DNA of 64,000 nucleotides from Synergistaceae bacterium. Lineage in GTDB: Bacteria; Synergistota; Synergistia; Synergistales; Aminobacteriaceae. A program made the translations under genes and the position numbers. The notes under the pieces are model-generated. The model ran no database searches. It saw nothing but the letters and a program-made list of their open reading frames with translations, and was not told the DNA's origin. Where the stretch lies: the NCBI GenBank assembly GCA_017448795.1, contig JAFSKV010000001.1:1-64000 (forward strand). Reading direction: 5' to 3'. Positions within the stretch are counted from its first letter, which is position 1; every line of letters begins with the position of its first letter. Positions 1 to 64,000 of this stretch are shown here, in pieces.

Positions 1-1
1 A

Positions 2-271
2 AAACTAGCGCAGATACTCCCGCTCATCACGGCCATGAATGCAGGCTCAAGGGTAACACTTCCCCAGTCATCAGCCGGGAAAATCGACATCAACAGCGCA
101 ACAGCAAAGCAGCTCGAAGCCCTCCCGGGAATCGGCCCGGCTCTCGCACAGCGCATCATAGACTACAGGAACAAGCACGGAAATTTTGCCCGCCCCGAAG
201 ACCTCATCAACATACGCGGAATCAGTCAGTCAAGGCTTGAGGCAATGCGGGACATGATTACTGTACGCTGA
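2..271 (+). CDS. comEA: ComEA-like helix-hairpin-helix DNA-binding protein (5' end outside window)
   Basis: The visible 3' part encodes a double helix-hairpin-helix domain. The run [18 protein letters not shown] is followed by [12 protein letters not shown] and a second hairpin, [15 protein letters not shown]. This is the C-terminal DNA-binding module of ComEA, the envelope receptor for transforming DNA. The frame is open to base 2 with no stop, so the Met at base 35 is probably internal. The N-terminal membrane anchor and linker expected of ComEA would lie upstream of the window. comEC follows after 16 bases, the usual competence gene order. The family call is firm. Whether the cell is naturally competent is inference. 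Confidence 0.85.
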
Positions 272-287
272 CCGAAGGCTAGCAGAG

Positions 288-1685
288 ATGGAGATACTGA
301 GACGCTCCCCTATGATGGGAGTACTTGCGGCATTAACGGCAGGCTGTGCCCTCTATGACAGAATGGGGGGCTGGGCGTTTGTGATTGCTGCTCCTGCTGT
401 GTTCGCGGCTACAATGTTCCTGTCTTATGAGCGGGATTTTCCGGGACAATGGCAGGCCTTCATGTTCACGCTTGCTTTCACGCTGCTGTGTTCGTGGCGG
501 ATTTACGCGGTGATTTCGTCGCCTCCTCCTGAGAACGTGATTTTTGCCGGCGGGGAAGGCACTGTTACGGATGTCCGTGAATGGGGCAGGAATTACGCGG
601 TTGTTATTGAGACTGAGAGCCGGGGGAAGTATGTAACGTTCCTGAGATTCGACGAGTTCATGAAGGGTACTAGGATTAAGTTTGACGGTGAGACTAGGGG
701 CTTCCGTCCCAAGAGGAGCGGCTCAGACTTTGACGAGGGGAGATTTTGGCGGGGGCGCGGAGTGAACGGCGTAATCACTCTCCATAACACACAAGAGCTG
801 CCCGGACGCTGGAGCATAGCCATGATGAGGGCGAAATTGTCCCGGAAACTCGCGATATACTTTCCCAGTCTCACGGGCCTGTATCTCCGGGCGGTGTGGA
901 TTGGTGAGCGCAGCAAGTCCCTGAATGACCGTCATAGACTCTGGGGGACAAGTCATCTTCTTGCGGTGTCGGGCTTCCACGTTGGAGTCGTCATTCTGTG
1001 CGCAAGATACTTCACCGGCGGAAATCCCGTAATCCTCACTGTGATACTGTGGCTCTATGTCCTGCTGACTGGGGCGGCACCAAGCGCAATGAGGGCGGGG
1101 CTGATGATACAGGTGTTACTTTGCGCGAAATTCTGGCGGCGTAACTACAACGGCGTGAACAGTGTATGCGCGGCAGGAGTGATATTGCTGACGTGGAGTC
1201 CGTTCTTGTTCTGGGACATTGGCTGGAGGCTATCAGTGATGTCGGCTCTTGTGATTGCCTCGATGGTTCACGCGGGGTATTCTTGGGTGATGATTAGTCC
1301 GGCGGTTGGACTGGTTACTTTCCCGCAAGTTGCTTGGACTTTCGGGAGCGTTCCTGCTGTTGGGTTTGTGCTGAATCTTTTTGCGCCGCTGTATTTTACG
1401 TTTGCTTTCACGGTTTCGTCTGCGGGGGCGTTCTTGAGACTGCTGAATTTGCCGCTGACAGGGTACTTCATGCTTGCTGTTGAGGGGGTATTTATCCTCA
1501 TGGAGAAGGCGGCTGAGTCAATGCAGGCGATTCTTCCGCAGGCTGTGGGCTGGAATTATGCTCTTGCTTGGACGGGCTGCGGGACTCTGGTTTTCTTCGT
1601 GTGCAGGTACTTGGAGCTTGCACCCTTGAGGACAGCGGCAGTTATGGGGGCGGTTGGGTTTATGGCGTTCGCGGTGTTCTTGTAG
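288..1685 (+). CDS. comEC: ComEC/Rec2-family DNA uptake channel, short form
   Basis: A polytopic membrane protein of 465 residues. The order is two to three N-terminal membrane segments, a soluble OB-like DUF4131 region (about residues 85-165), then the Competence domain with the conserved HLLAVSGFHVG motif at about 226-236 and many further membrane segments. Full-length ComEC (700-800 residues) adds a C-terminal metallo-beta-lactamase domain. It is absent here, because the frame stops cleanly at 1683-1685 and no further lactamase-like frame follows before guaB. ComEC carries single-stranded DNA across the inner membrane. The gene lies 16 bases after comEA. Short forms without the lactamase domain exist in other bacteria, so this is probably functional rather than broken. 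Confidence 0.88.
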   Translation: MEILRRSPMMGVLAALTAGCALYDRMGGWAFVIAAPAVFAATMFLSYERDFPGQWQAFMFTLAFTLLCSWRIYAVISSPPPENVIFAGGEGTVTDVREWGRNYAVVIETESRGKYVTFLRFDEFMKGTRIKFDGETRGFRPKRSGSDFDEGRFWRGRGVNGVITLHNTQELPGRWSIAMMRAKLSRKLAIYFPSLTGLYLRAVWIGERSKSLNDRHRLWGTSHLLAVSGFHVGVVILCARYFTGGNPVILTVILWLYVLLTGAAPSAMRAGLMIQVLLCAKFWRRNYNGVNSVCAAGVILLTWSPFLFWDIGWRLSVMSALVIASMVHAGYSWVMISPAVGLVTFPQVAWTFGSVPAVGFVLNLFAPLYFTFAFTVSSAGAFLRLLNLPLTGYFMLAVEGVFILMEKAAESMQAILPQAVGWNYALAWTGCGTLVFFVCRYLELAPLRTAAVMGAVGFMAFAVFL

Positions 1686-1762
1686 GCGGTGTGTGTATGT
1701 GGCTGTCTTTACTGGCGGGACATTCGGCAGCTTGTCTTCACCTGTAGGCACAATAAGTCTAT

Positions 1763-1794
1763 CCCCTTACCCGTCAAATCCAGCGGACAAGGGG
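1763..1794 (-). terminator. Hairpin in the convergent comEC/guaB gap
   Basis: An 11-bp stem (CCCCTTGTCCG with CGGGTAAGGGG on the minus strand, two G-U pairs) closes a 10-base loop 15 bases after the guaB stop. No T run follows on either strand, so it is only a weak terminator candidate. The stem pairs better on the minus strand, suggesting it serves guaB. Confidence 0.35.
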
Positions 1795-1808
1795 AAGAAT
1801 CTTCATCA

Positions 1809-3320
1809 TCATTTCGACCGTCTCACAGCTTCCTTCATCATCACGTCATGCGCTCCTCCCTCAAGAAGAGTTACAGGAGACACTAGAGTCAGCCTTGCCT
1901 TCTCCCTCATATCTTCCAGCGTCAGCGCACCGCAGTTGCAGAACGTAGAACGTATCTTGCTGAGTGTCTCGGCTATGTTGTCCCTGAGAGTCCCGGCGTA
2001 TGGCACGTAGCTGTCGACTCCTTCCTCGAATGACAGTTTGGCCTGAGACGAGTCTCCAGAATCGTAACGCTGCCAGTTCCGTGCACGTGATGAGCCTTCG
2101 CCCCAGTATTCCTTCATGTAGCTCCCGTTCACCATGACTTTGTTTGTCGGGCTCTCGTCGAACCGTGCGAAATATCGCCCCAGCATACAGAAGTCAGCAC
2201 CCATAGCAAGAGCAAGCGTTATGTGATAGTCCATGACGATTCCGCCGTCCGAACATATCGGCACGTAGACTCCAGTCTCAGCAAAATATTCATCCCTTGC
2301 CCTCGCAACCTCGATAACTGAAGTCGCCTGACCGCGCCCGATTCCTTTTGCCTCGCGGGTGATGCAGATTGAGCCGCCGCCGATTCCTACCTTCACGAAA
2401 TCTGCCCCAGCGTCAGCAAGAAACCTGAAGCCGTCAGCGTCAACAACATTCCCGCCGCCGACTTTCACAGAGTCGCCGTAACGCCCCCGAATCCACGCAA
2501 GAGTCCTCCGTTGCCACTCAGTGAATCCCTCAGATGAGTCTATGCACAGGACATCCGCCCCAGCCTCAACCAAAGCCGGGACTCTTTCCTCATAATCCCG
2601 CGTGTTGATGCCCGCTCCTGTCATGTAACGTTTCTGCGCGTCCAACAATTCAAGCGGGTTCTCCTTGTGCATGTCGTAATCTTTCCTGAACACAAACGCC
2701 ACCATATGCCCCTCATCATCCACAACAGGAAGAGCGTTGAGCTTGTGTTCCCAGATTATGTCGTTGGCTTCGGTGAGGCTGAGTCCGTCATGAGCTGATA
2801 TTACCTTGTCGATCGGGGTCATGAAGTCCCGGACTTTTGTGTGAATGTCCGTCCTGCTCACACGGTAATCACGGCTCGTTACGATTCCCAGCAGTTTACC
2901 GTTAAGGCTTCCGTCATGTGTTACTGCTACGGTTGTGTGTCCTGTCTGTTCCTTCAGCGCGAGGATGTCGGCTAATGTCTGGTCGGGGCTTATGGCTGAC
3001 TCGTTGGCGACAAACCCGGCCTTGTAGCGTTTCACCTTTGCGACCATTTCGGCTTGGCTCTCTGCAGTCTGTGAGCAGTAGATGAACGCAAGACCGCCTT
3101 CACGCGCCAGTGCTACGGCCATGCTGTCATCTGATACTGACTGCATACACGCTGAGACTAACGGAATGTTGACCGACAACGGGGACTGTTCGCCCTTCCT
3201 GAACTTGCACAGGGGAGTCCTTAGTGAGACGTTTGACGGCACGCAGTTTTCGGATGAGTACGAGGGAATTAGCAGGTACTCGGAGAATGTGTGAGAAGGC
3301 TCGCTGTAATAATATGCCAT
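1809..3320 (-). CDS. guaB: IMP dehydrogenase
   Basis: Oxidises IMP to XMP with NAD, the committed step of GTP synthesis. The protein is a TIM barrel interrupted by a CBS pair (about residues 110-230, with [10 protein letters not shown] before the barrel resumes). The catalytic loop reads [12 protein letters not shown], carrying the active-site Cys. IGRGQAT follows, then the phosphate-binding SDGGI and the flap region around [12 protein letters not shown]. The frame could extend 35 codons upstream into the ankyrin gene. I chose the ATG at 3320 because [12 protein letters not shown] matches the usual N-terminus and AAGGGG lies just upstream. The result is 503 residues, close to family length. 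The loop differs from the common GPGSICTTR form. Confidence 0.93.
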
Positions 3321-3391
3321 GCGGTGATGGTTCCCCTTTCGTGAAATTTTGCGGTGTATGATAGCACAACGGCCGCGAAAAAATTTTCTGA

Positions 3392-4285
3392 CTAGTCGCG
3401 CGATGCTTCTTTGAGCCTCTTCCATGCCGGAGATCTCTTCAGCCTCGATTTTGCCGGAAGCTGCCTCGCGTAATCCAGAGCAGTCCTGCCCTCAATGTTG
3501 CGGATTTTAGCGTCAGCACCGAAATCAAGAAGGGCATCAACAGCAGCAGGGTTGTCATAAAGCACAGCATAAATCAGCGGAGTACATGATGATGCGGCAT
3601 TCAGGAAGCCAACTCTGGACAAATGAGCGTCATCCAGCCTGAAAGGTGCTTCTGCGTCAAACCTTCCCCCTTTGAGGAGGGCCGAGCTTTCACCGGAAGA
3701 ATACAGAGGCTCTAGCACATCGTATCTTTCTTCATCGGTAAATTCTCCGTGAACGTTCACATCTCCCCCAGCTTCAGCAAGCCAGCCTATAACCTTTCCT
3801 GCCTCTTCTGGATTCTTGTACCACGCCGCGGCAGTGTGAAAAGGAGTCCCGCACCAGAACCACACAATCTCGCTGTAATTAGGATTTGCTCCGGCCTCAA
3901 GAAGTGCTTTCACTGCCGGGAAATTCTTACTGTTCACAGCGCATGTGAGAGGAGTCCCGATTGAACCGAGTCCTTCTTCACCCTCAGCGTTCACATCAAG
4001 CCCAAGACTGACCAAGTACTTCACGCTTTCAGGGTTATGGTTGAACGAAGCCGCGTCATGAAGCGGAGTCCCTCCGAAGCCGTAAATGATTTCTCCGTCC
4101 CCGTACTTGTCGTAATCCTCACCGCTAAGATCCCTGCTTACGTTGAAATTTGCTCCCGCCTTCACAGCTTCCTCAAGCTCCGAGGGCGAAGCAGTACGCG
4201 CCAGCATGTAGACATTAATATTTTCCGCCCCGCAAGAAACTGACGCAAGCAAAAGCATTGTTGCAGCTCCCAAAATTTTCCTCAA
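3392..4285 (-). CDS. Exported ankyrin-repeat protein
   Basis: A 297-residue protein starting at a TTG with an AGGAAGG site seven bases upstream. The N-terminus [17 protein letters not shown] is a signal peptide. A Cys at its end could be a lipidation site, but the lipobox is imperfect. At least four ankyrin repeats follow, with recognisable cores [30 protein letters not shown] and [10 protein letters not shown], and a last RTALDYAR. Ankyrin stacks bind proteins. In exported bacterial proteins the partner is rarely known and cannot be told here. The gene is transcribed towards guaB (gap about 70 bases) and divergently from tadA. No enzyme domain is visible. Confidence 0.8.
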
Positions 4286-4310
4286 GGTAATTCCTTCCTT
4301 CCCGCGAAAA

Positions 4311-4338
4311 TTATTGCCTCTTGCCCTGCGTGTATAAT
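4311..4338 (+). promoter_or_regulatory. Candidate sigma-70 promoter for tadA-recJ
   Basis: A perfect TATAAT at 4333-4338 is preceded, 16 bases upstream, by TTATTG at 4311-4316. It lies in the divergent gap between the ankyrin gene and tadA. The -35 match is weak, so this rests mainly on the -10 box and position. Confidence 0.4.
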
Positions 4339-4389
4339 AACTCCCAAACTTGAAATCCCAATACATGAATCGGAGATGCCATACACTAT

Positions 4390-4854
4390 ATGACAGATGA
4401 TAATTACTACATGGCAGAAGCACTCAGCGAAGCAAGAAGCGCATTCTCACGCGGTGATGTCCCTGTAGGCGCGCTTATCGTCAAGGACGGGCAAATCATC
4501 TCACACGGAAGCGACAAGAAATCTTCTGACCCTACAGAACACGCAGAGATTGCCGCAATACGCTCATGCGCCGGGACTTTAGGCCGCTGGAATCTCTCAG
4601 GCTGTACGCTCTATGTTACGCTTGAACCCTGCCCCATGTGTGCGGGGGCCTGCGTCAACGCCAGAGTCTCAAGGGTAGTTTACGGCGCGAGAAATTACAG
4701 GTCAGGAGCAGGCGGAACTCTCTTCAACATTCTCCGGGACTCAAGGCTCAACCATATGTGCGAAGTTAAGTCCGGCGTTATGGAGAATGAATGCGTGAAA
4801 ATCCTTCAGGACTACTTCATCCAAAGGAGGCAAAAATGCTTCCGACGTGCTTAG
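4390..4854 (+). CDS. tadA: tRNA-specific adenosine-34 deaminase
   Basis: Deaminates adenosine to inosine at the wobble position of tRNA-Arg(ACG). The 154-residue protein has the full zinc site of the cytidine deaminase fold: HAE at residues 51-53 (His ligand and catalytic Glu) and PCPMC with Cys81 and Cys84. Length and the GALIVKDG and GRWNLSGCTLYVTLEPC runs are typical. Its 3' end overlaps the recJ start by 19 bases, so the two are translationally coupled. The ribosome binding site is poor (GGAG about 15 bases upstream). A second in-frame Met at residue 8 is a less likely start. Confidence 0.93.
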   Translation: MTDDNYYMAEALSEARSAFSRGDVPVGALIVKDGQIISHGSDKKSSDPTEHAEIAAIRSCAGTLGRWNLSGCTLYVTLEPCPMCAGACVNARVSRVVYGARNYRSGAGGTLFNILRDSRLNHMCEVKSGVMENECVKILQDYFIQRRQKCFRRA

Positions 4855-6524
4855 TCTCAGACCTCAAAATCTACAGGCCCGGCGACAATACTAAGAGGCT
4901 CGCGCGGGAATTGTCATGCCCTCCTCTGGCCGCAGGTGTCCTCGAAATGCTCAGGGGAGACGAAGACATTGACACCCTCAGAGAATGGATATATCCCGAC
5001 TTCACCAAGCAGATGAACAGCCTTGACCTGTGTGAAGGAAGCAAGGCCGCAAAACTTTTGTGGGACTCCAAAAGCTCATTGGGCAACGTCCTCGTTTACG
5101 GCGACTATGACACTGACGGGATAAGTTCGACGGTTCTTGCGATGGAAATTTTCCGCAACAAGGCCGCCCAAGTCAGGTACTTCATCCCAAGAAGAGACGT
5201 TCACGGCTACGGTTTGAACGCAGATGTACTCGACAAGATAGCAGTGTCAGGATGCAACACGCTTGTTGTTACAGACTGCGGGACTAACGACTCCGAAATG
5301 CTCCGGAAACTCGCCGACAAGGGCATAAACATTTTCGTGTTCGATCATCATTCACTGTCAGCCCCCATAACAATACCGACAATCGTCAACCCCTGCATCA
5401 ACATGGAGGCAGGAGACCATCAGAAGATTTGCGCGACTGCTGTACTCTGGTGCTGGGCGTGGAAAGAAAACATAGTCCCCCGCGATTTTCTGCGCTATGA
5501 AGTCGACCTTGTTACCCTCGCAACTATTGCCGACTGCATGCCCCTTCACAGCCTCAACAGGATGCTTGTGCGCGGAGGAATGAGCCTCATGAGGAGAAAC
5601 CCCAGGCGGGGACTGTCAGCACTCTTTAACTGTCTCGGCATCAACAAGTCCCAGCTGTCAGAAGAACACTTGTCTATGCGCGTCATCCCATGCCTTAACG
5701 CCCCAGGAAGAATAGCAACGGCTGATACTGGAGTCCGTGCCCTTCTAGGAGCAGGCAGCAATGACACAGTTTATCAGTGCGTGAACGAGCTCATGAGGAT
5801 AAACCGCAAGCGTCAGACACTCACGGAGAACATAGCCCGCGAGATTGACGACTGGATAATCACAGGGCAGGTGAAGCGCAATGTTCTCTACAATGAACAG
5901 TGGCCTATAGGAGTCCTCAGCGGAGTAGCAAGCAGGATATGCGCACAGTACAACAGGCCGATAGTACTTGTCGCCCCGGTAGGAAGCAAGGTTGTGCGCG
6001 GAACTCTCAGAGTCCCGGAAGGCGGCGACGCTGTAGGCATATTGCGTGAAATAGCCCATAAACTCGACGCATGGGGAGGACACAAATACGCCGCAGGGTT
6101 CTCCGTCCTCACGGAAAACTGGCAGGAAGTATGCGCAGACCTTGAGCGTATGCTGACAGACATAAAGATAAAGCCGGAAAGTGTTACCCCCGTGATAAAC
6201 ATAGTCCCTTCTGACATAACAATTTCAGACTGGCGCGCTGTCTCTGAACTCGGGCCTTTCGGAAACAGCAACCCTTCTCCGAAATTCTACACGGATCATG
6301 ACGCTTACGGCTTCGAGATCAACACAATGGGCAAGGACGGCAAACACAGCTTCGTCCGTGTGAGCAATGCCCGGCTTCTTGCGTTCAACACGCCCGCCCG
6401 CGATGTCGCCGCATTGCTTGGACGGGTAAAAGGATGGATCTATCACCCGCGTTTGGATTACTGGAGGAATGAAGAACAGCTGCAGTTCATACTTGACTGC
6501 GCAGTAACAGAAGGAGGGAAATAA
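4836..6524 (+). CDS. recJ: Single-stranded-DNA-specific exonuclease RecJ
   Basis: A 5'-3' single-strand exonuclease of the DHH superfamily, acting in recombination and mismatch repair. The motifs are DYDTDG at residues 90-95, TDCGTND near 147-152 and the signature DHH at 170-172. The DHHA1 glycine-rich GGH motif follows (in HKLDAWGGHKYAAGF), then a C-terminal OB-like region. I chose the ATG at 4836 because AAAGGAGG sits six bases upstream. This gives 562 residues, normal for RecJ. It overlaps tadA and is followed seven bases later by the (p)ppGpp synthetase gene. Confidence 0.93.
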   Translation: MLPTCLVSDLKIYRPGDNTKRLARELSCPPLAAGVLEMLRGDEDIDTLREWIYPDFTKQMNSLDLCEGSKAAKLLWDSKSSLGNVLVYGDYDTDGISSTVLAMEIFRNKAAQVRYFIPRRDVHGYGLNADVLDKIAVSGCNTLVVTDCGTNDSEMLRKLADKGINIFVFDHHSLSAPITIPTIVNPCINMEAGDHQKICATAVLWCWAWKENIVPRDFLRYEVDLVTLATIADCMPLHSLNRMLVRGGMSLMRRNPRRGLSALFNCLGINKSQLSEEHLSMRVIPCLNAPGRIATADTGVRALLGAGSNDTVYQCVNELMRINRKRQTLTENIAREIDDWIITGQVKRNVLYNEQWPIGVLSGVASRICAQYNRPIVLVAPVGSKVVRGTLRVPEGGDAVGILREIAHKLDAWGGHKYAAGFSVLTENWQEVCADLERMLTDIKIKPESVTPVINIVPSDITISDWRAVSELGPFGNSNPSPKFYTDHDAYGFEINTMGKDGKHSFVRVSNARLLAFNTPARDVAALLGRVKGWIYHPRLDYWRNEEQLQFILDCAVTEGGK

Positions 6525-6531
6525 TATCATC

Positions 6532-8874
6532 ATGGCCGCACCCGCCGAAACTCTGAGCCTCGAAACACTCGAAGGCCGGGAAAGTTTTTCGTCTATCATG
6601 AGCTCTGTACCGTCAATAGAAGACAGCGCATCAAACTTCCTTCATGACATGTACAGGCTCCGCGATGAATTTTTCGCCAAGATACCAGAAGAGTCAAAGA
6701 TTGAAATTGTCCGCTCGGCATGGCAGGAGTTATGGGGAAAGGCCATGCTGTCATTGAATCCCGATCAGCTAAGGATGCTAGGCGATGCGTTCGTTTTCGC
6801 GGCGGTCTCACACAAAGACCAGCGCAGGAAATCAGGCGAACCCTACATCACGCATACATTGAGCGCGGCTCTCATACTCGCAGGAATGAGGCTGGATACT
6901 GCTACCCTTGAGGCTGCCCTTCTTCATGACGTTCTTGAAGACACTGACGTTACGCCGGATGAAATGCGCGCAAAATTCGGGGCTGATGTAGAGATGCTTG
7001 TTGACGGTGTAACCAAGCTCGCACAGGATGACGTGAAGGAATTTATGTCCCGCGAAGATCTCACAGCTGAGACACTAAGGCACATGTTCGTCGTAATGGC
7101 AAAAGATGTCAGAGTAGTCCTCATAAAACTTGCTGACCGTCTCCACAACATGAGGACTCTTCAGATCATGAGGCCGGAAAAACAGAAGCGCATTGCCCGC
7201 GAGACGATGGAAATTTACGCCCCTCTTGCTCACAGACTGGGAATATACCAGATAAAACGGGAACTAGAAGATTTGTCGTTCATGTACCTTCAGCCCGAAA
7301 TATACGAGGAAGTGAAAAGGCGCGTCAATATCAAGATGCCAAAGATGGAGTCTGTAATCGAGAAGGTGAAAACTACCCTTGAGGAACGTTTACAGAACAA
7401 CAACATACCCTGCCGCATCAAAGGGAGGGCAAAACACTTCTACAGCATCTACGAGAAAATGCAGCGCAAGAAGATCAGCTTTGATGAGCTTTATGACATT
7501 CTCGCCGTGAGGGTTCTTGTTGCTGACGTGTCTACATGCTATGCGGTGCTGGGCGTTGTCCATTCGTTATGGATACCTGTTCCCGGCCAGTTTGACGACT
7601 ACATAGCCAACCCAAAGAGCAACATGTACCAGTCTTTGCACACAACTGTGATGGTCTCAGGCGTTCCTATAGAGATTCAGATACGCACATACGACATGAA
7701 TCACTTTGCTGAATACGGCATAGCAGCTCACTGGGTCTACAAGGAAGGCGGAAGCAAGAAGCTCCTCAAAGGCCTTAATGAACGCCTGATGCTTGTCCGT
7801 CAGGTCATGGAGGCGGGGCAGGACGGTGAAAGCACAAAGGAATTTGTTGACATCCTCAAGAATGACATACTCCTTACCAGTGAGATATACGTTTTCACGC
7901 CCGACGGAAAGCCCATGATTCTCCCGAACGGCTCGACAGTCCTCGATTTCGCTTACGCCGTACACACAGAAATCGGCAACCACTGCGCTGGGGCTATGGT
8001 CAACGGCATCATGGTTCAGCTGAACACACAGCTTCACAGCGGCGACAGGGTCAAAATACTCACAGCGTCCCAGTCCTCCCCGTCAAAAGACTGGGAGAAA
8101 ATGGCCTCAAGCGCAAAAACCCGCAGCAAGATACGAAGCTGGTTCCGCCAGGCAGAAAAAGCTGACAGGGACGAGAAAATAGAGCGGGGATGGAAACAGG
8201 TTGAACGCGAGCTGAAACGCAGAGGACTCACGGACGTAAAACGCGAGGATTTCAGCAACATTGATGATGAGCTGGTGAAAGTAGGCTCCGGGACTATGGG
8301 GGCAGGCGAGGCGGCTCAGAAATTGGCTCAGGCATGGCTTCAGCATCATTCACCCGCACAGCAGGCAGCACCCGTCGAGTTTGTCAGCGTACAGCTCCAG
8401 AAGAAGAAAGACAACAAGTCTGACGTTCTCGTTGAGGGAGAAGGAGGAGTCAGCGTAACATTTGCGAGCTGCTGCGACCCTGTCCCAGGTGATGACATCG
8501 TGGGCTATGCTTCAATGAGGCGGGGTATAACAATCCACCGCGCTGAATGCAGGAACATCACGGACATAGACGGCGGAAGAAAGATAGAAGTCTCGTGGTC
8601 ATTGCCTGAACTCAGCCCGACAGGAGGGAAACGTCCGAGCATTTACACCGCAAGGCTGAAGGTTGAGGCTGAAGGAAGAAGTGATCTCCTCTCGGATATA
8701 ATGAGAGTCATAGAACATGAAGGAAGCTCATTGACCAACTGCAAAGCCCCGAAATCCCTCGTCGGCCTTGTCCGCATAAAGTACGAAATCACAGTGAGGG
8801 ATCTGGCTCATCTGTACTCCGTTATGTCGAGGATAAACGAGGTCAGGGGCATATTGAGCGTGGAAAGGGAGTAA
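6532..8874 (+). CDS. relA: Bifunctional (p)ppGpp synthetase/hydrolase (RelA/SpoT homologue)
   Basis: The stringent-response enzyme, making and degrading (p)ppGpp. The 780 residues hold an HD hydrolase domain (GEPYITHTLSAA, and HDVLEDTDV near residue 131, with the metal-binding HD and ED intact), the synthetase domain (GRAKHFYSIYEKM, PGQFDDYIANPKSNMYQSLHT), a TGS domain (IYVFTPDGKPMILPNGST), a conserved Cys stretch (FASCCDPVPGDDI) and a C-terminal ACT domain. Both catalytic halves look intact, so it should be bifunctional, as in most bacteria with a single Rsh. GGAGGG lies upstream of the ATG. dtd follows after six bases, an arrangement common in many phyla. Confidence 0.95.
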   Translation: MAAPAETLSLETLEGRESFSSIMSSVPSIEDSASNFLHDMYRLRDEFFAKIPEESKIEIVRSAWQELWGKAMLSLNPDQLRMLGDAFVFAAVSHKDQRRKSGEPYITHTLSAALILAGMRLDTATLEAALLHDVLEDTDVTPDEMRAKFGADVEMLVDGVTKLAQDDVKEFMSREDLTAETLRHMFVVMAKDVRVVLIKLADRLHNMRTLQIMRPEKQKRIARETMEIYAPLAHRLGIYQIKRELEDLSFMYLQPEIYEEVKRRVNIKMPKMESVIEKVKTTLEERLQNNNIPCRIKGRAKHFYSIYEKMQRKKISFDELYDILAVRVLVADVSTCYAVLGVVHSLWIPVPGQFDDYIANPKSNMYQSLHTTVMVSGVPIEIQIRTYDMNHFAEYGIAAHWVYKEGGSKKLLKGLNERLMLVRQVMEAGQDGESTKEFVDILKNDILLTSEIYVFTPDGKPMILPNGSTVLDFAYAVHTEIGNHCAGAMVNGIMVQLNTQLHSGDRVKILTASQSSPSKDWEKMASSAKTRSKIRSWFRQAEKADRDEKIERGWKQVERELKRRGLTDVKREDFSNIDDELVKVGSGTMGAGEAAQKLAQAWLQHHSPAQQAAPVEFVSVQLQKKKDNKSDVLVEGEGGVSVTFASCCDPVPGDDIVGYASMRRGITIHRAECRNITDIDGGRKIEVSWSLPELSPTGGKRPSIYTARLKVEAEGRSDLLSDIMRVIEHEGSSLTNCKAPKSLVGLVRIKYEITVRDLAHLYSVMSRINEVRGILSVERE

Positions 8875-8880
8875 TATACT

Positions 8881-9324
8881 TTGAGGCTGTTAATCCAAAG
8901 GGTAAAGCGCGCTTCTGTAACGATAAACGGCCGTGAACGCCGCGAAATCGGACAGGGTATGTGCGTGTTCATCGGGATAACTCACGGAGACAATGAGGCA
9001 GATTCTGACTGGCTTGCGGAGAAAATGGCAGGCCTTCGCATATTCGGGGATGACGCGGGCAAAATCAACCTGTCCTTGAAGGATGTCGGCGGTGAAGTGC
9101 TGTTAGTCTCACAGTTCACTCTTTACGCCTCGTGCGCAAAAGGAAGGAGGCCGTCATTCACAGACGCGGCAAAACCTGAAGAAGCAGAACGTCTCTATAA
9201 TTACTTCGTGGAGAAGGTCAGGGCTATGGGGCTTGAGCGCGTTGAATGCGGACAGTTTGGCGCGGATATGACCGTCGAAATCATCAATGACGGGCCTTTG
9301 ACGTTCATTATAGACAGCATATAA
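8881..9324 (+). CDS. dtd: D-aminoacyl-tRNA deacylase
   Basis: Removes D-amino acids mischarged on tRNA. The 147-residue protein shows the two family signatures, SQFTLYA at residues 77-83 and the Gly-cisPro motif in NDGPLTF near the C-terminus. The start is TTG with GGGAG nine bases upstream, and the first residues RLLIQRVKRASV match the family N-terminus exactly. It lies in the relA operon. Confidence 0.95.
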   Translation: MRLLIQRVKRASVTINGRERREIGQGMCVFIGITHGDNEADSDWLAEKMAGLRIFGDDAGKINLSLKDVGGEVLLVSQFTLYASCAKGRRPSFTDAAKPEEAERLYNYFVEKVRAMGLERVECGQFGADMTVEIINDGPLTFIIDSI

Positions 9325-9338
9325 GAGGAGGAAGAAAG

Positions 9339-9974
9339 TTGCAGTACAAGACATTCCCTCTCGGAGCATTGTGGACAAACGGCTATTTGTTCTGGGATGA
9401 GGATACTAATGAAGCGTTTTTTGCCGACCCTGGGGGAGACACAAAAGAAGTCCTTGATTTCGTTGCGGAAAAAGGTTTGTCCCTCAGAATGATTCTCCTG
9501 ACACACGGACATATTGATCACGTCGCAGGGATTCATGAGCTCGTTCCGTACGTGGGCGATAACATCTACATTCATCACGGAGATGCGGGGATGCTCCGTC
9601 ATCCGTCGAGGCAGCTTCAGGCACTCTTAGGCGTGAAATTCGGAGGGCTTGAGAAATTCCGCGGGGTTGATGACGGAAGGATCATAGATTTTCCCGGCTG
9701 CAGCATAAAGGTTATGGCGACTCCTGGGCATACAGAAGGCAGCGTGTGCTACATGGTGAGGGACAAGGACGGAGGAGAAATCCTGCTGTCTGGTGATACT
9801 CTCTTTGCGCAGAGCGTGGGGCGCACTGACCTTGAGGGCGGGGACTGGATGAAACTTGAAGCGTCATTGAAGCGCCTTGCGGAATTGCCGGACAATCTTC
9901 ACGTTCTCCCCGGTCATGGCCCGGCAACAGACATAGGCAGTGAGCGCGATTTCAATCCGTACTGGCCGCGCTGA
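9339..9974 (+). CDS. Metallo-beta-lactamase-fold hydrolase, glyoxalase II-like
   Basis: A 211-residue protein with the binuclear-metal motif THGHIDH (His56, His58, Asp60, His61), a further His in TPGHTEGS, an Asp in LSGDTLF and a final His in LPGHGP. These are the complete ligand set of the fold. The size and layout fit the small glyoxalase II-like hydrolases (YcbL type) that act on glutathione- or other thiol-conjugates. The substrate is not decidable from sequence. The start is TTG behind a long AGAGGAGGAAG site. The gene sits between dtd and mreB. Confidence 0.85.
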   Translation: MQYKTFPLGALWTNGYLFWDEDTNEAFFADPGGDTKEVLDFVAEKGLSLRMILLTHGHIDHVAGIHELVPYVGDNIYIHHGDAGMLRHPSRQLQALLGVKFGGLEKFRGVDDGRIIDFPGCSIKVMATPGHTEGSVCYMVRDKDGGEILLSGDTLFAQSVGRTDLEGGDWMKLEASLKRLAELPDNLHVLPGHGPATDIGSERDFNPYWPR

Positions 9975-9987
9975 AGGAGCAATCACA

Positions 9988-11043
9988 ATGTTCAAGATGT
10001 TTTCGGGAATAATGGGTATGGATGTAGGCATTGACCTTGGTTCGTCAAATATCGTTGTCTACGTCAAGGACAAGGGAATAGTCTTCAGCGAGCCTTCAGC
10101 AGTTGCGGTGAAGAAGCTCCCAAGGGGCGAAGGTGTCGAGGTAATAGCAGTAGGCGAGGCGGCAAAAGCAATGTCAGGAAAAGTCCCGGCAGGAATCGAA
10201 GCTATATGGCCGCTTGAAGGCGGAGTCATCGCTAACTTTGACATGACACAGGAACTCATCAAGTACTGCATAAAGCGTGTAAGCTCAAGCAATACTTTCA
10301 TGGTTCACCCCAGAGTCGTTATATCAATCCCCGCTGAAGTAACAGAAGTTGAACGCAAGGCAGTCATTGACGCGACATTAGGGGCAGGAGCAAGTGAAGC
10401 CTACGTTGTGGAGGAGCCTATAAGCGCGGCATTAGGCGTGGGACTTCCTATAGACAAGCCTTCAGGGTGCATGATAATCGACATAGGGGGCGGGACAAGT
10501 GAAGTCAGCGTTATATCACTCGGCGGCATCGTAGTAACAAGCTCGCTCCGTAATGCCGGGAAAATGATGGACAACGCCATAATCACAATGGTACGCCAGC
10601 GTTACGCCCTCCTTATCGGTGAGACAACAGCCGAGGAAGTCAAAAACACAATAGGCTCTGCCCTCCCTCTGAATCCTGAGCTTGAGATGAGCGTGAAGGG
10701 ACGTGATTTGTCTGACGGCCTGCCTAAGAGCGACATAGTTTCATCGATAGAAGTACGCGAGGCAATGGAGCCCATATTCTCCGGGATTGAGGACATGGTG
10801 AAGGTCGCGCTGGAGAAGATGCCCCCTGAGCTGGCAAAGGATGTTGTTGACAGGGGGGTAATACTTACAGGCGGTGTTGCTCTGATGCGGGGCTTCAGCG
10901 AGAGGCTTTCACGCGCCATAAACACGCCCGTTATTGTCGCAGAACAGCCTTTGAACTCCGTAGCCCTAGGTGTTGGGAAAATGCTCGAAAACCTCGGCAC
11001 TATGCGCAGGGTTCTCATGTCAGTACAGCGCGGCTCACGCTAA
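9988..11043 (+). CDS. mreB: Rod-shape-determining actin homologue MreB
   Basis: A bacterial actin that forms membrane-associated filaments and guides lateral wall synthesis. The 351 residues show the phosphate-1 motif GIDLGSSNIVVYVKDKG, a connecting PAEVTEVERKAVIDA run, the phosphate-2 IDIGGGTSEVSVISLGG and the adenosine motif LTGGVALMRG. I chose the ATG at 9988 because AAGGAG lies eight bases upstream and MFKMFSGIMGMDVGID fits the family. A longer frame into the upstream gene is not needed. mreC begins on the next base after the stop. Confidence 0.96.
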   Translation: MFKMFSGIMGMDVGIDLGSSNIVVYVKDKGIVFSEPSAVAVKKLPRGEGVEVIAVGEAAKAMSGKVPAGIEAIWPLEGGVIANFDMTQELIKYCIKRVSSSNTFMVHPRVVISIPAEVTEVERKAVIDATLGAGASEAYVVEEPISAALGVGLPIDKPSGCMIIDIGGGTSEVSVISLGGIVVTSSLRNAGKMMDNAIITMVRQRYALLIGETTAEEVKNTIGSALPLNPELEMSVKGRDLSDGLPKSDIVSSIEVREAMEPIFSGIEDMVKVALEKMPPELAKDVVDRGVILTGGVALMRGFSERLSRAINTPVIVAEQPLNSVALGVGKMLENLGTMRRVLMSVQRGSR

Positions 11044-11814
11044 ATGGACAGCAGGAGAAGCACGGCAAGGGAATTTGCTCACGGTCTCACTGCCCTGATT
11101 CTGGCGACGTTCCTTCTTGGCGTAAGCTCAGGACTAGGCATCATGAAGAATCTTGTTGACCTGTGGGGGGCTGTTCTCTTCATACCTGAATACCCGGCTG
11201 TTGTTGCACGCGAGATATATATAGGCTGGCGTTCTTGGTCGAGGGACAAGAATTTTCTCAGCGGTGAAGTATCCCGTCTCAGAAACGAGAATGCAGGCCT
11301 CCGTTTGGAGCTGGCAAAACTTGCAGGCGGTAAAGTCTACTCTGACGACAGGAAAAACGAACCTCATACAGCACGCGTAACACTGCGCGCCCCTATGTCA
11401 TGGTGGAGCGAAATACGCATAGACCGCGGGGCAAATGACAACATCACTCAAGGCCTCCCAGTTTTCAGCGGCGGATACCTCATAGGACGCATAAGCACTG
11501 TGTCAGCACTCTCATCTTGGGCGGAACTCATCACCTCATCATCCTTCATGATTCCGGCTGTCATTGAGGAAACCCGCGAGCTTGGAGTCGTCGTCGGCGA
11601 CGGGAGCGGCTCTGTCCTCCTGCGCTACATTCCGGCGGGAAGGGGCATCCGTCAGGGTATGAAAGTCAGCACGGCTATGATAGGCGAGGAACTGCCCCCA
11701 GGTCTTCCTATTGGGACGATTGCGGGCGAGTTCGCGGCCGGGGTTGACGGCTACACCACGTACAGGATTGAGCCTGGCGCGGACTTGTCGCGTTTCTACA
11801 CGGTGAGCTACTGA
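11044..11814 (+). CDS. mreC: Rod-shape-determining protein MreC
   Basis: A periplasmic scaffold of the elongation complex that activates PBP2/RodA. The 256 residues have one N-terminal membrane segment (about 13-35), a coiled coil (SRLRNENAGLRLELAKL, about 78-94) and two beta-barrel-type domains with GLPVFSGGYLIGRIS and LRYIPAGRGIRQGMKVSTA. It starts directly after the mreB stop, so translation is probably coupled. Confidence 0.92.
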   Translation: MDSRRSTAREFAHGLTALILATFLLGVSSGLGIMKNLVDLWGAVLFIPEYPAVVAREIYIGWRSWSRDKNFLSGEVSRLRNENAGLRLELAKLAGGKVYSDDRKNEPHTARVTLRAPMSWWSEIRIDRGANDNITQGLPVFSGGYLIGRISTVSALSSWAELITSSSFMIPAVIEETRELGVVVGDGSGSVLLRYIPAGRGIRQGMKVSTAMIGEELPPGLPIGTIAGEFAAGVDGYTTYRIEPGADLSRFYTVSY

Positions 11815-11815
11815 C

Positions 11816-12286
11816 ATGATACTTGTGATACTTTGGCTGACACAGGATCTGCTTACGGTCTTCACGGGCGGGGGGATGGAGGTCCCCGGGCTGTTCATGC
11901 TTGGGATTGTGTGCAGGCTTCTTCTTGACGACGGGAGCGGGGACGGCTCTTTGTGGGCTATATGGTCGGCGTTCGCCGGCGGAATCCTGTGGGACTTGAG
12001 ATGGGTCGGAATACCGGGTTTCTTCACGCTGGGCTATGTCCTTGTCGTCCTTATTGTGATCCAGGTCTGGGGCATGATCCCCCCCCAAGGCCGCGTTTCC
12101 GGGACGGGGCTTCTCGTGTTCGTCCTCTTGGAATGCTCGCAGCTGCTTCCTCCTATGCTCCCTGTCCTGATACTTGGGGGAAGCACGGGCTGGGGGTATT
12201 TCCTCGTCCAGCAGGCATGGTCTCTCCCGGCGATTTTGATGGCAATGTATATTTACCTCAGAATTGCCAGAGATAGGAAGGTGTAG
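11816..12286 (+). CDS. mreD: Rod-shape-determining protein MreD
   Basis: A 156-residue integral membrane protein with about five hydrophobic segments and the FAGGILWDLRWVGIPGFFTLGY-type segment at about residues 50-71. It occupies the mreD position between mreC (one base gap) and mrdA (three base gap). Sequence conservation in this family is low, so the call leans on position, topology and length. Confidence 0.85.
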   Translation: MILVILWLTQDLLTVFTGGGMEVPGLFMLGIVCRLLLDDGSGDGSLWAIWSAFAGGILWDLRWVGIPGFFTLGYVLVVLIVIQVWGMIPPQGRVSGTGLLVFVLLECSQLLPPMLPVLILGGSTGWGYFLVQQAWSLPAILMAMYIYLRIARDRKV

Positions 12287-12289
12287 CAG

Positions 12290-14002
12290 ATGGAAATCTT
12301 GGACAGCAGGCTTAAATTGCTTCTTGGGTTAATGGCCGTGTCAGTCTTCATATTAGTGGGCGGGCTTTGCCTATGTCAGGTCTACCAGAGCGACAAATAC
12401 GTCCGTCTTGCGCACAACAACAGGCTGAGGATGATACGTTTTCCAGCACCTAGGGGCGAAATCTTCGACAGAAACGGAGTACCCCTAGCCGTCAATGATA
12501 CAACCTTCTGCATAATGGGCTACCCTCTCGACCTTAATACCCCCGAAGAACTGGAGCATCTCAGCAAAATTCTCATGAGGCACGGAATACCCTTCACGGT
12601 CTCAGAGCTTGAGAAGACCATAAAGCAGCAGAGGCTTGCTCCTTACCGAGTGATGAAAATCGTACCCAACCTGACAATGACTCAGATGGCCGAGCTTGTT
12701 GCTGACTATGAATTTCCCCGCGAGCTTTTCCCGTTGAGCGTGTGGAGAAGAACATACCCGGCCGGGACTACTGCCGCTAACATTGTCGGTTATGTCGGCG
12801 AAATTTCAGAAGGCGAGCTCAAAGCACGGTCAGAAGAAGGCTACACGGGCGGGGACTTAATCGGCAAGTCAGGTATTGAACGCTCCTATGAGGCAGTTTT
12901 GAGGGGTGCACCGGGTCAGGAAGCTCTTGAAGTCGACGCAAGAGGACGCAAAATCAGGACGATTGACGCTAACCCGGCTGTGAAGGGCGAGGATTTGAGG
13001 CTCACAATAGACATGGGCGCGCAGAAATTGGCCGTCGAACTCCTCAAGGGCTGGAAGGGCGCAATTGTAGCGATGGACGTTCACACAGGAGCAGTTATAG
13101 CACTAGCCTCAAGCCCGGTATACGACAACAACCCGTTATCATGGGGAGTTTCCGGGCGTGAATGGAACTCAATCATGAATGACCCTGAACGCCCCATGCT
13201 CAACCGCGCAATAGCAGGCGTGTATCCTCCCGCGTCAACATTCAAGGCCTTCATGTCTATAGCCGCCCTAGAAGAGGACGCAATCACACAGTCAACAATG
13301 ATTTCATGCAGGGGAGGACTTCGCTTCGGGTCTCACCTGTTCAAGTGCTGGAAACATTCCGGGCATGGCGCGTTGAACGTAATCGGTGGGCTTCAGCATT
13401 CATGTGATGTATTCTTCTACCAGACAGGATTACGCACGGGCATAGAGAAACTCATCAAGTGGGGGCGCAAATTTCACTTAGGCGAGCCGACGGGTATAGA
13501 CCTTCCGGGAGAAAGCGGGGGGAATATTGCCGGGCCCGACTGGAAGATGAGACGCTTCAATTCCGCATGGGCAGGAGGCGACACGGTCAACTACTCGATA
13601 GGTCAGGGCTACATGCTCATGACACCAATCCAGATAGCCCGCGAATATGCAGCAATCGCCAACGGTGGGAAAATAGTTACCCCTCACTTGTGCGCAAAAG
13701 GTTACAGGAAACCCGAAGACATGGGCATAAATCCCGCGAAACTCGAAATAGTCAGGCGGGGGCTTGAGGCTGTTGTGAGCCGCGGGACAGGGTCAAGGGC
13801 CGGGAGATTTGGTGTTCACGTGGCAGGCAAAACAGGGACAGCCCAAAACTCACACGGTGATGACCATGCGCTTTTTGCCGGGTATGCTCCTGCAGAAGCC
13901 CCGAAGTATGTAGCTGTTGCAGTAGTAGAAGGCGGAAAACACGGAAGCAGTGTAGCCGGGCCTATGGTCGGGCAGATATTGGCTCATTTGTTGTCTCACT
14001 GA
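12290..14002 (+). CDS. mrdA: Penicillin-binding protein 2 (elongation transpeptidase)
   Basis: A monofunctional class B transpeptidase that cross-links peptidoglycan with RodA. The 570 residues have one N-terminal membrane anchor (about 10-32), a dimerisation region beginning RGEIFDRNGVPLAVN, and the transpeptidase domain. In that domain the catalytic STFK has Ser316, SCD stands in the SxN position (SCDVFFYQTG), and KTG is at about 514 (GKTGTAQNS). The SCD variant is known in PBP2 enzymes. The gene is the last of the mreBCD-mrdA unit. A 100-base gap with its own promoter precedes minC. Confidence 0.94.
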   Translation: MEILDSRLKLLLGLMAVSVFILVGGLCLCQVYQSDKYVRLAHNNRLRMIRFPAPRGEIFDRNGVPLAVNDTTFCIMGYPLDLNTPEELEHLSKILMRHGIPFTVSELEKTIKQQRLAPYRVMKIVPNLTMTQMAELVADYEFPRELFPLSVWRRTYPAGTTAANIVGYVGEISEGELKARSEEGYTGGDLIGKSGIERSYEAVLRGAPGQEALEVDARGRKIRTIDANPAVKGEDLRLTIDMGAQKLAVELLKGWKGAIVAMDVHTGAVIALASSPVYDNNPLSWGVSGREWNSIMNDPERPMLNRAIAGVYPPASTFKAFMSIAALEEDAITQSTMISCRGGLRFGSHLFKCWKHSGHGALNVIGGLQHSCDVFFYQTGLRTGIEKLIKWGRKFHLGEPTGIDLPGESGGNIAGPDWKMRRFNSAWAGGDTVNYSIGQGYMLMTPIQIAREYAAIANGGKIVTPHLCAKGYRKPEDMGINPAKLEIVRRGLEAVVSRGTGSRAGRFGVHVAGKTGTAQNSHGDDHALFAGYAPAEAPKYVAVAVVEGGKHGSSVAGPMVGQILAHLLSH

Positions 14003-14044
14003 CCGTTGGCGCGGCGCGGCGTGGTTTTTGCCGAGCAATGTTTC

Positions 14045-14072
14045 TTGTCTCACTCAGCACATACAGTATAAT
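14045..14072 (+). promoter_or_regulatory. Sigma-70-type promoter for minCDE-rodA
   Basis: TTGTCT at 14045-14050 and a perfect TATAAT at 14067-14072 are separated by 16 bases, about 30 bases before minC. A GC-rich run followed by TTTTT at 14005-14030 could end transcription from mrdA, but I find no clean hairpin there. Confidence 0.6.
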
Positions 14073-14104
14073 ATCCCTATCACAGAAAAATTACAGATGG
14101 CTTG

Positions 14105-14884
14105 ATGATGAAGATACCCAGCATAAATATACTCAAGAAGTTACGCCGCCCCGATGCGCAGATAAGGCTTGAACGCACGCATTACGGGATAAAGTTTTCC
14201 CTGCCTGAAGCATTGTCTGAGGATGAGCTGCTGAAGCTCCTTGTGAGAATCCCGGCCTCAGCGTACAAGCTCCCGGATGAACAGGGTGTAGCCTTAGATT
14301 TTTTCGGGCGGGAATGTTCAAGGAGATTAATTCTTCACATGCTAAATAGTATCGTGTGGGAAAAAGGAATAAGGGTTGTCTCCTGGCTCTCAGGAAACGA
14401 GGAAAGCATAAAGCTCTTCAAAGCCGCCGGGCTGTCAGTGAGTGAACCAGCGTTGAATATTTCCGGCGCAAAGAAAACTTCATCCTCCGAAAATCCCAGT
14501 GAACACAAACACATTCCCGGTCTCAAAATAGTTTACGGCTCAATGAGAAGCGGCCATAAAGTCGACACAGAAGGCGATGTTCTCGTGTGGGGGCATCTCA
14601 ACCCGGGCGCGGAAGTCATAGCAGGAGGAAGCGTAACAGTGGCAGGAAGGCTTCTCGGTGTTGTCCACGCAGGAGGCTACGGCAGAAGTGATGTGTTCGT
14701 TTGGGCGGGGCAGTTCGAGACTCCGCAGGTCAGAATAGCGAACAAACTGTGTTTTGCTGACCCAAAGTCTACAACATGCTGGCGCAAAAGCGTTCTTATT
14801 ACCCTTGAGGATGGAACGCCGGTTATACGCGAGAACAAATTTCTACAGCCGCGAAAAATTGAACAGGAGGGTACAACAAACTAA
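14105..14884 (+). CDS. minC: Septum-site-determining protein MinC
   Basis: An inhibitor of FtsZ polymerisation, recruited to the membrane by MinD. The N-terminal half (about 1-120) is a divergent MinC_N-like domain. The C-terminal half is the beta-helix MinC_C domain with SMRSGHKVDTEGDVLVWGHL, GAEVIAGGSVTVAG and LLGVVHAGGYG, which match the family closely. Start choice is uncertain, since TTG at 14102 and ATG at 14105 or 14108 are all in frame with no strong ribosome binding site. The stop abuts the minD ATG. It contains a copy of the TTTTGCTGAC word at 14752. Confidence 0.92.
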   Translation: MMKIPSINILKKLRRPDAQIRLERTHYGIKFSLPEALSEDELLKLLVRIPASAYKLPDEQGVALDFFGRECSRRLILHMLNSIVWEKGIRVVSWLSGNEESIKLFKAAGLSVSEPALNISGAKKTSSSENPSEHKHIPGLKIVYGSMRSGHKVDTEGDVLVWGHLNPGAEVIAGGSVTVAGRLLGVVHAGGYGRSDVFVWAGQFETPQVRIANKLCFADPKSTTCWRKSVLITLEDGTPVIRENKFLQPRKIEQEGTTN

Positions 14885-15700
14885 ATGGCAGCGCGAGTGA
14901 TAGTAACGACTTCAGGCAAGGGCGGCGTGGGCAAGACAACTTCAACAGCAAACATTGCCGCGGCCTTGGCGAAGTTCGGGAAAAAAGTTGTGGCGGTTGA
15001 TGCTGATGTGGGGCTGCGCAATCTCGATGTCATAATGGGACTGGAAAATAGGGTAGTCTACAACTTCATTGACGTAATCGAGAAGACATGCAAGCTGTCC
15101 CAGGCTCTCGTGAAAGACAAAAGAGTCCCGGGTCTTTACCTTCTCCCGGCCGCTCAGACACGCACAAAGGATGCCGTCAACCCGGAACAAATGGTAGCCC
15201 TTGTCGAGGAAATGAAGCCGGATTTTGACTTCATACTTCTTGACTGCCCGGCAGGAATCGAGGGGGGCTTCAAGAACGCCGCCGCAGGTGCTGACGAGGC
15301 ATTAGTCGTAACAACCCCTGAAATTCCGGCAGTCCGTGATGCTGACCGCATAATAGGAATGCTTGAGTCTATGGGCAAGTCCCCGATACGCCTAATCATA
15401 AACAGGCTGCGCCCCAACATGGTGCAGGACGGCGACATGCTCGCAAAGGATGATATTCTTGACGTTCTGTCGATTGAGCTTATTGGAGTCGTCCCGGAGG
15501 ATGAGAGCGTTATACGGTCGACAAACAACGGCGAGCCCATGACAATGACTCTTGACTCTCCGGCGGCTCATGCTTACCTGAACATTGCCGAGAGGATTTT
15601 GGGACGTGATGTGCCTTTGATGGATCTTGAGAGTTACGCGGCAAGAGGCTTTGTCAGCAAAATCAAGCGTTTCTTCACGGGCGGCAGGCGCAAGAGGTGA
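14885..15700 (+). CDS. minD: Septum-site-determining ATPase MinD
   Basis: A membrane-cycling ParA-type ATPase that positions MinC. The 271 residues carry the deviant Walker A SGKGGVGKTTST (10-21), Walker B-like DFILLDCPAGIE, and a C-terminal amphipathic stretch (VSKIKRFFTGGRRKR) typical of the membrane-targeting helix. It begins directly after the minC stop, and minE follows in seven bases. Confidence 0.96.
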   Translation: MAARVIVTTSGKGGVGKTTSTANIAAALAKFGKKVVAVDADVGLRNLDVIMGLENRVVYNFIDVIEKTCKLSQALVKDKRVPGLYLLPAAQTRTKDAVNPEQMVALVEEMKPDFDFILLDCPAGIEGGFKNAAAGADEALVVTTPEIPAVRDADRIIGMLESMGKSPIRLIINRLRPNMVQDGDMLAKDDILDVLSIELIGVVPEDESVIRSTNNGEPMTMTLDSPAAHAYLNIAERILGRDVPLMDLESYAARGFVSKIKRFFTGGRRKR

Positions 15701-15707
15701 TTGAAGT

Positions 15708-15983
15708 ATGGGATTCCTGACAAAATTTTTCGGAGGAGGCAATGACGGTTCAGGCCAGAAGGCTAAAGACCGCCTCAAGATAGTGCTGATACATGACAGG
15801 ACGGACATATCGCCGCAATTGCTGGACAATCTGAGAGATGAAATAGTGAACGTGCTGGCCAAATACATGGACATAGACACGCAGAAAATAGAGATTGACC
15901 TTGACCACGACGACAACGCTGTTGCACTGGTAGCAAACATCCCAATACTGAGGATAAAGCGCGGGAAGGTCGCCAACCTGTAA
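15708..15983 (+). CDS. minE: Cell division topological specificity factor MinE
   Basis: Stimulates MinD ATPase and so restricts MinC to the poles. The 91 residues show the N-terminal membrane-targeting helix MGFLTKFFGG, the family core KAKDRLKIVLIHDRTDISPQ and the topological specificity domain (LRDEIVNVLAKYMDID). Small size and position after minD settle the call. Confidence 0.95.
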   Translation: MGFLTKFFGGGNDGSGQKAKDRLKIVLIHDRTDISPQLLDNLRDEIVNVLAKYMDIDTQKIEIDLDHDDNAVALVANIPILRIKRGKVANL

Positions 15984-16008
15984 CAGACTTTACAGAGAAA
16001 TTCACCTC

Positions 16009-17124
16009 ATGCAAACATTCTGGGTCTCATTGAAGGAAGATTTATCCCTCACAGACAGGCTCATGATATTTTGCGCGCTTGCTCTTGCAGTGTGGGGGGT
16101 AGTGTGCATTTACAGCGCGGCATCAGGAACAGCAGGACACGGGTTTGATTATGCGTTCCGTCAGGCGGCGTGGCTTTCTGTGAGCGTTGCGGCTATGCTG
16201 GCAGTTATGATTATCGGTCATGACAAGATGCTTGAGGGGGCATATCCGCTTTTCGGCCTCACACTTCTTCTGCTTTTGCTGACACTGTTAGCCCCTAAAG
16301 TGAACGGTGCGCAGTCATGGCTTGGGATTGGCGGGGTGAGATTCCAGCCTTCCGAGTTCGCGAAGGTAACAATCATTCTCATGATGTCGAAATTCATGAG
16401 CCGTTATCCTCCGCTGGACTTCAAGACGTTCATGATGTGTCTGGGCGTGATAATGCTCCCTGTGTTTCTGGTGCTGATACAGCCTGATGCGGGGAGCGCG
16501 CTTGTGTACTTGGTGATTTCGTTCGGGATGCTGCTTGCGGCCGGGACTCCCATGAAGTACCTTCTCGGACTCGCGGGCTTGGGGCTGTCGGCAATCCCGG
16601 TAATGTTCATGTTTGGGCTTAAGGAGTACCAGAAGAACAGGATACTAGTCTTCATTGACCCCATGAGAGACCCATTAGGCGCGGGCTACAACGTGATACA
16701 GTCGAGGATAGCTGTCGGTTCAGGCGGGATGACGGGAAAAGGCTTCATGATGGGGACTCAGTCAAAGCTGAAATTCCTTCCTGAGCCTCACACTGATTTC
16801 ATCTTCAGCGTGTTCTCCGAGGAGTTCGGCTTCATCGGCAACATGATATTGATTGTGCTGTTCTCTGTGTTACTTTGCCGCGTAATCATGGCCGGAGTGA
16901 GGAGCAAGGAGAGACGCTGCAAGATACTTGTTGCGGGGGTAGCGTCGTGGCTTTGGTTTCAGATGTGTGAGAGCATGGGAATGAGCATAGGGCTTCTGCC
17001 GATAACGGGGCTGCCGCTTCCTTTCCTGAGTTACGGGGGGAGTTCGCTTCTTGCGTCGTTCATCGCGCTGGGACTTGTGGCAAGCATCTACATTGAGGGG
17101 GGAAATTCACGGCATGGATTTTGA
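16009..17124 (+). CDS. rodA: SEDS-family peptidoglycan polymerase RodA
   Basis: A glycosyltransferase of the rod complex that polymerises lipid II together with PBP2. The 371 residues have about ten membrane segments. SEDS signatures are GVRFQPSEFAKV, LIQPDAGSALVYL and the C-terminal GLPLPFLSYGGSSLL. RodA rather than FtsW is favoured because the gene closes an mre/mrdA/min cluster and carries no cytokinetic neighbours, though this is inference. It overlaps the next gene by 11 bases. Confidence 0.9.
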   Translation: MQTFWVSLKEDLSLTDRLMIFCALALAVWGVVCIYSAASGTAGHGFDYAFRQAAWLSVSVAAMLAVMIIGHDKMLEGAYPLFGLTLLLLLLTLLAPKVNGAQSWLGIGGVRFQPSEFAKVTIILMMSKFMSRYPPLDFKTFMMCLGVIMLPVFLVLIQPDAGSALVYLVISFGMLLAAGTPMKYLLGLAGLGLSAIPVMFMFGLKEYQKNRILVFIDPMRDPLGAGYNVIQSRIAVGSGGMTGKGFMMGTQSKLKFLPEPHTDFIFSVFSEEFGFIGNMILIVLFSVLLCRVIMAGVRSKERRCKILVAGVASWLWFQMCESMGMSIGLLPITGLPLPFLSYGGSSLLASFIALGLVASIYIEGGNSRHGF

Positions 17125-18874
17125 CGAGTTCACCCGCCCGGAATGGCCGTTATTGTCTCAGGTCTCCCGGCCGTCGCGTTATTGCGGGAGCGAGTGGAGA
17201 CCGTCAGCAAAAATTTCATGGGACGAGGCAACTTTGAGAGTGTGCCTCATGTTCCCGGACGTGTACGAGACAGGAATGAGCTATTACGGTTTCCAGCTGA
17301 TCGAGCCGCTTATACACTCACTGCCGGGAAAATTCCTCGCAGACCGCGCTTATTGCCCTTGGCCGGACATGAAAGACTTGATGCTAGCACGCAAAATCCC
17401 CCTCACGTCAACAGAACACAAACGCCCCGTTTCAGACTTCGACATAGCAGCCTTCACGTTGCCCCATGAGACAGCCTACACAAACATTCTCACAATGTTA
17501 CAGCTTTCAGGCATTCCGATTTTCGCGGACGAAAGGGACGGATTGCCCCTCGTCATCGCCGGCGGTTACGGTGCGTACAACCCCGCTGTTCTGGGACGGT
17601 TCATTGACGCTTTCGGGATAGGCGAGGCTGAAGCATTGCTGCCGGGATTTCTGGCTGTTGCTGACGGGATGAAGGGTCGCTCACGTGAGGAAGTCTTGAG
17701 GGCAGTTGCTGGCGTTCCGGGATTCTACGTCCCATCGTGCCACGAACACGGCCATGTGGTAGCCCGGCAGTACACAGAGACTCCCTTCACGCTGGACTCA
17801 ATGATAGTGCCGAGCGTCGGAATAGTCCACGACAGAGCCGCCGTTGAACTCTTCAGGGGCTGCGGGAGGGGATGCCGCTTCTGTCAGGCAGGAATGGTCA
17901 ACCGCCCCGTCCGTGAACGCCCGGAACATGAGGCCTCAGCGTCAATCATGAACATCATCACGTCAACAGGATGGGAGGAAATCGGGTTATTGTCCCTTGC
18001 CTCGTGCGACTACTCAGGGATTGAGACGCTCATAGATGACTTGTCGCCCGTCCTGGCAGAACGCAAGGCAAAACTCAGCCTCCCCAGTCTCAGAATGGAC
18101 GGCTTCTCTGTCAGCCTGGCGGAAAAACTCGAAGGCCTCCGCTCAAAGCACGGCGGTATCACTTTCGCACCGGAAGCAGGAACTCAAAGACTGCGCGATG
18201 TCATCAACAAGGGCATCAGCGAGGACATGATAACGGGCTGCCTGACGGAGATATTCACGCGGGGATGGGAAAGGGTCAAGCTGTATTTCATGATGGGGCT
18301 TCCTACTGAGACGGATGAAGACCTTGACGCAATCGCAGAAATCTCACAGTCAGCACTGAGACTAGCCCGCAGACTCGGACGGAAACGCGCAAATGTCAGC
18401 GTGTCAGTGTCAGGGTTCGTGCCAAAAGCTCATACTCCGTTTCAATGGGAACGCCAAAATTCCCCCGATGAACTCCGCGAAAAAGGACGGCGCATAAAGT
18501 CCCAAGTCCGCGACCGCGCAATCTCACTCAGCTACCATGAGCCGGAACAGACATTCCTTGAGGGCGTTCTTTCACGCGGCGACGAGAAGACTTGTGATGT
18601 GATATATCATGCGTGGAAAATGGGGGCTTGTTTCGACAGCTGGACGGAACATTTTGACCTTCAGCGGTGGCTTGAGGCGTTCGGATTTTGCGGACTTGAC
18701 CCGGAAAGTTACACGCGTGAGAGAGGAGAAGGCGAGATTTTGGCGTGGGATTTCGTTGACGTTGGCGTGAGCAAAAGATTTCTGCTGACTGAGAGGCATA
18801 AGGCTTACAACGGGGAATTAACGGCTGACTGCCGGACGGGCTGCGGTGCCTGCGGGATTGGGTGCGTGAAATGA
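17114..18874 (+). CDS. B12-binding radical SAM protein (TIGR03960 type)
   Basis: A 586-residue protein with an N-terminal region resembling a cobalamin-binding fold (VCLMFPDVYETGMSYYG, and a LVIAGGYGAYNP run). A radical SAM core follows with the cluster-binding motif CGRGCRFC (Cys250, Cys254, Cys257), then GTQRLRDVINKG and FMMGLPTETDEDL. The C-terminus is Cys-rich (CRTGCGACGIGC). The reaction is not established to my knowledge. I chose the ATG at 17114 (GGGGGG upstream), overlapping rodA by 11 bases. The gene is coupled by ATGA to the DUF2344 gene and then to rng, a conserved trio in anaerobes. Confidence 0.88.
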   Translation: MDFDEFTRPEWPLLSQVSRPSRYCGSEWRPSAKISWDEATLRVCLMFPDVYETGMSYYGFQLIEPLIHSLPGKFLADRAYCPWPDMKDLMLARKIPLTSTEHKRPVSDFDIAAFTLPHETAYTNILTMLQLSGIPIFADERDGLPLVIAGGYGAYNPAVLGRFIDAFGIGEAEALLPGFLAVADGMKGRSREEVLRAVAGVPGFYVPSCHEHGHVVARQYTETPFTLDSMIVPSVGIVHDRAAVELFRGCGRGCRFCQAGMVNRPVRERPEHEASASIMNIITSTGWEEIGLLSLASCDYSGIETLIDDLSPVLAERKAKLSLPSLRMDGFSVSLAEKLEGLRSKHGGITFAPEAGTQRLRDVINKGISEDMITGCLTEIFTRGWERVKLYFMMGLPTETDEDLDAIAEISQSALRLARRLGRKRANVSVSVSGFVPKAHTPFQWERQNSPDELREKGRRIKSQVRDRAISLSYHEPEQTFLEGVLSRGDEKTCDVIYHAWKMGACFDSWTEHFDLQRWLEAFGFCGLDPESYTRERGEGEILAWDFVDVGVSKRFLLTERHKAYNGELTADCRTGCGACGIGCVK

Positions 18875-19455
18875 GGGCCAGGCTGATTTACGCGAAAAGG
18901 GGCGGGGCTTGTTTCGTCCCACACATAGCACTTGCTCAGATGTTCACACGTTCGGCGGCTAGGGCTGGCTTCAGGCTCATCATGACACAGGGATTTTCAC
19001 CGCGCGCTAAAATCTCGTTCGGCCCGGAACTGCCCGCTGGTGTCGTCGCTCTCAATGAACCTGTCGACATGTATCTTGCTGATGACACGGCTGACATTGT
19101 CCCAGGAATGAACGCCTCTTTACCTGAAGGCTTTACGGTCTCACGGGTAACTTTCCCGCCTGAAGACGCGCCAAATCTCGGCAGAATGTGCAAGTCAGCA
19201 GAATACCTCATGCGTTCAACAACCGGCGTAAATCTCGCAGAACATGCCGCTGATTTCTGGGGGGGCTCTGTGATTGACTGCGAAAATCTGGAGGGATGGC
19301 AGCGCGTCATAGTCTCAGACCCGGCACAAAACCCAATAGGCGGGCTGATACGAAATCTCGTCAGCAGCGGCATGATTTCAGGCTGGCATGAGGTCAACAT
19401 TGTGCGTGTGGCCGTCGGACTGTTTGACACTGACACTAGGAGCGTGAGGCTGTGA
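18871..19455 (+). CDS. DUF2344 / TIGR03936 protein, partner of the radical SAM enzyme
   Basis: A 194-residue protein beginning MRARLIYAKRGGACFVPH, with the family core RAGFRLIMTQGFSPRAKISFGPELPAG at about residues 33-59. Homologues are either fused to the C-terminus of, or encoded next to, the TIGR03960 radical SAM protein, so the two probably act together. Function is unknown. The start overlaps the upstream stop (ATGA), and the stop overlaps the rng GTG. Confidence 0.85.
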   Translation: MRARLIYAKRGGACFVPHIALAQMFTRSAARAGFRLIMTQGFSPRAKISFGPELPAGVVALNEPVDMYLADDTADIVPGMNASLPEGFTVSRVTFPPEDAPNLGRMCKSAEYLMRSTTGVNLAEHAADFWGGSVIDCENLEGWQRVIVSDPAQNPIGGLIRNLVSSGMISGWHEVNIVRVAVGLFDTDTRSVRL

Positions 19456-20951
19456 ACGTCAAAATCATTGCTGACCTGAGAGAACAAGAGCAGTCAAGAG
19501 TTGCAGTGCTTGAGGACGGGAAATTAGCTGAGGTGTTCATAGAGTACAATTCAGACGAAGAGGGGCGCGTGAAATCATCATCACACATAAGGCAGGGCGA
19601 CATCTTCAAGGCACGTGTTGAAACCCTAGTCCCGGCAATAAATGCGGCGTTCTTGAAACTGTCAGCAAAAGTCCCAGGAAGCCCCAAAGGTTCAGGAAAC
19701 GCCTTCATGTACGTCAAAGAAGCCCAATCCCCCGAAAACATCAGGCCAGGCCGTGAAATCATCGTGCAGGTTGTACGCAGTGCAAGAAAGAACAAAGCCC
19801 CGCGTGTTACCCCCCGCATCTCGCTTCCGGGAAGATGGCTCGTCCTCATCCCTGACAGCACAGAAGCAGGCGTATCACAGCGCATCAATGACCCGTCAGA
19901 ACGCAAACGCCTCAAAACTTTAGCCGACACGTTACAGGCAGAAATCAAGTCTCACGGAATAATCATCAGGACTGCCGCTGAAGGCATCAATGAAGAATAT
20001 TTGCGCCGGGATTTGGAGGCTCTCCTTGACTTGCGGCACGAAATAGAAGCAAAGTCTGACGCATCACAAGCACCCTGCCTGCTCTATAGGGACATGGGAA
20101 CACTTGGGCGCGTTCTTCGTGATAATGTGGCAGGGAAAATCGACGAGATTATCATTGACGACCCGGAAGAATACGAGACCGCAAAGGATTTCGCAGGGCT
20201 TTTCTGTCCTGAGAGGCCGGAAGTTACTCTTTATGACGGCATCACGCCTGTGTTTGAGTATTTCGGCGTTGAGGACGAAATCAGGAAGGCTCTTGACCGC
20301 AAAGTCTGGCTGAAATCGGGGGCTTATCTCGTCATTGACCAGACAGAAGCACTCACTGTGATAGACGTGAACACAGGAAAATTCACCAGCGCGCCCGACA
20401 TGAAGCACACTGTTCTTGAGACAAACAAGGAAGCTGCCCAGGAAATCGCACGTCAGCTCAGGCTTAGGGCAATAGGCGGAATTGTCGTTGTTGATTTTGT
20501 TGACATGGACAATGATAACGACAAGCACGAACTCTTGAGGCATTTCGGGAAATCCCTCAGTCATGACAGACTCAAGGCTAAAATCTTCAGCCTTACACGC
20601 TTGGGACTTGTTGAGCTGACACGGAAACGTGAACGCCCTGACCTCCGCAGCATTCTCACTAAGAGCTGTCCTCTTTGCGGTGATGACGGCTTCGTTGAGC
20701 GCGAGGAGAGTATAGCAGTCAGCATAAAACGTTTCATCCGCAAGGTTACGGCCTCAAACGGGGCTGAAGCGTTCGTGATTATGACTGACAGACATTCGGC
20801 CATGTACATATCAGGCTGTCTTGAGGCGTGGCAGGAGGAATTTGGACGGAAGATTTTTGTTGTTGGGACTGAGGGGCTTTCACGGGGGAAATATAGGCTT
20901 GAGTTTCAGGGAAGTATTGATGACGCTCTGAGGATTTCGGGCGCGGTATAA
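19452..20951 (+). CDS. rng: Ribonuclease G/E family endoribonuclease
   Basis: A 5'-end-dependent single-strand endoribonuclease acting in rRNA maturation and mRNA decay. The 499 residues contain an S1 domain (RQGDIFKARVETLVPAINAAF, about 40-120), an RNase H-like fold, the metal-binding aspartates in LTVIDVNTGKF and VVDFVDMD, and the zinc-link CPLCGD that joins the dimer. There is no long C-terminal scaffold region, so it is RNase G-sized. The start is GTG overlapping the previous stop (GTGA). It contains a TTTTGCTGAC word at 19661 (minus orientation). Confidence 0.93.
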   Translation: MNVKIIADLREQEQSRVAVLEDGKLAEVFIEYNSDEEGRVKSSSHIRQGDIFKARVETLVPAINAAFLKLSAKVPGSPKGSGNAFMYVKEAQSPENIRPGREIIVQVVRSARKNKAPRVTPRISLPGRWLVLIPDSTEAGVSQRINDPSERKRLKTLADTLQAEIKSHGIIIRTAAEGINEEYLRRDLEALLDLRHEIEAKSDASQAPCLLYRDMGTLGRVLRDNVAGKIDEIIIDDPEEYETAKDFAGLFCPERPEVTLYDGITPVFEYFGVEDEIRKALDRKVWLKSGAYLVIDQTEALTVIDVNTGKFTSAPDMKHTVLETNKEAAQEIARQLRLRAIGGIVVVDFVDMDNDNDKHELLRHFGKSLSHDRLKAKIFSLTRLGLVELTRKRERPDLRSILTKSCPLCGDDGFVEREESIAVSIKRFIRKVTASNGAEAFVIMTDRHSAMYISGCLEAWQEEFGRKIFVVGTEGLSRGKYRLEFQGSIDDALRISGAV

Positions 20952-20990
20952 TCTACACCATAAATCCCAACAAGAAAGGCCGTGTTATTC

Positions 20991-23273
20991 ATGAGAAGAA
21001 TGCTACTGTTTGCGGCATTCTGTGCTGTGCTGTGTCTCGCCGGAACGTCATGCGCTGAGACAGTGATTTATGACGGCAACAATATTGCTCCCTTCATGGG
21101 ACGGACGCGTGAGGATGTCGCCGAAAAATACCGTGAAGCCCGCTCATATGAGGGGACTTACAGGGAAGGCCAAAGCACTTGGTACACAGTCCCAGCCAGC
21201 ACAAAATCTCCCTATAACGCAGGGGTTCTCACTCAGGACACAATCAATACAATGTGGGCCATGATGAATTTCTACAGGTGGCTGACAGGCGCAAAAACCA
21301 TCACAGACAAGCCCGCCCCATCAGTATCACTACAGCATCAGGCACTTGACAGAAATTTTCACTTTGACCACGAGATTTCACAGGACAGAAAACCCGCCGA
21401 TATGCCTCAAGATTTGTGGGACATCGGATTTGAATGCCATCACAGCGCGCTGGCTATGGGGTTTACACCGAAAGAAGCTGTTACCGCGTGGATGAATGAA
21501 GGCTACAGCCCGGCTTCTCAGGAATGGGCGGATTACAAGTACGGCGGAGGCGTTGGACACAGAACATCCCTCATCAATCCCGAAATGGTCAGCATACAGT
21601 TCGGATATTCCGGTAGCGTCGCAATCAACTACTCTGAGGCTCTCTACAGCGGCAGAACAGACTGGGTATTTACCGCATTCCCTCCGCCCGGTTTCATGCC
21701 TGAGGACAAGATACTTCCCTACAATTCAGCGTGGCATGTCGACCTGAACGTTGATATTCTTTACGCACAAGAGAATTTAGCTGTTACCGTTACTGACCTC
21801 ACGGACGGGGCTTCTTACACATGCACGAGGGATAACGGCAAAATCAGCCCTTACAGCGGACAAAGCCTCGTGATATTCGCCCAGCCCTTCACGCCGGATG
21901 AAGACGGTATATATTCCTCAAGTTACAGGTACAGCCATGATTACAGGGTGAGAGTAACAGGCCTCAAGGAAAAACAGACCGGCAATGACGCGGAAATCGT
22001 CTACACCGTCAGCTTCATGCACCTTCCGCCGGAAATCACTACACGGACGGATATTCACGCGGTTACAGGCAACAGGGTCTATGAACAGCTCAAAATATCA
22101 TCATCAGCCCCCGCAAATTGGACGCTCAAGAACGGCAAACTTCCTGACGGTCTCATCATCAACGACTTCACTATAGGCGACAACGAGTATCATTACCTTG
22201 ACGGAACGCCGACAACCGCAGGGACATACACATTCACTCTTGAGGCATCGAACGAATACGGCAGTGATACAGCTGTTTTCTTGCTGACCGCTGAGAACTT
22301 GAAGCCCTCTTTTGTTACAGAAGACCTGAAGCCCGCTAGTGTTGACGTGGAATATTCCGAAATCGTGAGAATATCAGGGAGCCTTCCCGCTGCTTTCACG
22401 GTCTCAAACGGAACACTTCCCCCAGGTCTCACACTCAGCAATGACGGCAAAATCACAGGAACTCCGACAACAGCAGGACAGTATCACTTCACCGTAACAG
22501 CATCAAACGCGGGCGGCAATGAGGCAAAAAGTTTCACGATAACTGCCAGCCGTGTCAAGCCCAAAATCTCAGAGTATAACCTAGTCCATGACACTGTGAG
22601 CGTCAACACTGATATAAGCTACGAGATGAGGATTTACGCGCAGGGCAGCAAGCCTGTTACTTTCACACTTGAGAGCGGGAGGCTTCCTGACGGTCTGACG
22701 CTCAACCCAGACGGGACTATCACGGGCAAACCTGCGGCAACAGGGCAATACACCTTCACTGTGAGGGCGGAAAATGACCTGGGATATGACACGAGGTCTT
22801 TCACGGTTGAGGCCGCTAATGTGAAGCCGGAAATATATGAACAGACTTTTGGGACGCTCAGAACCGGCGAGGCTTGCAGGGTTGAGATTGTCGCGGGGGG
22901 GTCAAAGCCTTTAACGTGGACGCTTGAGACGGGGAATTTCCCGGACGGCTTGACTTTGAGCAGAGATAAAGGGCCTAATGACGGGGCTGTGATTTCGGGC
23001 GTTCCGGCAAGGACTGGGACATTCACATTCACGATGAGGGCGGAAAACTCAGCAGGCTATGACACCAGGGAGCTTGTTTTGACCGTAGAGCAGGGCAACA
23101 ATTCAGGCGGTAACAGCAACACAGGCGGCAACGGCAACAGCAGCAACGGCGGCAACGGCAACGGCAATACAGAGCCTAAGCAGGACAATTCAGGCGGAGG
23201 AGGCTGTAACGGCCTAGCAGTCCCCGCGATAATCATAGTCCCATTCATCAGCAAAAAGAACCCCCGGCCATGA
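20991..23273 (+). CDS. Secreted CAP-domain and Ig-like repeat protein with Synerg-CTERM signal
   Basis: A 760-residue exported protein with a signal peptide (RRMLLFAAFCAVLCLAGTSCA). Residues about 75-250 resemble a CAP/SCP-like domain (MNFYRWLTGA, LDRNFHFDHE, IGFECHHSALAMG). Four putative-Ig (He_PIG-type) repeats follow, each with an LPDGLTL and a TAGTYTFT-like core. Then comes a Gly/Asn linker and the C-terminal signal GGGGC, a hydrophobic run and KK, the Synerg-CTERM layout. It is probably surface-anchored after processing. The ATG at 20991 is preferred over the GTG nine bases earlier because AAAGG then has workable spacing. The stop codon lies inside the terminator hairpin. Confidence 0.82.
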   Translation: MRRMLLFAAFCAVLCLAGTSCAETVIYDGNNIAPFMGRTREDVAEKYREARSYEGTYREGQSTWYTVPASTKSPYNAGVLTQDTINTMWAMMNFYRWLTGAKTITDKPAPSVSLQHQALDRNFHFDHEISQDRKPADMPQDLWDIGFECHHSALAMGFTPKEAVTAWMNEGYSPASQEWADYKYGGGVGHRTSLINPEMVSIQFGYSGSVAINYSEALYSGRTDWVFTAFPPPGFMPEDKILPYNSAWHVDLNVDILYAQENLAVTVTDLTDGASYTCTRDNGKISPYSGQSLVIFAQPFTPDEDGIYSSSYRYSHDYRVRVTGLKEKQTGNDAEIVYTVSFMHLPPEITTRTDIHAVTGNRVYEQLKISSSAPANWTLKNGKLPDGLIINDFTIGDNEYHYLDGTPTTAGTYTFTLEASNEYGSDTAVFLLTAENLKPSFVTEDLKPASVDVEYSEIVRISGSLPAAFTVSNGTLPPGLTLSNDGKITGTPTTAGQYHFTVTASNAGGNEAKSFTITASRVKPKISEYNLVHDTVSVNTDISYEMRIYAQGSKPVTFTLESGRLPDGLTLNPDGTITGKPAATGQYTFTVRAENDLGYDTRSFTVEAANVKPEIYEQTFGTLRTGEACRVEIVAGGSKPLTWTLETGNFPDGLTLSRDKGPNDGAVISGVPARTGTFTFTMRAENSAGYDTRELVLTVEQGNNSGGNSNTGGNGNSSNGGNGNGNTEPKQDNSGGGGCNGLAVPAIIIVPFISKKNPRP

Positions 23274-23283
23274 TAACCGGGGG
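23261..23283 (-). terminator. Rho-independent terminator for the DUF2157/metG unit
   Basis: A perfect CCCCCGG/CCGGGGG stem with a 9-base loop. On the minus strand it is followed by TTCTTTTTGCTG, a good T tract, seven bases after the DUF2157 stop. On the plus strand there is no T run. The hairpin overlaps the last codons of the convergent CAP gene. Confidence 0.75.
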
Positions 23284-23289
23284 ACTTCC

Positions 23290-24384
23290 CTACTTGCCGA
23301 GGAATTTCCGCACCCTCCCGAATGACAAGCCTAACACCACAAAGATTATTCCCGTCAGCGTGAAACCCCATGCCTTGGGCAGGTAGCCGAAAAGGTGGTC
23401 AAAGAAATACCGGGCCGCAAGCAGCACAAAGAACACTGCCCCGATTCCTGAATGACCGCGCCAGATATTCACGAGCATTATTCCAGCGACAATCACAGCG
23501 TTCACGACAGGCAGAATATCACGGTAAGACGCAAATTCATTCCCGCGCCAGAACATTGGCCACGTCAGCAAAAGCCCCGACATCCCCAGCATCAGCAAGC
23601 CCATAATCTCAGCGTCAGGAAACTTCTTCATGAACGACATCACAGCACCAGTAACAGCAAGGATAATCAGCGTCCATGTTCCGCCAAAACACAGGCTCAT
23701 CCTTGACGCGAAAAGCAAGGCCGTAATCATCACGCACATCATGAACGCAGGCCTGTCCTTAGTCCCAGCCCACACAAGCCACAACGCACCGACAAGAAGA
23801 AACGCCGGCCATGCCGCAAAAAATTCCGTAACAGGAACTCTTGCTGTCCTCACGAAATACAAAGCCAGCGTGTTCACCGCCCCAGTCTCATGAAGCCACG
23901 CCAGCGACACAGCCTGTGCAAGATACATCAGCCATTCATCACGGGTTATTGCGGACTTAAGCAGCAAGACAGCCGCCCATATTCCGAGAAATTCCCCAAG
24001 CGTAAGGGGAATGTCATACATTCTTGTTATCAGGTACATTCCCCCGCCGAATACCAGCCCCGACAGAATCAGGAAGGATTTTCCCGCTTTAGTCTCACGG
24101 CCTATCACGAAATATGCCGACAATGAAGCAAGATATGACCCCGCTATGACTGCCGCGCGAAGGGTTTTGTCGATTTCGTGCCAGTGCGCAAGAAGGAAGC
24201 TCACCGCTCCAAGTCCAAGCAGCACAGCCCCTGCCGTCAGCATTACAGCGCGGAGATTTCCCGGTTTCACGTCATACTGGGACAGGATTTCTGCGGACTG
24301 CTCTGGCGTGATTATCCCGGCTTCCGTCCACGAGTTCACTTCAGTGCTCAGAAATTCCATCTCTTTCCGGCGAATTTCCGGCAT
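23290..24384 (-). CDS. DUF2157 multi-pass membrane protein
   Basis: A 364-residue protein with a short cytoplasmic N-terminus (SWTEAGIITPEQSAEILSQY, the recognisable DUF2157 start) and about ten to eleven hydrophobic segments. The function is unknown. It lies one base after the metG stop on the same strand and is probably co-transcribed. An internal Met at residue 9 is an alternative start. It carries a TTTTGCTGAC word at 23564 read as Leu-Leu-Thr. Confidence 0.75.
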   Translation of the reverse strand: MPEIRRKEMEFLSTEVNSWTEAGIITPEQSAEILSQYDVKPGNLRAVMLTAGAVLLGLGAVSFLLAHWHEIDKTLRAAVIAGSYLASLSAYFVIGRETKAGKSFLILSGLVFGGGMYLITRMYDIPLTLGEFLGIWAAVLLLKSAITRDEWLMYLAQAVSLAWLHETGAVNTLALYFVRTARVPVTEFFAAWPAFLLVGALWLVWAGTKDRPAFMMCVMITALLFASRMSLCFGGTWTLIILAVTGAVMSFMKKFPDAEIMGLLMLGMSGLLLTWPMFWRGNEFASYRDILPVVNAVIVAGIMLVNIWRGHSGIGAVFFVLLAARYFFDHLFGYLPKAWGFTLTGIIFVVLGLSFGRVRKFLGK

Positions 24385-24385
24385 C

Positions 24386-26395
24386 TCAGCTCACACGGCT
24401 TCCCAACGGGATATTGTCATCCTCTGGCTTGATTAGCGTCAATTGCTCCGACACCCCGTCTTTCTTGACTGACGCGCACAGTATCATTCCGCTGCTCTCG
24501 ACACCGCAAAGTTTCACCGGCTTCAAGTTCGTTACGAGGATTATCCGGCGGCCTTCAAGCTCCGACGGCGTGAAGAATGCCTTTATCCCGGAGCAGACTG
24601 TTCTTGTCTCATAGCCCAAATCTACAGTGAGCTTGTAGAGCTTCTTGGACTTGGGGATTTCCTCGCACTTGGTGATACGGGCTACCCTCATTTCTACCGT
24701 CCTGAAGTCATCTATGCTGATTTCGGCCTCGTGGTCTGTTGACGGGGCTTGTGTCTCACTTTGTGCCTGCTGGGACGGGGAGGGTGTCTCTGCTCCTGCG
24801 CTGGCTTCTTGCTGACTTTGTGCTTCTGCTTTCTTTGCTGACTCCTGCAACTTCTGTTCCTCCTTGTGCTTCTTCCATTCGTTGATGTCAATTCTTGGGA
24901 ATAAGACTTCTGACGCTCCGAGCTTGTTCCCTGCTCCCTGCCCCCACACAAACGAGGAATATTCCGACCTCACCGGCTCACCGTCAACACCTAGCTGCCC
25001 CCAAATCCTCGCCGCTGTCTCAGGCATAACAGGGGCTATCATCATGGCCGACAGCCTCAAAGCCTCGTACAGGTTCAGTAGCACGAAATCAAGCCGGGTA
25101 CTTTGCGCCTCATCCTTGGCGAGCTTCCACGGCATGGTTTCATCAATAAACTTGTTCGCACGCCCGATAAACTCCCACACAGCTTTGAGTGCCTCATCAA
25201 ACGCGTATTCATTCATGGCCGCGTCAACAGTCTCAAGCACCCTCGCCGACATTTCCGCAAGCTCACAAGTCTCATCACTCGCAGGAACAACACCGCCCCT
25301 GTAACTCACAATCATTCTGTGCGTCCTGTTGAGCAGGTTGCCCAAGTCGTTAGCCAAGTCAGAATTTATCCGCCCGACTAGCGCAAGCTCCGAGAAATCA
25401 CCGTCATTCCCGAACGGTACTTCCCTCATCATGAAATACCTGAACGCATCACGCCCGTATTCCTTCACTATCTTGAACGGGTCAACTACATTCCCGCGGG
25501 TCTTGCTCATCTTCTCGCCGTCAACTGTCCACCATCCATGAGCGAACACTTCAACAGGCAGGCTAATTCCCAGTGCCAATAACACAAGCGGCCATGTTAC
25601 ACAGTGGAAGCGGATAATGTCCTTGCCGACCATATGACGGACTGACGGCCACCAATGCGCGAACTTCTCCGGGTCATCAAGATACCCCGCCGCTGTCAGG
25701 TAATTCACCAGCGCGTCAAACCACACATATATCACGTGCTTCTCGTCGCCGGGAACAGGAATGCCCCATTTCAGGCTGGTACGGCTCACGGATTGGTCGC
25801 GGACACCTGACTTCAGGAAGCTCATTATCTCGTTGTAACGCTGGCGGGGCATTACGGCCTTCATGTGAGCCTCGTAATACTCTATGAGCTGAGGGACATA
25901 CTTTGCGGCGCGGAAAAAGTAACTCTCCTCCTCCATGATGGTCAAAGGCCGCCCGCAGTCGGGACATGTCTTGTTCGGGCCCATCGCGTTTTCTGGTACA
26001 TAAGTCTCATCAGGCACGCAGTAATACCCGGTGTAAGTACCCTTATAGATGTCGCCCTGTTCCATGAGACGCGAAAATATCGCCTGCACCGTCCGTATGT
26101 GGCGCGGCTCTGTCGTCCTGATGAAGTCATTGTTGCCGACGTTCAGGGCAGTGCACAAGTCACGGAATGTCTGGTGTACTCGGTCAACCAACTGCTGGGG
26201 AGTTTCACCTTTTGCTTCGGCGGCGGATTGGATCTTCTGGCCGTGCTCATCCGTACCGGTCAGGAAAAACACATCATAGCCCTTCATCCTCTTGTAGCGG
26301 CTCATGACATCACAGGCCGTCGTTGTGTACGCGTGGCCTATGTGGGGCTTGTCGTTGACGTAATATATCGGCGTGGTTATATAGTATGTCTTCAC
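24386..26395 (-). CDS. metG: Methionyl-tRNA synthetase with C-terminal tRNA-binding domain
   Basis: A class I synthetase charging initiator and elongator tRNA-Met. The 669 residues include HIGH as KPHIGHAYTT, a zinc-knuckle with one CPDC pair, KMSKS as EKMSKTRGN, an anticodon-binding helical domain, then a Gln/Ala/Ser-rich linker (about 540-570) and a fused EMAP/Trbp111-type tRNA-binding domain (VEMRVARITKCEEIPKSKKL). I chose the GTG at 26395 because GGAAGG lies ten bases upstream and VKTYYITTPIYYVND is the family N-terminus. The longer frame to 26470 runs into the intergenic region. Confidence 0.95.
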   Translation of the reverse strand: MKTYYITTPIYYVNDKPHIGHAYTTTACDVMSRYKRMKGYDVFFLTGTDEHGQKIQSAAEAKGETPQQLVDRVHQTFRDLCTALNVGNNDFIRTTEPRHIRTVQAIFSRLMEQGDIYKGTYTGYYCVPDETYVPENAMGPNKTCPDCGRPLTIMEEESYFFRAAKYVPQLIEYYEAHMKAVMPRQRYNEIMSFLKSGVRDQSVSRTSLKWGIPVPGDEKHVIYVWFDALVNYLTAAGYLDDPEKFAHWWPSVRHMVGKDIIRFHCVTWPLVLLALGISLPVEVFAHGWWTVDGEKMSKTRGNVVDPFKIVKEYGRDAFRYFMMREVPFGNDGDFSELALVGRINSDLANDLGNLLNRTHRMIVSYRGGVVPASDETCELAEMSARVLETVDAAMNEYAFDEALKAVWEFIGRANKFIDETMPWKLAKDEAQSTRLDFVLLNLYEALRLSAMMIAPVMPETAARIWGQLGVDGEPVRSEYSSFVWGQGAGNKLGASEVLFPRIDINEWKKHKEEQKLQESAKKAEAQSQQEASAGAETPSPSQQAQSETQAPSTDHEAEISIDDFRTVEMRVARITKCEEIPKSKKLYKLTVDLGYETRTVCSGIKAFFTPSELEGRRIILVTNLKPVKLCGVESSGMILCASVKKDGVSEQLTLIKPEDDNIPLGSRVS

Positions 26396-26473
26396 GTCAT
26401 CATTGCCTTCCTTCTGTGCTAAAATTTTGAATTGTTCAAGAAAACTTTTTCCACAAGGAGCTTTTATCATATC

Positions 26474-26881
26474 ATGAATTTACGTCAGCTTGTGCTTTAT
26501 GGCATATTCGGCGTGATTACTACCCTCATCAACATTGCCGCTTACTGGGCTGTTACGAGGCTCATCGGGCTTCCTGTCGTTACGTCTACCGTGATTGCCT
26601 GGCTCGTGGCCGTGTTCTTCGCCTACTGGTCTAACAGAAAATTCGTCTTCCAGAGCAAAACTTCTTCACTCGTCGGGATATTCTTTGAGGCCGTCTACTT
26701 CTTCGCGGCTAGGATTGCTACAGGCGTGTTTGATGTCGCGTTCATGTGGCTGTTTGCTGACGTTCTCGCGCTCAATGACGTTATCGTTAAAGTAGTCTCG
26801 AACGTTATCGTCGTCATTCTCAATTACGTGGCAAGCAAAATGTTTGTCTTCAAGCCGGAAAGTGAGGCCAAGAAGTCATGA
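26474..26881 (+). CDS. GtrA-family membrane protein
   Basis: A 135-residue protein with four membrane segments. The N-terminal LRQLVLYGIFGVITTLINIAAY and the SNRKFVFQS motif are typical of GtrA, a family associated with polysaccharide or teichoic-acid glycosyl transfer across the membrane (lipid-carrier flipping is inferred for some members). The ATG at 26474 is chosen, with AAGGAG 13 bases upstream. It overlaps ade by four bases (ATGA), a curious coupling as the functions look unrelated. Confidence 0.82.
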   Translation: MNLRQLVLYGIFGVITTLINIAAYWAVTRLIGLPVVTSTVIAWLVAVFFAYWSNRKFVFQSKTSSLVGIFFEAVYFFAARIATGVFDVAFMWLFADVLALNDVIVKVVSNVIVVILNYVASKMFVFKPESEAKKS

Positions 26882-28596
26882 AGCTGGCATCAGTAGCAAG
26901 AGGGGATATACCCGCCGACATTGTCATACGCAACGCAAGAGTCGCAAACATTTTCACACAGTCATACGAACTCGCCGACATCGCCGTATACTCCGGGAAA
27001 ATCGCGGGCATCGGCACTGGTTACAACGGGAATGTGAGCTTTGACGCTGAAGGAAGGGCTGTAATTCCGGGCATGATTGACGGCCATATTCACATCGAGG
27101 ACACAATGATGACACCCGCTAATTTCGCATCAATTGCCGCGCGTCATGGGACTTCCGCAGTCATGGCTGACCCTCACGAAATCAGCAACGCCCTAGGAAT
27201 CGCAGGGCTTGAGTACATGTTCAGGGCATCACAGGGGCTTCCTGTCGATATATTTTACGGTGCACCGTCTTGCGTCCCGGCATCAGACCTTGAGACACCC
27301 TATGAGGAGCTCGACATGACGGCCATGAAATCAATGTTTGACCGGGGAATGACACAGCATTTAGGGGAGATGATGAATTTCCCGGCGGTTATTGCGGGGG
27401 ATGCTGAGGCTTGGGGGAAAATTCTTGCGGCCGGGAACGTCCCATTAACCGGCCATGCTCCGGGAGTTACTGGCAAGGAGCTTTGCGCCTACATGTCATC
27501 AGGCATAAATTCAGACCACGAATGTACAACGCTTGACGAGGCAAGGGAGAAATTGTCGCGCGGAATGTGGCTGATGATTCGCGAGGGGGCTACGTTCCTT
27601 GACCTCAAGACGTTATTACCCCTCATCCGTGAAAATCCCCTAAACGCTGCCCGGTGTATGGCAGTCTCAGACGACATCACAGCAAGATACCTTCTTGAGC
27701 GCGGACACATGGATGAGAAAATGCGCATCATGTTACGCGAGGACATCAACCCATTCACAGCCCTAAGAATGGTAACGTTAAGCCCCGCAGAATATTTCAG
27801 GCTCTATGACAGGGGCATTATCGCTCCGGGTAAGATTGCTGACTTCGTGATACTTGACGACGAGGCCATGACTGAGGATTTCGGCATTCATTCAGTCTGG
27901 AAGAACGGCAGGCAGATTGTACGTGATGATGACGTTTTCGCCGCCGTCGACGCTGAATACCTCGCACCAGTAACACACACCAAAGTCCGCAAAGTCCCAA
28001 CAGCCGACAATATCCGCGTGAAAGCTGAAGGCCGCATCATTAACGCAATCGGCGTAACTCAAGGCACGGTCATAACACGAACCCTCCAAGTCCCGGCAAA
28101 AGTTGTTGACGGCTTTGCTGCTGCTGACGGGGATAATGACCTCGCGAAAATCGTCGTCCTTGAACGACACAGAGACACAGGGCGTTTCGGCGTTGGCTTC
28201 GTGAGAGGCTTGGGCATTAAACGGGGGGCTATAGGCTCAAGTGTGGCACATGACGCGCATAATTTCGTTGTCGCCGGGACTGATGACACGAGCATTGCTG
28301 CGGCGCTGAAATCTCTTGCTGACATGGGCGGCGGTCTTGTTGTTGCTGACGGAGAGGAAGTCAAGGCAAGTTTCGCGCTCCCTATAGGCGGCCTCATGAG
28401 CTACCTTTCACCCGAAAAAGTCGCAGACAGCCTCGCAAACATGGAGAATGCCGCCACAGAGCTGGGCGTGAAAATCCCTCATCCCTTTATGGTGCTGTCG
28501 TTCTTGTGCCTGAGCGTGATACCTGAATTGAGGATTACTGACCTGGGGCTTGTCGACATCACTAAGGGAGGAAAACAGCCGCTTTTTGTGAGATAA
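26878..28596 (+). CDS. ade: Adenine deaminase
   Basis: Converts adenine to hypoxanthine and ammonia. The 572 residues form an amidohydrolase barrel with the metal-binding IDGHIHIEDTMM, then DPHEISNALG, GHAPGV, and the C-terminal adenine-deaminase domain (RHRDTGRFGVGFVRGLG, SVAHDAHNFVVAGTDD). Length and motifs match the family. It is followed after 33 bases by a purine permease, so the two form a salvage unit feeding hypoxanthine towards the IMP pool also used by guaB. Confidence 0.95.
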   Translation: MKLASVARGDIPADIVIRNARVANIFTQSYELADIAVYSGKIAGIGTGYNGNVSFDAEGRAVIPGMIDGHIHIEDTMMTPANFASIAARHGTSAVMADPHEISNALGIAGLEYMFRASQGLPVDIFYGAPSCVPASDLETPYEELDMTAMKSMFDRGMTQHLGEMMNFPAVIAGDAEAWGKILAAGNVPLTGHAPGVTGKELCAYMSSGINSDHECTTLDEAREKLSRGMWLMIREGATFLDLKTLLPLIRENPLNAARCMAVSDDITARYLLERGHMDEKMRIMLREDINPFTALRMVTLSPAEYFRLYDRGIIAPGKIADFVILDDEAMTEDFGIHSVWKNGRQIVRDDDVFAAVDAEYLAPVTHTKVRKVPTADNIRVKAEGRIINAIGVTQGTVITRTLQVPAKVVDGFAAADGDNDLAKIVVLERHRDTGRFGVGFVRGLGIKRGAIGSSVAHDAHNFVVAGTDDTSIAAALKSLADMGGGLVVADGEEVKASFALPIGGLMSYLSPEKVADSLANMENAATELGVKIPHPFMVLSFLCLSVIPELRITDLGLVDITKGGKQPLFVR

Positions 28597-28629
28597 TTAC
28601 AGCTCAATCCAACAACGGAGAGTGATATA

Positions 28630-29934
28630 ATGTCGTTATTCAGGATACGTGAGACAGGCTCAACGTTCATGACGGAAATTCTTGCGGGAATTACAACGTT
28701 CGTAACAATGAGCTACATAATCTTCGTCAACCCCAACATCCTCAGCAATACGGGTATGGACTTCAACGCCCTCGTCGTCGTAACATGCTTGGCTTCTGCT
28801 CTGGGTACATTCCTGATGGCCGTTCTTGCCGACTACCCTATAGCCCTTGCGCCGGGAATGGGTCTGAACGCGTTTTTTGCCTTCGGTGTCGTCCTCAACA
28901 TGAAAATCAACGGCGCGCCTGTAACATGGCAGATGGCACTTGCGGCGGTCTTCATCGAGGGGGCGATCTTCGCGGTTCTGACGCTGACATCAATACGCGA
29001 AGCTATCATGAACTCAATCCCCAAGTCCCTCAAAATCGGCATCAGTGCAGGTATCGGGCTGTTCATTGCGTTCATCGGCCTTCAGTCAGCAGGAATCGTC
29101 GTGAACAATGATGCAACACTTCTCGGACTTGGGAGCATTCGCGGCAACGTCCCTATGATGCTGTCCATGTTGGGACTGTTCATCATGGCGGTGCTTACGG
29201 CGTGGAACGTTAAGGGCGCATTGCTGCTGGGTATCATAATTGTAACAGGAATTGCGGCGGCATTAGGCCTCGTTCAGATACCGGATAAATTCGTCTCACA
29301 GCCTCCCTCAATCATGCCTCTTGTCGGACAGCTTGACTTCTCGCTCATAAAGTCGTCCGAGTTCTGGGTCGTGGTGTTCACGTTCTTCTTTGTTGACTTT
29401 TTCGACACATTGGGAACGCTCGTAGGCGTGTGCAACAGGTCAGGGCTTCTTGACGAGAACGGGAATTTATCCCGCGCAAAGGGTGCATTAATGGCGGATG
29501 CTCTTGCGACTATTGCGGGGGCGGCTATGGGTACGTCAACAGTAACAAGCTACGTCGAAAGCTCATCGGGCGTTGCTCAGGGCGGAAGGACGGGGCTGAC
29601 TGCGGTTGTTACCGCGCTGCTGTTCGTGGGGGCAATATTCTTCACTCCGCTCGTGGGAATGGTCCCGGCTTATGCTACTGCACCTGCGCTCATTATTGTG
29701 GGTATCTACATGATGATGAGCCTGCGTGATCTGAACTATGACGACTGGACAGAGCTTGTCCCGTCAATCGTGGGCTTCTTCATGATGCCGCTTGCCTACT
29801 CAATCGCCGTCGGTATCGAGTTCGCTATCGTCCTTTACGTGGCCGTCAAGCTCCTGACAGGGAAATTCAGGGATATATCATTCTTGATGGTCGCGCTTGC
29901 TGCTCTGTTTATTGCCAAGGAATTCCTAGCATAA
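28630..29934 (+). CDS. pbuG: NCS2-family adenine/guanine/hypoxanthine permease (AzgA/PbuG type)
   Basis: A 434-residue transporter with about 12-13 membrane segments. The AzgA-type signatures are TEILAGITTFVTMSYIIFVNP, PGMGLNAFFAF, FFFVDFFDTLGTLVGV and GTSTVTSYVESSSGVAQGGRTG. It imports purine bases by proton symport. The partner is the upstream adenine deaminase. A clear terminator follows. Confidence 0.92.
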   Translation: MSLFRIRETGSTFMTEILAGITTFVTMSYIIFVNPNILSNTGMDFNALVVVTCLASALGTFLMAVLADYPIALAPGMGLNAFFAFGVVLNMKINGAPVTWQMALAAVFIEGAIFAVLTLTSIREAIMNSIPKSLKIGISAGIGLFIAFIGLQSAGIVVNNDATLLGLGSIRGNVPMMLSMLGLFIMAVLTAWNVKGALLLGIIIVTGIAAALGLVQIPDKFVSQPPSIMPLVGQLDFSLIKSSEFWVVVFTFFFVDFFDTLGTLVGVCNRSGLLDENGNLSRAKGALMADALATIAGAAMGTSTVTSYVESSSGVAQGGRTGLTAVVTALLFVGAIFFTPLVGMVPAYATAPALIIVGIYMMMSLRDLNYDDWTELVPSIVGFFMMPLAYSIAVGIEFAIVLYVAVKLLTGKFRDISFLMVALAALFIAKEFLA

Positions 29935-29954
29935 CACAATACCCTTATACTAAA

Positions 29955-29985
29955 GCCGTTCGGTGAAATACCGGGCGGTTTTTTT
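29955..29985 (+). terminator. Terminator after the purine permease gene
   Basis: A 10-bp stem (GCCGTTCGGT with ACCGGGCGGT, several G-U pairs) with a GAAAT loop is followed directly by a T run. It lies 20 bases after the permease stop. Confidence 0.85.
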
Positions 29986-30005
29986 CTTGCCTGAAAACTT
30001 TATGC

Positions 30006-30033
30006 TTGACATAAATCATTTATGCGTTATAAT
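30006..30033 (+). promoter_or_regulatory. Consensus promoter for the DUF1659/DUF2922 pair
   Basis: A perfect TTGACA at 30006-30011 and a perfect TATAAT at 30028-30033 have a 16-base spacer. It is the best promoter match in the window and suggests strong expression. Confidence 0.8.
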
Positions 30034-30085
30034 TCTCACTGTCAACGCGGCGATGACAAATCAATATCAGGAAGGAGGCGTTAAG

Positions 30086-30310
30086 ATGGCTACTTCAACA
30101 CTCAAGAAGGTATCTGTGAGCGTGAGGCTTGACAACGGGACTGACGCAGACGGCAACACAATAACTGTCGGGCTTGGGCTGGGAAGCATCAACAAGGACA
30201 CATTCAACGCGGACAAAGTGCTTGCAATCGTGGGAGTTCTTGAGCCGTGCCTGAACAAGACGGTTGACTCTGTCGAGAAAACTGAAGTCAGCACTATCAC
30301 GGCGGCATAA
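30086..30310 (+). CDS. DUF1659 small protein
   Basis: A 74-residue protein (ATSTLKKVSVSVRLDNGTDADG at its start) of the DUF1659 family, function unknown. The ATG at 30086 has a strong GGAGG nine bases upstream. An upstream in-frame extension is not credible because it crosses the promoter. It is followed 39 bases later by DUF2922, a pairing seen widely in Firmicutes and related anaerobes. Confidence 0.82.
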   Translation: MATSTLKKVSVSVRLDNGTDADGNTITVGLGLGSINKDTFNADKVLAIVGVLEPCLNKTVDSVEKTEVSTITAA

Positions 30311-30349
30311 GCAGAAATGAAATCCGGCATCACAAAGGAGGTGGAGAAC

Positions 30350-30571
30350 ATGGCGGCAGGAACAAAGTTAGTGCTTGGATTTGAGAACAGTTCAGGAAAC
30401 GCGGTATCAATGAGCTTCAATTACGCGAAACCGTCGGCGACAACAGCACAGGTTAAGGCACTCATGAGCGGGATAATCACAAACGGAAGCATTTTCGAGA
30501 ACGTCCCGGTAACAGCGAAGAGCGCAAAGACAGTAACGACAACGGAAAACGTCTACGATTTGGATGAATAG
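30350..30571 (+). CDS. DUF2922 small protein
   Basis: A 73-residue protein (AAGTKLVLGFENSSGNAVSMSF, then YAKPSATTAQVKALMSGII) of the DUF2922 family, function unknown. The ATG at 30350 follows AAAGGAGG. With DUF1659 it forms a bicistronic unit bounded by a consensus promoter and a strong terminator. Confidence 0.82.
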   Translation: MAAGTKLVLGFENSSGNAVSMSFNYAKPSATTAQVKALMSGIITNGSIFENVPVTAKSAKTVTTTENVYDLDE

Positions 30572-30581
30572 ACATGAAATA

Positions 30582-30617
30582 TCCCTCTAGGCTGAGAGCT
30601 TGGGGGGAATTTTTTTT
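30582..30617 (+). terminator. Strong terminator after DUF2922
   Basis: A 12-bp stem (TCCCTCTAGGCT with AGCTTGGGGGGA, including G-U pairs) with a three-base loop is followed by eight Ts. It starts 11 bases after the DUF2922 stop. Confidence 0.88.
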
Positions 30618-30631
30618 GCCCTCAGCATAAA

Positions 30632-30660
30632 TTGACACTGCTTCACTCTTAGGCTACAAT
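30632..30660 (+). promoter_or_regulatory. Promoter for glutamine synthetase III
   Basis: A perfect TTGACA at 30632-30637 and TACAAT at 30655-30660 have the optimal 17-base spacer, about 65 bases before the start codon. No obvious operator or riboswitch-like fold was seen in the short leader. Confidence 0.8.
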
Positions 30661-30724
30661 GTAAACCATAACAAGCATATTTTTCACCATGATTTACAGC
30701 TTACATGCAAGGGAGATTTGCATA

Positions 30725-32848
30725 ATGCCGGAAAAAGAATACAAATCAGTGCGTGAAATTTTCGGGTCTATGCTGTTCGACAAAAGGACAATGCGAGGGA
30801 AACTCAACCCTGATATTTACGCACAAGTGATTGACGCTATGGAGGGTCGACAGCACCTTTCAGCAGAAGCCGCCGATATTGTCGCAAACGCAATGAAGGA
30901 ATGGGCGGTATCAAAGGGCGCGACGCATTGGTCTCACTGGTTCCAGCCGCAGACGGAATTGACGGCGGAAAAGCATTTAGCGTTCACGATGCCTGACAGT
31001 GAGGGAAATCCGATCGAGATATTCAGGGGTCATCATTTGGCACAAGGTGAGCCGGATGCGTCAAGTTTCCCGTCAGCAGGGACACGTTCAACATTCGAAG
31101 CACGCGGATATTCAGCATGGGACATTTCAAGCCCCGCATTCATCGTTAAGACACCTAAGGGTGGTACTTTGTTCATTCCGTCTGTGTTCTTGTCATTTGA
31201 CGGCACTCCGCTTGACCTGAAAACGCCGCTTCTGCGAGCTCTTGACGCTGTGGAAGGCCGTGCATTCAGGCTTTTGCGGACATTGGGACAGCGGGGGATA
31301 CGTTTCGTGAAAATGACTGTGGGGGCGGAACAGGAATACTTCCTGCTTGACAGACCGAGGGCGCAACTGAGGCCTGATATTCGGTTCTGCGGGAGAACGT
31401 TAATCGGTGCGCAGCCGGCAAAAGACCAGAAGCTAGACCATCACTATATGGGAGCAATTCACGGGCGCGTCTTGAGGTACATGGAAGACGTTGAACGCGA
31501 TTTAGCACGGCTTGGGGTGTCAGTACTGGCCAGACATAACGAAGTCGCTAGATGCCAGTTCGAATTTGCTCACCTGTATTCCGATGCTAACAGGGCATGC
31601 GACCAGAACCAAATCTTGATGGAGACAATGAGGAAATTAGCCCGCCAGCATGAATTACGCCTGCTGTTCCATGAGAAGCCATTTTCGGGAATGAACGGGT
31701 CAGGAAAGCACACCAACATATCACTTGTGGACAGTGAGGGAAGAAACCTGCTCAAGCCGTCAAACTCACACAGGCGTAATGTGGTATTCCTCGCGTTCCT
31801 GTCAGCGGCGGTATTAGGCGTATCAAGGTTTCACAGCTTGTTACAGGCATCAGTTGCAACGGCAGGAAACCTCTTCAGGCTCGGAGGACATGAAGCACCC
31901 CCGTCAATCATAAGTGTGTATCTCGGCGCGGCTTTGACTGACCTTATACGCAGGCTCGACAATTCTGACGTCTCACTTCCTGAACGCGGCGTTATGGATT
32001 TGGGGCTGGCAAAACTGCCTGATATTATACCGTTCGATTCTGACAGAAACAGAACATCACCGGTTGCATTCACAGGCGATAAATTCGAGTTCCGCGCACC
32101 GGGAGCAAGCCAGAGCACCGCACTTCCTGTAACCATGTTTGCGGGCTTATGGGCATGGGGGATTGAACAGGTTACATCAATGACTGAGGCGCGAATTTCT
32201 GACGGTAAAGACCCGATAGACGCAGTGCTTGAAGCGGCAAAAGAAGCCTTCAGGATGGGAGCTAACGTGCTGTTTGAGGGCGATGCGTATTCGCAGGAAT
32301 GGCAGAATGAAGCAAAAATGCGCGGACTTGTTGAAGCCGAAACCATGCCGGACAGAATTGACCTGCTCCTTAAGCCGGAAAACAAGGAAATGCTTGAAGC
32401 TATGGGCGTTTACCGTTCTCATGAGCTGGAGAATTTGAGGGCCGTCAGAATGGAGAGCTTTGCTACAGGGCTTGAAGTTGAAGCTGCCGTGCTGTATGAT
32501 ATGTTGTGGGAAGGAGTTTTGCCCGCCATATCAAAGCAGATGACGCTTGAACGCAACTCTATGTTGTACTTTGAGGATGTCGACTTCGGGGACATGAGAC
32601 CGTGGCGCGATTATGTCGGCGGTTTGGGACGGGCGAAAAACGCACTCATTCATGACGCAAATATGTTATGGGACATGCGCGGGAAACTCTCAGGAATGAA
32701 CGCTAGAGAACGCTCCGACTTCCTGACAGGCGAAATCCTCCCGTTGATGGACGCGATAAGAGCGAAATGTGATGCCGCAGAACTCACAATAGCCGCTGAC
32801 ATATGGCCGTATCCGATTTACAGGAACTTGCTATCCTTGTCGGCGTAA
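30725..32848 (+). CDS. glnN: Glutamine synthetase type III
   Basis: ATP-dependent ammonia assimilation into glutamine. At 707 residues it is GSIII-sized (GSI is about 470). It shows the GSIII N-terminal block THWSHWFQP with TFEARGYSAWD, the nucleotide/metal region GAEQEYFLLDR, and FSGMNGSGKHTNIS. I chose the ATG at 30725, nine bases after AAGGGAG. The longer frame starts within the leader. It is monocistronic, with its own promoter and terminator. Confidence 0.94.
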   Translation: MPEKEYKSVREIFGSMLFDKRTMRGKLNPDIYAQVIDAMEGRQHLSAEAADIVANAMKEWAVSKGATHWSHWFQPQTELTAEKHLAFTMPDSEGNPIEIFRGHHLAQGEPDASSFPSAGTRSTFEARGYSAWDISSPAFIVKTPKGGTLFIPSVFLSFDGTPLDLKTPLLRALDAVEGRAFRLLRTLGQRGIRFVKMTVGAEQEYFLLDRPRAQLRPDIRFCGRTLIGAQPAKDQKLDHHYMGAIHGRVLRYMEDVERDLARLGVSVLARHNEVARCQFEFAHLYSDANRACDQNQILMETMRKLARQHELRLLFHEKPFSGMNGSGKHTNISLVDSEGRNLLKPSNSHRRNVVFLAFLSAAVLGVSRFHSLLQASVATAGNLFRLGGHEAPPSIISVYLGAALTDLIRRLDNSDVSLPERGVMDLGLAKLPDIIPFDSDRNRTSPVAFTGDKFEFRAPGASQSTALPVTMFAGLWAWGIEQVTSMTEARISDGKDPIDAVLEAAKEAFRMGANVLFEGDAYSQEWQNEAKMRGLVEAETMPDRIDLLLKPENKEMLEAMGVYRSHELENLRAVRMESFATGLEVEAAVLYDMLWEGVLPAISKQMTLERNSMLYFEDVDFGDMRPWRDYVGGLGRAKNALIHDANMLWDMRGKLSGMNARERSDFLTGEILPLMDAIRAKCDAAELTIAADIWPYPIYRNLLSLSA

Positions 32849-32852
32849 ATGG

Positions 32853-32886
32853 AAATCCCCCCGGTTCTTCATGGCCGGGGGGATTT
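32853..32886. terminator. Bidirectional terminator between glnN and the antiporter gene
   Basis: An AAAT-flanked CCCCCCGG/CCGGGGGG stem with a 10-base loop, symmetric enough to act on both the plus-strand glnN and the convergent minus-strand antiporter gene. T tracts are short (ATTT) on each side. Confidence 0.75.
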
Positions 32887-32899
32887 GCTGCCGGATGGA

Positions 32900-34186
32900 T
32901 TATCGCTGAAACCTCGCTCTGTTCACGTGTTCCGGGTGCTTCTCGGCAATTTCGCCCGCCGCCGTCAATGCCATCCTCGTCAACATAGGCCCGGCTATCT
33001 CATACACCATCACGCTGAAAAGAATTATATTCCGTATCATACCGCCCATTTCTGCGCCCAAACTCTGCGCGCTCACAACCATTCCCAACGCTACACCTGC
33101 CTGCGGGAACAGTGTTATACCCAAGTATTTCCGCACGTTCTCACTGCAGTTCATGGCTGACGAGCTCAACAACGCACCGTAATATTTCCCTGCGCAGCGC
33201 ACAATGATATACACACAGCCGACAGCCATCACTTTCCAGTCAGCAAGAACACTCAGTTCAAGCCCTGCTCCTGACAGCACAAAGAATACAGCATAAAGGG
33301 GAGCAGACCACCTTTGTGAACGACCCATAATATCCGCCGAGTATTCGCACATGTTGCAGAAAACAGTTCCCAGCGTCATGCAGACCAAAAGCGGAGAAAA
33401 TCCCACACGCACAGGGCCTATATAAGCCTCGCGCGAGGATAACGCAATCGTCATCAGCACAAATGATATTGTCATGGATAAACGGTTAGAGTTGGAGAAG
33501 AAAAGTTTTTCCAGCATGGTCAGCACACAGCCCATCAATGAGCCGAGTATGAGGGAACACGCTATCTCAGCAAGAGGGTTGATTATGACTGAGGCCAGAT
33601 TTACCGCTCCGCCTGCCAATGCCTGAGAAATCCCGATAGAGACTGCGAATATCACAAGGCCTACCGCGTCATCAAGCGCAACTATAGGAAGTAGCAGGTC
33701 TGTTACCGGGCCCTTAGCCTTGAACTGGCGCACAACCATCAATGTAGCCGCCGGAGCAGTAGCAGACGCTATAGCCCCTAGTGTTACAGCGACAGGCAAA
33801 GGCAGGACATCATCACCAAGTTTCAGGCTGAGGAGGATTAATGCCCCGTCAACCAAAATTGCAGCCGTCAACGCTTGGAATATGCCTATGACTAGTGCTG
33901 ACCTGCCCATTTCCCTGAGGCTGGCCGCGCGAAATTCACTGCCTATGTCGAACGCGATGAAGCCTAATGCTGCGCTGGATAGGATGCTGACCGACGCAAG
34001 GTCTTCTGACGAGGCAAAACCAATCCCCGTGCGTCCCAAAGCATAAGGTCCTACGAGAACGCCGGCTATCAGGAATGATGTTACATCGGGGAACATTATG
34101 CCTTTTCTGCCGACTGTGTACTTGAATGCGCGTGTCATCAGCAAACCTGCCGACAATGCAAACGCTGTGCTGAGAAGATATGTCAT
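32900..34186 (-). CDS. Cation/proton antiporter, CPA2 type
   Basis: A 428-residue membrane protein with about 12-13 segments. The Na_H_Exchanger fold is shown by SFLIAGVLVGPYALGRTG near the start, FDIGSEFRAASLREMG, LGAIASATAPAATLMVVRQ and LDDAVGLVIFAVSIG (the family's ion-binding Asp pair region). It lacks a C-terminal RCK domain. The exchanged ion is not decidable. The start ATG at 34186 follows GGAAAAGAG. Confidence 0.85.
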   Translation of the reverse strand: MTYLLSTAFALSAGLLMTRAFKYTVGRKGIMFPDVTSFLIAGVLVGPYALGRTGIGFASSEDLASVSILSSAALGFIAFDIGSEFRAASLREMGRSALVIGIFQALTAAILVDGALILLSLKLGDDVLPLPVAVTLGAIASATAPAATLMVVRQFKAKGPVTDLLLPIVALDDAVGLVIFAVSIGISQALAGGAVNLASVIINPLAEIACSLILGSLMGCVLTMLEKLFFSNSNRLSMTISFVLMTIALSSREAYIGPVRVGFSPLLVCMTLGTVFCNMCEYSADIMGRSQRWSAPLYAVFFVLSGAGLELSVLADWKVMAVGCVYIIVRCAGKYYGALLSSSAMNCSENVRKYLGITLFPQAGVALGMVVSAQSLGAEMGGMIRNIILFSVMVYEIAGPMLTRMALTAAGEIAEKHPEHVNRARFQR

Positions 34187-34233
34187 GAAAGCATCTCTTT
34201 TCCGTGATATTGAGACGGAATTATAGCACTCTG

Positions 34234-35697
34234 TCAGATTTTCCTGTGCTGACCGGGCTTATCTTCGATTAACGGCCGGATTGAACGGTATATTTCTCCT
34301 GCCCTGCCGCTTCGTATAAGTCTTTGAATTGCTGTGTTGACTTCTATTTTCGTCCCGCATTGCCGGATTATCTCTGCTATCTGCCGTGATATTGTCTTTT
34401 GTCCCGTCAAAGCCTCAACTCTGCGTGTCATTTCGTCAAGCTGTGCTGTGTCATGGCCTGATATGTCCGGGATTATGTCGATGTCCGCGCCTTTTTCACG
34501 CCAAAATGGTATCAGCCCCGAAAATCCGCTGTCTTTTGAGACAATATAATACCTGCAATTTCTGCCCTCGTTCCCGGCTATAAGCTCGCCAAGATATGAT
34601 GACAGCTGAAAATCTAATGCGTTCTTAGTCCCTGTTTCTGCGTGATGGTATGTGATTTCGGCATTGGACTCACGTATTCCCATATTTAAGCTGCCTGTTA
34701 GGTGTGAGGCGTTCCGGCTGTAGAAGATCAACACTCTGCTTTCAGGCCCTAATTTGTGGATGCCGTCTAAACCTGCTGAGTGGACATTCTCATAGTCGAC
34801 AAGATAGAAATTCCGCGCTGATGAGGGTTCGTTCACACGTTCAAGCTCCGGCGTATATATTTTGCAGCAGGCACGCCCTGATTTTTTGGCCGCGTATAAT
34901 GCCATGTCTGCCTCATGTATCAGGCGGTCTATTGATTTGTCATCACCGGGCATCTTCTGTGAAATTCCTGCGCTCACGGATAATGCTTTCATGGTTGACG
35001 TTCCGGCGTAATATTCAAGCAATGCTGACATGAAAGAGTTTACGCGGGCTTCAACGTCAGAGGTTTCACGCTGTCCCAGCAGCACAATCATGAACTCGTC
35101 GCCGCCCATTCTGGCGCAGAAGCCGTCAGGGGAAAAATCCCGCTGCATCATCTCGGCTGTAGCGGCTAATGCTCTGTCGCCTGCCTGATGTCCGTATGTG
35201 TCATTTACGGCCTTGAAGTTGTCCAAGTCAAAATATATACATGTTACGTTGTCCTCATCCTGATTTGAGGCTATATATTCCTGCAAATACCAGCGTGTAG
35301 CAAGTCCTGTCAGATAATCCTGCCTGGCCATTTCCATTATGCGGCGGTTATGCCTGCGTTCTTCTGAGGCGTTTATATGCTCGGCGTTCAGGCGTTCCAG
35401 CAATTTTGTGTAATGGAACTTCAGCAATGAGGGTGTGAGGGGTTCAGGCCATAAATCATAGAGAAGGCTCAAAGTGTCAGGTGTCAAATCGGCAGGAGAT
35501 TTTGAGCATAGGACATACTTGACACCGTCAGCAGGAGAAGGAGGGAGTTTCTTGATGATGATGATATTTTCGGTATCAGTGTCAATATTAATGCCGGGAG
35601 TTAGGCATGATACCCGGCAGGTTATCCCGGCAGGGGGCGTTACAGCTTCGAGAATTTGGGCGGTTAATTTTCCGGCAGTGTATATATTCGTCTTCAT
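34234..35697 (-). CDS. Diguanylate cyclase (GGDEF) fused to a PIN/NYN-like nuclease domain
   Basis: A 487-residue three-part protein. Residues 1-105 look like a degenerate receiver-type domain ending in LWPEPLTPSLLKFHYTKLLERL. Residues 125-285 are a GGDEF domain with DYLTGLATR, FDLDNFKAVNDTYGH and an intact GGDEF motif (198-202). No RxxD inhibitory site precedes it. Residues about 295-415 resemble a PIN/NYN-like domain with acidic residues in VDYENV (Asp301, Glu303), ALDFQL (Asp362) and SKDSGF (Asp389). The final 60 residues may be helical. It should make c-di-GMP, and nuclease activity is inferred. The start overlaps the upstream stop (ATGA). Met two codons earlier is an alternative. Confidence 0.82.
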   Translation of the reverse strand: MKTNIYTAGKLTAQILEAVTPPAGITCRVSCLTPGINIDTDTENIIIIKKLPPSPADGVKYVLCSKSPADLTPDTLSLLYDLWPEPLTPSLLKFHYTKLLERLNAEHINASEERRHNRRIMEMARQDYLTGLATRWYLQEYIASNQDEDNVTCIYFDLDNFKAVNDTYGHQAGDRALAATAEMMQRDFSPDGFCARMGGDEFMIVLLGQRETSDVEARVNSFMSALLEYYAGTSTMKALSVSAGISQKMPGDDKSIDRLIHEADMALYAAKKSGRACCKIYTPELERVNEPSSARNFYLVDYENVHSAGLDGIHKLGPESRVLIFYSRNASHLTGSLNMGIRESNAEITYHHAETGTKNALDFQLSSYLGELIAGNEGRNCRYYIVSKDSGFSGLIPFWREKGADIDIIPDISGHDTAQLDEMTRRVEALTGQKTISRQIAEIIRQCGTKIEVNTAIQRLIRSGRAGEIYRSIRPLIEDKPGQHRKI

Positions 35698-36578
35698 GGC
35701 CATAATGATAAAGCTAAACCGGCAAAAATCAAATTCACGCCTACAAGGGGGATTATAGCTGCGGCGTTCATGATGAGTAATTTTGCCGCAAACGAGGGCG
35801 GGAATAATCCGAAATAATACCCTGCATCCTGTCTGAATATACGTATCACAGTCCCAAGACCTGAGCCCAAAATAAGCGCAAAATATGCCTGTGTTACGCT
35901 CAATGCCCCAGTTCTCATTGATGACCCTGCTAGGATTAATGCGCTTCTCGTGCTGCCGATTGATGACACTGCTGCCGTCCATCCTGACAGGGGCAGAAAG
36001 TTCCCGGTGAAATATGAGGCTGTCCAGCGTTCAAGGGGCGGTAACAGTAAGTAAGTCAGTGCTGACATGAGCCATGCATGAGGCAATGAGCGGAGGATTT
36101 CGCGGATTAACGGGGGTGATGATATTTTCGCGGGCAATATGAATGATGATGCGGGGGATGTGGAGCTGCTGCGGTGCCGGAGGATTGATAGTGTCAACAA
36201 AAAGCGTACAGCTGACCGTGTGAGCAGGGACAGGGAGAACATGAGGCCTGCCAGTGATGCGGATGATGATGCGAAGGTTACTAGGGGGATAAACCGGCGT
36301 GTCAGGAACGGGGGGAATGGCAATGCTAGGATTGACAGGGCTGCTGCCGACGATGATATTGTGCCATGATTGTAACTGTCTGCAATTATTGCGGCTCCGG
36401 CTTTGGGGGATACAAGGCTCATGGACAGGGCCGCGGTTGTTGACGGGGGAAGGGGGGATACTGGGAGGTAGCGGCTTATCACGGCAGGAATATTCAGCCT
36501 CATCACGAGCCGGGCTAGGATGATGCCTGTAACAATATCAGCCGTCAGCAAAACTTCCCACCTGATGAACGCGGTCAT
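35694..36578 (-). CDS. Membrane protein resembling nucleoside-recognition (Gate) proteins
   Basis: A 294-residue hydrophobic protein with about eight membrane segments. A central SLVSPKAGAAIIADSYNHGTIS stretch and a second AAVSSIGSTRSALILAGS stretch resemble the paired Gate motifs of nucleoside-recognition domain proteins, a transporter-like family of unsettled role. Recognition is from motif shape and I am only fairly sure. It overlaps the genes on both sides by four bases (ATGA), so all three are translationally coupled. Confidence 0.6.
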   Translation of the reverse strand: MTAFIRWEVLLTADIVTGIILARLVMRLNIPAVISRYLPVSPLPPSTTAALSMSLVSPKAGAAIIADSYNHGTISSSAAALSILALPFPPFLTRRFIPLVTFASSSASLAGLMFSLSLLTRSAVRFLLTLSILRHRSSSTSPASSFILPAKISSPPLIREILRSLPHAWLMSALTYLLLPPLERWTASYFTGNFLPLSGWTAAVSSIGSTRSALILAGSSMRTGALSVTQAYFALILGSGLGTVIRIFRQDAGYYFGLFPPSFAAKLLIMNAAAIIPLVGVNLIFAGLALSLWP

Positions 36579-37261
36579 CTCTTGAGGATTATCACTGACA
36601 TGTAGCCGATTAGGCCGTCGAGGGCTTCAGGGCCTATGAACACGTCTTCATGTCCCGGGATGCCGATATGGTCAGCGCGGATGACTGTGGAGAACTCCGC
36701 CGGGTCAATCAGTCCGCGGATGTCATCGATGGCTGAGGGCTTATAGATGGCAACAGTGTCTGAGATGTGAATGGTGGCGTTGATTTTTTCGCGTGGGGCA
36801 GTACCGGGGATGATGGTCAAGGCTTCGTCATTCATGGCCAGGAACTGTGAGACATAGGCGGAGGCTAGGGAATGCGCGGAGATTCCGGGGATGATATTCA
36901 CGTCTAGGTCTGGGAATAATTCGCTCATGGCCTGGGCGACGTAACAGCCGGTAGAATATAGTGTACTATCGCCGAGAACGGGGAAGAACGTTATCCTGTC
37001 AGCAAGAAGCGTCCTCATGTCTTCGAGCTGTGAGAGGATGATACCGTGTCTGATGGTCTGATCCTGTGTCATGGGGAAGAACAGGGGTGTGATATGCCGG
37101 TGCGGGAAGTGATGCGTGATGATGTTTTCGGCGATGCCCGGGCGGTCTGGTGCTGACCTGGGGGCGAGGATGACATCAGATATTTCAGCTTCATGTATGG
37201 CTGAAAGTGTAACCAGCTCAGGGTCTCCGGGCCCTATGCCTGCTATTGTTACTGCTGTCAT
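36575..37261 (-). CDS. cbiL: Precorrin-2/cobalt-factor II C20-methyltransferase-like protein
   Basis: A SAM-dependent tetrapyrrole methylase of 228 residues. Family motifs are IAGIGPGDPELVTLSA (N-terminal), PVLGDSTLYST (the GDP-like loop with GDS) and IPGISAHSLASAY. The layout fits CbiL/CobI, which methylates C20 during corrin ring synthesis. No other corrin genes lie in the window, so it is either an orphan of a scattered pathway or has another substrate. The ATG at 37261 has AAAGGAG 14 bases upstream. It is the first gene of the three-gene minus-strand operon. Confidence 0.78.
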   Translation of the reverse strand: MTAVTIAGIGPGDPELVTLSAIHEAEISDVILAPRSAPDRPGIAENIITHHFPHRHITPLFFPMTQDQTIRHGIILSQLEDMRTLLADRITFFPVLGDSTLYSTGCYVAQAMSELFPDLDVNIIPGISAHSLASAYVSQFLAMNDEALTIIPGTAPREKINATIHISDTVAIYKPSAIDDIRGLIDPAEFSTVIRADHIGIPGHEDVFIGPEALDGLIGYMSVIILKR

Positions 37262-37345
37262 GGCGGGTTGAATATCTCCTTTTGTGTGGAAGTCAGGCTA
37301 TAATATCACATGATAAATCCACGCAAAAATAAAGGAGGCCATATT

Positions 37346-37747
37346 ATGGGATGGCTTTTCGCATTCATAGCGGCAACGGTGTTCCTGCTTGGACTGTGGC
37401 AGTGGGCATCAGGCGGTGCGTTATTGTGGCGGATATTCAGGCTCAAACGCGGCGAAAAAGGAATGTCCCGCGACGAAAAGAAACAAGCTGAACGTGAAGT
37501 GAAACAGCTGGAGCAGTCAGCAGACAGGACGATAGGGGCGGCATTCAGGATTGTTATGGGGCTTGCAGTGTTCGTGTGGCTGGTACTGGGCGTTACGTTC
37601 GTGCTGGATATGTTCGGGATTAACTGGATGAGCGCATTATACTCGCGGGCTAAATCATATTGGGTAGCTCCGGGTACTCAGTCCCAGCAGTCAACACAAA
37701 CACGCAACGACACACTGCGCAATATGGGAAATTCCTTCAGGAGGTAA
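37346..37747 (+). CDS. Small two-helix membrane protein of unknown function
   Basis: A 133-residue protein with an N-terminal membrane segment (residues 3-20), a charged helix (EKGMSRDEKKQAEREVKQL, about 40-58), a second membrane segment (about 70-92) and a polar, Gln/Ser/Thr-rich tail. I chose the ATG at 37346 because AAAGGAGG precedes it by seven bases. I recognise no family. TATAAT at 37299-37304 may be its -10 box. The HAD gene follows after two bases. Confidence 0.7.
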   Translation: MGWLFAFIAATVFLLGLWQWASGGALLWRIFRLKRGEKGMSRDEKKQAEREVKQLEQSADRTIGAAFRIVMGLAVFVWLVLGVTFVLDMFGINWMSALYSRAKSYWVAPGTQSQQSTQTRNDTLRNMGNSFRR

Positions 37748-37749
37748 CA

Positions 37750-38400
37750 TTGATACGGCTAGCAGTGTTTGACCATGACATGACGATAGTAGACTCAAGT
37801 TATGCCATCATGGAAGGCTTCAACTATGTGGCGCGTCATGAGGGACTGCCAGAAGTGTCGCATGAGCTGACGATGAAATATATAGCGACCCCCCTGCCGA
37901 CATTCTGCGAGGGACTGCTTGGTGAATACCGTCCTGAATGGATAAGGCTTTACCGTTCTCAGTCAGAGCGTCTTGAACGTGAATATATCCGTCCTTTTGC
38001 TGACACAGTACCGGTGCTTGAGGCACTGCGTGATTTTGGGCTGAAACTTGCCGTGCTGTCCAACCGTGAACATCCTTCTGCCGTATTGAAGCATGAGGGG
38101 CTAGAACGTTACTTTGATATTATAGTGGGGGCAGATGAGCCGTTCGGGCATCAGCCGTACAAGCCTGACCCTGCCATGATGAACGCCTTGATGTCCCAGA
38201 TGAACGTGAAGCCTTGTGAGACTGTTTATATCGGTGATGCTGACGTTGACATAGTAACGGCCCTCAGTGCGCATGTCAGGGGTATCGGCATAACAACCGG
38301 TAATTTCACGCATGATGACTTTGTGTTGCTTGGTGCATGGAAGAGCATTGACACATTGAGTGAGCTTGCGGGGATAATTGAGCGTGATGCCATATGCTGA
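37750..38400 (+). CDS. HAD-superfamily phosphatase, phosphoglycolate phosphatase-like
   Basis: A 216-residue hydrolase with the nucleophile motif FDHDMT (Asp8, with Asp10 as acid/base), LAVLSNRE (motif II Ser), KPDPAMMNAL (motif III Lys) and YIGDADVDIVTA (motif IV). The helical cap between motifs I and II fits the PGP/beta-PGM subgroup. The substrate is unknown. The start is a TTG seven bases after the GGAGG inside the end of the upstream gene. A copy of the TTTTGCTGAC word occurs at 37995, encoding Phe-Ala-Asp. Confidence 0.85.
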   Translation: MIRLAVFDHDMTIVDSSYAIMEGFNYVARHEGLPEVSHELTMKYIATPLPTFCEGLLGEYRPEWIRLYRSQSERLEREYIRPFADTVPVLEALRDFGLKLAVLSNREHPSAVLKHEGLERYFDIIVGADEPFGHQPYKPDPAMMNALMSQMNVKPCETVYIGDADVDIVTALSAHVRGIGITTGNFTHDDFVLLGAWKSIDTLSELAGIIERDAIC

Positions 38401-40582
38401 CGGCCTGATGAACACGCTGGGGCCTCTTTCTGCTTACGGTGAATACAAGGAGGAAGCTGCACCGCAGTCCGGGCGAGGAACTGATTTTGTCCCGTCAAAT
38501 CATCTTTCAGGCGCGCAAAGTCCGTATCTCAGACAGCATATTTCTGACCCTGTAGGCTGGATGATGTGGGGGGATGAAGTGTTTTCGTCAGCAAAGGCAT
38601 ATGACCGCCCCGTGTTCCTCTCCATAGGTTACAGCGCGTCTCACTGGTGCCGCATCATGGGGCGCGACTGCTGGCTTGACCCTGAGACTGCCGGAATAAT
38701 CAACAGTATATGCATTCCCGTTTTGGCTGACAGGGAGGAGCTTCCCGCCTTGGATTACGCTATGACCGAGATATGCCGCCTTCAGAACGGGAGCGCGGGT
38801 TATCCCCTGAATATTTTTATGACCAGCTCAGGCCGTCCTTTCATGTGCGTAACGTGGCTGCCAAAAAGAACTATGGGGCGTATGATAGGCATCACTGAAA
38901 TCATGCCCCGTATAAAATGGCTGTGGAACGTTCAGCGCGATGATGTTGAACGGGCAGCTGATGATTTGTCCCTCATGTTTCACGAAAGGTTAAGTGCGCT
39001 TTCCGGCGGTAAAAGCAGTTCACGTGTCGGCAAATTCACGGCCTATCAGGCACTTGATGACATGAGGTCAATCTTTGACATACGCTGGGGCGGTTTTGGT
39101 TCATCCCCTAAATATCCCGAACATGACAAGCTGTTATTCCTCGCGCACCAGTCAGGCAAATCCAGCCCTGCATCACAGCATGACAAATCCGACGCATCAA
39201 CAATGACAGACATAACGCTTCGGCGTATGTGGCGTGGCGGTATCCATGACCATTTAGGCGGGGGGTTCTCGCTCTGTTCCTCCGATGAACAATGGTTAGT
39301 GCCTCATTTCGAGAAGTTATTATGCACAAACGCAATGCTTCTCATGACAGCCTCAATGAACGAGAGAAATTCCCCCGGCTCATTCAACCGTCTTCTAGCT
39401 GAGGATATAATATTCAGCCTGACGAAAGATTTTGCTGACAGCTCGTCATATTCTCAGGGTTTCGCGTCATCTGTCGACGGTGATACTGCTGACGGTGAAG
39501 GGCGTTATTACCTGTGGAATGAGAATGAGATAAAATCATTGCTTGGTGAAAACGCGGGATTATTCTGCGCGGCTTATGCTGTGCTTCCGTCCGGGAATTT
39601 CGGCAGTGAGATTTCTGGCTCTCAAATGAGCTGGAATATACTTTATGAGGCTTCTACTGTTACTGAGCTTGCGCGGCGTTACGGTCTCCGCGGAGGGGAT
39701 GTCGCTTCAAGATTATACGAGGCGCGTAAAATCCTTCTTGATTACAGGGACAAGCGTTATCCTCTTCTGCGCGACAATAAAATCCTCATGAGCTGGAACG
39801 GTCTGGCTATTGCTGCTTTGTCTCATGCCTCAGTCTCATTCAACGTGAAAGAATGGCTTGACCTGGCGGAAAGAACGGCCTTGTTCATCACGAGGAATTT
39901 TGCTGACAAGTCGGGGAAATGGCTTCATGTTTGGGTTGACGGCAAGTCTTATGTCCCGGCCATGTCTGAGGATTTAGCCTATATGTTATGGGGCATAATC
40001 GAGCTGTATAAAGCGGCATCACACTTTAATGCGGGAGAAAAGCAGCTCAGTGAATGGCTGAACATGGCGAAAACTCTTGCTGACAGCCTGATAGACGGAT
40101 TTCTTGACGGCAATGGCGGATTGTTCATGACAACAGAACCTGTGATACCCTCGTTGCCGCGCATCAAATCGGCCGAAGACATGAACTCTTTACCGTCAGC
40201 AAATGCAGCAGCGGCCATGATGCTTGATGAACTAGCATTTATGCTTGAGGACAAGAAATATTCTGACATATCGCGCGCAATTATAGGATGTTTTGCCCGT
40301 TATGTCCGTGAAAATCCGCTGAAGTGCCTGACCATGATAACGGCTGATTTAGAGTTCAAGGCGTTCAAGCCCAAGAAGAAGCCTGAACCAGCCCCCAAGC
40401 CAGTACCGACGGATGAGGAGCTGAACCGCGAGGAAGCCGACAGTCAGCCGCAGGAGCAGACAGAAAGCAAGCCGCGTTCACCGCGTTCAAGGAGGGGGCA
40501 TAATGACGAGACGACACAGGCAGGGAGGAATGACAGGGCATCGAGACGAAGTGCAAGGCCTCACAGGACACGTGAGAGATAA
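38387..40582 (+). CDS. DUF255 (thioredoxin-like) / YyaL-family protein with altered CxxC
   Basis: A 731-residue protein. The N-terminus (about 45-200) is the DUF255 thioredoxin-like domain with NHLSGAQSPYLRQHISDPVGW. The usual redox motif CHWC reads SHWC (in SASHWCRIM), so the first Cys is missing. An alpha/alpha-barrel glycosidase-like region follows (SSPKYPEH, GGIHDHLGGGF, PHFEKLL, DSYSQGFAS-like, NKILMSWNGLAI). The last 80 residues form a Pro/Glu then Arg-rich disordered tail. Homologues are YyaL and human SPATA20, of uncertain function. The start is ambiguous: TTG at 38378, GTG at 38384 or ATG at 38387, all overlapping the HAD gene. Confidence 0.82.
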   Translation: MPYADGLMNTLGPLSAYGEYKEEAAPQSGRGTDFVPSNHLSGAQSPYLRQHISDPVGWMMWGDEVFSSAKAYDRPVFLSIGYSASHWCRIMGRDCWLDPETAGIINSICIPVLADREELPALDYAMTEICRLQNGSAGYPLNIFMTSSGRPFMCVTWLPKRTMGRMIGITEIMPRIKWLWNVQRDDVERAADDLSLMFHERLSALSGGKSSSRVGKFTAYQALDDMRSIFDIRWGGFGSSPKYPEHDKLLFLAHQSGKSSPASQHDKSDASTMTDITLRRMWRGGIHDHLGGGFSLCSSDEQWLVPHFEKLLCTNAMLLMTASMNERNSPGSFNRLLAEDIIFSLTKDFADSSSYSQGFASSVDGDTADGEGRYYLWNENEIKSLLGENAGLFCAAYAVLPSGNFGSEISGSQMSWNILYEASTVTELARRYGLRGGDVASRLYEARKILLDYRDKRYPLLRDNKILMSWNGLAIAALSHASVSFNVKEWLDLAERTALFITRNFADKSGKWLHVWVDGKSYVPAMSEDLAYMLWGIIELYKAASHFNAGEKQLSEWLNMAKTLADSLIDGFLDGNGGLFMTTEPVIPSLPRIKSAEDMNSLPSANAAAAMMLDELAFMLEDKKYSDISRAIIGCFARYVRENPLKCLTMITADLEFKAFKPKKKPEPAPKPVPTDEELNREEADSQPQEQTESKPRSPRSRRGHNDETTQAGRNDRASRRSARPHRTRER

Positions 40583-40601
40583 AATACAGGAGGAATAAAG
40601 A

Positions 40602-42551
40602 TTGCATAAGTTACGCATGACAGCATTGATGCTGACACTAAGCGCGCTGATTACGGGGGCATCATGGGCTGATTACCAGTTTGACGACTTGCAGGGCCCA
40701 TCCGGCATCAGCTCACAATGGGTAGTCATCAATGATACAAATGACACGTTCGGAGCGTCATATTCTGAGGCTGTGAGGATTTCAGCGGATCTTCTGACAT
40801 CCGGGACAGCGCGTCTTGATGTACTCAGCGGCAACACGATAAACCCCGTTCAGGACAGGAATTTACAGACATTCTTTCTTGTCTTGGCGGAAGGGGCGGG
40901 CAATTTCACGATGAGCATGAAATCACAGGCCTTAGCGTTCGACGTGAGCACCCCAAATTTAGGCGTGAACACAATCGTGAACGAGAACATGACCCCCTAC
41001 ACCGACACAAAGGAAGCCAGCAGCGGCAACGTGTCATCAGACTGGAAGACATTTCACTTCAGCATATCCCGCCAGAATGACCGCAACAAATATGATACAG
41101 TGATACAGTCATTCATGTTCCAGCAAAATCCCGGCACTGCCCCGTCTCAGGCAATAACGCGCCCGATGGTCATCAGCAACGTTTATTCAGGCACAGCCGC
41201 AGGAAGTCAGGCACCCCTTGTAGTGAGGATGACACTTCGCGACAGTTCAGGAGCTGACGGGAATATCATAGCCTATGACCGCTCAACATGGACGATGACC
41301 CAGAGCAAGACCACAGGCGGCAATCAATGGGTAATGATACCAGTTGATGACCTGAACACCGACAACGCAAGGATTGAGTACTATTTGACGACGGAAATCG
41401 CCAACAACACAAGCTACCGTTATGCCGTGCGTTATCCTGACAGCACAGGCGGAACAGTTCCCCCGTCAGCATGGAAATTCGACATATTCCGGCCTCAGGG
41501 GACGACGAATATTCCTAGGACGTTTCTTCTTGCGTCTGAGAGCAACGTTGCGCCCGGTCTTGTTACTGTCTACAACCGCCGCTACAACGTCAACGAGCAG
41601 AACAAGACACCGATACATGTGTTTCCAGTTGACACGCCCGACTATGGGGACTATGATTTGAGCCTCAATCACCGTATAATTTTCGGGAAAAGACTCGGCG
41701 AGACGTATAGATACCCTGCTCAGGAAGGACGTTTCAACCTTTTCGAGGTAACAGCGTTTCAGCCCCGTTTAGCGTCAACCAGTTTCTATGACGATGTTGC
41801 GAGGGTAACAAAATCGAGCGGTACTGTATCAGTCCCAACGAGCCAGATATTCAGCGCGTCCAGCATAAAGCGTGATGTCATAGCTGATGATGTCCTGCAA
41901 TATTTCGCGGTTGACCAGAGCATACCCTCAAGCGTACGGGGTTCTGACACTGAAGGTATATTGCCGCTTCACATAACGTTCAACATTCCTGTAACGCTGA
42001 TAGGTGATGATGAATGGTGGAACGAGATGCTGAAGGTGTGGCGCAATACGGGTCGGATTGAGGACATGTTCGCCAACAAGTATGACCTGTATTTACGTGC
42101 AGGTGATAATAACGTCTGGAACTTGACCCAGGAGCTGCGCGACAAGGGATATTACAATGACCTTGTGAAAGTGTTTCTTGACGAGGAACGCGGCAGGCTG
42201 ACACAGGATAACTATTCCGGGTTGCTGACAGTGAGCTTCATGGTGATGCTGATGGACGGCACAAGAGACGGTACAAGGCCTGAGCTTTCAATCATCCCTG
42301 ACAGTTCCATAACCCAGCAGAACAGCTACATAGTAATCCGCGACGGAGTGAGCGATAACCGCTGGAACATGACATTCTTTGTTGCCCCGTCAGGATGGCA
42401 GGATAACCCCAATCACGGGACTAACGCGAACACTGACACAGAGAGCCGGCAGGGAGTAGGAGAGAGTTCCGGGGGCGGAGGAGGCTGTGAGGCATTCGGG
42501 ATATTAGGCTTGCTTGTTGCGGCCGTCATCATGAGGAGGCATCAGGCATGA
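40602..42551 (+). CDS. Secreted Synerg-CTERM protein of unknown function
   Basis: A 649-residue exported protein starting at a TTG behind GGAGGAATAAAGA. The signal peptide is HKLRMTALMLTLSALITGASWA. The body is beta-rich with no domain I can name. An aromatic/Asp-rich region and repeated SYRYAVRYPD and NVWNLTQELRDKG-like motifs are visible. The C-terminus has GESSGGGGGC, a hydrophobic helix (FGILGLLVAAVIM) and RRH, which is the Synerg-CTERM layout. It is coupled by ATGA to the large beta-helix gene with the same tail, so the two are likely displayed together. Confidence 0.8.
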   Translation: MHKLRMTALMLTLSALITGASWADYQFDDLQGPSGISSQWVVINDTNDTFGASYSEAVRISADLLTSGTARLDVLSGNTINPVQDRNLQTFFLVLAEGAGNFTMSMKSQALAFDVSTPNLGVNTIVNENMTPYTDTKEASSGNVSSDWKTFHFSISRQNDRNKYDTVIQSFMFQQNPGTAPSQAITRPMVISNVYSGTAAGSQAPLVVRMTLRDSSGADGNIIAYDRSTWTMTQSKTTGGNQWVMIPVDDLNTDNARIEYYLTTEIANNTSYRYAVRYPDSTGGTVPPSAWKFDIFRPQGTTNIPRTFLLASESNVAPGLVTVYNRRYNVNEQNKTPIHVFPVDTPDYGDYDLSLNHRIIFGKRLGETYRYPAQEGRFNLFEVTAFQPRLASTSFYDDVARVTKSSGTVSVPTSQIFSASSIKRDVIADDVLQYFAVDQSIPSSVRGSDTEGILPLHITFNIPVTLIGDDEWWNEMLKVWRNTGRIEDMFANKYDLYLRAGDNNVWNLTQELRDKGYYNDLVKVFLDEERGRLTQDNYSGLLTVSFMVMLMDGTRDGTRPELSIIPDSSITQQNSYIVIRDGVSDNRWNMTFFVAPSGWQDNPNHGTNANTDTESRQGVGESSGGGGGCEAFGILGLLVAAVIMRRHQA

Positions 42552-45500
42552 GACGTATATTCCTGCTGACACTGGCACTTCTGGCACTCATGGCCGGGCA
42601 GTCTCACAGTGCGACAACTGTAACCGCCCTCACGGTCAACGGAACGGATTTAATCCCGCCGCCGTCAATAACGACGCCCTATGTCCCGGCAGAATATGAC
42701 GATGAGGGCAGCGAGACCACCGCAGAAACGAAAGGTGTTGCGACATTCGCGGCATTGAGCGGGGTGAATTACACGTTTGAGACGGTGAAGGGAGCGTTAG
42801 ATTTTGCGCGAAATCCCGTCTACTACATTCATAATAACTTTGACTTTGACAGCTGGTCAGACCCGGACGGCTACGGAGCTGAATACTATGATTTCGAGTA
42901 TGACGACTCATTACAGGCGACGATGAAGGAAATCACGGTATCAATAGAGATTTCCAGCCTGACAGACACAGTAGACTTGTCCGGGTATTCATCAGCCATA
43001 GTAACAATGACATTCACGGCAGCATCCCCTTTGACAGCCCCTTACGGAGAACGGCACTTCATAGCGGGCGGAACATCAACAGTAACCTTCAGCGGAATAA
43101 CATTCAACGGTTCTGACAACGGGGGTGGTGTAGCGGTCTCAGACGGAACAGTGAGCTTCACGGGATGCACCTTCACCCATTGCGACATGGACAGCGGGGG
43201 CGGTCTCAGGGTATCAGGCGGTACAGTCTCAGTATCCGGGACATTCACGCGCAACACTGCCGGCAGCAGCGGAGGAGCAATCAGCGTAACAGGCGGAACG
43301 GTCTCAGTAACAGGGACATTCAGCGGCAACGTGTCATATTCCGGCGGGGCAATCAGTGTAACAGGCGGAAGTCTCACAGTAAGCTCGTCATCATTCACCG
43401 GCAACGAGGCGACAAACGGCGGGGCTATATACTCGTCATCAGGCCTGACAGTCGGGGCCGGCGTAACGTTCAACACGGTATCAGCATCGAGCCCTAATGT
43501 AGCAGAAAGAGGCGGAGCGGTCTACATAGCTTCCGGGACTGCGGCAATAAGCGGGTCAGGTGTAAGTTTCACGGAGAATGAAGCCTCATACGGCGGGGCA
43601 GTCTACGTGTCATCAGGGACGCTCAACGCTGCGGGCGAGGGTATGACGTTTTCCGGCAACGTGGTATCAGAAGACGGCGGTGCAATATGGACAGGGGCAG
43701 GTTCACGCGTTAATCTGACCGGGTCATCAATGGCATTCACCGGGAACAAGTCAGTATCAGGCGACGGGGGCGGAATTTATGCGTCTGGAACTGTAACGTT
43801 ATCGTATGCAGTGCTGACGGAGAACGAGGCCGAAACAGGGCGCGGAGGAGCTATCTTCATGGCCGGAGGAAGCACGGTAAATTTCTCATCGTCAGCAAGC
43901 CGCAACAGGGCATCATACGGCGGGGCTGTCTACATGGCCAATGCCCGCAGCGCCACGAACCTGACAGTAACCGGCCAGGCAGGAGCTTCTTTGACCCAGA
44001 ACAGCGCGTTAATCTCAGGAGGCGGGATTTATGCTGAGGCAAACTGCAGCATCACTCTTGAGACCGAGCTGGACATGACCGGGAACACAGCAGAGGACGG
44101 CAACGGGGGGGCAATGTGGCTGACGGATGAGAGCCAGCTCCCGGAAGGCACTGTGATTTTCGTGAGCAACAACGCCCGCAAGTCGACGACAGCATCACTG
44201 ACAGAGGGAAACGGCGGGGGAATATATGTGCTGGGTTCTGACACGTCATCTGTTATTGTCGGACCGACGAGGCTTTACACGTTCGAGGGAAATTCAGCGC
44301 AGACATACGGGGGAGCTGTATTCATCAGGTCAGGTGATGTAACGTTTGACGGTTACATGGGCAGTAATGCTATAACCTCAGTGAACACTGCGCGAATAGG
44401 CGGAGGATTTGCGGGTTCTACAGCCGGGACAATCCGCTTCAACAACAGCACAGTAACCAACCAGACAGTAACGAACGGTTCAGGCGGTGCAGTCTGGGCG
44501 CGTAATGTTGTGATAACCAGCTGTGATTTCGGCGCGTCAGGAAGCCCCAACATGTCCCAAGGAACAGGCAACAATCACGGAGGCGGAGCGGTCTACAGCA
44601 ACGGCACAATCTCCTTGTCAAACGCGACATTCAGCTACAACGAGGCGGTACAAGGAGGCGGTGCAGTTTATGCTGACACAGCTGACGTAACGGTGAGGAG
44701 CTGTTACTTCCACGACAACGACGCACAAGGCGGCAACGGCGGGGCAATAACGCTCAGGAATTACTGCACGACTACAATAGCCAGCACTACATTTGTGAGC
44801 AATGAGAGTGAGAATTTGGACGGGGGAGCAGTTTACGCGCAGGGCAGGATTGAGATTTCATACTGTTACTTCAACCTGAACCAGTCCAAACGCTCCGGCG
44901 GTGCAATCTACTTTGACCAGTCCAACGCGCAGGAACCCTTCTCATCCTTCGCAATCCGCAACTCAATGCTGACCGAGAACAGCACACAGGGCGGAACAGA
45001 GGGCGGAAACGGAGGAGGTATCTTTGCTGCTGCGAACCGTGTTACAATAACATCCTGCACGTTCAACAAGAATCATATAGACCTGTCCGGGAATGCTGGC
45101 GAGGGCGGAGGCCTATACCTCAACACCGCCAACTATCAGACTGCGAATAACCGTATCGAGAACTGCACTTTCTACGAGAACACAGTGAACGACGGAGCAG
45201 CTCCTAACAGTGATAACACGGTATATTCCGGCGGGGGTGCATTGGGTGTTCATTGCGAGGGCAGGACTGAGATAGTCTCATGCACATTCGCGGGCAACGG
45301 CTCACGCTACAAGGGCGGGGCTATATACTTGGGCGTTGAAGACGGCACGCTTTCAGTGTCAGGGACAATGTTAGTCGGCAATACAAATCTCGGTATCTAT
45401 GACATCTGGTCAGACGGTAACATCTCATCAGGCGGTTACAACAGGATAGGAGTTTACGGTACAGGCTCAGGAGTAACGGACTTCTACAGTGAGACGCGCA

Positions 45501-46978
45501 ACGAGACTGACCGCACGTCGTACCCGTCAAAAGGCTGGTCAAAGTCGACATTCTACAGCGGTAACGTGTTGTCTGAAAATCTGCGTGAGGATTTGGGCGG
45601 TGAAATCCCTCCTTATGTGGGAAGCTCAAGGGCCGGGCAGGTGAGACTGCTGACGCTGATGCTGAGTGAAGATGCCTCGCTGCCGCTGACAGACCGGGCG
45701 ACAAACATAATCCCTTATTCGCGGCGCACAAGTTTTCCAGACACTGACGAGCGCGGGGTATCACGAACTGCCGGCGGTGAAGATATAGCGTTGGATGTTG
45801 GGGCATGTTTCTTTGACGGCACGAGGTACAGCGACAAGAAGACCCCTGTAGCAGCATACACGATTTCGCGTGTTGAGATTTCCGGGATACCCAACAACCT
45901 GCGGCGTGTGGGACAGACAGCGAGCTTGATTGCGAAGGTCTACTACACGAACGGCCGTACAGCTCTCGGCGGGAACGGGGACGGAGAAGAGCCCATAGAA
46001 TGGACGAGCGACAAGCCCAACATAATCCGCATCAACAAGGACACGGGCGACATAGTGGTTCTGAGCTTCACGCCCGGAGAAACTTACGTAACCATAACAG
46101 CGACGACGATACGCACGGATCTGAACGGAGCGCGTATTTCCAGCAGCAAGCCCATCAAAGTAACGGAGTACACGGCGAGCTATCTCAACACGTCGCCTGA
46201 GCTGATGAATTACCTTCAGGGCTACACGGAACAGCTGACGGAGTACGATATATCAGTGAGGCTTTCAGACGCGGACAATTCAGCGGTGAACAGTGCGGGC
46301 TTCCAAGCGGCTTTTGCTGACACATGGAACGCAACGGCATCACAGGTTATGGATTTGACGGCTGCAAGCATAGAGTTTGACACTAGGACGGGCTACACGG
46401 CTTCAGACGGTTACGCGCTTCCATCGGGCAAGGCAGGTGTAAGCCTTACGTTCTCAGGGCTTGGGACTGGCGATATATTCCCGCTGATTTACACGTGGGA
46501 CTTCACGGCCTCTGAGCTTGCCGGGCTTCTGGGCTTTGACATGGCCGGGCGTGAGATAACTTCTTCGCTTGCTGACGAAATATTCACCCGTCTGCGTATA
46601 GATTTCGAGGGTTCCGGCTCATCACGTGCAGTAATCGGCGGCTCAGGGGTGAAGGCTTCTGACGCTATGACTGCCGGGGCGTTATCCCTGACCAAGACAA
46701 GCGGCAGCGGTCTTCACGCAGAACTCACAGCCTACCTCGCCAACGTTACGGCCTCAGGTCTCAATGACGGCCCGCGGCTTGTTGACGGTCTTCTTGTTGT
46801 GCCAGACGGAAGCGGGAATGACGGCGCAATAACCGGCACAATGTGGATGGCAGGGAAAACCTCGTCCCAGTCAGCAGACGGCCAGCCCGGAACAAGCTCA
46901 GGCTCAGGCGGAGGAGGATGCTTAATGTTCCCGGCCATGACGCTTTTAGCCCTTGCAGCTCTCAGGCGCAGGCATTAG
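42548..46978 (+). CDS. Giant secreted right-handed beta-helix protein with Synerg-CTERM signal
   Basis: A 1476-residue surface protein with a signal peptide (RRIFLLTLALLALMAGQSHS). About residues 175-960 form a parallel beta-helix of many short rungs with recurring GGAI, GGAVY, SGNV and FTGN motifs, resembling polymorphic outer membrane or CSLREA-type helices. At about 1100-1190 lies a BIG2-like Ig domain (VEISGIPNNLRRVGQTASL, EWTSDKPNIIRI). A further beta domain is followed by SGSGGGGC, a hydrophobic run and RRRH, the sorting signal. Composition (Gly, Ser, Thr, Asn) is typical of adhesins. Binding partners are unknown. Codon use is like its neighbours. It is followed by a clear terminator. 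Confidence 0.85.
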   Translation: MRRIFLLTLALLALMAGQSHSATTVTALTVNGTDLIPPPSITTPYVPAEYDDEGSETTAETKGVATFAALSGVNYTFETVKGALDFARNPVYYIHNNFDFDSWSDPDGYGAEYYDFEYDDSLQATMKEITVSIEISSLTDTVDLSGYSSAIVTMTFTAASPLTAPYGERHFIAGGTSTVTFSGITFNGSDNGGGVAVSDGTVSFTGCTFTHCDMDSGGGLRVSGGTVSVSGTFTRNTAGSSGGAISVTGGTVSVTGTFSGNVSYSGGAISVTGGSLTVSSSSFTGNEATNGGAIYSSSGLTVGAGVTFNTVSASSPNVAERGGAVYIASGTAAISGSGVSFTENEASYGGAVYVSSGTLNAAGEGMTFSGNVVSEDGGAIWTGAGSRVNLTGSSMAFTGNKSVSGDGGGIYASGTVTLSYAVLTENEAETGRGGAIFMAGGSTVNFSSSASRNRASYGGAVYMANARSATNLTVTGQAGASLTQNSALISGGGIYAEANCSITLETELDMTGNTAEDGNGGAMWLTDESQLPEGTVIFVSNNARKSTTASLTEGNGGGIYVLGSDTSSVIVGPTRLYTFEGNSAQTYGGAVFIRSGDVTFDGYMGSNAITSVNTARIGGGFAGSTAGTIRFNNSTVTNQTVTNGSGGAVWARNVVITSCDFGASGSPNMSQGTGNNHGGGAVYSNGTISLSNATFSYNEAVQGGGAVYADTADVTVRSCYFHDNDAQGGNGGAITLRNYCTTTIASTTFVSNESENLDGGAVYAQGRIEISYCYFNLNQSKRSGGAIYFDQSNAQEPFSSFAIRNSMLTENSTQGGTEGGNGGGIFAAANRVTITSCTFNKNHIDLSGNAGEGGGLYLNTANYQTANNRIENCTFYENTVNDGAAPNSDNTVYSGGGALGVHCEGRTEIVSCTFAGNGSRYKGGAIYLGVEDGTLSVSGTMLVGNTNLGIYDIWSDGNISSGGYNRIGVYGTGSGVTDFYSETRNETDRTSYPSKGWSKSTFYSGNVLSENLREDLGGEIPPYVGSSRAGQVRLLTLMLSEDASLPLTDRATNIIPYSRRTSFPDTDERGVSRTAGGEDIALDVGACFFDGTRYSDKKTPVAAYTISRVEISGIPNNLRRVGQTASLIAKVYYTNGRTALGGNGDGEEPIEWTSDKPNIIRINKDTGDIVVLSFTPGETYVTITATTIRTDLNGARISSSKPIKVTEYTASYLNTSPELMNYLQGYTEQLTEYDISVRLSDADNSAVNSAGFQAAFADTWNATASQVMDLTAASIEFDTRTGYTASDGYALPSGKAGVSLTFSGLGTGDIFPLIYTWDFTASELAGLLGFDMAGREITSSLADEIFTRLRIDFEGSGSSRAVIGGSGVKASDAMTAGALSLTKTSGSGLHAELTAYLANVTASGLNDGPRLVDGLLVVPDGSGNDGAITGTMWMAGKTSSQSADGQPGTSSGSGGGGCLMFPAMTLLALAALRRRH

Positions 46979-46994
46979 GCATAAATCACACGGA

Positions 46995-47027
46995 GGCTTC
47001 CCTGAAAATGGGAGGCCTTTTCTTTTT
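46995..47027 (+). terminator. Terminator after the Synerg-CTERM operon
   Basis: A GGCTTCCC/GGGAGGCC stem (one G-U pair) with a 7-base loop is followed by TTTTCTTTTT. It lies 16 bases after the beta-helix stop. The T tract runs straight into a copy of TTTTGCTGAC (47024-47033). Confidence 0.85.
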
Positions 47028-47035
47028 GCTGACTG

Positions 47036-47063
47036 TTGCAATTTCCGGCCATAAGGTTAAAAT
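47036..47063 (+). promoter_or_regulatory. Candidate promoter for the structured RNA at 47.2 kb
   Basis: TTGCAA at 47036-47041 and TAAAAT at 47058-47063 have a 16-base spacer. A transcript starting near 47070 would include an upstream hairpin region (47071-47160) plus the main structured RNA. A second, weaker -10-like box, TAGATA at 47182-47187, would start transcription just before the closing stem. Confidence 0.45.
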
Positions 47064-47195
47064 TAGTCAACGTGTGGAGGATGACCAACAGCGTAGGCTA
47101 GGGCAAGGGAAGATGACACGACAGCCCGAAGTAAGCATGGTATGCGACCTCCCCCCCACGACACACAAAGGAGCTATAAGCTAGATATCAATACA

Positions 47196-47472
47196 GTGTA
47201 ATAAGGTACTCTAATCCGTCAAAAAAACGATATAAAATCGCAAACAAAGGAGGTAAACTCTGCTACATAGGGTTAGAGGGAGGGAAGTGCAAGCCGACAG
47301 CACTATAAAGACCGAAATTCGATACCAGAAATGGGAGTCGCTACCGTGGGCTACACGGGAAGTCAAGCCTCCGGACTGCCGGGCAAACTCTAGTAGCAGC
47401 AGCAACGCGAACGAGGGCAGGAAGAACGAGGAAAACTCGAAAGGGTGTAGAAAGCACTTTATTACACTTTTT
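47196..47472 (+). ncRNA. Structured non-coding RNA, possibly of the raiA motif class
   Basis: No credible protein frame exists between 46979 and 47491, yet the sequence folds well. An 11-bp closing stem joins 47196-47206 (GTGTAATAAGG) to 47457-47467 (CTTTATTACAC), followed by TTTTT. A 9-bp stem joins 47209-47217 (CTCTAATCC) to 47270-47278 (GGGTTAGAG) around a small CGAT/ATCG hairpin. Further helices are AGTGC/GCACT (47286-47290 with 47300-47304), a long-range CTACAC/GTGTAG pair (47351-47356 with 47445-47450), and CGAG/CTCG (47427-47439). The run of invariant-looking unpaired purines in the middle resembles what I remember of raiA motif RNAs, but I could not compare. The class assignment is tentative, the structure itself is well supported. 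dnaJ starts 20 bases downstream. Confidence 0.62.
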
Positions 47473-47491
47473 ACGTAGCAGAGACAGACAC

Positions 47492-48109
47492 ATGGAGTAC
47501 AAAGACTATTACGGGATACTAGGTGTATCAAGGGGTGCGTCATCAGAAGAAATCAGGCGGGCATACAGGAAGCTGGCGAAGCAGTATCACCCTGACCTGA
47601 ATAAGGCACCCGGAGCAGAGGACAAGTACAAGGAAATCAACGAGGCTTACGAGGTGCTGAAAGATGCCGACAAGCGCGCGAAATATGATGCATTGGGCAT
47701 GAATTGGCATCAAGGCCAGACGTTTACGCCTCCTCCCGGAGGAACGCGTGTTGAATTTGGGGGAGATTTCAGCGATTTCTTCCAGTCATTATTTGGTTTT
47801 GGGGACATATTCGGCACTGTTCATGATGAGAAGGCAAGGGCAGATTATGACCTGACAAAGGATGTTCATGTTCCGGTTTACGCGGCTGTTCTTGGACGCA
47901 AGTTTGATGTTGACACGCCGACCGGGAAAGTTACAGTAACCATGCCTCCCGGAATGCAGGACGGGCAGAAGCTGCGTCTCCGCGGAAAAGGTTATCCCCG
48001 TCCCGGCGGCTCAAACGGTGATATGTATGTGCGTGTGAAAATCGACATCCCCAAGAGTTTAACGCCCCGTCAGCGTGAATTGTGGCAGATGATAGCGCGT
48101 GAGGGTTAA
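47492..48109 (+). CDS. Short DnaJ/CbpA-type co-chaperone lacking the zinc finger
   Basis: A 205-residue protein. Residues 1-70 form a J domain ([13 protein letters not shown] and the HPD motif in YHPDLNK), which stimulates DnaK ATPase. A Gly/Phe-rich part follows (about 75-110), then a single C-terminal substrate-binding beta domain ([35 protein letters not shown]). The Cys-rich zinc region and the second half of a full-length DnaJ are missing, as in CbpA-like short forms. There is no strong ribosome binding site. The structured RNA lies immediately upstream. Confidence 0.88.
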
Positions 48110-48148
48110 ACGGTCTATAATCATGGCCATTTCCCGGAGGTGATAGAA

Positions 48149-48706
48149 GTGAAGTCCAAAATCTTCAACGTTCCCAACACATTGAGCCTTGTGCGTGTGT
48201 TTCTTGCGCCGTTAGTGCTGCTGTTCCTGTCATTGCGCATAGATGAGCCGGTGCCCGGCCTTTCTGATGTGAGCTGGGGCGATGCTTTGGCGGCAGCTGT
48301 GTTCATCATAGCGTCAATCACTGATGCTTTTGACGGCTATATTGCCCGGCGTTACAAGCTGGTTACGACACTCGGCAAGTTCATTGACCCATTGGCCGAC
48401 AAAGTCTTGGTTATAGCGGCTATGCTTGCGTTAATCGAGCTTGGGAGGCTTCCTGCGTGGATTGTCATGGTGATAATCACACGTGAATTTATCGTTACGG
48501 GGCTTCGTCTTGTTGCTGCGGCTGAAGGCGTGGTCATAGCCGCGTCAAAGGGCGGGAAGCTCAAGACCGTATGCCAGATTGTCGCGCTTGTGATGCTGAT
48601 GCTTCATGTTCCCGGCGGAATGGCTCTCATGTGGGTGGCTATGCTGCTGACTGTGTGGTCCGGAATGGATTATCTCATCAAGGGAAGCAGGATTATAACA
48701 GGATAA
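48149..48706 (+). CDS. pgsA: CDP-diacylglycerol-glycerol-3-phosphate 3-phosphatidyltransferase
   Basis: Makes phosphatidylglycerolphosphate, the first step to phosphatidylglycerol and cardiolipin. The 185 residues have about five to six membrane segments and the CDP-alcohol phosphotransferase motif SITDAFDGYIARR followed by GKFIDPLADK. I chose the GTG at 48149 because GGAGG lies eight bases upstream and KSKIFNVPNTLSLVR is the family start. An earlier in-frame GTG touches the ribosome binding site. It is followed by a terminator. Confidence 0.93.
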   Translation: MKSKIFNVPNTLSLVRVFLAPLVLLFLSLRIDEPVPGLSDVSWGDALAAAVFIIASITDAFDGYIARRYKLVTTLGKFIDPLADKVLVIAAMLALIELGRLPAWIVMVIITREFIVTGLRLVAAAEGVVIAASKGGKLKTVCQIVALVMLMLHVPGGMALMWVAMLLTVWSGMDYLIKGSRIITG

Positions 48707-48713
48707 ATATTTT

Positions 48714-48741
48714 CCCCCTGGTTCAAGGCCGGGGGGATTTC
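48714..48741 (+). terminator. Terminator after pgsA
   Basis: A CCCCCTGG/CCGGGGGG stem (one G-U pair) with a 7-base loop is followed by ATTTCTTTT. The stop codon of the convergent dehydratase gene lies inside the loop, so the hairpin may also act on the minus strand, where the T tract is poor. A TTTTGCTGAC copy (48742-48751) begins right after. Confidence 0.8.
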
Positions 48742-50567
48742 TTTTGCTGACGGGAAAATTCCGGGACAAGTCTCATCAGCACATTCAACGCCTCATCCGG
48801 GTATCTCATAGCATACTCAAGCCCCGTGTCAATATCAGCGCGTGAATTGTCGCCCAGCTTTATTTTGCTGACAAAGATTTTGGGATGAAGTGTACTGTTC
48901 ACCGAATTTTCATCATAGAACAGCTCCTCATAGAGTTTTTCGCCCGGCCTTATCCCCGTGTAAGTTATGTTGATGTCCCTGTAAGGCTCATACCCGCAGA
49001 GACGTATAAGAAGCTCCGCCATCTCGCGTATCACGACGGGCTCGCCCATGTCAAGCACGAAAAGTTCTCCGCCGTGCCCCATAGCCCCCGCCTGTATAAC
49101 GAGGCTGACTGCTTCAGGTATCAGCATAAAGTACCGTTTCATGTCAGGGTGCGTAACAGTAACAGGCCCTCCTGCCGCTATCTGCCGCTCAAATTTCGGG
49201 ATGACACTTCCCCTGCTGCCCAAGACATTCCCGAAGCGAACGGCCATGTACTTAGTTTCCGGGAAATTCTCCTGCGCGCGCTCAAGGAATTTTTCCGCCA
49301 GCCTCTTTGTTGCCCCCATGACGCTTGAAGGGTTGACGGCCTTATCAGTCGAAATCATGACCATACGCCCCGCATGAAATTTCCCCGACATTTCCGCGAC
49401 TGTCTTAGTCCCCAAATCGTTTACCCTCATGGCCTCCCTCGGGCAGTCCTCCATCAATGGAACGTGTTTATGTGCTGCCGCGTGGAAGACAACATCAGGC
49501 CTGTGTTTGCTGAAAATGTCAGACATCATGACTTCGTCGGCAACGTCAGCAATCACCGGGATAACAGGGACATCAACGCCCGCAAGATTTTCCATGAGGC
49601 TGTATATTGACTGCTCGCCGTGTCCAAGAGCGACGATTTCAGCGGCCTCGTTGCGTATGACCTGCCTGACAATCTCACTGCCTATTGAGCCGCCCGCACC
49701 GGTAACAAGAATTTTCCTGCCCTTGACGTAATTCACGGACTTGTCGAGTTCAATTCTGACAGGTTCACGGCCTAATAGGTCCTCAAGCCTCACAGGTCTC
49801 AATACTGACACTGAGACTTTCCCGCCCGCAAGTTCCCTCATGCTGGGAAGTATCCTGACTTCAACGCCCAAAGGTGAGAGGATGCCGAAAATTTCGCGCC
49901 TCTTTGCCCCGCTGACTGAAGGAATAGCGATTAATGCCACCTGAATATTTCCGCGCCTGACAATCTCCGCCAGCTCCCCAGTTGTGCCTAACACACGGAG
50001 GCCTGAGACCTGATGCCCTGCCTTCATCGGGTCATCGTCAGCAAAACCGACCGGCAAAAGCTCCGAGCCGTTCCGCATTAAGTCGCGCGCAAGAGTAGTC
50101 CCGGCTTCCCCCGCGCCTATGATTACCGCCCTCATTCTCTCAGTGTCAGGCCTTGCATGAAAAGATTTCGCCATGAGCCACGAGAACCTAAGCCCCCCGC
50201 ACAGGAACAATCCCGCGAAAAACGAAATAGCAAACGACGTACGCGGAAACACGGCAAGTTTCAAGATGCTGTTGATGAGGAGGAACGCTAGGACTGAGAC
50301 AATATATGTCCACACAAAGCGGCTGTAATCCTCAGTGCCTGCATGAGCCCAGATAGTCCTGTACTGTCCCGACAAAGCAAAGAGCAGCGTGCATACCGCC
50401 GGAAGAATGAAGCCTACCTTGAGCCAGTCATCGATATAACGCGGAATGACAATGCCGAGCCTTACAGCGTATCCCAGGTAGACGGCCAGAGACAGAAGGA
50501 AGAAATCAAGCGCGGCAATGATGAAACCTTTTCCTGAGAGGACGCGCCAAGTTTCTTTTGCTGACAT
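48723..50567 (-). CDS. Membrane-bound nucleotide-sugar 4,6-dehydratase (CapD/PglF/WbpM family)
   Basis: A 614-residue protein with four N-terminal membrane segments (about 15-135), a first Rossmann domain (VIIGAGEAGTTLARDL) and a C-terminal SDR domain with VTGAGGSIGSEIVRQ and STDKAVNPSSVMGATKRLAE. In the latter the usual catalytic Tyr is Met, as is normal for this family. Members convert UDP-GlcNAc to a 4-keto-6-deoxy sugar for capsule, O-antigen or protein glycans. It starts with an ATG whose context is a TTTTGCTGAC copy on the plus strand (Met-Ser-Ala-Lys). Seven bases separate it from the upstream small gene, which is on the same strand. Confidence 0.9.
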   Translation of the reverse strand: MSAKETWRVLSGKGFIIAALDFFLLSLAVYLGYAVRLGIVIPRYIDDWLKVGFILPAVCTLLFALSGQYRTIWAHAGTEDYSRFVWTYIVSVLAFLLINSILKLAVFPRTSFAISFFAGLFLCGGLRFSWLMAKSFHARPDTERMRAVIIGAGEAGTTLARDLMRNGSELLPVGFADDDPMKAGHQVSGLRVLGTTGELAEIVRRGNIQVALIAIPSVSGAKRREIFGILSPLGVEVRILPSMRELAGGKVSVSVLRPVRLEDLLGREPVRIELDKSVNYVKGRKILVTGAGGSIGSEIVRQVIRNEAAEIVALGHGEQSIYSLMENLAGVDVPVIPVIADVADEVMMSDIFSKHRPDVVFHAAAHKHVPLMEDCPREAMRVNDLGTKTVAEMSGKFHAGRMVMISTDKAVNPSSVMGATKRLAEKFLERAQENFPETKYMAVRFGNVLGSRGSVIPKFERQIAAGGPVTVTHPDMKRYFMLIPEAVSLVIQAGAMGHGGELFVLDMGEPVVIREMAELLIRLCGYEPYRDINITYTGIRPGEKLYEELFYDENSVNSTLHPKIFVSKIKLGDNSRADIDTGLEYAMRYPDEALNVLMRLVPEFSRQQKKSPRP

Positions 50568-50573
50568 GGGGGG

Positions 50574-51002
50574 CTAAAGGATGATTTTCTTTCCCGGATT
50601 GTTCGCGCCTATCCTGTCAAGCTCATTCAGGACACCCGCCGGAGCTGTCTCAATTCTCGGCTTGCTCTGCTTCTGCTGTGCTTCCTGAATGCGTTTCTGC
50701 AGCTCCTCGATTGAGCGTTTGATTTCCTTTGCGTCGCCCCTTATCCACAGCATGAGGTTATCAGCGGCGGCTTTTAGCGCGGCTTCATCGGGCATTGACT
50801 TAATCATTCCCAGCTCAAGAAGTATCCTGTTCTCATCCCTGATAGCGTCAAGAGCATCTTTTTCCGTGAACATGCCTTTCTTGTAGAGCATACGGAACAT
50901 GATATTGAAGCGTGATTTCTGGTTTTCCGTGTCGAGCGTAATATCTTCGACGCGTGAGACGAGCATACCGAGCAGCTCATCAAGTCCAATCTGCATGGGC
51001 AT
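50574..51002 (-). CDS. Small coiled-coil protein of unknown function
   Basis: A 142-residue soluble protein with no family I recognise. The N-terminal half (MQIGLDELLGMLVSRVEDI) and a central helical region lead into a probable coiled coil (about 90-120, EIKRSIEELQKRIQEAQQKQ), and the protein ends in GKKIIL. The ATG at 51002 has AAAGGAG upstream. It is divergent from dnaX and co-directional with the dehydratase gene seven bases downstream, so it is probably co-transcribed with it. The function is open. Confidence 0.72.
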   Translation of the reverse strand: MPMQIGLDELLGMLVSRVEDITLDTENQKSRFNIMFRMLYKKGMFTEKDALDAIRDENRILLELGMIKSMPDEAALKAAADNLMLWIRGDAKEIKRSIEELQKRIQEAQQKQSKPRIETAPAGVLNELDRIGANNPGKKIIL

Positions 51003-51098
51003 AATGTGAAAATCTCCTTTGCTGTTATTATTGTTGACGGGAAAATTATACCGCGCTGATAAAATTATGAGCATAATCCCAAGAAAGGAGTCCAGCCT

Positions 51099-52814
51099 AT
51101 GAGCGTCTCACTGTACAGGAAATACCGCCCTCAGACATTTTCCGGCATAATAGGCCAGAAAGCCGCCGTAAGTGTCCTGACCAGCGCAATAACCCGCCAA
51201 CGTATCGGACATGCCTATTTGTTCTCCGGCTCAAGAGGATGCGGGAAGACAAGTGCCGCCCGGATTTTCGCAAAAGCCTTGAACTGTCTTGACCGTGAAG
51301 GATATGAACCTTGCGGGAAATGCCGGAACTGCCAGGATATAACCGCCGGTGAATCGCTTGATGTTGTGGAAATCGACGGTGCTTCAAACAATGGTGTTGA
51401 CAACATACGCGGTCTCAGGGAAAATATAGCCCTCTCACCTTTTACGTCGCGTTACAAGGTTTACATCATAGATGAAGTGCATATGCTATCACAGGGTGCA
51501 TTCAACGCTTTGCTGAAGACGCTTGAGGAGCCGCCCGAACATGTGATATTCATCATGGCCACGACAGAGCCGCATAAAGTCCCGGTAACAATCCGTTCAC
51601 GCTGCCAGCATATCCCTTTCAGGTCAATAACGCCTGATGACATATGCGCGCGCCTTGAATTTGTCTGCAAAAGCGAGGGCATAACGTATGAGGCTGAGGC
51701 ACTGCGCGAGATTTCCCGGCAGGCTGACGGGGCTTTGAGGGATGCATTATCTTTGCTGGAACAGGTTTCATCGTCTGGTGAAGTTACTCTGTCCGGCGTT
51801 GAAGCAGTATTCGGGGCAGGGAGCAGGCCTGTGTTTGAACGCTGGATTTCGTCATTGCGTGAGAGACCTGAAGAGGCATATCTTGCTTTGAAAGCTATGT
51901 TTGATGCCGGAGCGTCTCCCGTCAGAGTGTTTGAGGAAATGTTCAGCCTAGCGCGTGATTTGTGGATTGTGTCAAAATGGAAGAATCTTGCTGACGGCTT
52001 GGGATTTTCCGGGCCAGAGAGGGATTTTCTTGCTGACGAGGCTTCGCGCTGGAACACGAACGAGCTTAGAATAGCAGTCAGGTCATCGCTTAGTTGTCTC
52101 ACTGAGGCAAGGCAGGGAGTGAGAAGTGATATTCTCTTGGGAATGCTCATGCTTTATCTTGAGGACAGAAATCTTTACGCCCCCCGCAAGAATGATGCCC
52201 CCGTTTCAGTCCAGGCAACACCCGCCCATGTGATGCCTGCCCCTGTAACACCCGCCCCTGTAACACCCGCCCCTGTTGGTTCACCAGTCCCAAAAGGTGA
52301 GCTTCTCGCCAAAATCAAAGAGCTGAACGCCCTCATGTGGTATGCTTTGTTTGACGCTGAGACATACGCGAGGGGCAGGGAGCTTGTGCTTGATGCGGCT
52401 CACAGGTATACTTTTTCCGTCATGAGGATAGACAGGCACGCTGCCGACCTGTCAGAGGCTTTTGCTGACTATGAGCGTGTAATTCTCCGTTTTGGCAGCT
52501 GTGAATATGTTTGTCCCAACCGTAAAGATGAAGAAATCCCAGCTTTGTCCGAGATTTTTGCGCGCAATAATTCTGCCCCTCCGCCCCAAGAATCACAGCC
52601 AGTTCCAGCCCCCAAGCCCGCCCCGGAAATCCCGATGCCAGCCCCGTCGTCCCAGCCTAAGACTACGGGTCGTCAGCCTCAAACGGCATTCGGGAAAATC
52701 ATCAGCAGTCTGCGCAGTTTTGGCCTGAAGCCTGAAATCATCACTCACACGCAGAATGAGGCGGAAACTGACACGGACACTGACACAGACTCACAGGAAG
52801 GAGACACTGAATAA
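51099..52814 (+). CDS. dnaX: DNA polymerase III tau/gamma clamp-loader subunit
   Basis: Loads the sliding clamp and couples it to the polymerase. The 571 residues have YRKYRPQTFSGIIGQ, Walker A GSRGCGKT (44-51), the zinc module (Cys63, 72, 75, 78), Walker B IIDEVHMLS, sensor TTEPHKVPVTIRSRC and a lid domain. A Pro-rich linker (four 15-base repeats at 52218-52277), a further domain and an acidic tail of Thr-Asp repeats follow. I see no obvious slippery A-run for a gamma form. AAAGGAG precedes the ATG. dnaE follows on the next base. Confidence 0.94.
   Translation: MSVSLYRKYRPQTFSGIIGQKAAVSVLTSAITRQRIGHAYLFSGSRGCGKTSAARIFAKALNCLDREGYEPCGKCRNCQDITAGESLDVVEIDGASNNGVDNIRGLRENIALSPFTSRYKVYIIDEVHMLSQGAFNALLKTLEEPPEHVIFIMATTEPHKVPVTIRSRCQHIPFRSITPDDICARLEFVCKSEGITYEAEALREISRQADGALRDALSLLEQVSSSGEVTLSGVEAVFGAGSRPVFERWISSLRERPEEAYLALKAMFDAGASPVRVFEEMFSLARDLWIVSKWKNLADGLGFSGPERDFLADEASRWNTNELRIAVRSSLSCLTEARQGVRSDILLGMLMLYLEDRNLYAPRKNDAPVSVQATPAHVMPAPVTPAPVTPAPVGSPVPKGELLAKIKELNALMWYALFDAETYARGRELVLDAAHRYTFSVMRIDRHAADLSEAFADYERVILRFGSCEYVCPNRKDEEIPALSEIFARNNSAPPPQESQPVPAPKPAPEIPMPAPSSQPKTTGRQPQTAFGKIISSLRSFGLKPEIITHTQNEAETDTDTDTDSQEGDTE
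52218..52277 (+). repeat. Four tandem 15-base repeats in dnaX linker
   Basis: Four in-frame units with the consensus ACACCCGCCCCTGTA lie back to back. The last two are identical except for one base. They encode a repeated Thr-Pro-Ala-Pro-Val segment in the flexible linker between clamp-loader and tau-specific parts. Length variation between strains is plausible but not shown. Confidence 0.8.
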
Positions 52815-55800
52815 ATGGGAAGGGATTTTGTACACCTTCATGTTCACACGGAATACAGCCTGCTTGACGGTGCAATACGCACGAAGGATTTAGCCAAGAA
52901 AGTAGCCTCATGGGACACAACAGTGAAAGCCGTAGCAATGACAGATCACGGTGTGATGTATGGAGCTGTTGAGTTTTACGAGAACTGCCTAGCTCAGGGA
53001 GTGAAGCCTATATTAGGCTGTGAGGTTTATGTTGACCCTGAGAAAATTTCCTCGCGCAGGAGCAAGCGTTTCAATCACCTTCTTCTTCTGGCTGAAAATA
53101 TGACGGGCTGGCACAACCTGATGAAGCTGGTATCAATCGCCAACACACAAGGTTTCTGGTACAAGCCCCGCATTGAGCATGACATTCTAGAGGAATACCG
53201 CGAGGGAATCATAGCAAGTTCCGCGTGCCTTGCAGGTGAAATCCCGCAGAAGATTTTAGCCGGTGATATTGACGGGGCGGAGAAATTAGCTGTCTATTAC
53301 GACGGGATTATGAGGCGCGGAAATTTCTTCCTTGAGATAATGCCCAACAGTATGCCCCAGCAGAAGACAGTGAACGAGGCTCTAATCCAGATTTCACGGA
53401 GGACAGGAATCCCCCTCATAGCCACGTGCGACTCTCATTATCTCAACAGCAGCGATTACGACTGGCACAAGACCCTTCTCAAGATTAACACTCACGCAGA
53501 TCCTGATGATGACGCGTTCGGCTTTGACCGCAACGAGTACTACCTGATGACACCTGATGAGATGTATGACAGGCTGGGGGACATTGCGCCCGATGCTCTC
53601 ACAAACACAGTCGAGATTGCCAAAAGGTGCGAGGTCAAGCTAATTCCCGACAAGAAGACCTACCTTCTGCCGCACATTGACCTGAAGGAAGGAATGACCG
53701 CCGACGATGCCCTATGTGAACGCGCACGTGAAGGCCTGAAACAGAGATTTGACGCAAGAGGCGTTGATATTCCGCAGAAATATTCTGAGCGTCTGGAATA
53801 TGAGCTTGGTGTGATAACGAAAATGGGCTTCAGTGATTACTTCCTGATAGTCTCCGGGATAATCCAGGCCGCAAAGAGCCGCAATATCCCAATCGGTCCC
53901 GGCCGAGGTTCAGCAGCAGGAAGCCTCGCAGCATGGTCGCTCAAAATCACAGAGCTTGACCCCATGAAATATAATTTGCTGTTCGAGCGTTTCCTCAACC
54001 CTGAAAGAATCTCCATGCCCGATATTGATACTGATGTGAGCGACAAAGGACGCGAGGAACTCCTAAGGTATATATCCGACTATTACGGCTCAGACCATGT
54101 AGCGCAGATAATCACTTTCGGGCGCATGAAGGGCAGGCAGTCAGTGAAAGATGTCGGCCGGGCTGTTGGTATGGACTACTCAATCATGGACAAGACCGCG
54201 AAACTTATTCCCGTCATGTGCAAGAGCCTCACTCAGGCACTGGAAGACACACCAGACCTTAAAGCCGAATATGACAGCGACCTTACTATGAGGAACATAA
54301 TCGACAAGGCTCGCAACATCGAGGGATTAGCCCGCCACACATCCCAGCACGCAGCAGGTGTTGTGATTTCCCCCGCGCCTATAACTGACATTGTCCCGGT
54401 GAAACGTCTCGGAGACGGTGAAACAGGGCAGGTTGTAACACAATTCACTATGGAGCCTGTAGAGAAACTCGGCCTCGTGAAGATGGATTTTCTTGGCCTG
54501 TCAACCCTCTCAATCATCGAGGAAGCCCTAGCCAACATCCGCAACAATGGCAAGCCCCTTCCCGACATGGACAAGGTGAACGACAGCATGAACGATGAGG
54601 CAACATTCAAGCTCTTGCAGGAGGCTGACACAATGGGAGTGTTTCAGCTTGAGTCTGACGGGATAAGGGCAATGTTACGCAAGCTGAAGACAGACTGCTT
54701 TGAGGACTTGGTTGCGGCACTGGCTATGTATCGTCCCGGACCGCTTGATTCCGGCATGGTTGACACGTACATTGACTGCAAGCACGGGCGGGCGAAGCCT
54801 TCATATCCTCATCCCCTGCTTGAGCCTGTTTTGCGTGAGACATACGGCGTTATACTCTATCAGGAACAGGTGATGCAGTGCGCTTCAGTTTTGGCGGGCT
54901 ACACACTTGGCGAGGCTGATTTATTGCGGCGCGCTATGGGCAAAAAGAAGCTGGAAGTCATGCAGGAACAGCGGGCAAAATTTCTTGAGGGCGCAAAGAA
55001 GAACGGCATCAACCCCGGCACAGCGTCATCAATATTCGACAACATCGAGAAGTTTGCGGGCTACGGTTTCAACAAGTCCCATTCTGCTGCGTATGCGCTG
55101 ATTTCATATGATACAGCGTGGCTGAAGGCAAATTACCCCGTCGAGTTCATGGCCTCCTATCTTACGTCCCAGATGAAAGCGAAACGTGAAGTGCTTGGTC
55201 ATTATGTGCTTGAAGTCAGACGGAGCGGCATCAAGGTTCTTCCCCCCGACATAAATTCATCGATGGAAAGTTTCACGGCCGTCGGAAATGTAATCAGGTT
55301 TGGGCTTGGAGCGGTCTCAAGAATGGGGCATAACACAGTCATGATGATACTGAATGAGCGTGTGAAGGGCGGAAAATTCGTGTCATTATGGGACTTCATG
55401 AAGCGCGTAGATATGAGCCTGATGAACAAAACAGTGTTCGAGAACCTCATCAAGGCTGGAGCTTTTGACGAAATCAACCCAAGCCGCGCAATGCTGCTGA
55501 ACGCCCTGCCGAAATATCTCGAAGCGGCCCAGAAAGTCAGTGCGTCAAAGAAAACTCCTCAGCTCGGACTGTTTGACACTGAGGAAGGCCTCAATGATGA
55601 TGCTGTGTCAGCAGAGCCTGAAATTCCCTTTGTCCCTGATTTTGACGAACACACGAGGCTTGATTATGAGAAGCAGGTTACGGGGCTTTACATGTCGGGG
55701 CATCCTTACGAGTCATACCAGGAAAGATTATCGCCGTTCACCAACTGCACAATCACAGGAATACCCGGCTGGAAGGCTGAGAGCATGAAGATCTGTGTCG

Positions 55801-56276
55801 GCGGAATATTAGCGTCCGTGAAGTCCAAGACCAGCAAGAAAGGCGCGCTTATGGGCTATCTTCAGCTTGAGGACACAGAAGGGAGCGTTGAGGCGGTGAT
55901 ATTCCCCAAGATGTGGGAGGAAATCAAAGGCACATTGACGGCGGGGGAAGCCTGCGTGATTGAAGGCAAAATAGATGACAGGGGGCAGCTTCTCCCTGAC
56001 AGAATCATGAAGCCCGATGAGCTTGACGTGAAAGCCTCGCGCTACGTAACAATATCGTTTGACATGGACGAGTTCAGCAGTATCAGCACGAAGCGTTTCG
56101 TCTCAGTCCTCAACAGCAGCAAAGGTACTTATCACGTGATACTTGAGCTTAAGGGGCGTGATGAAACGTTCTGTGTTTATCTCGGCGGCTCAAGCGTGAA
56201 CCCTGAGAGACTGAGCGGGGCATTGTCAGAATTTGCCGGGACTGGGAGCTTCTCAATAAGGACGGGCGCGGCGTAA
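52815..56276 (+). CDS. dnaE: DNA polymerase III alpha subunit
   Basis: The replicative polymerase, 1153 residues. It starts with a PHP domain (FVHLHVHTEYSLLDGA, 5-20), then the polymerase core with GPGRGSAAGSLAAWSL and the catalytic PDIDTDVSD, the fingers region (KKLEVMQEQRAKFLEGA, GYGFNKSHSAAYALISY), a tandem HhH region, an OB domain (ILASVKSKTSKKGALMGYLQLED) and a C-terminal region. It is DnaE1-type and lacks an inserted exonuclease. It begins directly after the dnaX stop, so the two replisome subunits are co-translated. Confidence 0.96.
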   Translation: MGRDFVHLHVHTEYSLLDGAIRTKDLAKKVASWDTTVKAVAMTDHGVMYGAVEFYENCLAQGVKPILGCEVYVDPEKISSRRSKRFNHLLLLAENMTGWHNLMKLVSIANTQGFWYKPRIEHDILEEYREGIIASSACLAGEIPQKILAGDIDGAEKLAVYYDGIMRRGNFFLEIMPNSMPQQKTVNEALIQISRRTGIPLIATCDSHYLNSSDYDWHKTLLKINTHADPDDDAFGFDRNEYYLMTPDEMYDRLGDIAPDALTNTVEIAKRCEVKLIPDKKTYLLPHIDLKEGMTADDALCERAREGLKQRFDARGVDIPQKYSERLEYELGVITKMGFSDYFLIVSGIIQAAKSRNIPIGPGRGSAAGSLAAWSLKITELDPMKYNLLFERFLNPERISMPDIDTDVSDKGREELLRYISDYYGSDHVAQIITFGRMKGRQSVKDVGRAVGMDYSIMDKTAKLIPVMCKSLTQALEDTPDLKAEYDSDLTMRNIIDKARNIEGLARHTSQHAAGVVISPAPITDIVPVKRLGDGETGQVVTQFTMEPVEKLGLVKMDFLGLSTLSIIEEALANIRNNGKPLPDMDKVNDSMNDEATFKLLQEADTMGVFQLESDGIRAMLRKLKTDCFEDLVAALAMYRPGPLDSGMVDTYIDCKHGRAKPSYPHPLLEPVLRETYGVILYQEQVMQCASVLAGYTLGEADLLRRAMGKKKLEVMQEQRAKFLEGAKKNGINPGTASSIFDNIEKFAGYGFNKSHSAAYALISYDTAWLKANYPVEFMASYLTSQMKAKREVLGHYVLEVRRSGIKVLPPDINSSMESFTAVGNVIRFGLGAVSRMGHNTVMMILNERVKGGKFVSLWDFMKRVDMSLMNKTVFENLIKAGAFDEINPSRAMLLNALPKYLEAAQKVSASKKTPQLGLFDTEEGLNDDAVSAEPEIPFVPDFDEHTRLDYEKQVTGLYMSGHPYESYQERLSPFTNCTITGIPGWKAESMKICVGGILASVKSKTSKKGALMGYLQLEDTEGSVEAVIFPKMWEEIKGTLTAGEACVIEGKIDDRGQLLPDRIMKPDELDVKASRYVTISFDMDEFSSISTKRFVSVLNSSKGTYHVILELKGRDETFCVYLGGSSVNPERLSGALSEFAGTGSFSIRTGAA

Positions 56277-56354
56277 CAGTCTGATTTTCTCCCCTTAAGT
56301 ACTGTATAATTCAGTCATCCTCAAAATATACTTCATAGGGGGGAAGCCTTTACC

Positions 56355-58124
56355 ATGTTCGTGAAAATAGTATGCACAATCGGCCCGGCCTCTGACAATT
56401 TCGACACGCTGAAGGCAATGGCCGAGGCGGGGATGAACGTTGCCCGCCTGAATTTCTCGCACGGTGATTATTCCGGCCATGAAAAGAAGCTCAAGCTGAT
56501 ACGCCGCGTTGAACGTGCTGTGAAGAAGCCTATAGCCGCGCTTCTCGACACAAAAGGCCCTGAAATCCGAACCGGCCACATGAAAGACGGAGAAATCATG
56601 CTTGCACAGGGCGCAAAGGTCATAGTCTCGTCATGTGATGAGGCCTTCGAGGGAACGCCGGAAAGATTCTGGGTCAACTACAAGCTGCTTGCCCGTGAAG
56701 TTACACCCGGACAAAGTATCTTCATCGACGACGGAGCATTGAACCTTGAGGTTGAGTCTGTTGACGGGGACGATGTAACATGCCGCGTAATCGTGGGCGG
56801 TCCTCTGCGCAACACAAAGGGCATCAATCTTCCCGGAGCTGACATAACCCTTCCTGCTCTCAGCGACAAGGACAGACAGGACATAGCCTGGGGCATTCAG
56901 CACGGAATGGAGTACCTTGCCGTATCGTTCGTGAAAACACGTCAAGACATCGTGGAAGTCAGGCGGCTCATTCAGGAATACGGCTCAGGGATGAAGATAC
57001 TGGCCAAGATAGAGACCCGTCAGGCAGTCGACAATATAGCGGAAATTGTGGAAGTTGTTGACGGTGTGATGGTGGCGCGCGGAGATTTAGGGGTTGAGAT
57101 TGCGACAGAAGATGTCCCCCTCGTCCAGAAAAGAATCATAGAAATGTGCCGTGTACGCGGGAAGGCCGTGATCGTCGCAACACAGATGCTCGACTCAATG
57201 ATACGCAATCCCCGCCCGACCCGCGCCGAGGCCTCAGACGTGAGCAATGCAGTACTTGACGGGACAGACGCAGTGATGCTGTCAGGTGAGACAGCAAGCG
57301 GTTCTTACCCCGTCCAAGCTGTGGCGACAATGAGAAGGATTGTTGACCGTGCGGAGAAGGAGCTCCAGATTTGGGGCAACCACAAGAACAATGAGCAGAA
57401 TCCCCTTGAGCTTGAAGGCATCCCCGTCCCCGACGCAGTGTCAGGAGCAGCCGTGTTAATCGCCAAGCAAATCAACGCCCCCGCAATAATCTCACTCTCA
57501 CGTTCCGGCCTAACCGCCAAAATGATAAGCAAGCACCGCCCCGAATGCCCTATATTGGGTCTCACGCCGTCCCAGCAGACATGGAGGGAGCTGGCTTTGT
57601 GGTGGGGTGTCCATCCCGTCAAGCTGTCGGAAATGTCTGACGTTAACGTTGCCGCCCGCGAAGCCGTAACAACCTGTGTCCGTGAAAAGCTGCTGCCTGA
57701 AGGCGAGCTTGTGGTGATAACCGCAGGAGTACCTGTAGGCCGTCCCGGGTCAACAAACGTCGTGGAAGTCCTCACGACAGGGACAATACTTCTCTCAGGA
57801 ACGCCCTTATCCCACAAGAACGCAACAGGAAAAGTCTGCATAGCCCGCACACCCCAAGAAGCCATAGAGAAAGCGACTCCGGGCTGTATTCTCGTTGTTC
57901 GCCAGCTCAGTGAGGAATACCGCCCCGTTCTCGGCAAGGTAGGAGCTGTTCTGTTTGAGAGCGGGCTTCTTTTCTCGGAAGGGAACTCTCTTGCTATGGA
58001 CTATAACCTTCCTTGCATTGTGGGTGTGGCTGATGCTTTCTCTACGCTGATGGATGATGACATAGTGTCTATTGACGGAACGAGGGGGCTTGTTTACCGG
58101 GGAACTGTGAGGCTTGTTGTGTAG
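56355..58124 (+). CDS. pyk: Pyruvate kinase with extra C-terminal PEP-utiliser domain
   Basis: The last step of glycolysis, transferring phosphate from phosphoenolpyruvate to ADP. The 589 residues begin VKIVCTIGPASDNFDTLKAMAEAGMNVARLN. The metal/substrate loop is MVARGDLGVEIATEDVP. KGINLPGADITLPALSDKD marks the B-to-A domain return. After the usual C domain (about residue 470) an extra segment (GCILVVRQLSEEYRPVL, SLAMDYNLPCIVGVADA) resembles the mobile domain of PEP synthase, as in Bacillus pyruvate kinase. A TATAAT at 56305-56310 may mark its promoter. The cdaA ATG follows directly. Confidence 0.95.
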   Translation: MFVKIVCTIGPASDNFDTLKAMAEAGMNVARLNFSHGDYSGHEKKLKLIRRVERAVKKPIAALLDTKGPEIRTGHMKDGEIMLAQGAKVIVSSCDEAFEGTPERFWVNYKLLAREVTPGQSIFIDDGALNLEVESVDGDDVTCRVIVGGPLRNTKGINLPGADITLPALSDKDRQDIAWGIQHGMEYLAVSFVKTRQDIVEVRRLIQEYGSGMKILAKIETRQAVDNIAEIVEVVDGVMVARGDLGVEIATEDVPLVQKRIIEMCRVRGKAVIVATQMLDSMIRNPRPTRAEASDVSNAVLDGTDAVMLSGETASGSYPVQAVATMRRIVDRAEKELQIWGNHKNNEQNPLELEGIPVPDAVSGAAVLIAKQINAPAIISLSRSGLTAKMISKHRPECPILGLTPSQQTWRELALWWGVHPVKLSEMSDVNVAAREAVTTCVREKLLPEGELVVITAGVPVGRPGSTNVVEVLTTGTILLSGTPLSHKNATGKVCIARTPQEAIEKATPGCILVVRQLSEEYRPVLGKVGAVLFESGLLFSEGNSLAMDYNLPCIVGVADAFSTLMDDDIVSIDGTRGLVYRGTVRLVV

Positions 58125-58976
58125 ATGCTGGTGAATCTCGTGAATTTCCGCAGTCTTGCTGACGTTGCCATAGTGTCATTCATCATATACAGGATACTTG
58201 TGCTTCTTGTCGGGACTAGGGCAGTCCAGCTCATAAAGGGGCTGATAATGCTGACGATGCTTCTAGGTGTTGCGATGCTGCTTCATTTCCGTCTGCTAAC
58301 GTGGTTTTTGCGGACGGCACTTCTTGCGCTTGGTGTGGCGATTCCGATTGTGTTTCAGCCTGAGCTGAGGAAGATGCTTGAGGAACTTGGGCGCGGACAG
58401 TCATACCTGATGAAGCGTAGGATGTCGACTGACGAGGCGGAAGCCAGAGTCAGCAACATAACGGGGGCATTGTCATACCTGAAGGCGCACAAGATAGGTG
58501 CGCTTTTGGTGTTGCAGCAGGAGGTAGGGCTAGGCGAGTACACGGAGACAGCAATACCCCTCAAGGCGCAAATCACGCAGGAGCTGTTAATCTCGATATT
58601 CTGGAAGGACAACCCCCTTCATGACGGAGCTGTGATACTCAACAAGCGCGAGCTGATAGCGGGGGGATGTTACCTGCCTCTTGCTGATGCGCCGGAAATT
58701 TCACGCTGGTATGGTACACGCCACAGAGCCGCCCTAGGCATAAGCGAAGTGTCAGACGCAATAGTTATCATAGTCTCAGAGGAACGCGGGGACATATCGC
58801 TTGCTGTGAAGGGCAAACTCTCCAAGAGCATCAAAGACTTTCAGGTTGAACGGCTGCTCAGGCATTATTTTGCGGGCGAGCAGGTGCTGACGGGCTGGAA
58901 GGAATGGAGCAGGCTTCTCACCAGCATATTCTGGGTGAAGAACGCTGAGCAGGATACAGGGGGGCTTGTGAAATGA
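58125..58976 (+). CDS. cdaA: Diadenylate cyclase CdaA
   Basis: Makes c-di-AMP from two ATP. The 283 residues have three N-terminal membrane segments (about 10-75) and a DisA_N catalytic domain with NPLHDGAVI (DGA at 167-169) and GTRHRAALGISE (RHR at 199-201), the two essential motifs. Membrane anchoring and gene order identify CdaA rather than DisA. It is coupled by ATGA to cdaR. Confidence 0.95.
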   Translation: MLVNLVNFRSLADVAIVSFIIYRILVLLVGTRAVQLIKGLIMLTMLLGVAMLLHFRLLTWFLRTALLALGVAIPIVFQPELRKMLEELGRGQSYLMKRRMSTDEAEARVSNITGALSYLKAHKIGALLVLQQEVGLGEYTETAIPLKAQITQELLISIFWKDNPLHDGAVILNKRELIAGGCYLPLADAPEISRWYGTRHRAALGISEVSDAIVIIVSEERGDISLAVKGKLSKSIKDFQVERLLRHYFAGEQVLTGWKEWSRLLTSIFWVKNAEQDTGGLVK

Positions 58977-60214
58977 GGGGAGCAAAGAAGTTTGACCTGA
59001 ACGGAATACTTACATCCCCTTGGGCGTTGTGGACAATATCAATATCTCTTGCTGTTGCTATGTGGGTTTATGTTACAGGGATGGAGGAAAGCGCGTACAT
59101 AACCCGGAAGTTTTCCGCTCCTCTGGAATATAGGGGATTGGACTCACAGTCATTGTTGCGCGGGAAGCTCTCAGAAGTCGACATAGAGATCCGCGGGACA
59201 GAAGCGGCTATGACTATGCTTAACTATGACGCAGTGAAGGCCTATGTTGACGCGCGCAATCTTCTTCCCGGAAAACGCTACACTGTCAGTGTCAACGTTG
59301 AATATCCCAACACGGTTACGCTAGTCTCATGTTTTCCTACGCAGGCGACGCTTGATATAGTGAGGCAGGTTACGCGCCTGATGACGGTTGAGACTGTATT
59401 ACCCCGTGATGTTCCTGAAGGCCAGTACATTGAGGATGTCGAGATAATCCCGAAAGAAGTCGGCGTTAAGGGAGCGGAGGATGACGTGGCCAAAGTAGGA
59501 AGTGTGAGGATAACCCCGACAGTAGACGAGCTGAGGAAGGGAGGAGTCCAGTTAATCCCTTTGAAGATGGAACAGTCCGAGCCTTTTGAGGGAACAGTAA
59601 CGATAGAGCCTGCGCAGGTGAGATTCAGGGGAAGCCTTGTACATGGCCTTCCGAGAAAGAGAGTGCCTGTTACTGTGAGGCTTGCGGGAGTGCTTGACTC
59701 GGATTACGAGGTGAGGGCGGTAACGACGGACCCTTCTGAGGTGCAGATAGAAGGGAGTGCGGAAGCTCTTGCGAAAGTCGAGGCGGTCAACACGGAGATG
59801 ATAGAGATTTCGTCGATGAACTCCGACAGTGTGATAGTTTCACCGCTGAGGCAGCCTGAAGAAGAAGGTGTGTCATTGGTCAGCGCGTCATCAGTGAGGG
59901 TAATAATCCAGCTTAGTGAAGCGCGTGCTGAGAAGATGATACGGAACATTCCCGTTGAGATACGCGGTTCGGAGAATGCGCTTGAATGGTCTAGTGCGCC
60001 TGCGAATGTTACTGTAACGGTAGAGGGCCGTCCGTCATTGATAGAGAGATTTGACGCAGAGACGGCGGGTCTTAAGGCATATGCTGACGCGAGCAATATA
60101 TTCATGACCCCTGTAACGCTGCCAGTGAAGGCAGAAGTTAAGTCTGAGGATTTATTCAGAATAGTGAGGATAGAGCCTCTGAATGTAACAGTGAACAGCA
60201 CGGCAGTACGCTAA
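58973..60214 (+). CDS. cdaR: YbbR-domain regulator of CdaA
   Basis: A 413-residue protein with one N-terminal membrane segment (SPWALWTISISLAVAMWVYV) and four extracytoplasmic YbbR-type repeats, visible as recurring RKVPVTVRLAG-like and VEIRGSENAL-like strands with VTVEG. CdaR homologues bind CdaA and tune c-di-AMP synthesis, and the neighbour downstream is normally glmM. Here a small Sel1 gene and a terminator-like hairpin intervene. Confidence 0.9.
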   Translation: MRGAKKFDLNGILTSPWALWTISISLAVAMWVYVTGMEESAYITRKFSAPLEYRGLDSQSLLRGKLSEVDIEIRGTEAAMTMLNYDAVKAYVDARNLLPGKRYTVSVNVEYPNTVTLVSCFPTQATLDIVRQVTRLMTVETVLPRDVPEGQYIEDVEIIPKEVGVKGAEDDVAKVGSVRITPTVDELRKGGVQLIPLKMEQSEPFEGTVTIEPAQVRFRGSLVHGLPRKRVPVTVRLAGVLDSDYEVRAVTTDPSEVQIEGSAEALAKVEAVNTEMIEISSMNSDSVIVSPLRQPEEEGVSLVSASSVRVIIQLSEARAEKMIRNIPVEIRGSENALEWSSAPANVTVTVEGRPSLIERFDAETAGLKAYADASNIFMTPVTLPVKAEVKSEDLFRIVRIEPLNVTVNSTAVR

Positions 60215-60216
60215 GT

Positions 60217-60258
60217 TATCCCTCCCTTGTGTTGAAGGCATGAGGGGGGGATATTTTT
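60217..60258 (+). terminator. Terminator after cdaR
   Basis: A 10-bp TATCCCTCCC/GGGGGGGATA stem (one G-U pair) with a 17-base loop is followed by TTTTT. Its place just after the cdaR stop suggests that part of the transcription ends before sel1 and glmM. Confidence 0.75.
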
Positions 60259-60276
60259 ACGGGAAGGGGTATTGAG

Positions 60277-60573
60277 TTGCGTGAAATTATCGAAGGCATG
60301 ATCAGGAGCTTCAAGGAAAACTCAGGGGAAGTGCTGGGCGCGGGGCTTGCGTGGTGTGTCGGGTACTTGATATTGAGCAAGCGTGAAGTGATTTTGTCGA
60401 GTATCGGGGATTTTTTCGCATCGCTGTTTTCACTGCTGGGGCTGGGACGCTATTACGACAAGGGCGAAAAGGGGTTGCCGCAGGATTACACGCAGGCTGT
60501 CTACTGGTACAGGAAAGCCACAGAACAGGGCGACAAATCCGCAAAGTGGGTTCTCAAACGTCTTGGAGCGTGA
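60277..60573 (+). CDS. Small protein with one Sel1-like repeat
   Basis: A 98-residue protein starting at TTG with AAGGGG upstream. Residues 18-55 hold one or two hydrophobic stretches (LGAGLAWCVGYLIL, IGDFFASLFSLLGLG). The C-terminal 40 residues form a single Sel1 repeat (YYDKGEKGLPQDYTQAVYWYRKA). Sel1 repeats usually bind other proteins and occur in tandem, so a lone one is unusual. The role next to cdaR/glmM is unknown. Confidence 0.75.
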   Translation: MREIIEGMIRSFKENSGEVLGAGLAWCVGYLILSKREVILSSIGDFFASLFSLLGLGRYYDKGEKGLPQDYTQAVYWYRKATEQGDKSAKWVLKRLGA

Positions 60574-60604
60574 AGCAAGAACAACATGAAAGGAGACACA
60601 AGAA

Positions 60605-61927
60605 TTGAATCGTGAACGAAAACTATTCGGAACAGACGGGGTTCGCGACCTAGCCAACACCGGGAACATGACCCCCGAATTTGCGCTGAGATTGGGGCGG
60701 TCATTCATCCGCTGCACACATGGCCGCAAAATCGTCGTCGGCAGTGATACCCGTCTAAGCGGCAGAATGCTTGAAGGCGCGCTGTGTTCCGGGATGAGCT
60801 CGGAGGGTGCAGAAGTCCACGTTGCCGGAATCATCCCGACGCCCGGCATCAGTTACGCAGTCAAAGCTCTAGGTGCTGACGGGGGGGCGGTGATTTCAGC
60901 GTCCCACAACCCCGCCGAGTACAACGGGATAAAGTTTCTTGGTGCTGACGGCTGCAAGCTCTCTGACGCTGAGGAACTGGCAATCGAGGAAGTATTCTCG
61001 TGTGATGAGCGCAGCACTTTCCCCAACGTCGGCAGGATAATTGACGCTCCCGGCCTCGTGAAGGATTACGCCCTTCATGTCGCCTCCCTGCTGAAACCTG
61101 AAGCAGTGATTGACCGTGCGGCATTCGACTGCGCAAACGGGGCATCGGCAATGAGCGTGCCTGTTCTTGTCGACGCAACGGAATTTTCCCGCCTCAATAC
61201 CCACATATTAGCGCAAGATTTCGACGGTCTCAACATCAACAAGTCTTGCGGAGTAATGCACATGTCCCACCTTACTGACTACGTGAAGGACAAGGGGCTT
61301 GCGTTGGGTTTTGCGTTTGACGGAGATGCTGACAGGGTGCTTGTGTCAGACGGCAAGGGACGGATGATTGACGGGGATATTCTGCTGTGGGTGCTGGGGC
61401 GTTGGCTGAAATCGGCGGGGAACAGCAGGGTTGTTGTTACAGTGATGAGCAACATGGCACTTGAGGCGCATTTTGCTGACGAGGGAATAGAGACTGTGAG
61501 GTGTCCTGTAGGCGACAGGTACGTTCTTGAAGCTATGCGTGAGACTGAGGCAGGATTAGGCGGTGAGCAGTCAGGCCACATAATAGCGTCAAGTTTCACG
61601 TCAACGGGTGATGGTCTGTGTACAGCGATGCTCTTCCTGAACGCCATTCATGATTTGGGTGAAGATGTGTCGACGTTGGTTGACCGTTTCGGGCGTTATC
61701 CGCAGAAGCTGACTAACCTGACGCTGAAGCGGCCGCGTGAAAGTGTGGACATGGCCGCCGTGAACGAGATAGCCGCCGAATATCAGTCGAGGCTTTCAAG
61801 CGGGCGTGTGTTCATACGGACATCGGGGACTGAGCCGCTTTTGAGGATACTTGTTGAGGCACCTGACGCTGAGACGGTTGACGGTTTCACGGCTGAATTG
61901 TCGCTGAGGCTTGAGAAATTTTGCTGA
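60605..61927 (+). CDS. glmM: Phosphoglucosamine mutase
   Basis: Interconverts glucosamine-6- and -1-phosphate for UDP-GlcNAc synthesis. The 440 residues show KLFGTDGVRDLANTG, the phosphoserine loop VISASHNPAEYNGIK (Ser100), the metal-binding DGDADR and the C-terminal phosphate-binding RTSGTEPLLRILVE. The start is TTG, nine bases after AAAGGAG. glmM following cdaA-cdaR is a classic arrangement, since GlmM and CdaA interact in Firmicutes. Confidence 0.95.
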   Translation: MNRERKLFGTDGVRDLANTGNMTPEFALRLGRSFIRCTHGRKIVVGSDTRLSGRMLEGALCSGMSSEGAEVHVAGIIPTPGISYAVKALGADGGAVISASHNPAEYNGIKFLGADGCKLSDAEELAIEEVFSCDERSTFPNVGRIIDAPGLVKDYALHVASLLKPEAVIDRAAFDCANGASAMSVPVLVDATEFSRLNTHILAQDFDGLNINKSCGVMHMSHLTDYVKDKGLALGFAFDGDADRVLVSDGKGRMIDGDILLWVLGRWLKSAGNSRVVVTVMSNMALEAHFADEGIETVRCPVGDRYVLEAMRETEAGLGGEQSGHIIASSFTSTGDGLCTAMLFLNAIHDLGEDVSTLVDRFGRYPQKLTNLTLKRPRESVDMAAVNEIAAEYQSRLSSGRVFIRTSGTEPLLRILVEAPDAETVDGFTAELSLRLEKFC

Positions 61928-61939
61928 GGAGGAATAGTT

Positions 61940-62797
61940 ATGACAGTGAAGAAGTGTTTGTTTCCTGTTGCGGGACTGGGGACGCGTTTTCTTCCCGTAA
62001 CAAAGGAAATCGCGAAGGAAATGCTGCCGCTTGTGAACAGGCCGATAATCTCTTACGGTGTTGAGGAGGCCTTAGCGTCAGGCTGTGAGGATATTGTGAT
62101 GATAACGGGGCGTACGAAGCGATCAATCGAGAATTACTTTGACCGTTCGTTTGAGCTTGAAGAAATCCTGAAGAGCCGCGGCAAACTTGAGCTGTACTAC
62201 AAGATGATCCACATATCGGAGATGGCTGACATCATGTATATCCGCCAGCGTGAACCCCTGGGACTCGGCCATGCTGTAATGTGCGGTGAGCCTGTCTGCA
62301 AGGGCGAGTATTTCGGGGTAATCCTGCCTGATGATGTCTTTGTGGGTGAAGAGCCTGTGCTGTCTCAGCTGGTGAAGGTTCATGAGCGGCTAGGGGGAAG
62401 CGTTGTCGCTCTGGAGGAAGTGAGTGATGAGGATGTCTCACGTTACGGGATAGCGGCGGGAGAAGAGTCAGAGCCTGGGATATTCAGGATTTCGGACATG
62501 GTCGAGAAGCCCAAACTTGCAGATGCTCCCTCACGTTACGCGATAATGGGGCGTTATGTGTTGTCGCCGGAAATTTTCCCGCTGCTGCACACACAGCAGG
62601 CCGGAGCAGGAGGAGAGATTCAGCTTACGGACGCTATAAGGGAGCTTGCGAAGTCTGAGGCAGTGTGGGGGGTTGTGTATCGTGGGAGACGGTTTGACTG
62701 CGGGACACAGAAGGGCTGGCTGAGCGCGAATATACAGCTTGCTCTTGAGGATGAGGATCTGCGGGAAGTAGTGATGAGCATCGTGAAGAGGAACTAG
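61940..62797 (+). CDS. galU: UTP-glucose-1-phosphate uridylyltransferase
   Basis: Makes UDP-glucose. The 285 residues contain the nucleotide-binding VAGLGTRFLPVTKEIAKEMLP (residues 10-30), REPLGLGHAVMCGEP, LPDDVFVGEEP and MVEKPKLADAPSRYAIMGRYVLSPEIF, all typical of GalU. GAGGAATAGTT precedes the ATG. It provides activated sugar for envelope glycans, matching the glmM and dehydratase context. Confidence 0.94.
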   Translation: MTVKKCLFPVAGLGTRFLPVTKEIAKEMLPLVNRPIISYGVEEALASGCEDIVMITGRTKRSIENYFDRSFELEEILKSRGKLELYYKMIHISEMADIMYIRQREPLGLGHAVMCGEPVCKGEYFGVILPDDVFVGEEPVLSQLVKVHERLGGSVVALEEVSDEDVSRYGIAAGEESEPGIFRISDMVEKPKLADAPSRYAIMGRYVLSPEIFPLLHTQQAGAGGEIQLTDAIRELAKSEAVWGVVYRGRRFDCGTQKGWLSANIQLALEDEDLREVVMSIVKRN

Positions 62798-62800
62798 GCC

Positions 62801-63844
62801 ATGAAGAAAGCTGCCATGAATTTGCGTGATAACTGGTATGTTCCTGTCTCAGCGTTGGTGTTGTTCGTGATGCAGGCGGGGCGTTCGCTTACGTCTGTTG
62901 CGGAAATACTTGCTGCGTTTGTTGTGTGGGTGATAATCTGTGCAGTTATTCCGTCGTCTGACTTGCGTAAATCGTCAGCAGAGTCGGGAATCGGCCTCAA
63001 AATATTTTCGGGTCTTACTGCGCTTGGAGTGTGCGTGTATTCAGCTGAGGCGTTGGCGGAAAAGGTCATTGAGCATCCTCAGATATTAGTGCGTCTTCAC
63101 ATGCCGCCCGGAATGTTCTTGTGTGTCTCACTTGCTGTATCACTTCTTGCGTTCTTGTCCGTGTATATGTTCGTGATTTATTTCTGGCGGAGACTTCTGG
63201 GAGTGATAGATTCCGGCGGATTATTGCGTGATGCCGGGCGTTATGAGCTTGCATTCTATGTGTTGATGTTCGCTGTGTCAGCCTCATGGATGACTTTGGT
63301 TTTCCTGCGGACAAATGTCTTCTACGATGCTCCCGGCTACAACGTGGTGTACTCAAGTGATTCATCCGGCCTTGTGATGGGGAATTGCTTTCTCCGTCTC
63401 ACTCATCCAGAGAACGACATAAGACAGCCGTTATTTGCGGTGTTCTCGATTCCGTTTATGGGGCTTCCGTATTTGGCGGGGAAATTATTATCTCTGTTCG
63501 TGGGACATGGGCGGCTTCTCACGGCACTGTTCATGAATGACGTTCAGACAGCGATGCTTCTTGCCGGGATATATATTCTTGGCCGGGCAATGAGGCTCTC
63601 TGAACCGCGGCGGGTATTGTTCGCGGCGTTCTTTGCGTGCAGTTACGTGTACCTTCTCGCGCTGGTCATGATGGAGCAGTATATAGTTGCGTTCTTCTGG
63701 CTGGCAATGGCGGTGTACTCCGTGTGCAATGACTCTTGTGATGACAGGATGATTCTTCACGGAGCGGGCGGAACTCTGACACCGAGTCTATTTGTTACAC
63801 CGTTATACTTATGTGGGTGGGGGCAAAACTACTTAGGAGGATAA
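62801..63844 (+). CDS. Multi-pass membrane protein, apparently frameshifted near its end
   Basis: A 347-residue frame with about nine hydrophobic segments. SSDSSGLVMGNCFLRLTHPENDIRQPLFAVFSIPF, at about residues 186-220, and the later GAGGTLTPSLFV resemble glycosyltransferase-like or DUF6056-type polytopic proteins that start after galU. The family call is uncertain. The frame ends TPLYLCGWGQNYLGG at 63844, but the -1 frame continues without a stop to the window edge, so this stop is probably a frameshift artefact or mutation. Confidence 0.6.
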   Translation: MKKAAMNLRDNWYVPVSALVLFVMQAGRSLTSVAEILAAFVVWVIICAVIPSSDLRKSSAESGIGLKIFSGLTALGVCVYSAEALAEKVIEHPQILVRLHMPPGMFLCVSLAVSLLAFLSVYMFVIYFWRRLLGVIDSGGLLRDAGRYELAFYVLMFAVSASWMTLVFLRTNVFYDAPGYNVVYSSDSSGLVMGNCFLRLTHPENDIRQPLFAVFSIPFMGLPYLAGKLLSLFVGHGRLLTALFMNDVQTAMLLAGIYILGRAMRLSEPRRVLFAAFFACSYVYLLALVMMEQYIVAFFWLAMAVYSVCNDSCDDRMILHGAGGTLTPSLFVTPLYLCGWGQNYLGG

Positions 63845-64000
63845 TCCGGGCTGGTATTGAGTTTGCCGTCCTTGTCTTAGCGTTCAGCAGGGCGGGGCAG
63901 GTCTATCATCTTTTGGAGCGGCTGTCTTTCCTCATCAGATTTTCAGGAGTCGGGGAAAACATCATCTCTTTTGCATCAAGGCTGAACCAGTACAGCGAGT
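63811..64000 (+). pseudogene. Continuation of the 62801 gene in the -1 frame, open to the window edge
   Basis: From about 63790 the -1 frame reads CYTVILMWVGAKLLRRIIRAG and then runs open to base 64000, with a membrane-like stretch followed by AFSRAGQVYHLLERL. It looks like coding sequence, and no other start with a ribosome binding site precedes it. A single-base deletion between about 63780 and 63830, in the sequence or its assembly, would restore one continuous protein with 62801-63844. Homopolymer GGGTGGGGG lies in that stretch. Confidence 0.55.

Follow-up and report, generated by a model that had tools for sequence, protein, structure and literature searches.

Nucleases of the IS607 TnpB family use guide RNAs (reRNAs) whose core is the RAGATH-18 RNA (PMC11061315). 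In the reRNA of ISFba1 (Ren et al. 2024, PMC11061315), this core is accompanied by 5' and 3' flanks, the PK2 pairing is visible by cryo-EM, and the guide consists of the 20 nt directly 3' of the scaffold; AGGAG has been shown biochemically to be the 5' TAM for most of the systems tested. Approximately 36% of RAGATH-18 RNAs are not located beside tnpB (PMC11061315), so that an adjoining tnpB is not a defining feature of a RAGATH-18 guide RNA. Two other groups of systems are relevant here. Group B IStrons combine IS607 with a group I intron, and their RNA is thought to render insertions harmless (PMC4227781). In T4 genes 38 and 25, RNA structure brings a distant Shine-Dalgarno sequence to the AUG, leaving an effective spacing of 5 nt in gene 38 and 11 nt in gene 25 (PMC3014915), and in Escherichia coli thrS a hairpin inside the ribosome-binding site is tolerated by ribosomes (PMC3936740).

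The locus described here lies in a window of 64,000 nt (the whole stretch of DNA that was analyzed) from a Synergistaceae bacterium; all features are on the forward strand. Positions 47174 to 47481, as delimited by alignment with relatives, form a 308-bp IS607-type element that carries a guide RNA and lacks tnpA and tnpB. It shares with ISFba1 (PMC11061315) the RAGATH-18 core, the 5' and 3' flanks, PK2, the AGGAG TAM, and a guide directly after the right end. It differs in being a solo element, with no tnpB directly upstream of the scaffold, and in an extra 5' half (47174 to 47325), which has no counterpart described in that paper and contains an internal Shine-Dalgarno sequence and a right-end complement. 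The left end CTATAAGCTAGATATCA (47174 to 47190) is nearly identical in a tnpB-bearing element (G009:C9) and a solo element (G009:C8), and the right end ACGTAGCAG (47473 to 47481), which is the scaffold terminus, is found in type B copies with and without tnpB and is followed by host sequence. Alignment of the copies shows that the left end CTATAAGCTAGAT and the right end are common to the window element and the tnpB-bearing elements. The left junction is also as in the window, with AAGGAG followed by CTATAGCTA in G009:C8 and CAGGAG followed by CTATAAGCTAGAT in the tnpB element of G009:C9. In BLAST comparisons, the window element is 70 to 77% identical to the 3' halves of tnpB-bearing elements, with an identical right end. 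Three further copies of this RNA are present in the same genome (on C65, C3, and C53), and related copies with and without tnpB are found in the genus. No serine-recombinase tnpA was found in its own genome. Because of this and of the ends shared with tnpB-bearing elements, the window copy is a non-autonomous guide-RNA element, and the missing tnpA means that it may be immobile now. In some relatives, the coding sequence upstream of tnpB resembles what we take to be the end of an IS607 tnpA. Elements can also be stacked: in L085 (G010:C14), a type A right end is followed directly by the start of a type C tnpB element, giving a tandem pair at one Shine-Dalgarno sequence.

No Rfam family reached its cut-off anywhere in the window. 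A permissive scan of positions 46900 to 47600, with matches listed up to E = 10, identified the RAGATH-18 core (RF03064) at 47368 to 47433 with 43.7 bits (E 4e-7), which is 1.2 bits below the curated cut-off of 44.9; the copy on C65, 78% identical to the window RNA, scores 48.7 bits, above the cut-off. The 5'-flank hairpin (47344 to 47358) has a stem with compensatory changes and a loop, GGCUA (47349 to 47353), that pairs with UAGC of the right end (47476 to 47479) as PK2. This loop/right-end pair varies by type: GCUA/UAGC, CGUUA/UAACG, and CGAUG/CAUCG. The 3'-flank hairpin AAAGGGUGU/ACACUUUUU (47440 to 47472; strands 47440 to 47448 and 47464 to 47472) has 98% of its cells paired in 17 relatives, and the T-run is one strand of its stem. 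The helices with support in relatives are thus the 5'-flank hairpin, a GAAA hairpin, the RAGATH core, and the 3' hairpin. It is nearly certain that the window RNA is an IS607 TnpB guide RNA (RAGATH-18, reRNA, or omegaRNA). Its predicted 20-nt guide AGACAGACACATGGAGTACA (47482 to 47501), assigned by analogy with IS607 reRNAs to the first 20 nt past the right end, runs across the dnaJ start codon; with up to 3 mismatches, it occurs in its own genome once, at its own locus, and has no target in trans there. The same genome encodes more RAGATH-18 loci and TnpB genes, on C4, C31, and C32. The TnpB on C32 matches structure 8iaz (named in PMC11061315) with E 2e-110 and retains the DLG/IEDL/DRD RuvC residues; a search of viral contigs with this protein gave no match. 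The scaffolds of five loci (L136, L146, L082, L086, and L089) have short hairpin inserts (CATTAGCGTAGCGGGCCG.. and similar) within the 5'-flank hairpin or close to it, which seem to be a smaller repeat carried along by the element.

A sequence-only reading of this region had reported a complex structured RNA at 47196 to 47472. The fold itself is real and stable (-74.3 kcal/mol versus -62.8 +/- 4.6 kcal/mol for shuffles; z -2.5; 1 of 200 shuffles), and compensatory changes in the alignment of 17 relatives back much of the structure. Several of its parts did not hold up, however. Only the three-member subfamily of the window retains the proposed 11-bp closing helix, which has 67% of cells paired and no covariation in the family and is equaled in 111 of 500 shuffles; its 3' strand belongs to the conserved local hairpin 47440-47448/47464-47472. 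The long-range CTACAC/GTGTAG pairing is 61% paired in relatives, again without covariation, and the final T-run (47468 to 47472) is in relatives a strand of the local hairpin and not a terminator. Both ends of the element were missed, and the helix that closes its core, 47258-47266/47475-47483, extends outside the proposed 3' limit. Nor did that reading recognize that the RNA belongs to a mobile element with tnpB-bearing relatives, or that there is an internal Shine-Dalgarno sequence with a right-end complement.

The element separates the dnaJ gene (DnaJ/CbpA-like, 47492 to 48109; Pfam DnaJ 3e-27, DnaJ_C 2e-18) from its own Shine-Dalgarno sequence. Upstream of the element is a promoter-like match, TTGCAA-16-TAAAAT followed by TTAGTCA (47036 to 47063), which is kept in relatives: their dnaJ orthologues have GTTGCAA..GGTTAAAATTAGTCA or a close form upstream, with a Shine-Dalgarno sequence and the start codon close behind. 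The element is absent from these orthologues, and the window alone has the insertion. Here, the host Shine-Dalgarno sequence AAAGGAG (47167 to 47173) forms the left flank of the insertion and contains the TAM AGGAG (47169 to 47173) at the junction; the dnaJ ATG (47492) lies 10 nt past the right end. The dnaJ promoter is parted from the upstream Synerg-CTERM operon by a strong terminator-like hairpin (46992 to 47020). Between the conserved promoter and the host Shine-Dalgarno sequence are approximately 85 nt of extra leader (47084 to 47166), a single-copy segment with no match in 43 genomes of the genus, possibly the scar of another insertion. The encoded DnaJ has 205 amino acids and seems to stop after the first C-terminal subdomain; the open frames of relatives mostly have about 290 to 300.

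Such placement is common among these elements. Right ends lie 3 to 16 nt before the start codon of an open frame of at least 60 codons in 69 of 85 Synergistaceae cases and in 11 of 14 from Firmicutes, versus approximately 15% at random positions. This preference arises because the TAM resembles a Shine-Dalgarno sequence. At the host starts behind the right ends, the match to a Shine-Dalgarno sequence is not beyond chance (mean 3.34 versus 3.31 at random). Judging from the protein starts, the genes behind right ends presumably include gatB (on C32) and murC (G009:C9). The C32 element (L020, G000:C32:18500-24500) bears tnpB and lies within the gat operon, where it separates gatB from gatA; gatB must be expressed from behind the element.

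The extra 5' half of the window element contains a Shine-Dalgarno sequence, AAAGGAGG (47246 to 47253), that has no start codon of its own; among solo copies, conservation peaks at this sequence in both type B (17 copies) and type A (26 copies). A small open reading frame behind it was considered and rejected for want of a conserved start codon. It is followed by the right-end complement (antiRE) CTCTGCTAC (47258 to 47266), whose core CTGCTAC (47260 to 47266) is complementary to right-end positions 47475 to 47481; the extended helix, with 47475 to 47483, has a predicted energy of -16.2 kcal/mol and, in the window copy, one mismatch (A.C). The Shine-Dalgarno sequence is in the loop of a helix, H1 (47208 to 47217 with 47270 to 47278), that is kept in C65 and G009:C8; in its place, other type B copies have the unrelated complementary pairs GTGTTAC/GTAACAC and CTTGAC/GTCAG. 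Across elements, the gap from the Shine-Dalgarno sequence to the complement is 0 to 8 nt, and both are conservation peaks amid surroundings of low conservation. Solo type B copies have AAGGAGG without a start codon, then CTGCTACGT, the complement of the right end ACGTAGCAG. From these copies we predicted, before checking the other types, that the complement would match other right ends as well. This proved true: elements with the type A right end CTGTAACGG carry AAAGGAGG..CCGTTACAG, those with the type C right end TTTTTTGCATCGG carry AAAGGAGGACGATGCAAAAA, those of Selenomonadaceae with the right end TCAGTAACGG carry AAGGAGG..CCGTTACTGA, and L119, with TTTTGTAACGG, carries CCGTTACAAAA. The complement and the right end covary across four right-end types and two phyla.

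When the best right-end complement was chosen without constraint, a Shine-Dalgarno sequence was found just upstream of it in 44 of 56 solo copies, against a background of 7.9%; the remaining 12 lack the module. Duplex energies average -13 to -15 kcal/mol with a right end of the matching type and -3.5 to -4.8 kcal/mol with those of other types. Positions 5 to 7 of the pairing are paired in all 50 of 50 elements, with several pair types per position. When right ends were permuted across elements, none of 1,000 permutations was as good as the observed pairing. Within one type, 57 of 1,000 were, and covariation there is not significant because the copies are close relatives; the statistical weight therefore lies between types. 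RNAalifold, run on separate type B and type A alignments, chose the antiRE helix unprompted as the closing helix. A sigma-70-like promoter lies downstream of the module in the majority of type A and C solo copies, and the guide RNA proper would accordingly be without the complement. The window copy, unlike most, has no clear internal -35 box and probably depends on the dnaJ promoter; this and the A.C mismatch mean that it may be a decaying copy.

The module is not confined to solo elements. A scan of the left ends of type A and B tnpB elements was negative and had suggested such a restriction, but a scan of whole elements located the module within tnpB. In the tnpB-bearing elements, the Shine-Dalgarno sequence and the complement lie inside the gene, mostly 550 to 620 nt upstream of the right end and in differing codon phases. 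Examples include a Firmicutes element (AATAAGGAGGGAAACCGTTTCGTCAAAAC versus the right end GTTTTGGCAACGG) and, as the strongest case, the C32 gatA-gatB element (AGAAAGGAGGTAACTGCTGCTAGGAAAA versus TTTTTTAGTAGCAG; -17.7 kcal/mol), where this is the best site in the element. An element's own right end beats those of other types in 32 of 36 tnpB-bearing elements (-12.5 versus -6.1 kcal/mol when swapped). Equally low energies are often reached when right ends are shuffled and whole elements are searched, and the tnpB-bearing case therefore rests on the swap control and on the adjacency of the Shine-Dalgarno sequence. In type A, an AAG/AAA difference at a third codon position tracks C/T in the right end (Fisher p 0.005, hand-tallied and uncorrected for kinship). 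In an independent set from viral contigs, for which a strict RAGATH pattern missed most loci and was replaced, 8 of 13 have the module where it is expected.

The element limits, the RAGATH-18 scaffold, the insertion between Shine-Dalgarno sequence and start codon, the covarying pairing, and the conserved internal Shine-Dalgarno sequence can all be read directly from the DNA. The explanation that best joins them, and one that we hold to be reasonably probable, is that this guide RNA of a non-autonomous IS607-type element before dnaJ has two mutually exclusive uses for its right end: PK2 and the antiRE helix exclude each other because they use the same nucleotides. In the guide mode, the right-end nucleotides GUAGCAG would form PK2 with the 5'-flank hairpin, and a TnpB encoded elsewhere in the genome would act in trans, binding the scaffold and taking the next 20 nt as the guide. 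It would then cut element-free sites (the AGGAG TAM followed by AGACAG..), favoring retention of the element. In the mRNA mode, the dnaJ transcript would read through the element from the upstream promoter, and the right end would pair with 47258 to 47266, closing the element core as a single folded domain with the Shine-Dalgarno sequence (47246 to 47253) on its 5' side and the dnaJ AUG on its 3' side. The antiRE/right-end pairing would thereby restore translation, and the insertion would do little harm because the element's own Shine-Dalgarno sequence is placed beside the dnaJ start codon. That the module serves as a ribosome site seems somewhat better than an even bet, judged from comparative data. 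The joining of Shine-Dalgarno sequence and AUG by the intervening structure is supported by structural comparison. The path between them across the helix is 8 to 20 nt (median 13 to 16), which counts against a split site in that it exceeds the usual optimum and the 5 nt of gene 38, although it is near the 11 nt of gene 25. As in T4 genes 38 and 25 (PMC3014915) and thrS (PMC3936740), structure before the AUG would shorten the effective distance to the Shine-Dalgarno sequence or an upstream segment. In those cases, however, the structured segment accounts for little of a leader that belongs to the gene itself, whereas in the window it is a whole mobile element with its own Shine-Dalgarno sequence.

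A less likely explanation, to which we would still give some weight, is that the window carries a tnpB-less IS607 guide-RNA relic or MITE in which the complement competes with PK2 and keeps the full-length mRNA from serving as guide RNA or being processed into it, the Shine-Dalgarno-like purines being incidental. The nucleotides shared by the complement and PK2 fit this, as do the promoters downstream of the module in most type A and C solo copies. Incidental purines would hardly recur beside the complement at the frequency seen in solo copies (44 of 56 versus 7.9%), however, or in type C elements and, in differing codon phases, in tnpB genes. It is improbable that the complementarity acts at the DNA level, as an inverted repeat to which the IS607 transposase binds, and forms no RNA helix. 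The ends of IS607 elements do have repeated motifs bound by TnpA (PMC6188088), and the GTGTAA/TTACAC motifs behind the 11-bp helix discussed above are plausibly of this kind, but the module lies well within the element (tnpB-bearing elements of types A and B have it in mid-tnpB and not at the left end) and several of its pairs are G-U.

A self-splicing, IStron-like element excised from the mRNA would answer the same need, an insertion made harmless, and group B IStrons (PMC4227781) belong to this transposon family, but such an element is very improbable here: the Rfam scan of 46900 to 47600 listed neither group I nor group II introns among its matches up to E 10, and the C32 tnpB element begins at most approximately 30 nt from the gatA stop codon, which leaves no room for a 5' intron half. 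The window element differs from IStrons in having no intron and in its proposed remedy, a relocated Shine-Dalgarno sequence instead of splicing. Finally, the raiA motif or an unknown free-standing structured RNA, the two classes offered by the sequence-only reading, can be given almost no credence: the fold is stable and the RNA is intergenic, structured, and similar in size to raiA, but raiA (RF03072, the accession offered there) is absent among Rfam matches up to E = 10, the conserved core differs, the 3' half is RAGATH-18, a known IS607 TnpB guide-RNA scaffold (PMC11061315), and copies lie upstream of unrelated genes with mobile-element ends. What stands of that interpretation is a complex structured RNA other than RNase P, tmRNA, 6S, or SRP RNA, none of which has an Rfam match.

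The reading of the window element as both guide RNA and leader may extend further. IS607/RAGATH-18 elements generally could be specialists of the gap between Shine-Dalgarno sequence and start codon, with a replacement Shine-Dalgarno sequence, near the left end in solo copies and overlapping the tnpB coding sequence in others, that is presented by right-end pairing, and with the right end switching between leader and guide; we see this generalization as just as apt to fail as to hold. A search limited to the open-licence PMC literature found no paper that ties a TnpB/IS607 insertion or scaffold end to Shine-Dalgarno function. As far as checked, then, the guide RNA is of a known kind and the replacement ribosome site is new. 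For the engineering of compact TnpB nucleases, it would imply that a segment of the tnpB coding sequence may double as an RNA element, pairing with the end of the scaffold. If true, the mechanism would explain how TnpB elements come to lie between the Shine-Dalgarno sequence and the start of core genes (dnaJ, gatB on C32, and murC in G009) with no evident loss of the gene. The replacement Shine-Dalgarno sequence would be a non-splicing counterpart of IStrons, one shared right end would predict a switch between mRNA and guide RNA, and the AGGAG TAM of the IS607/RAGATH-18 family would have an evolutionary reason.
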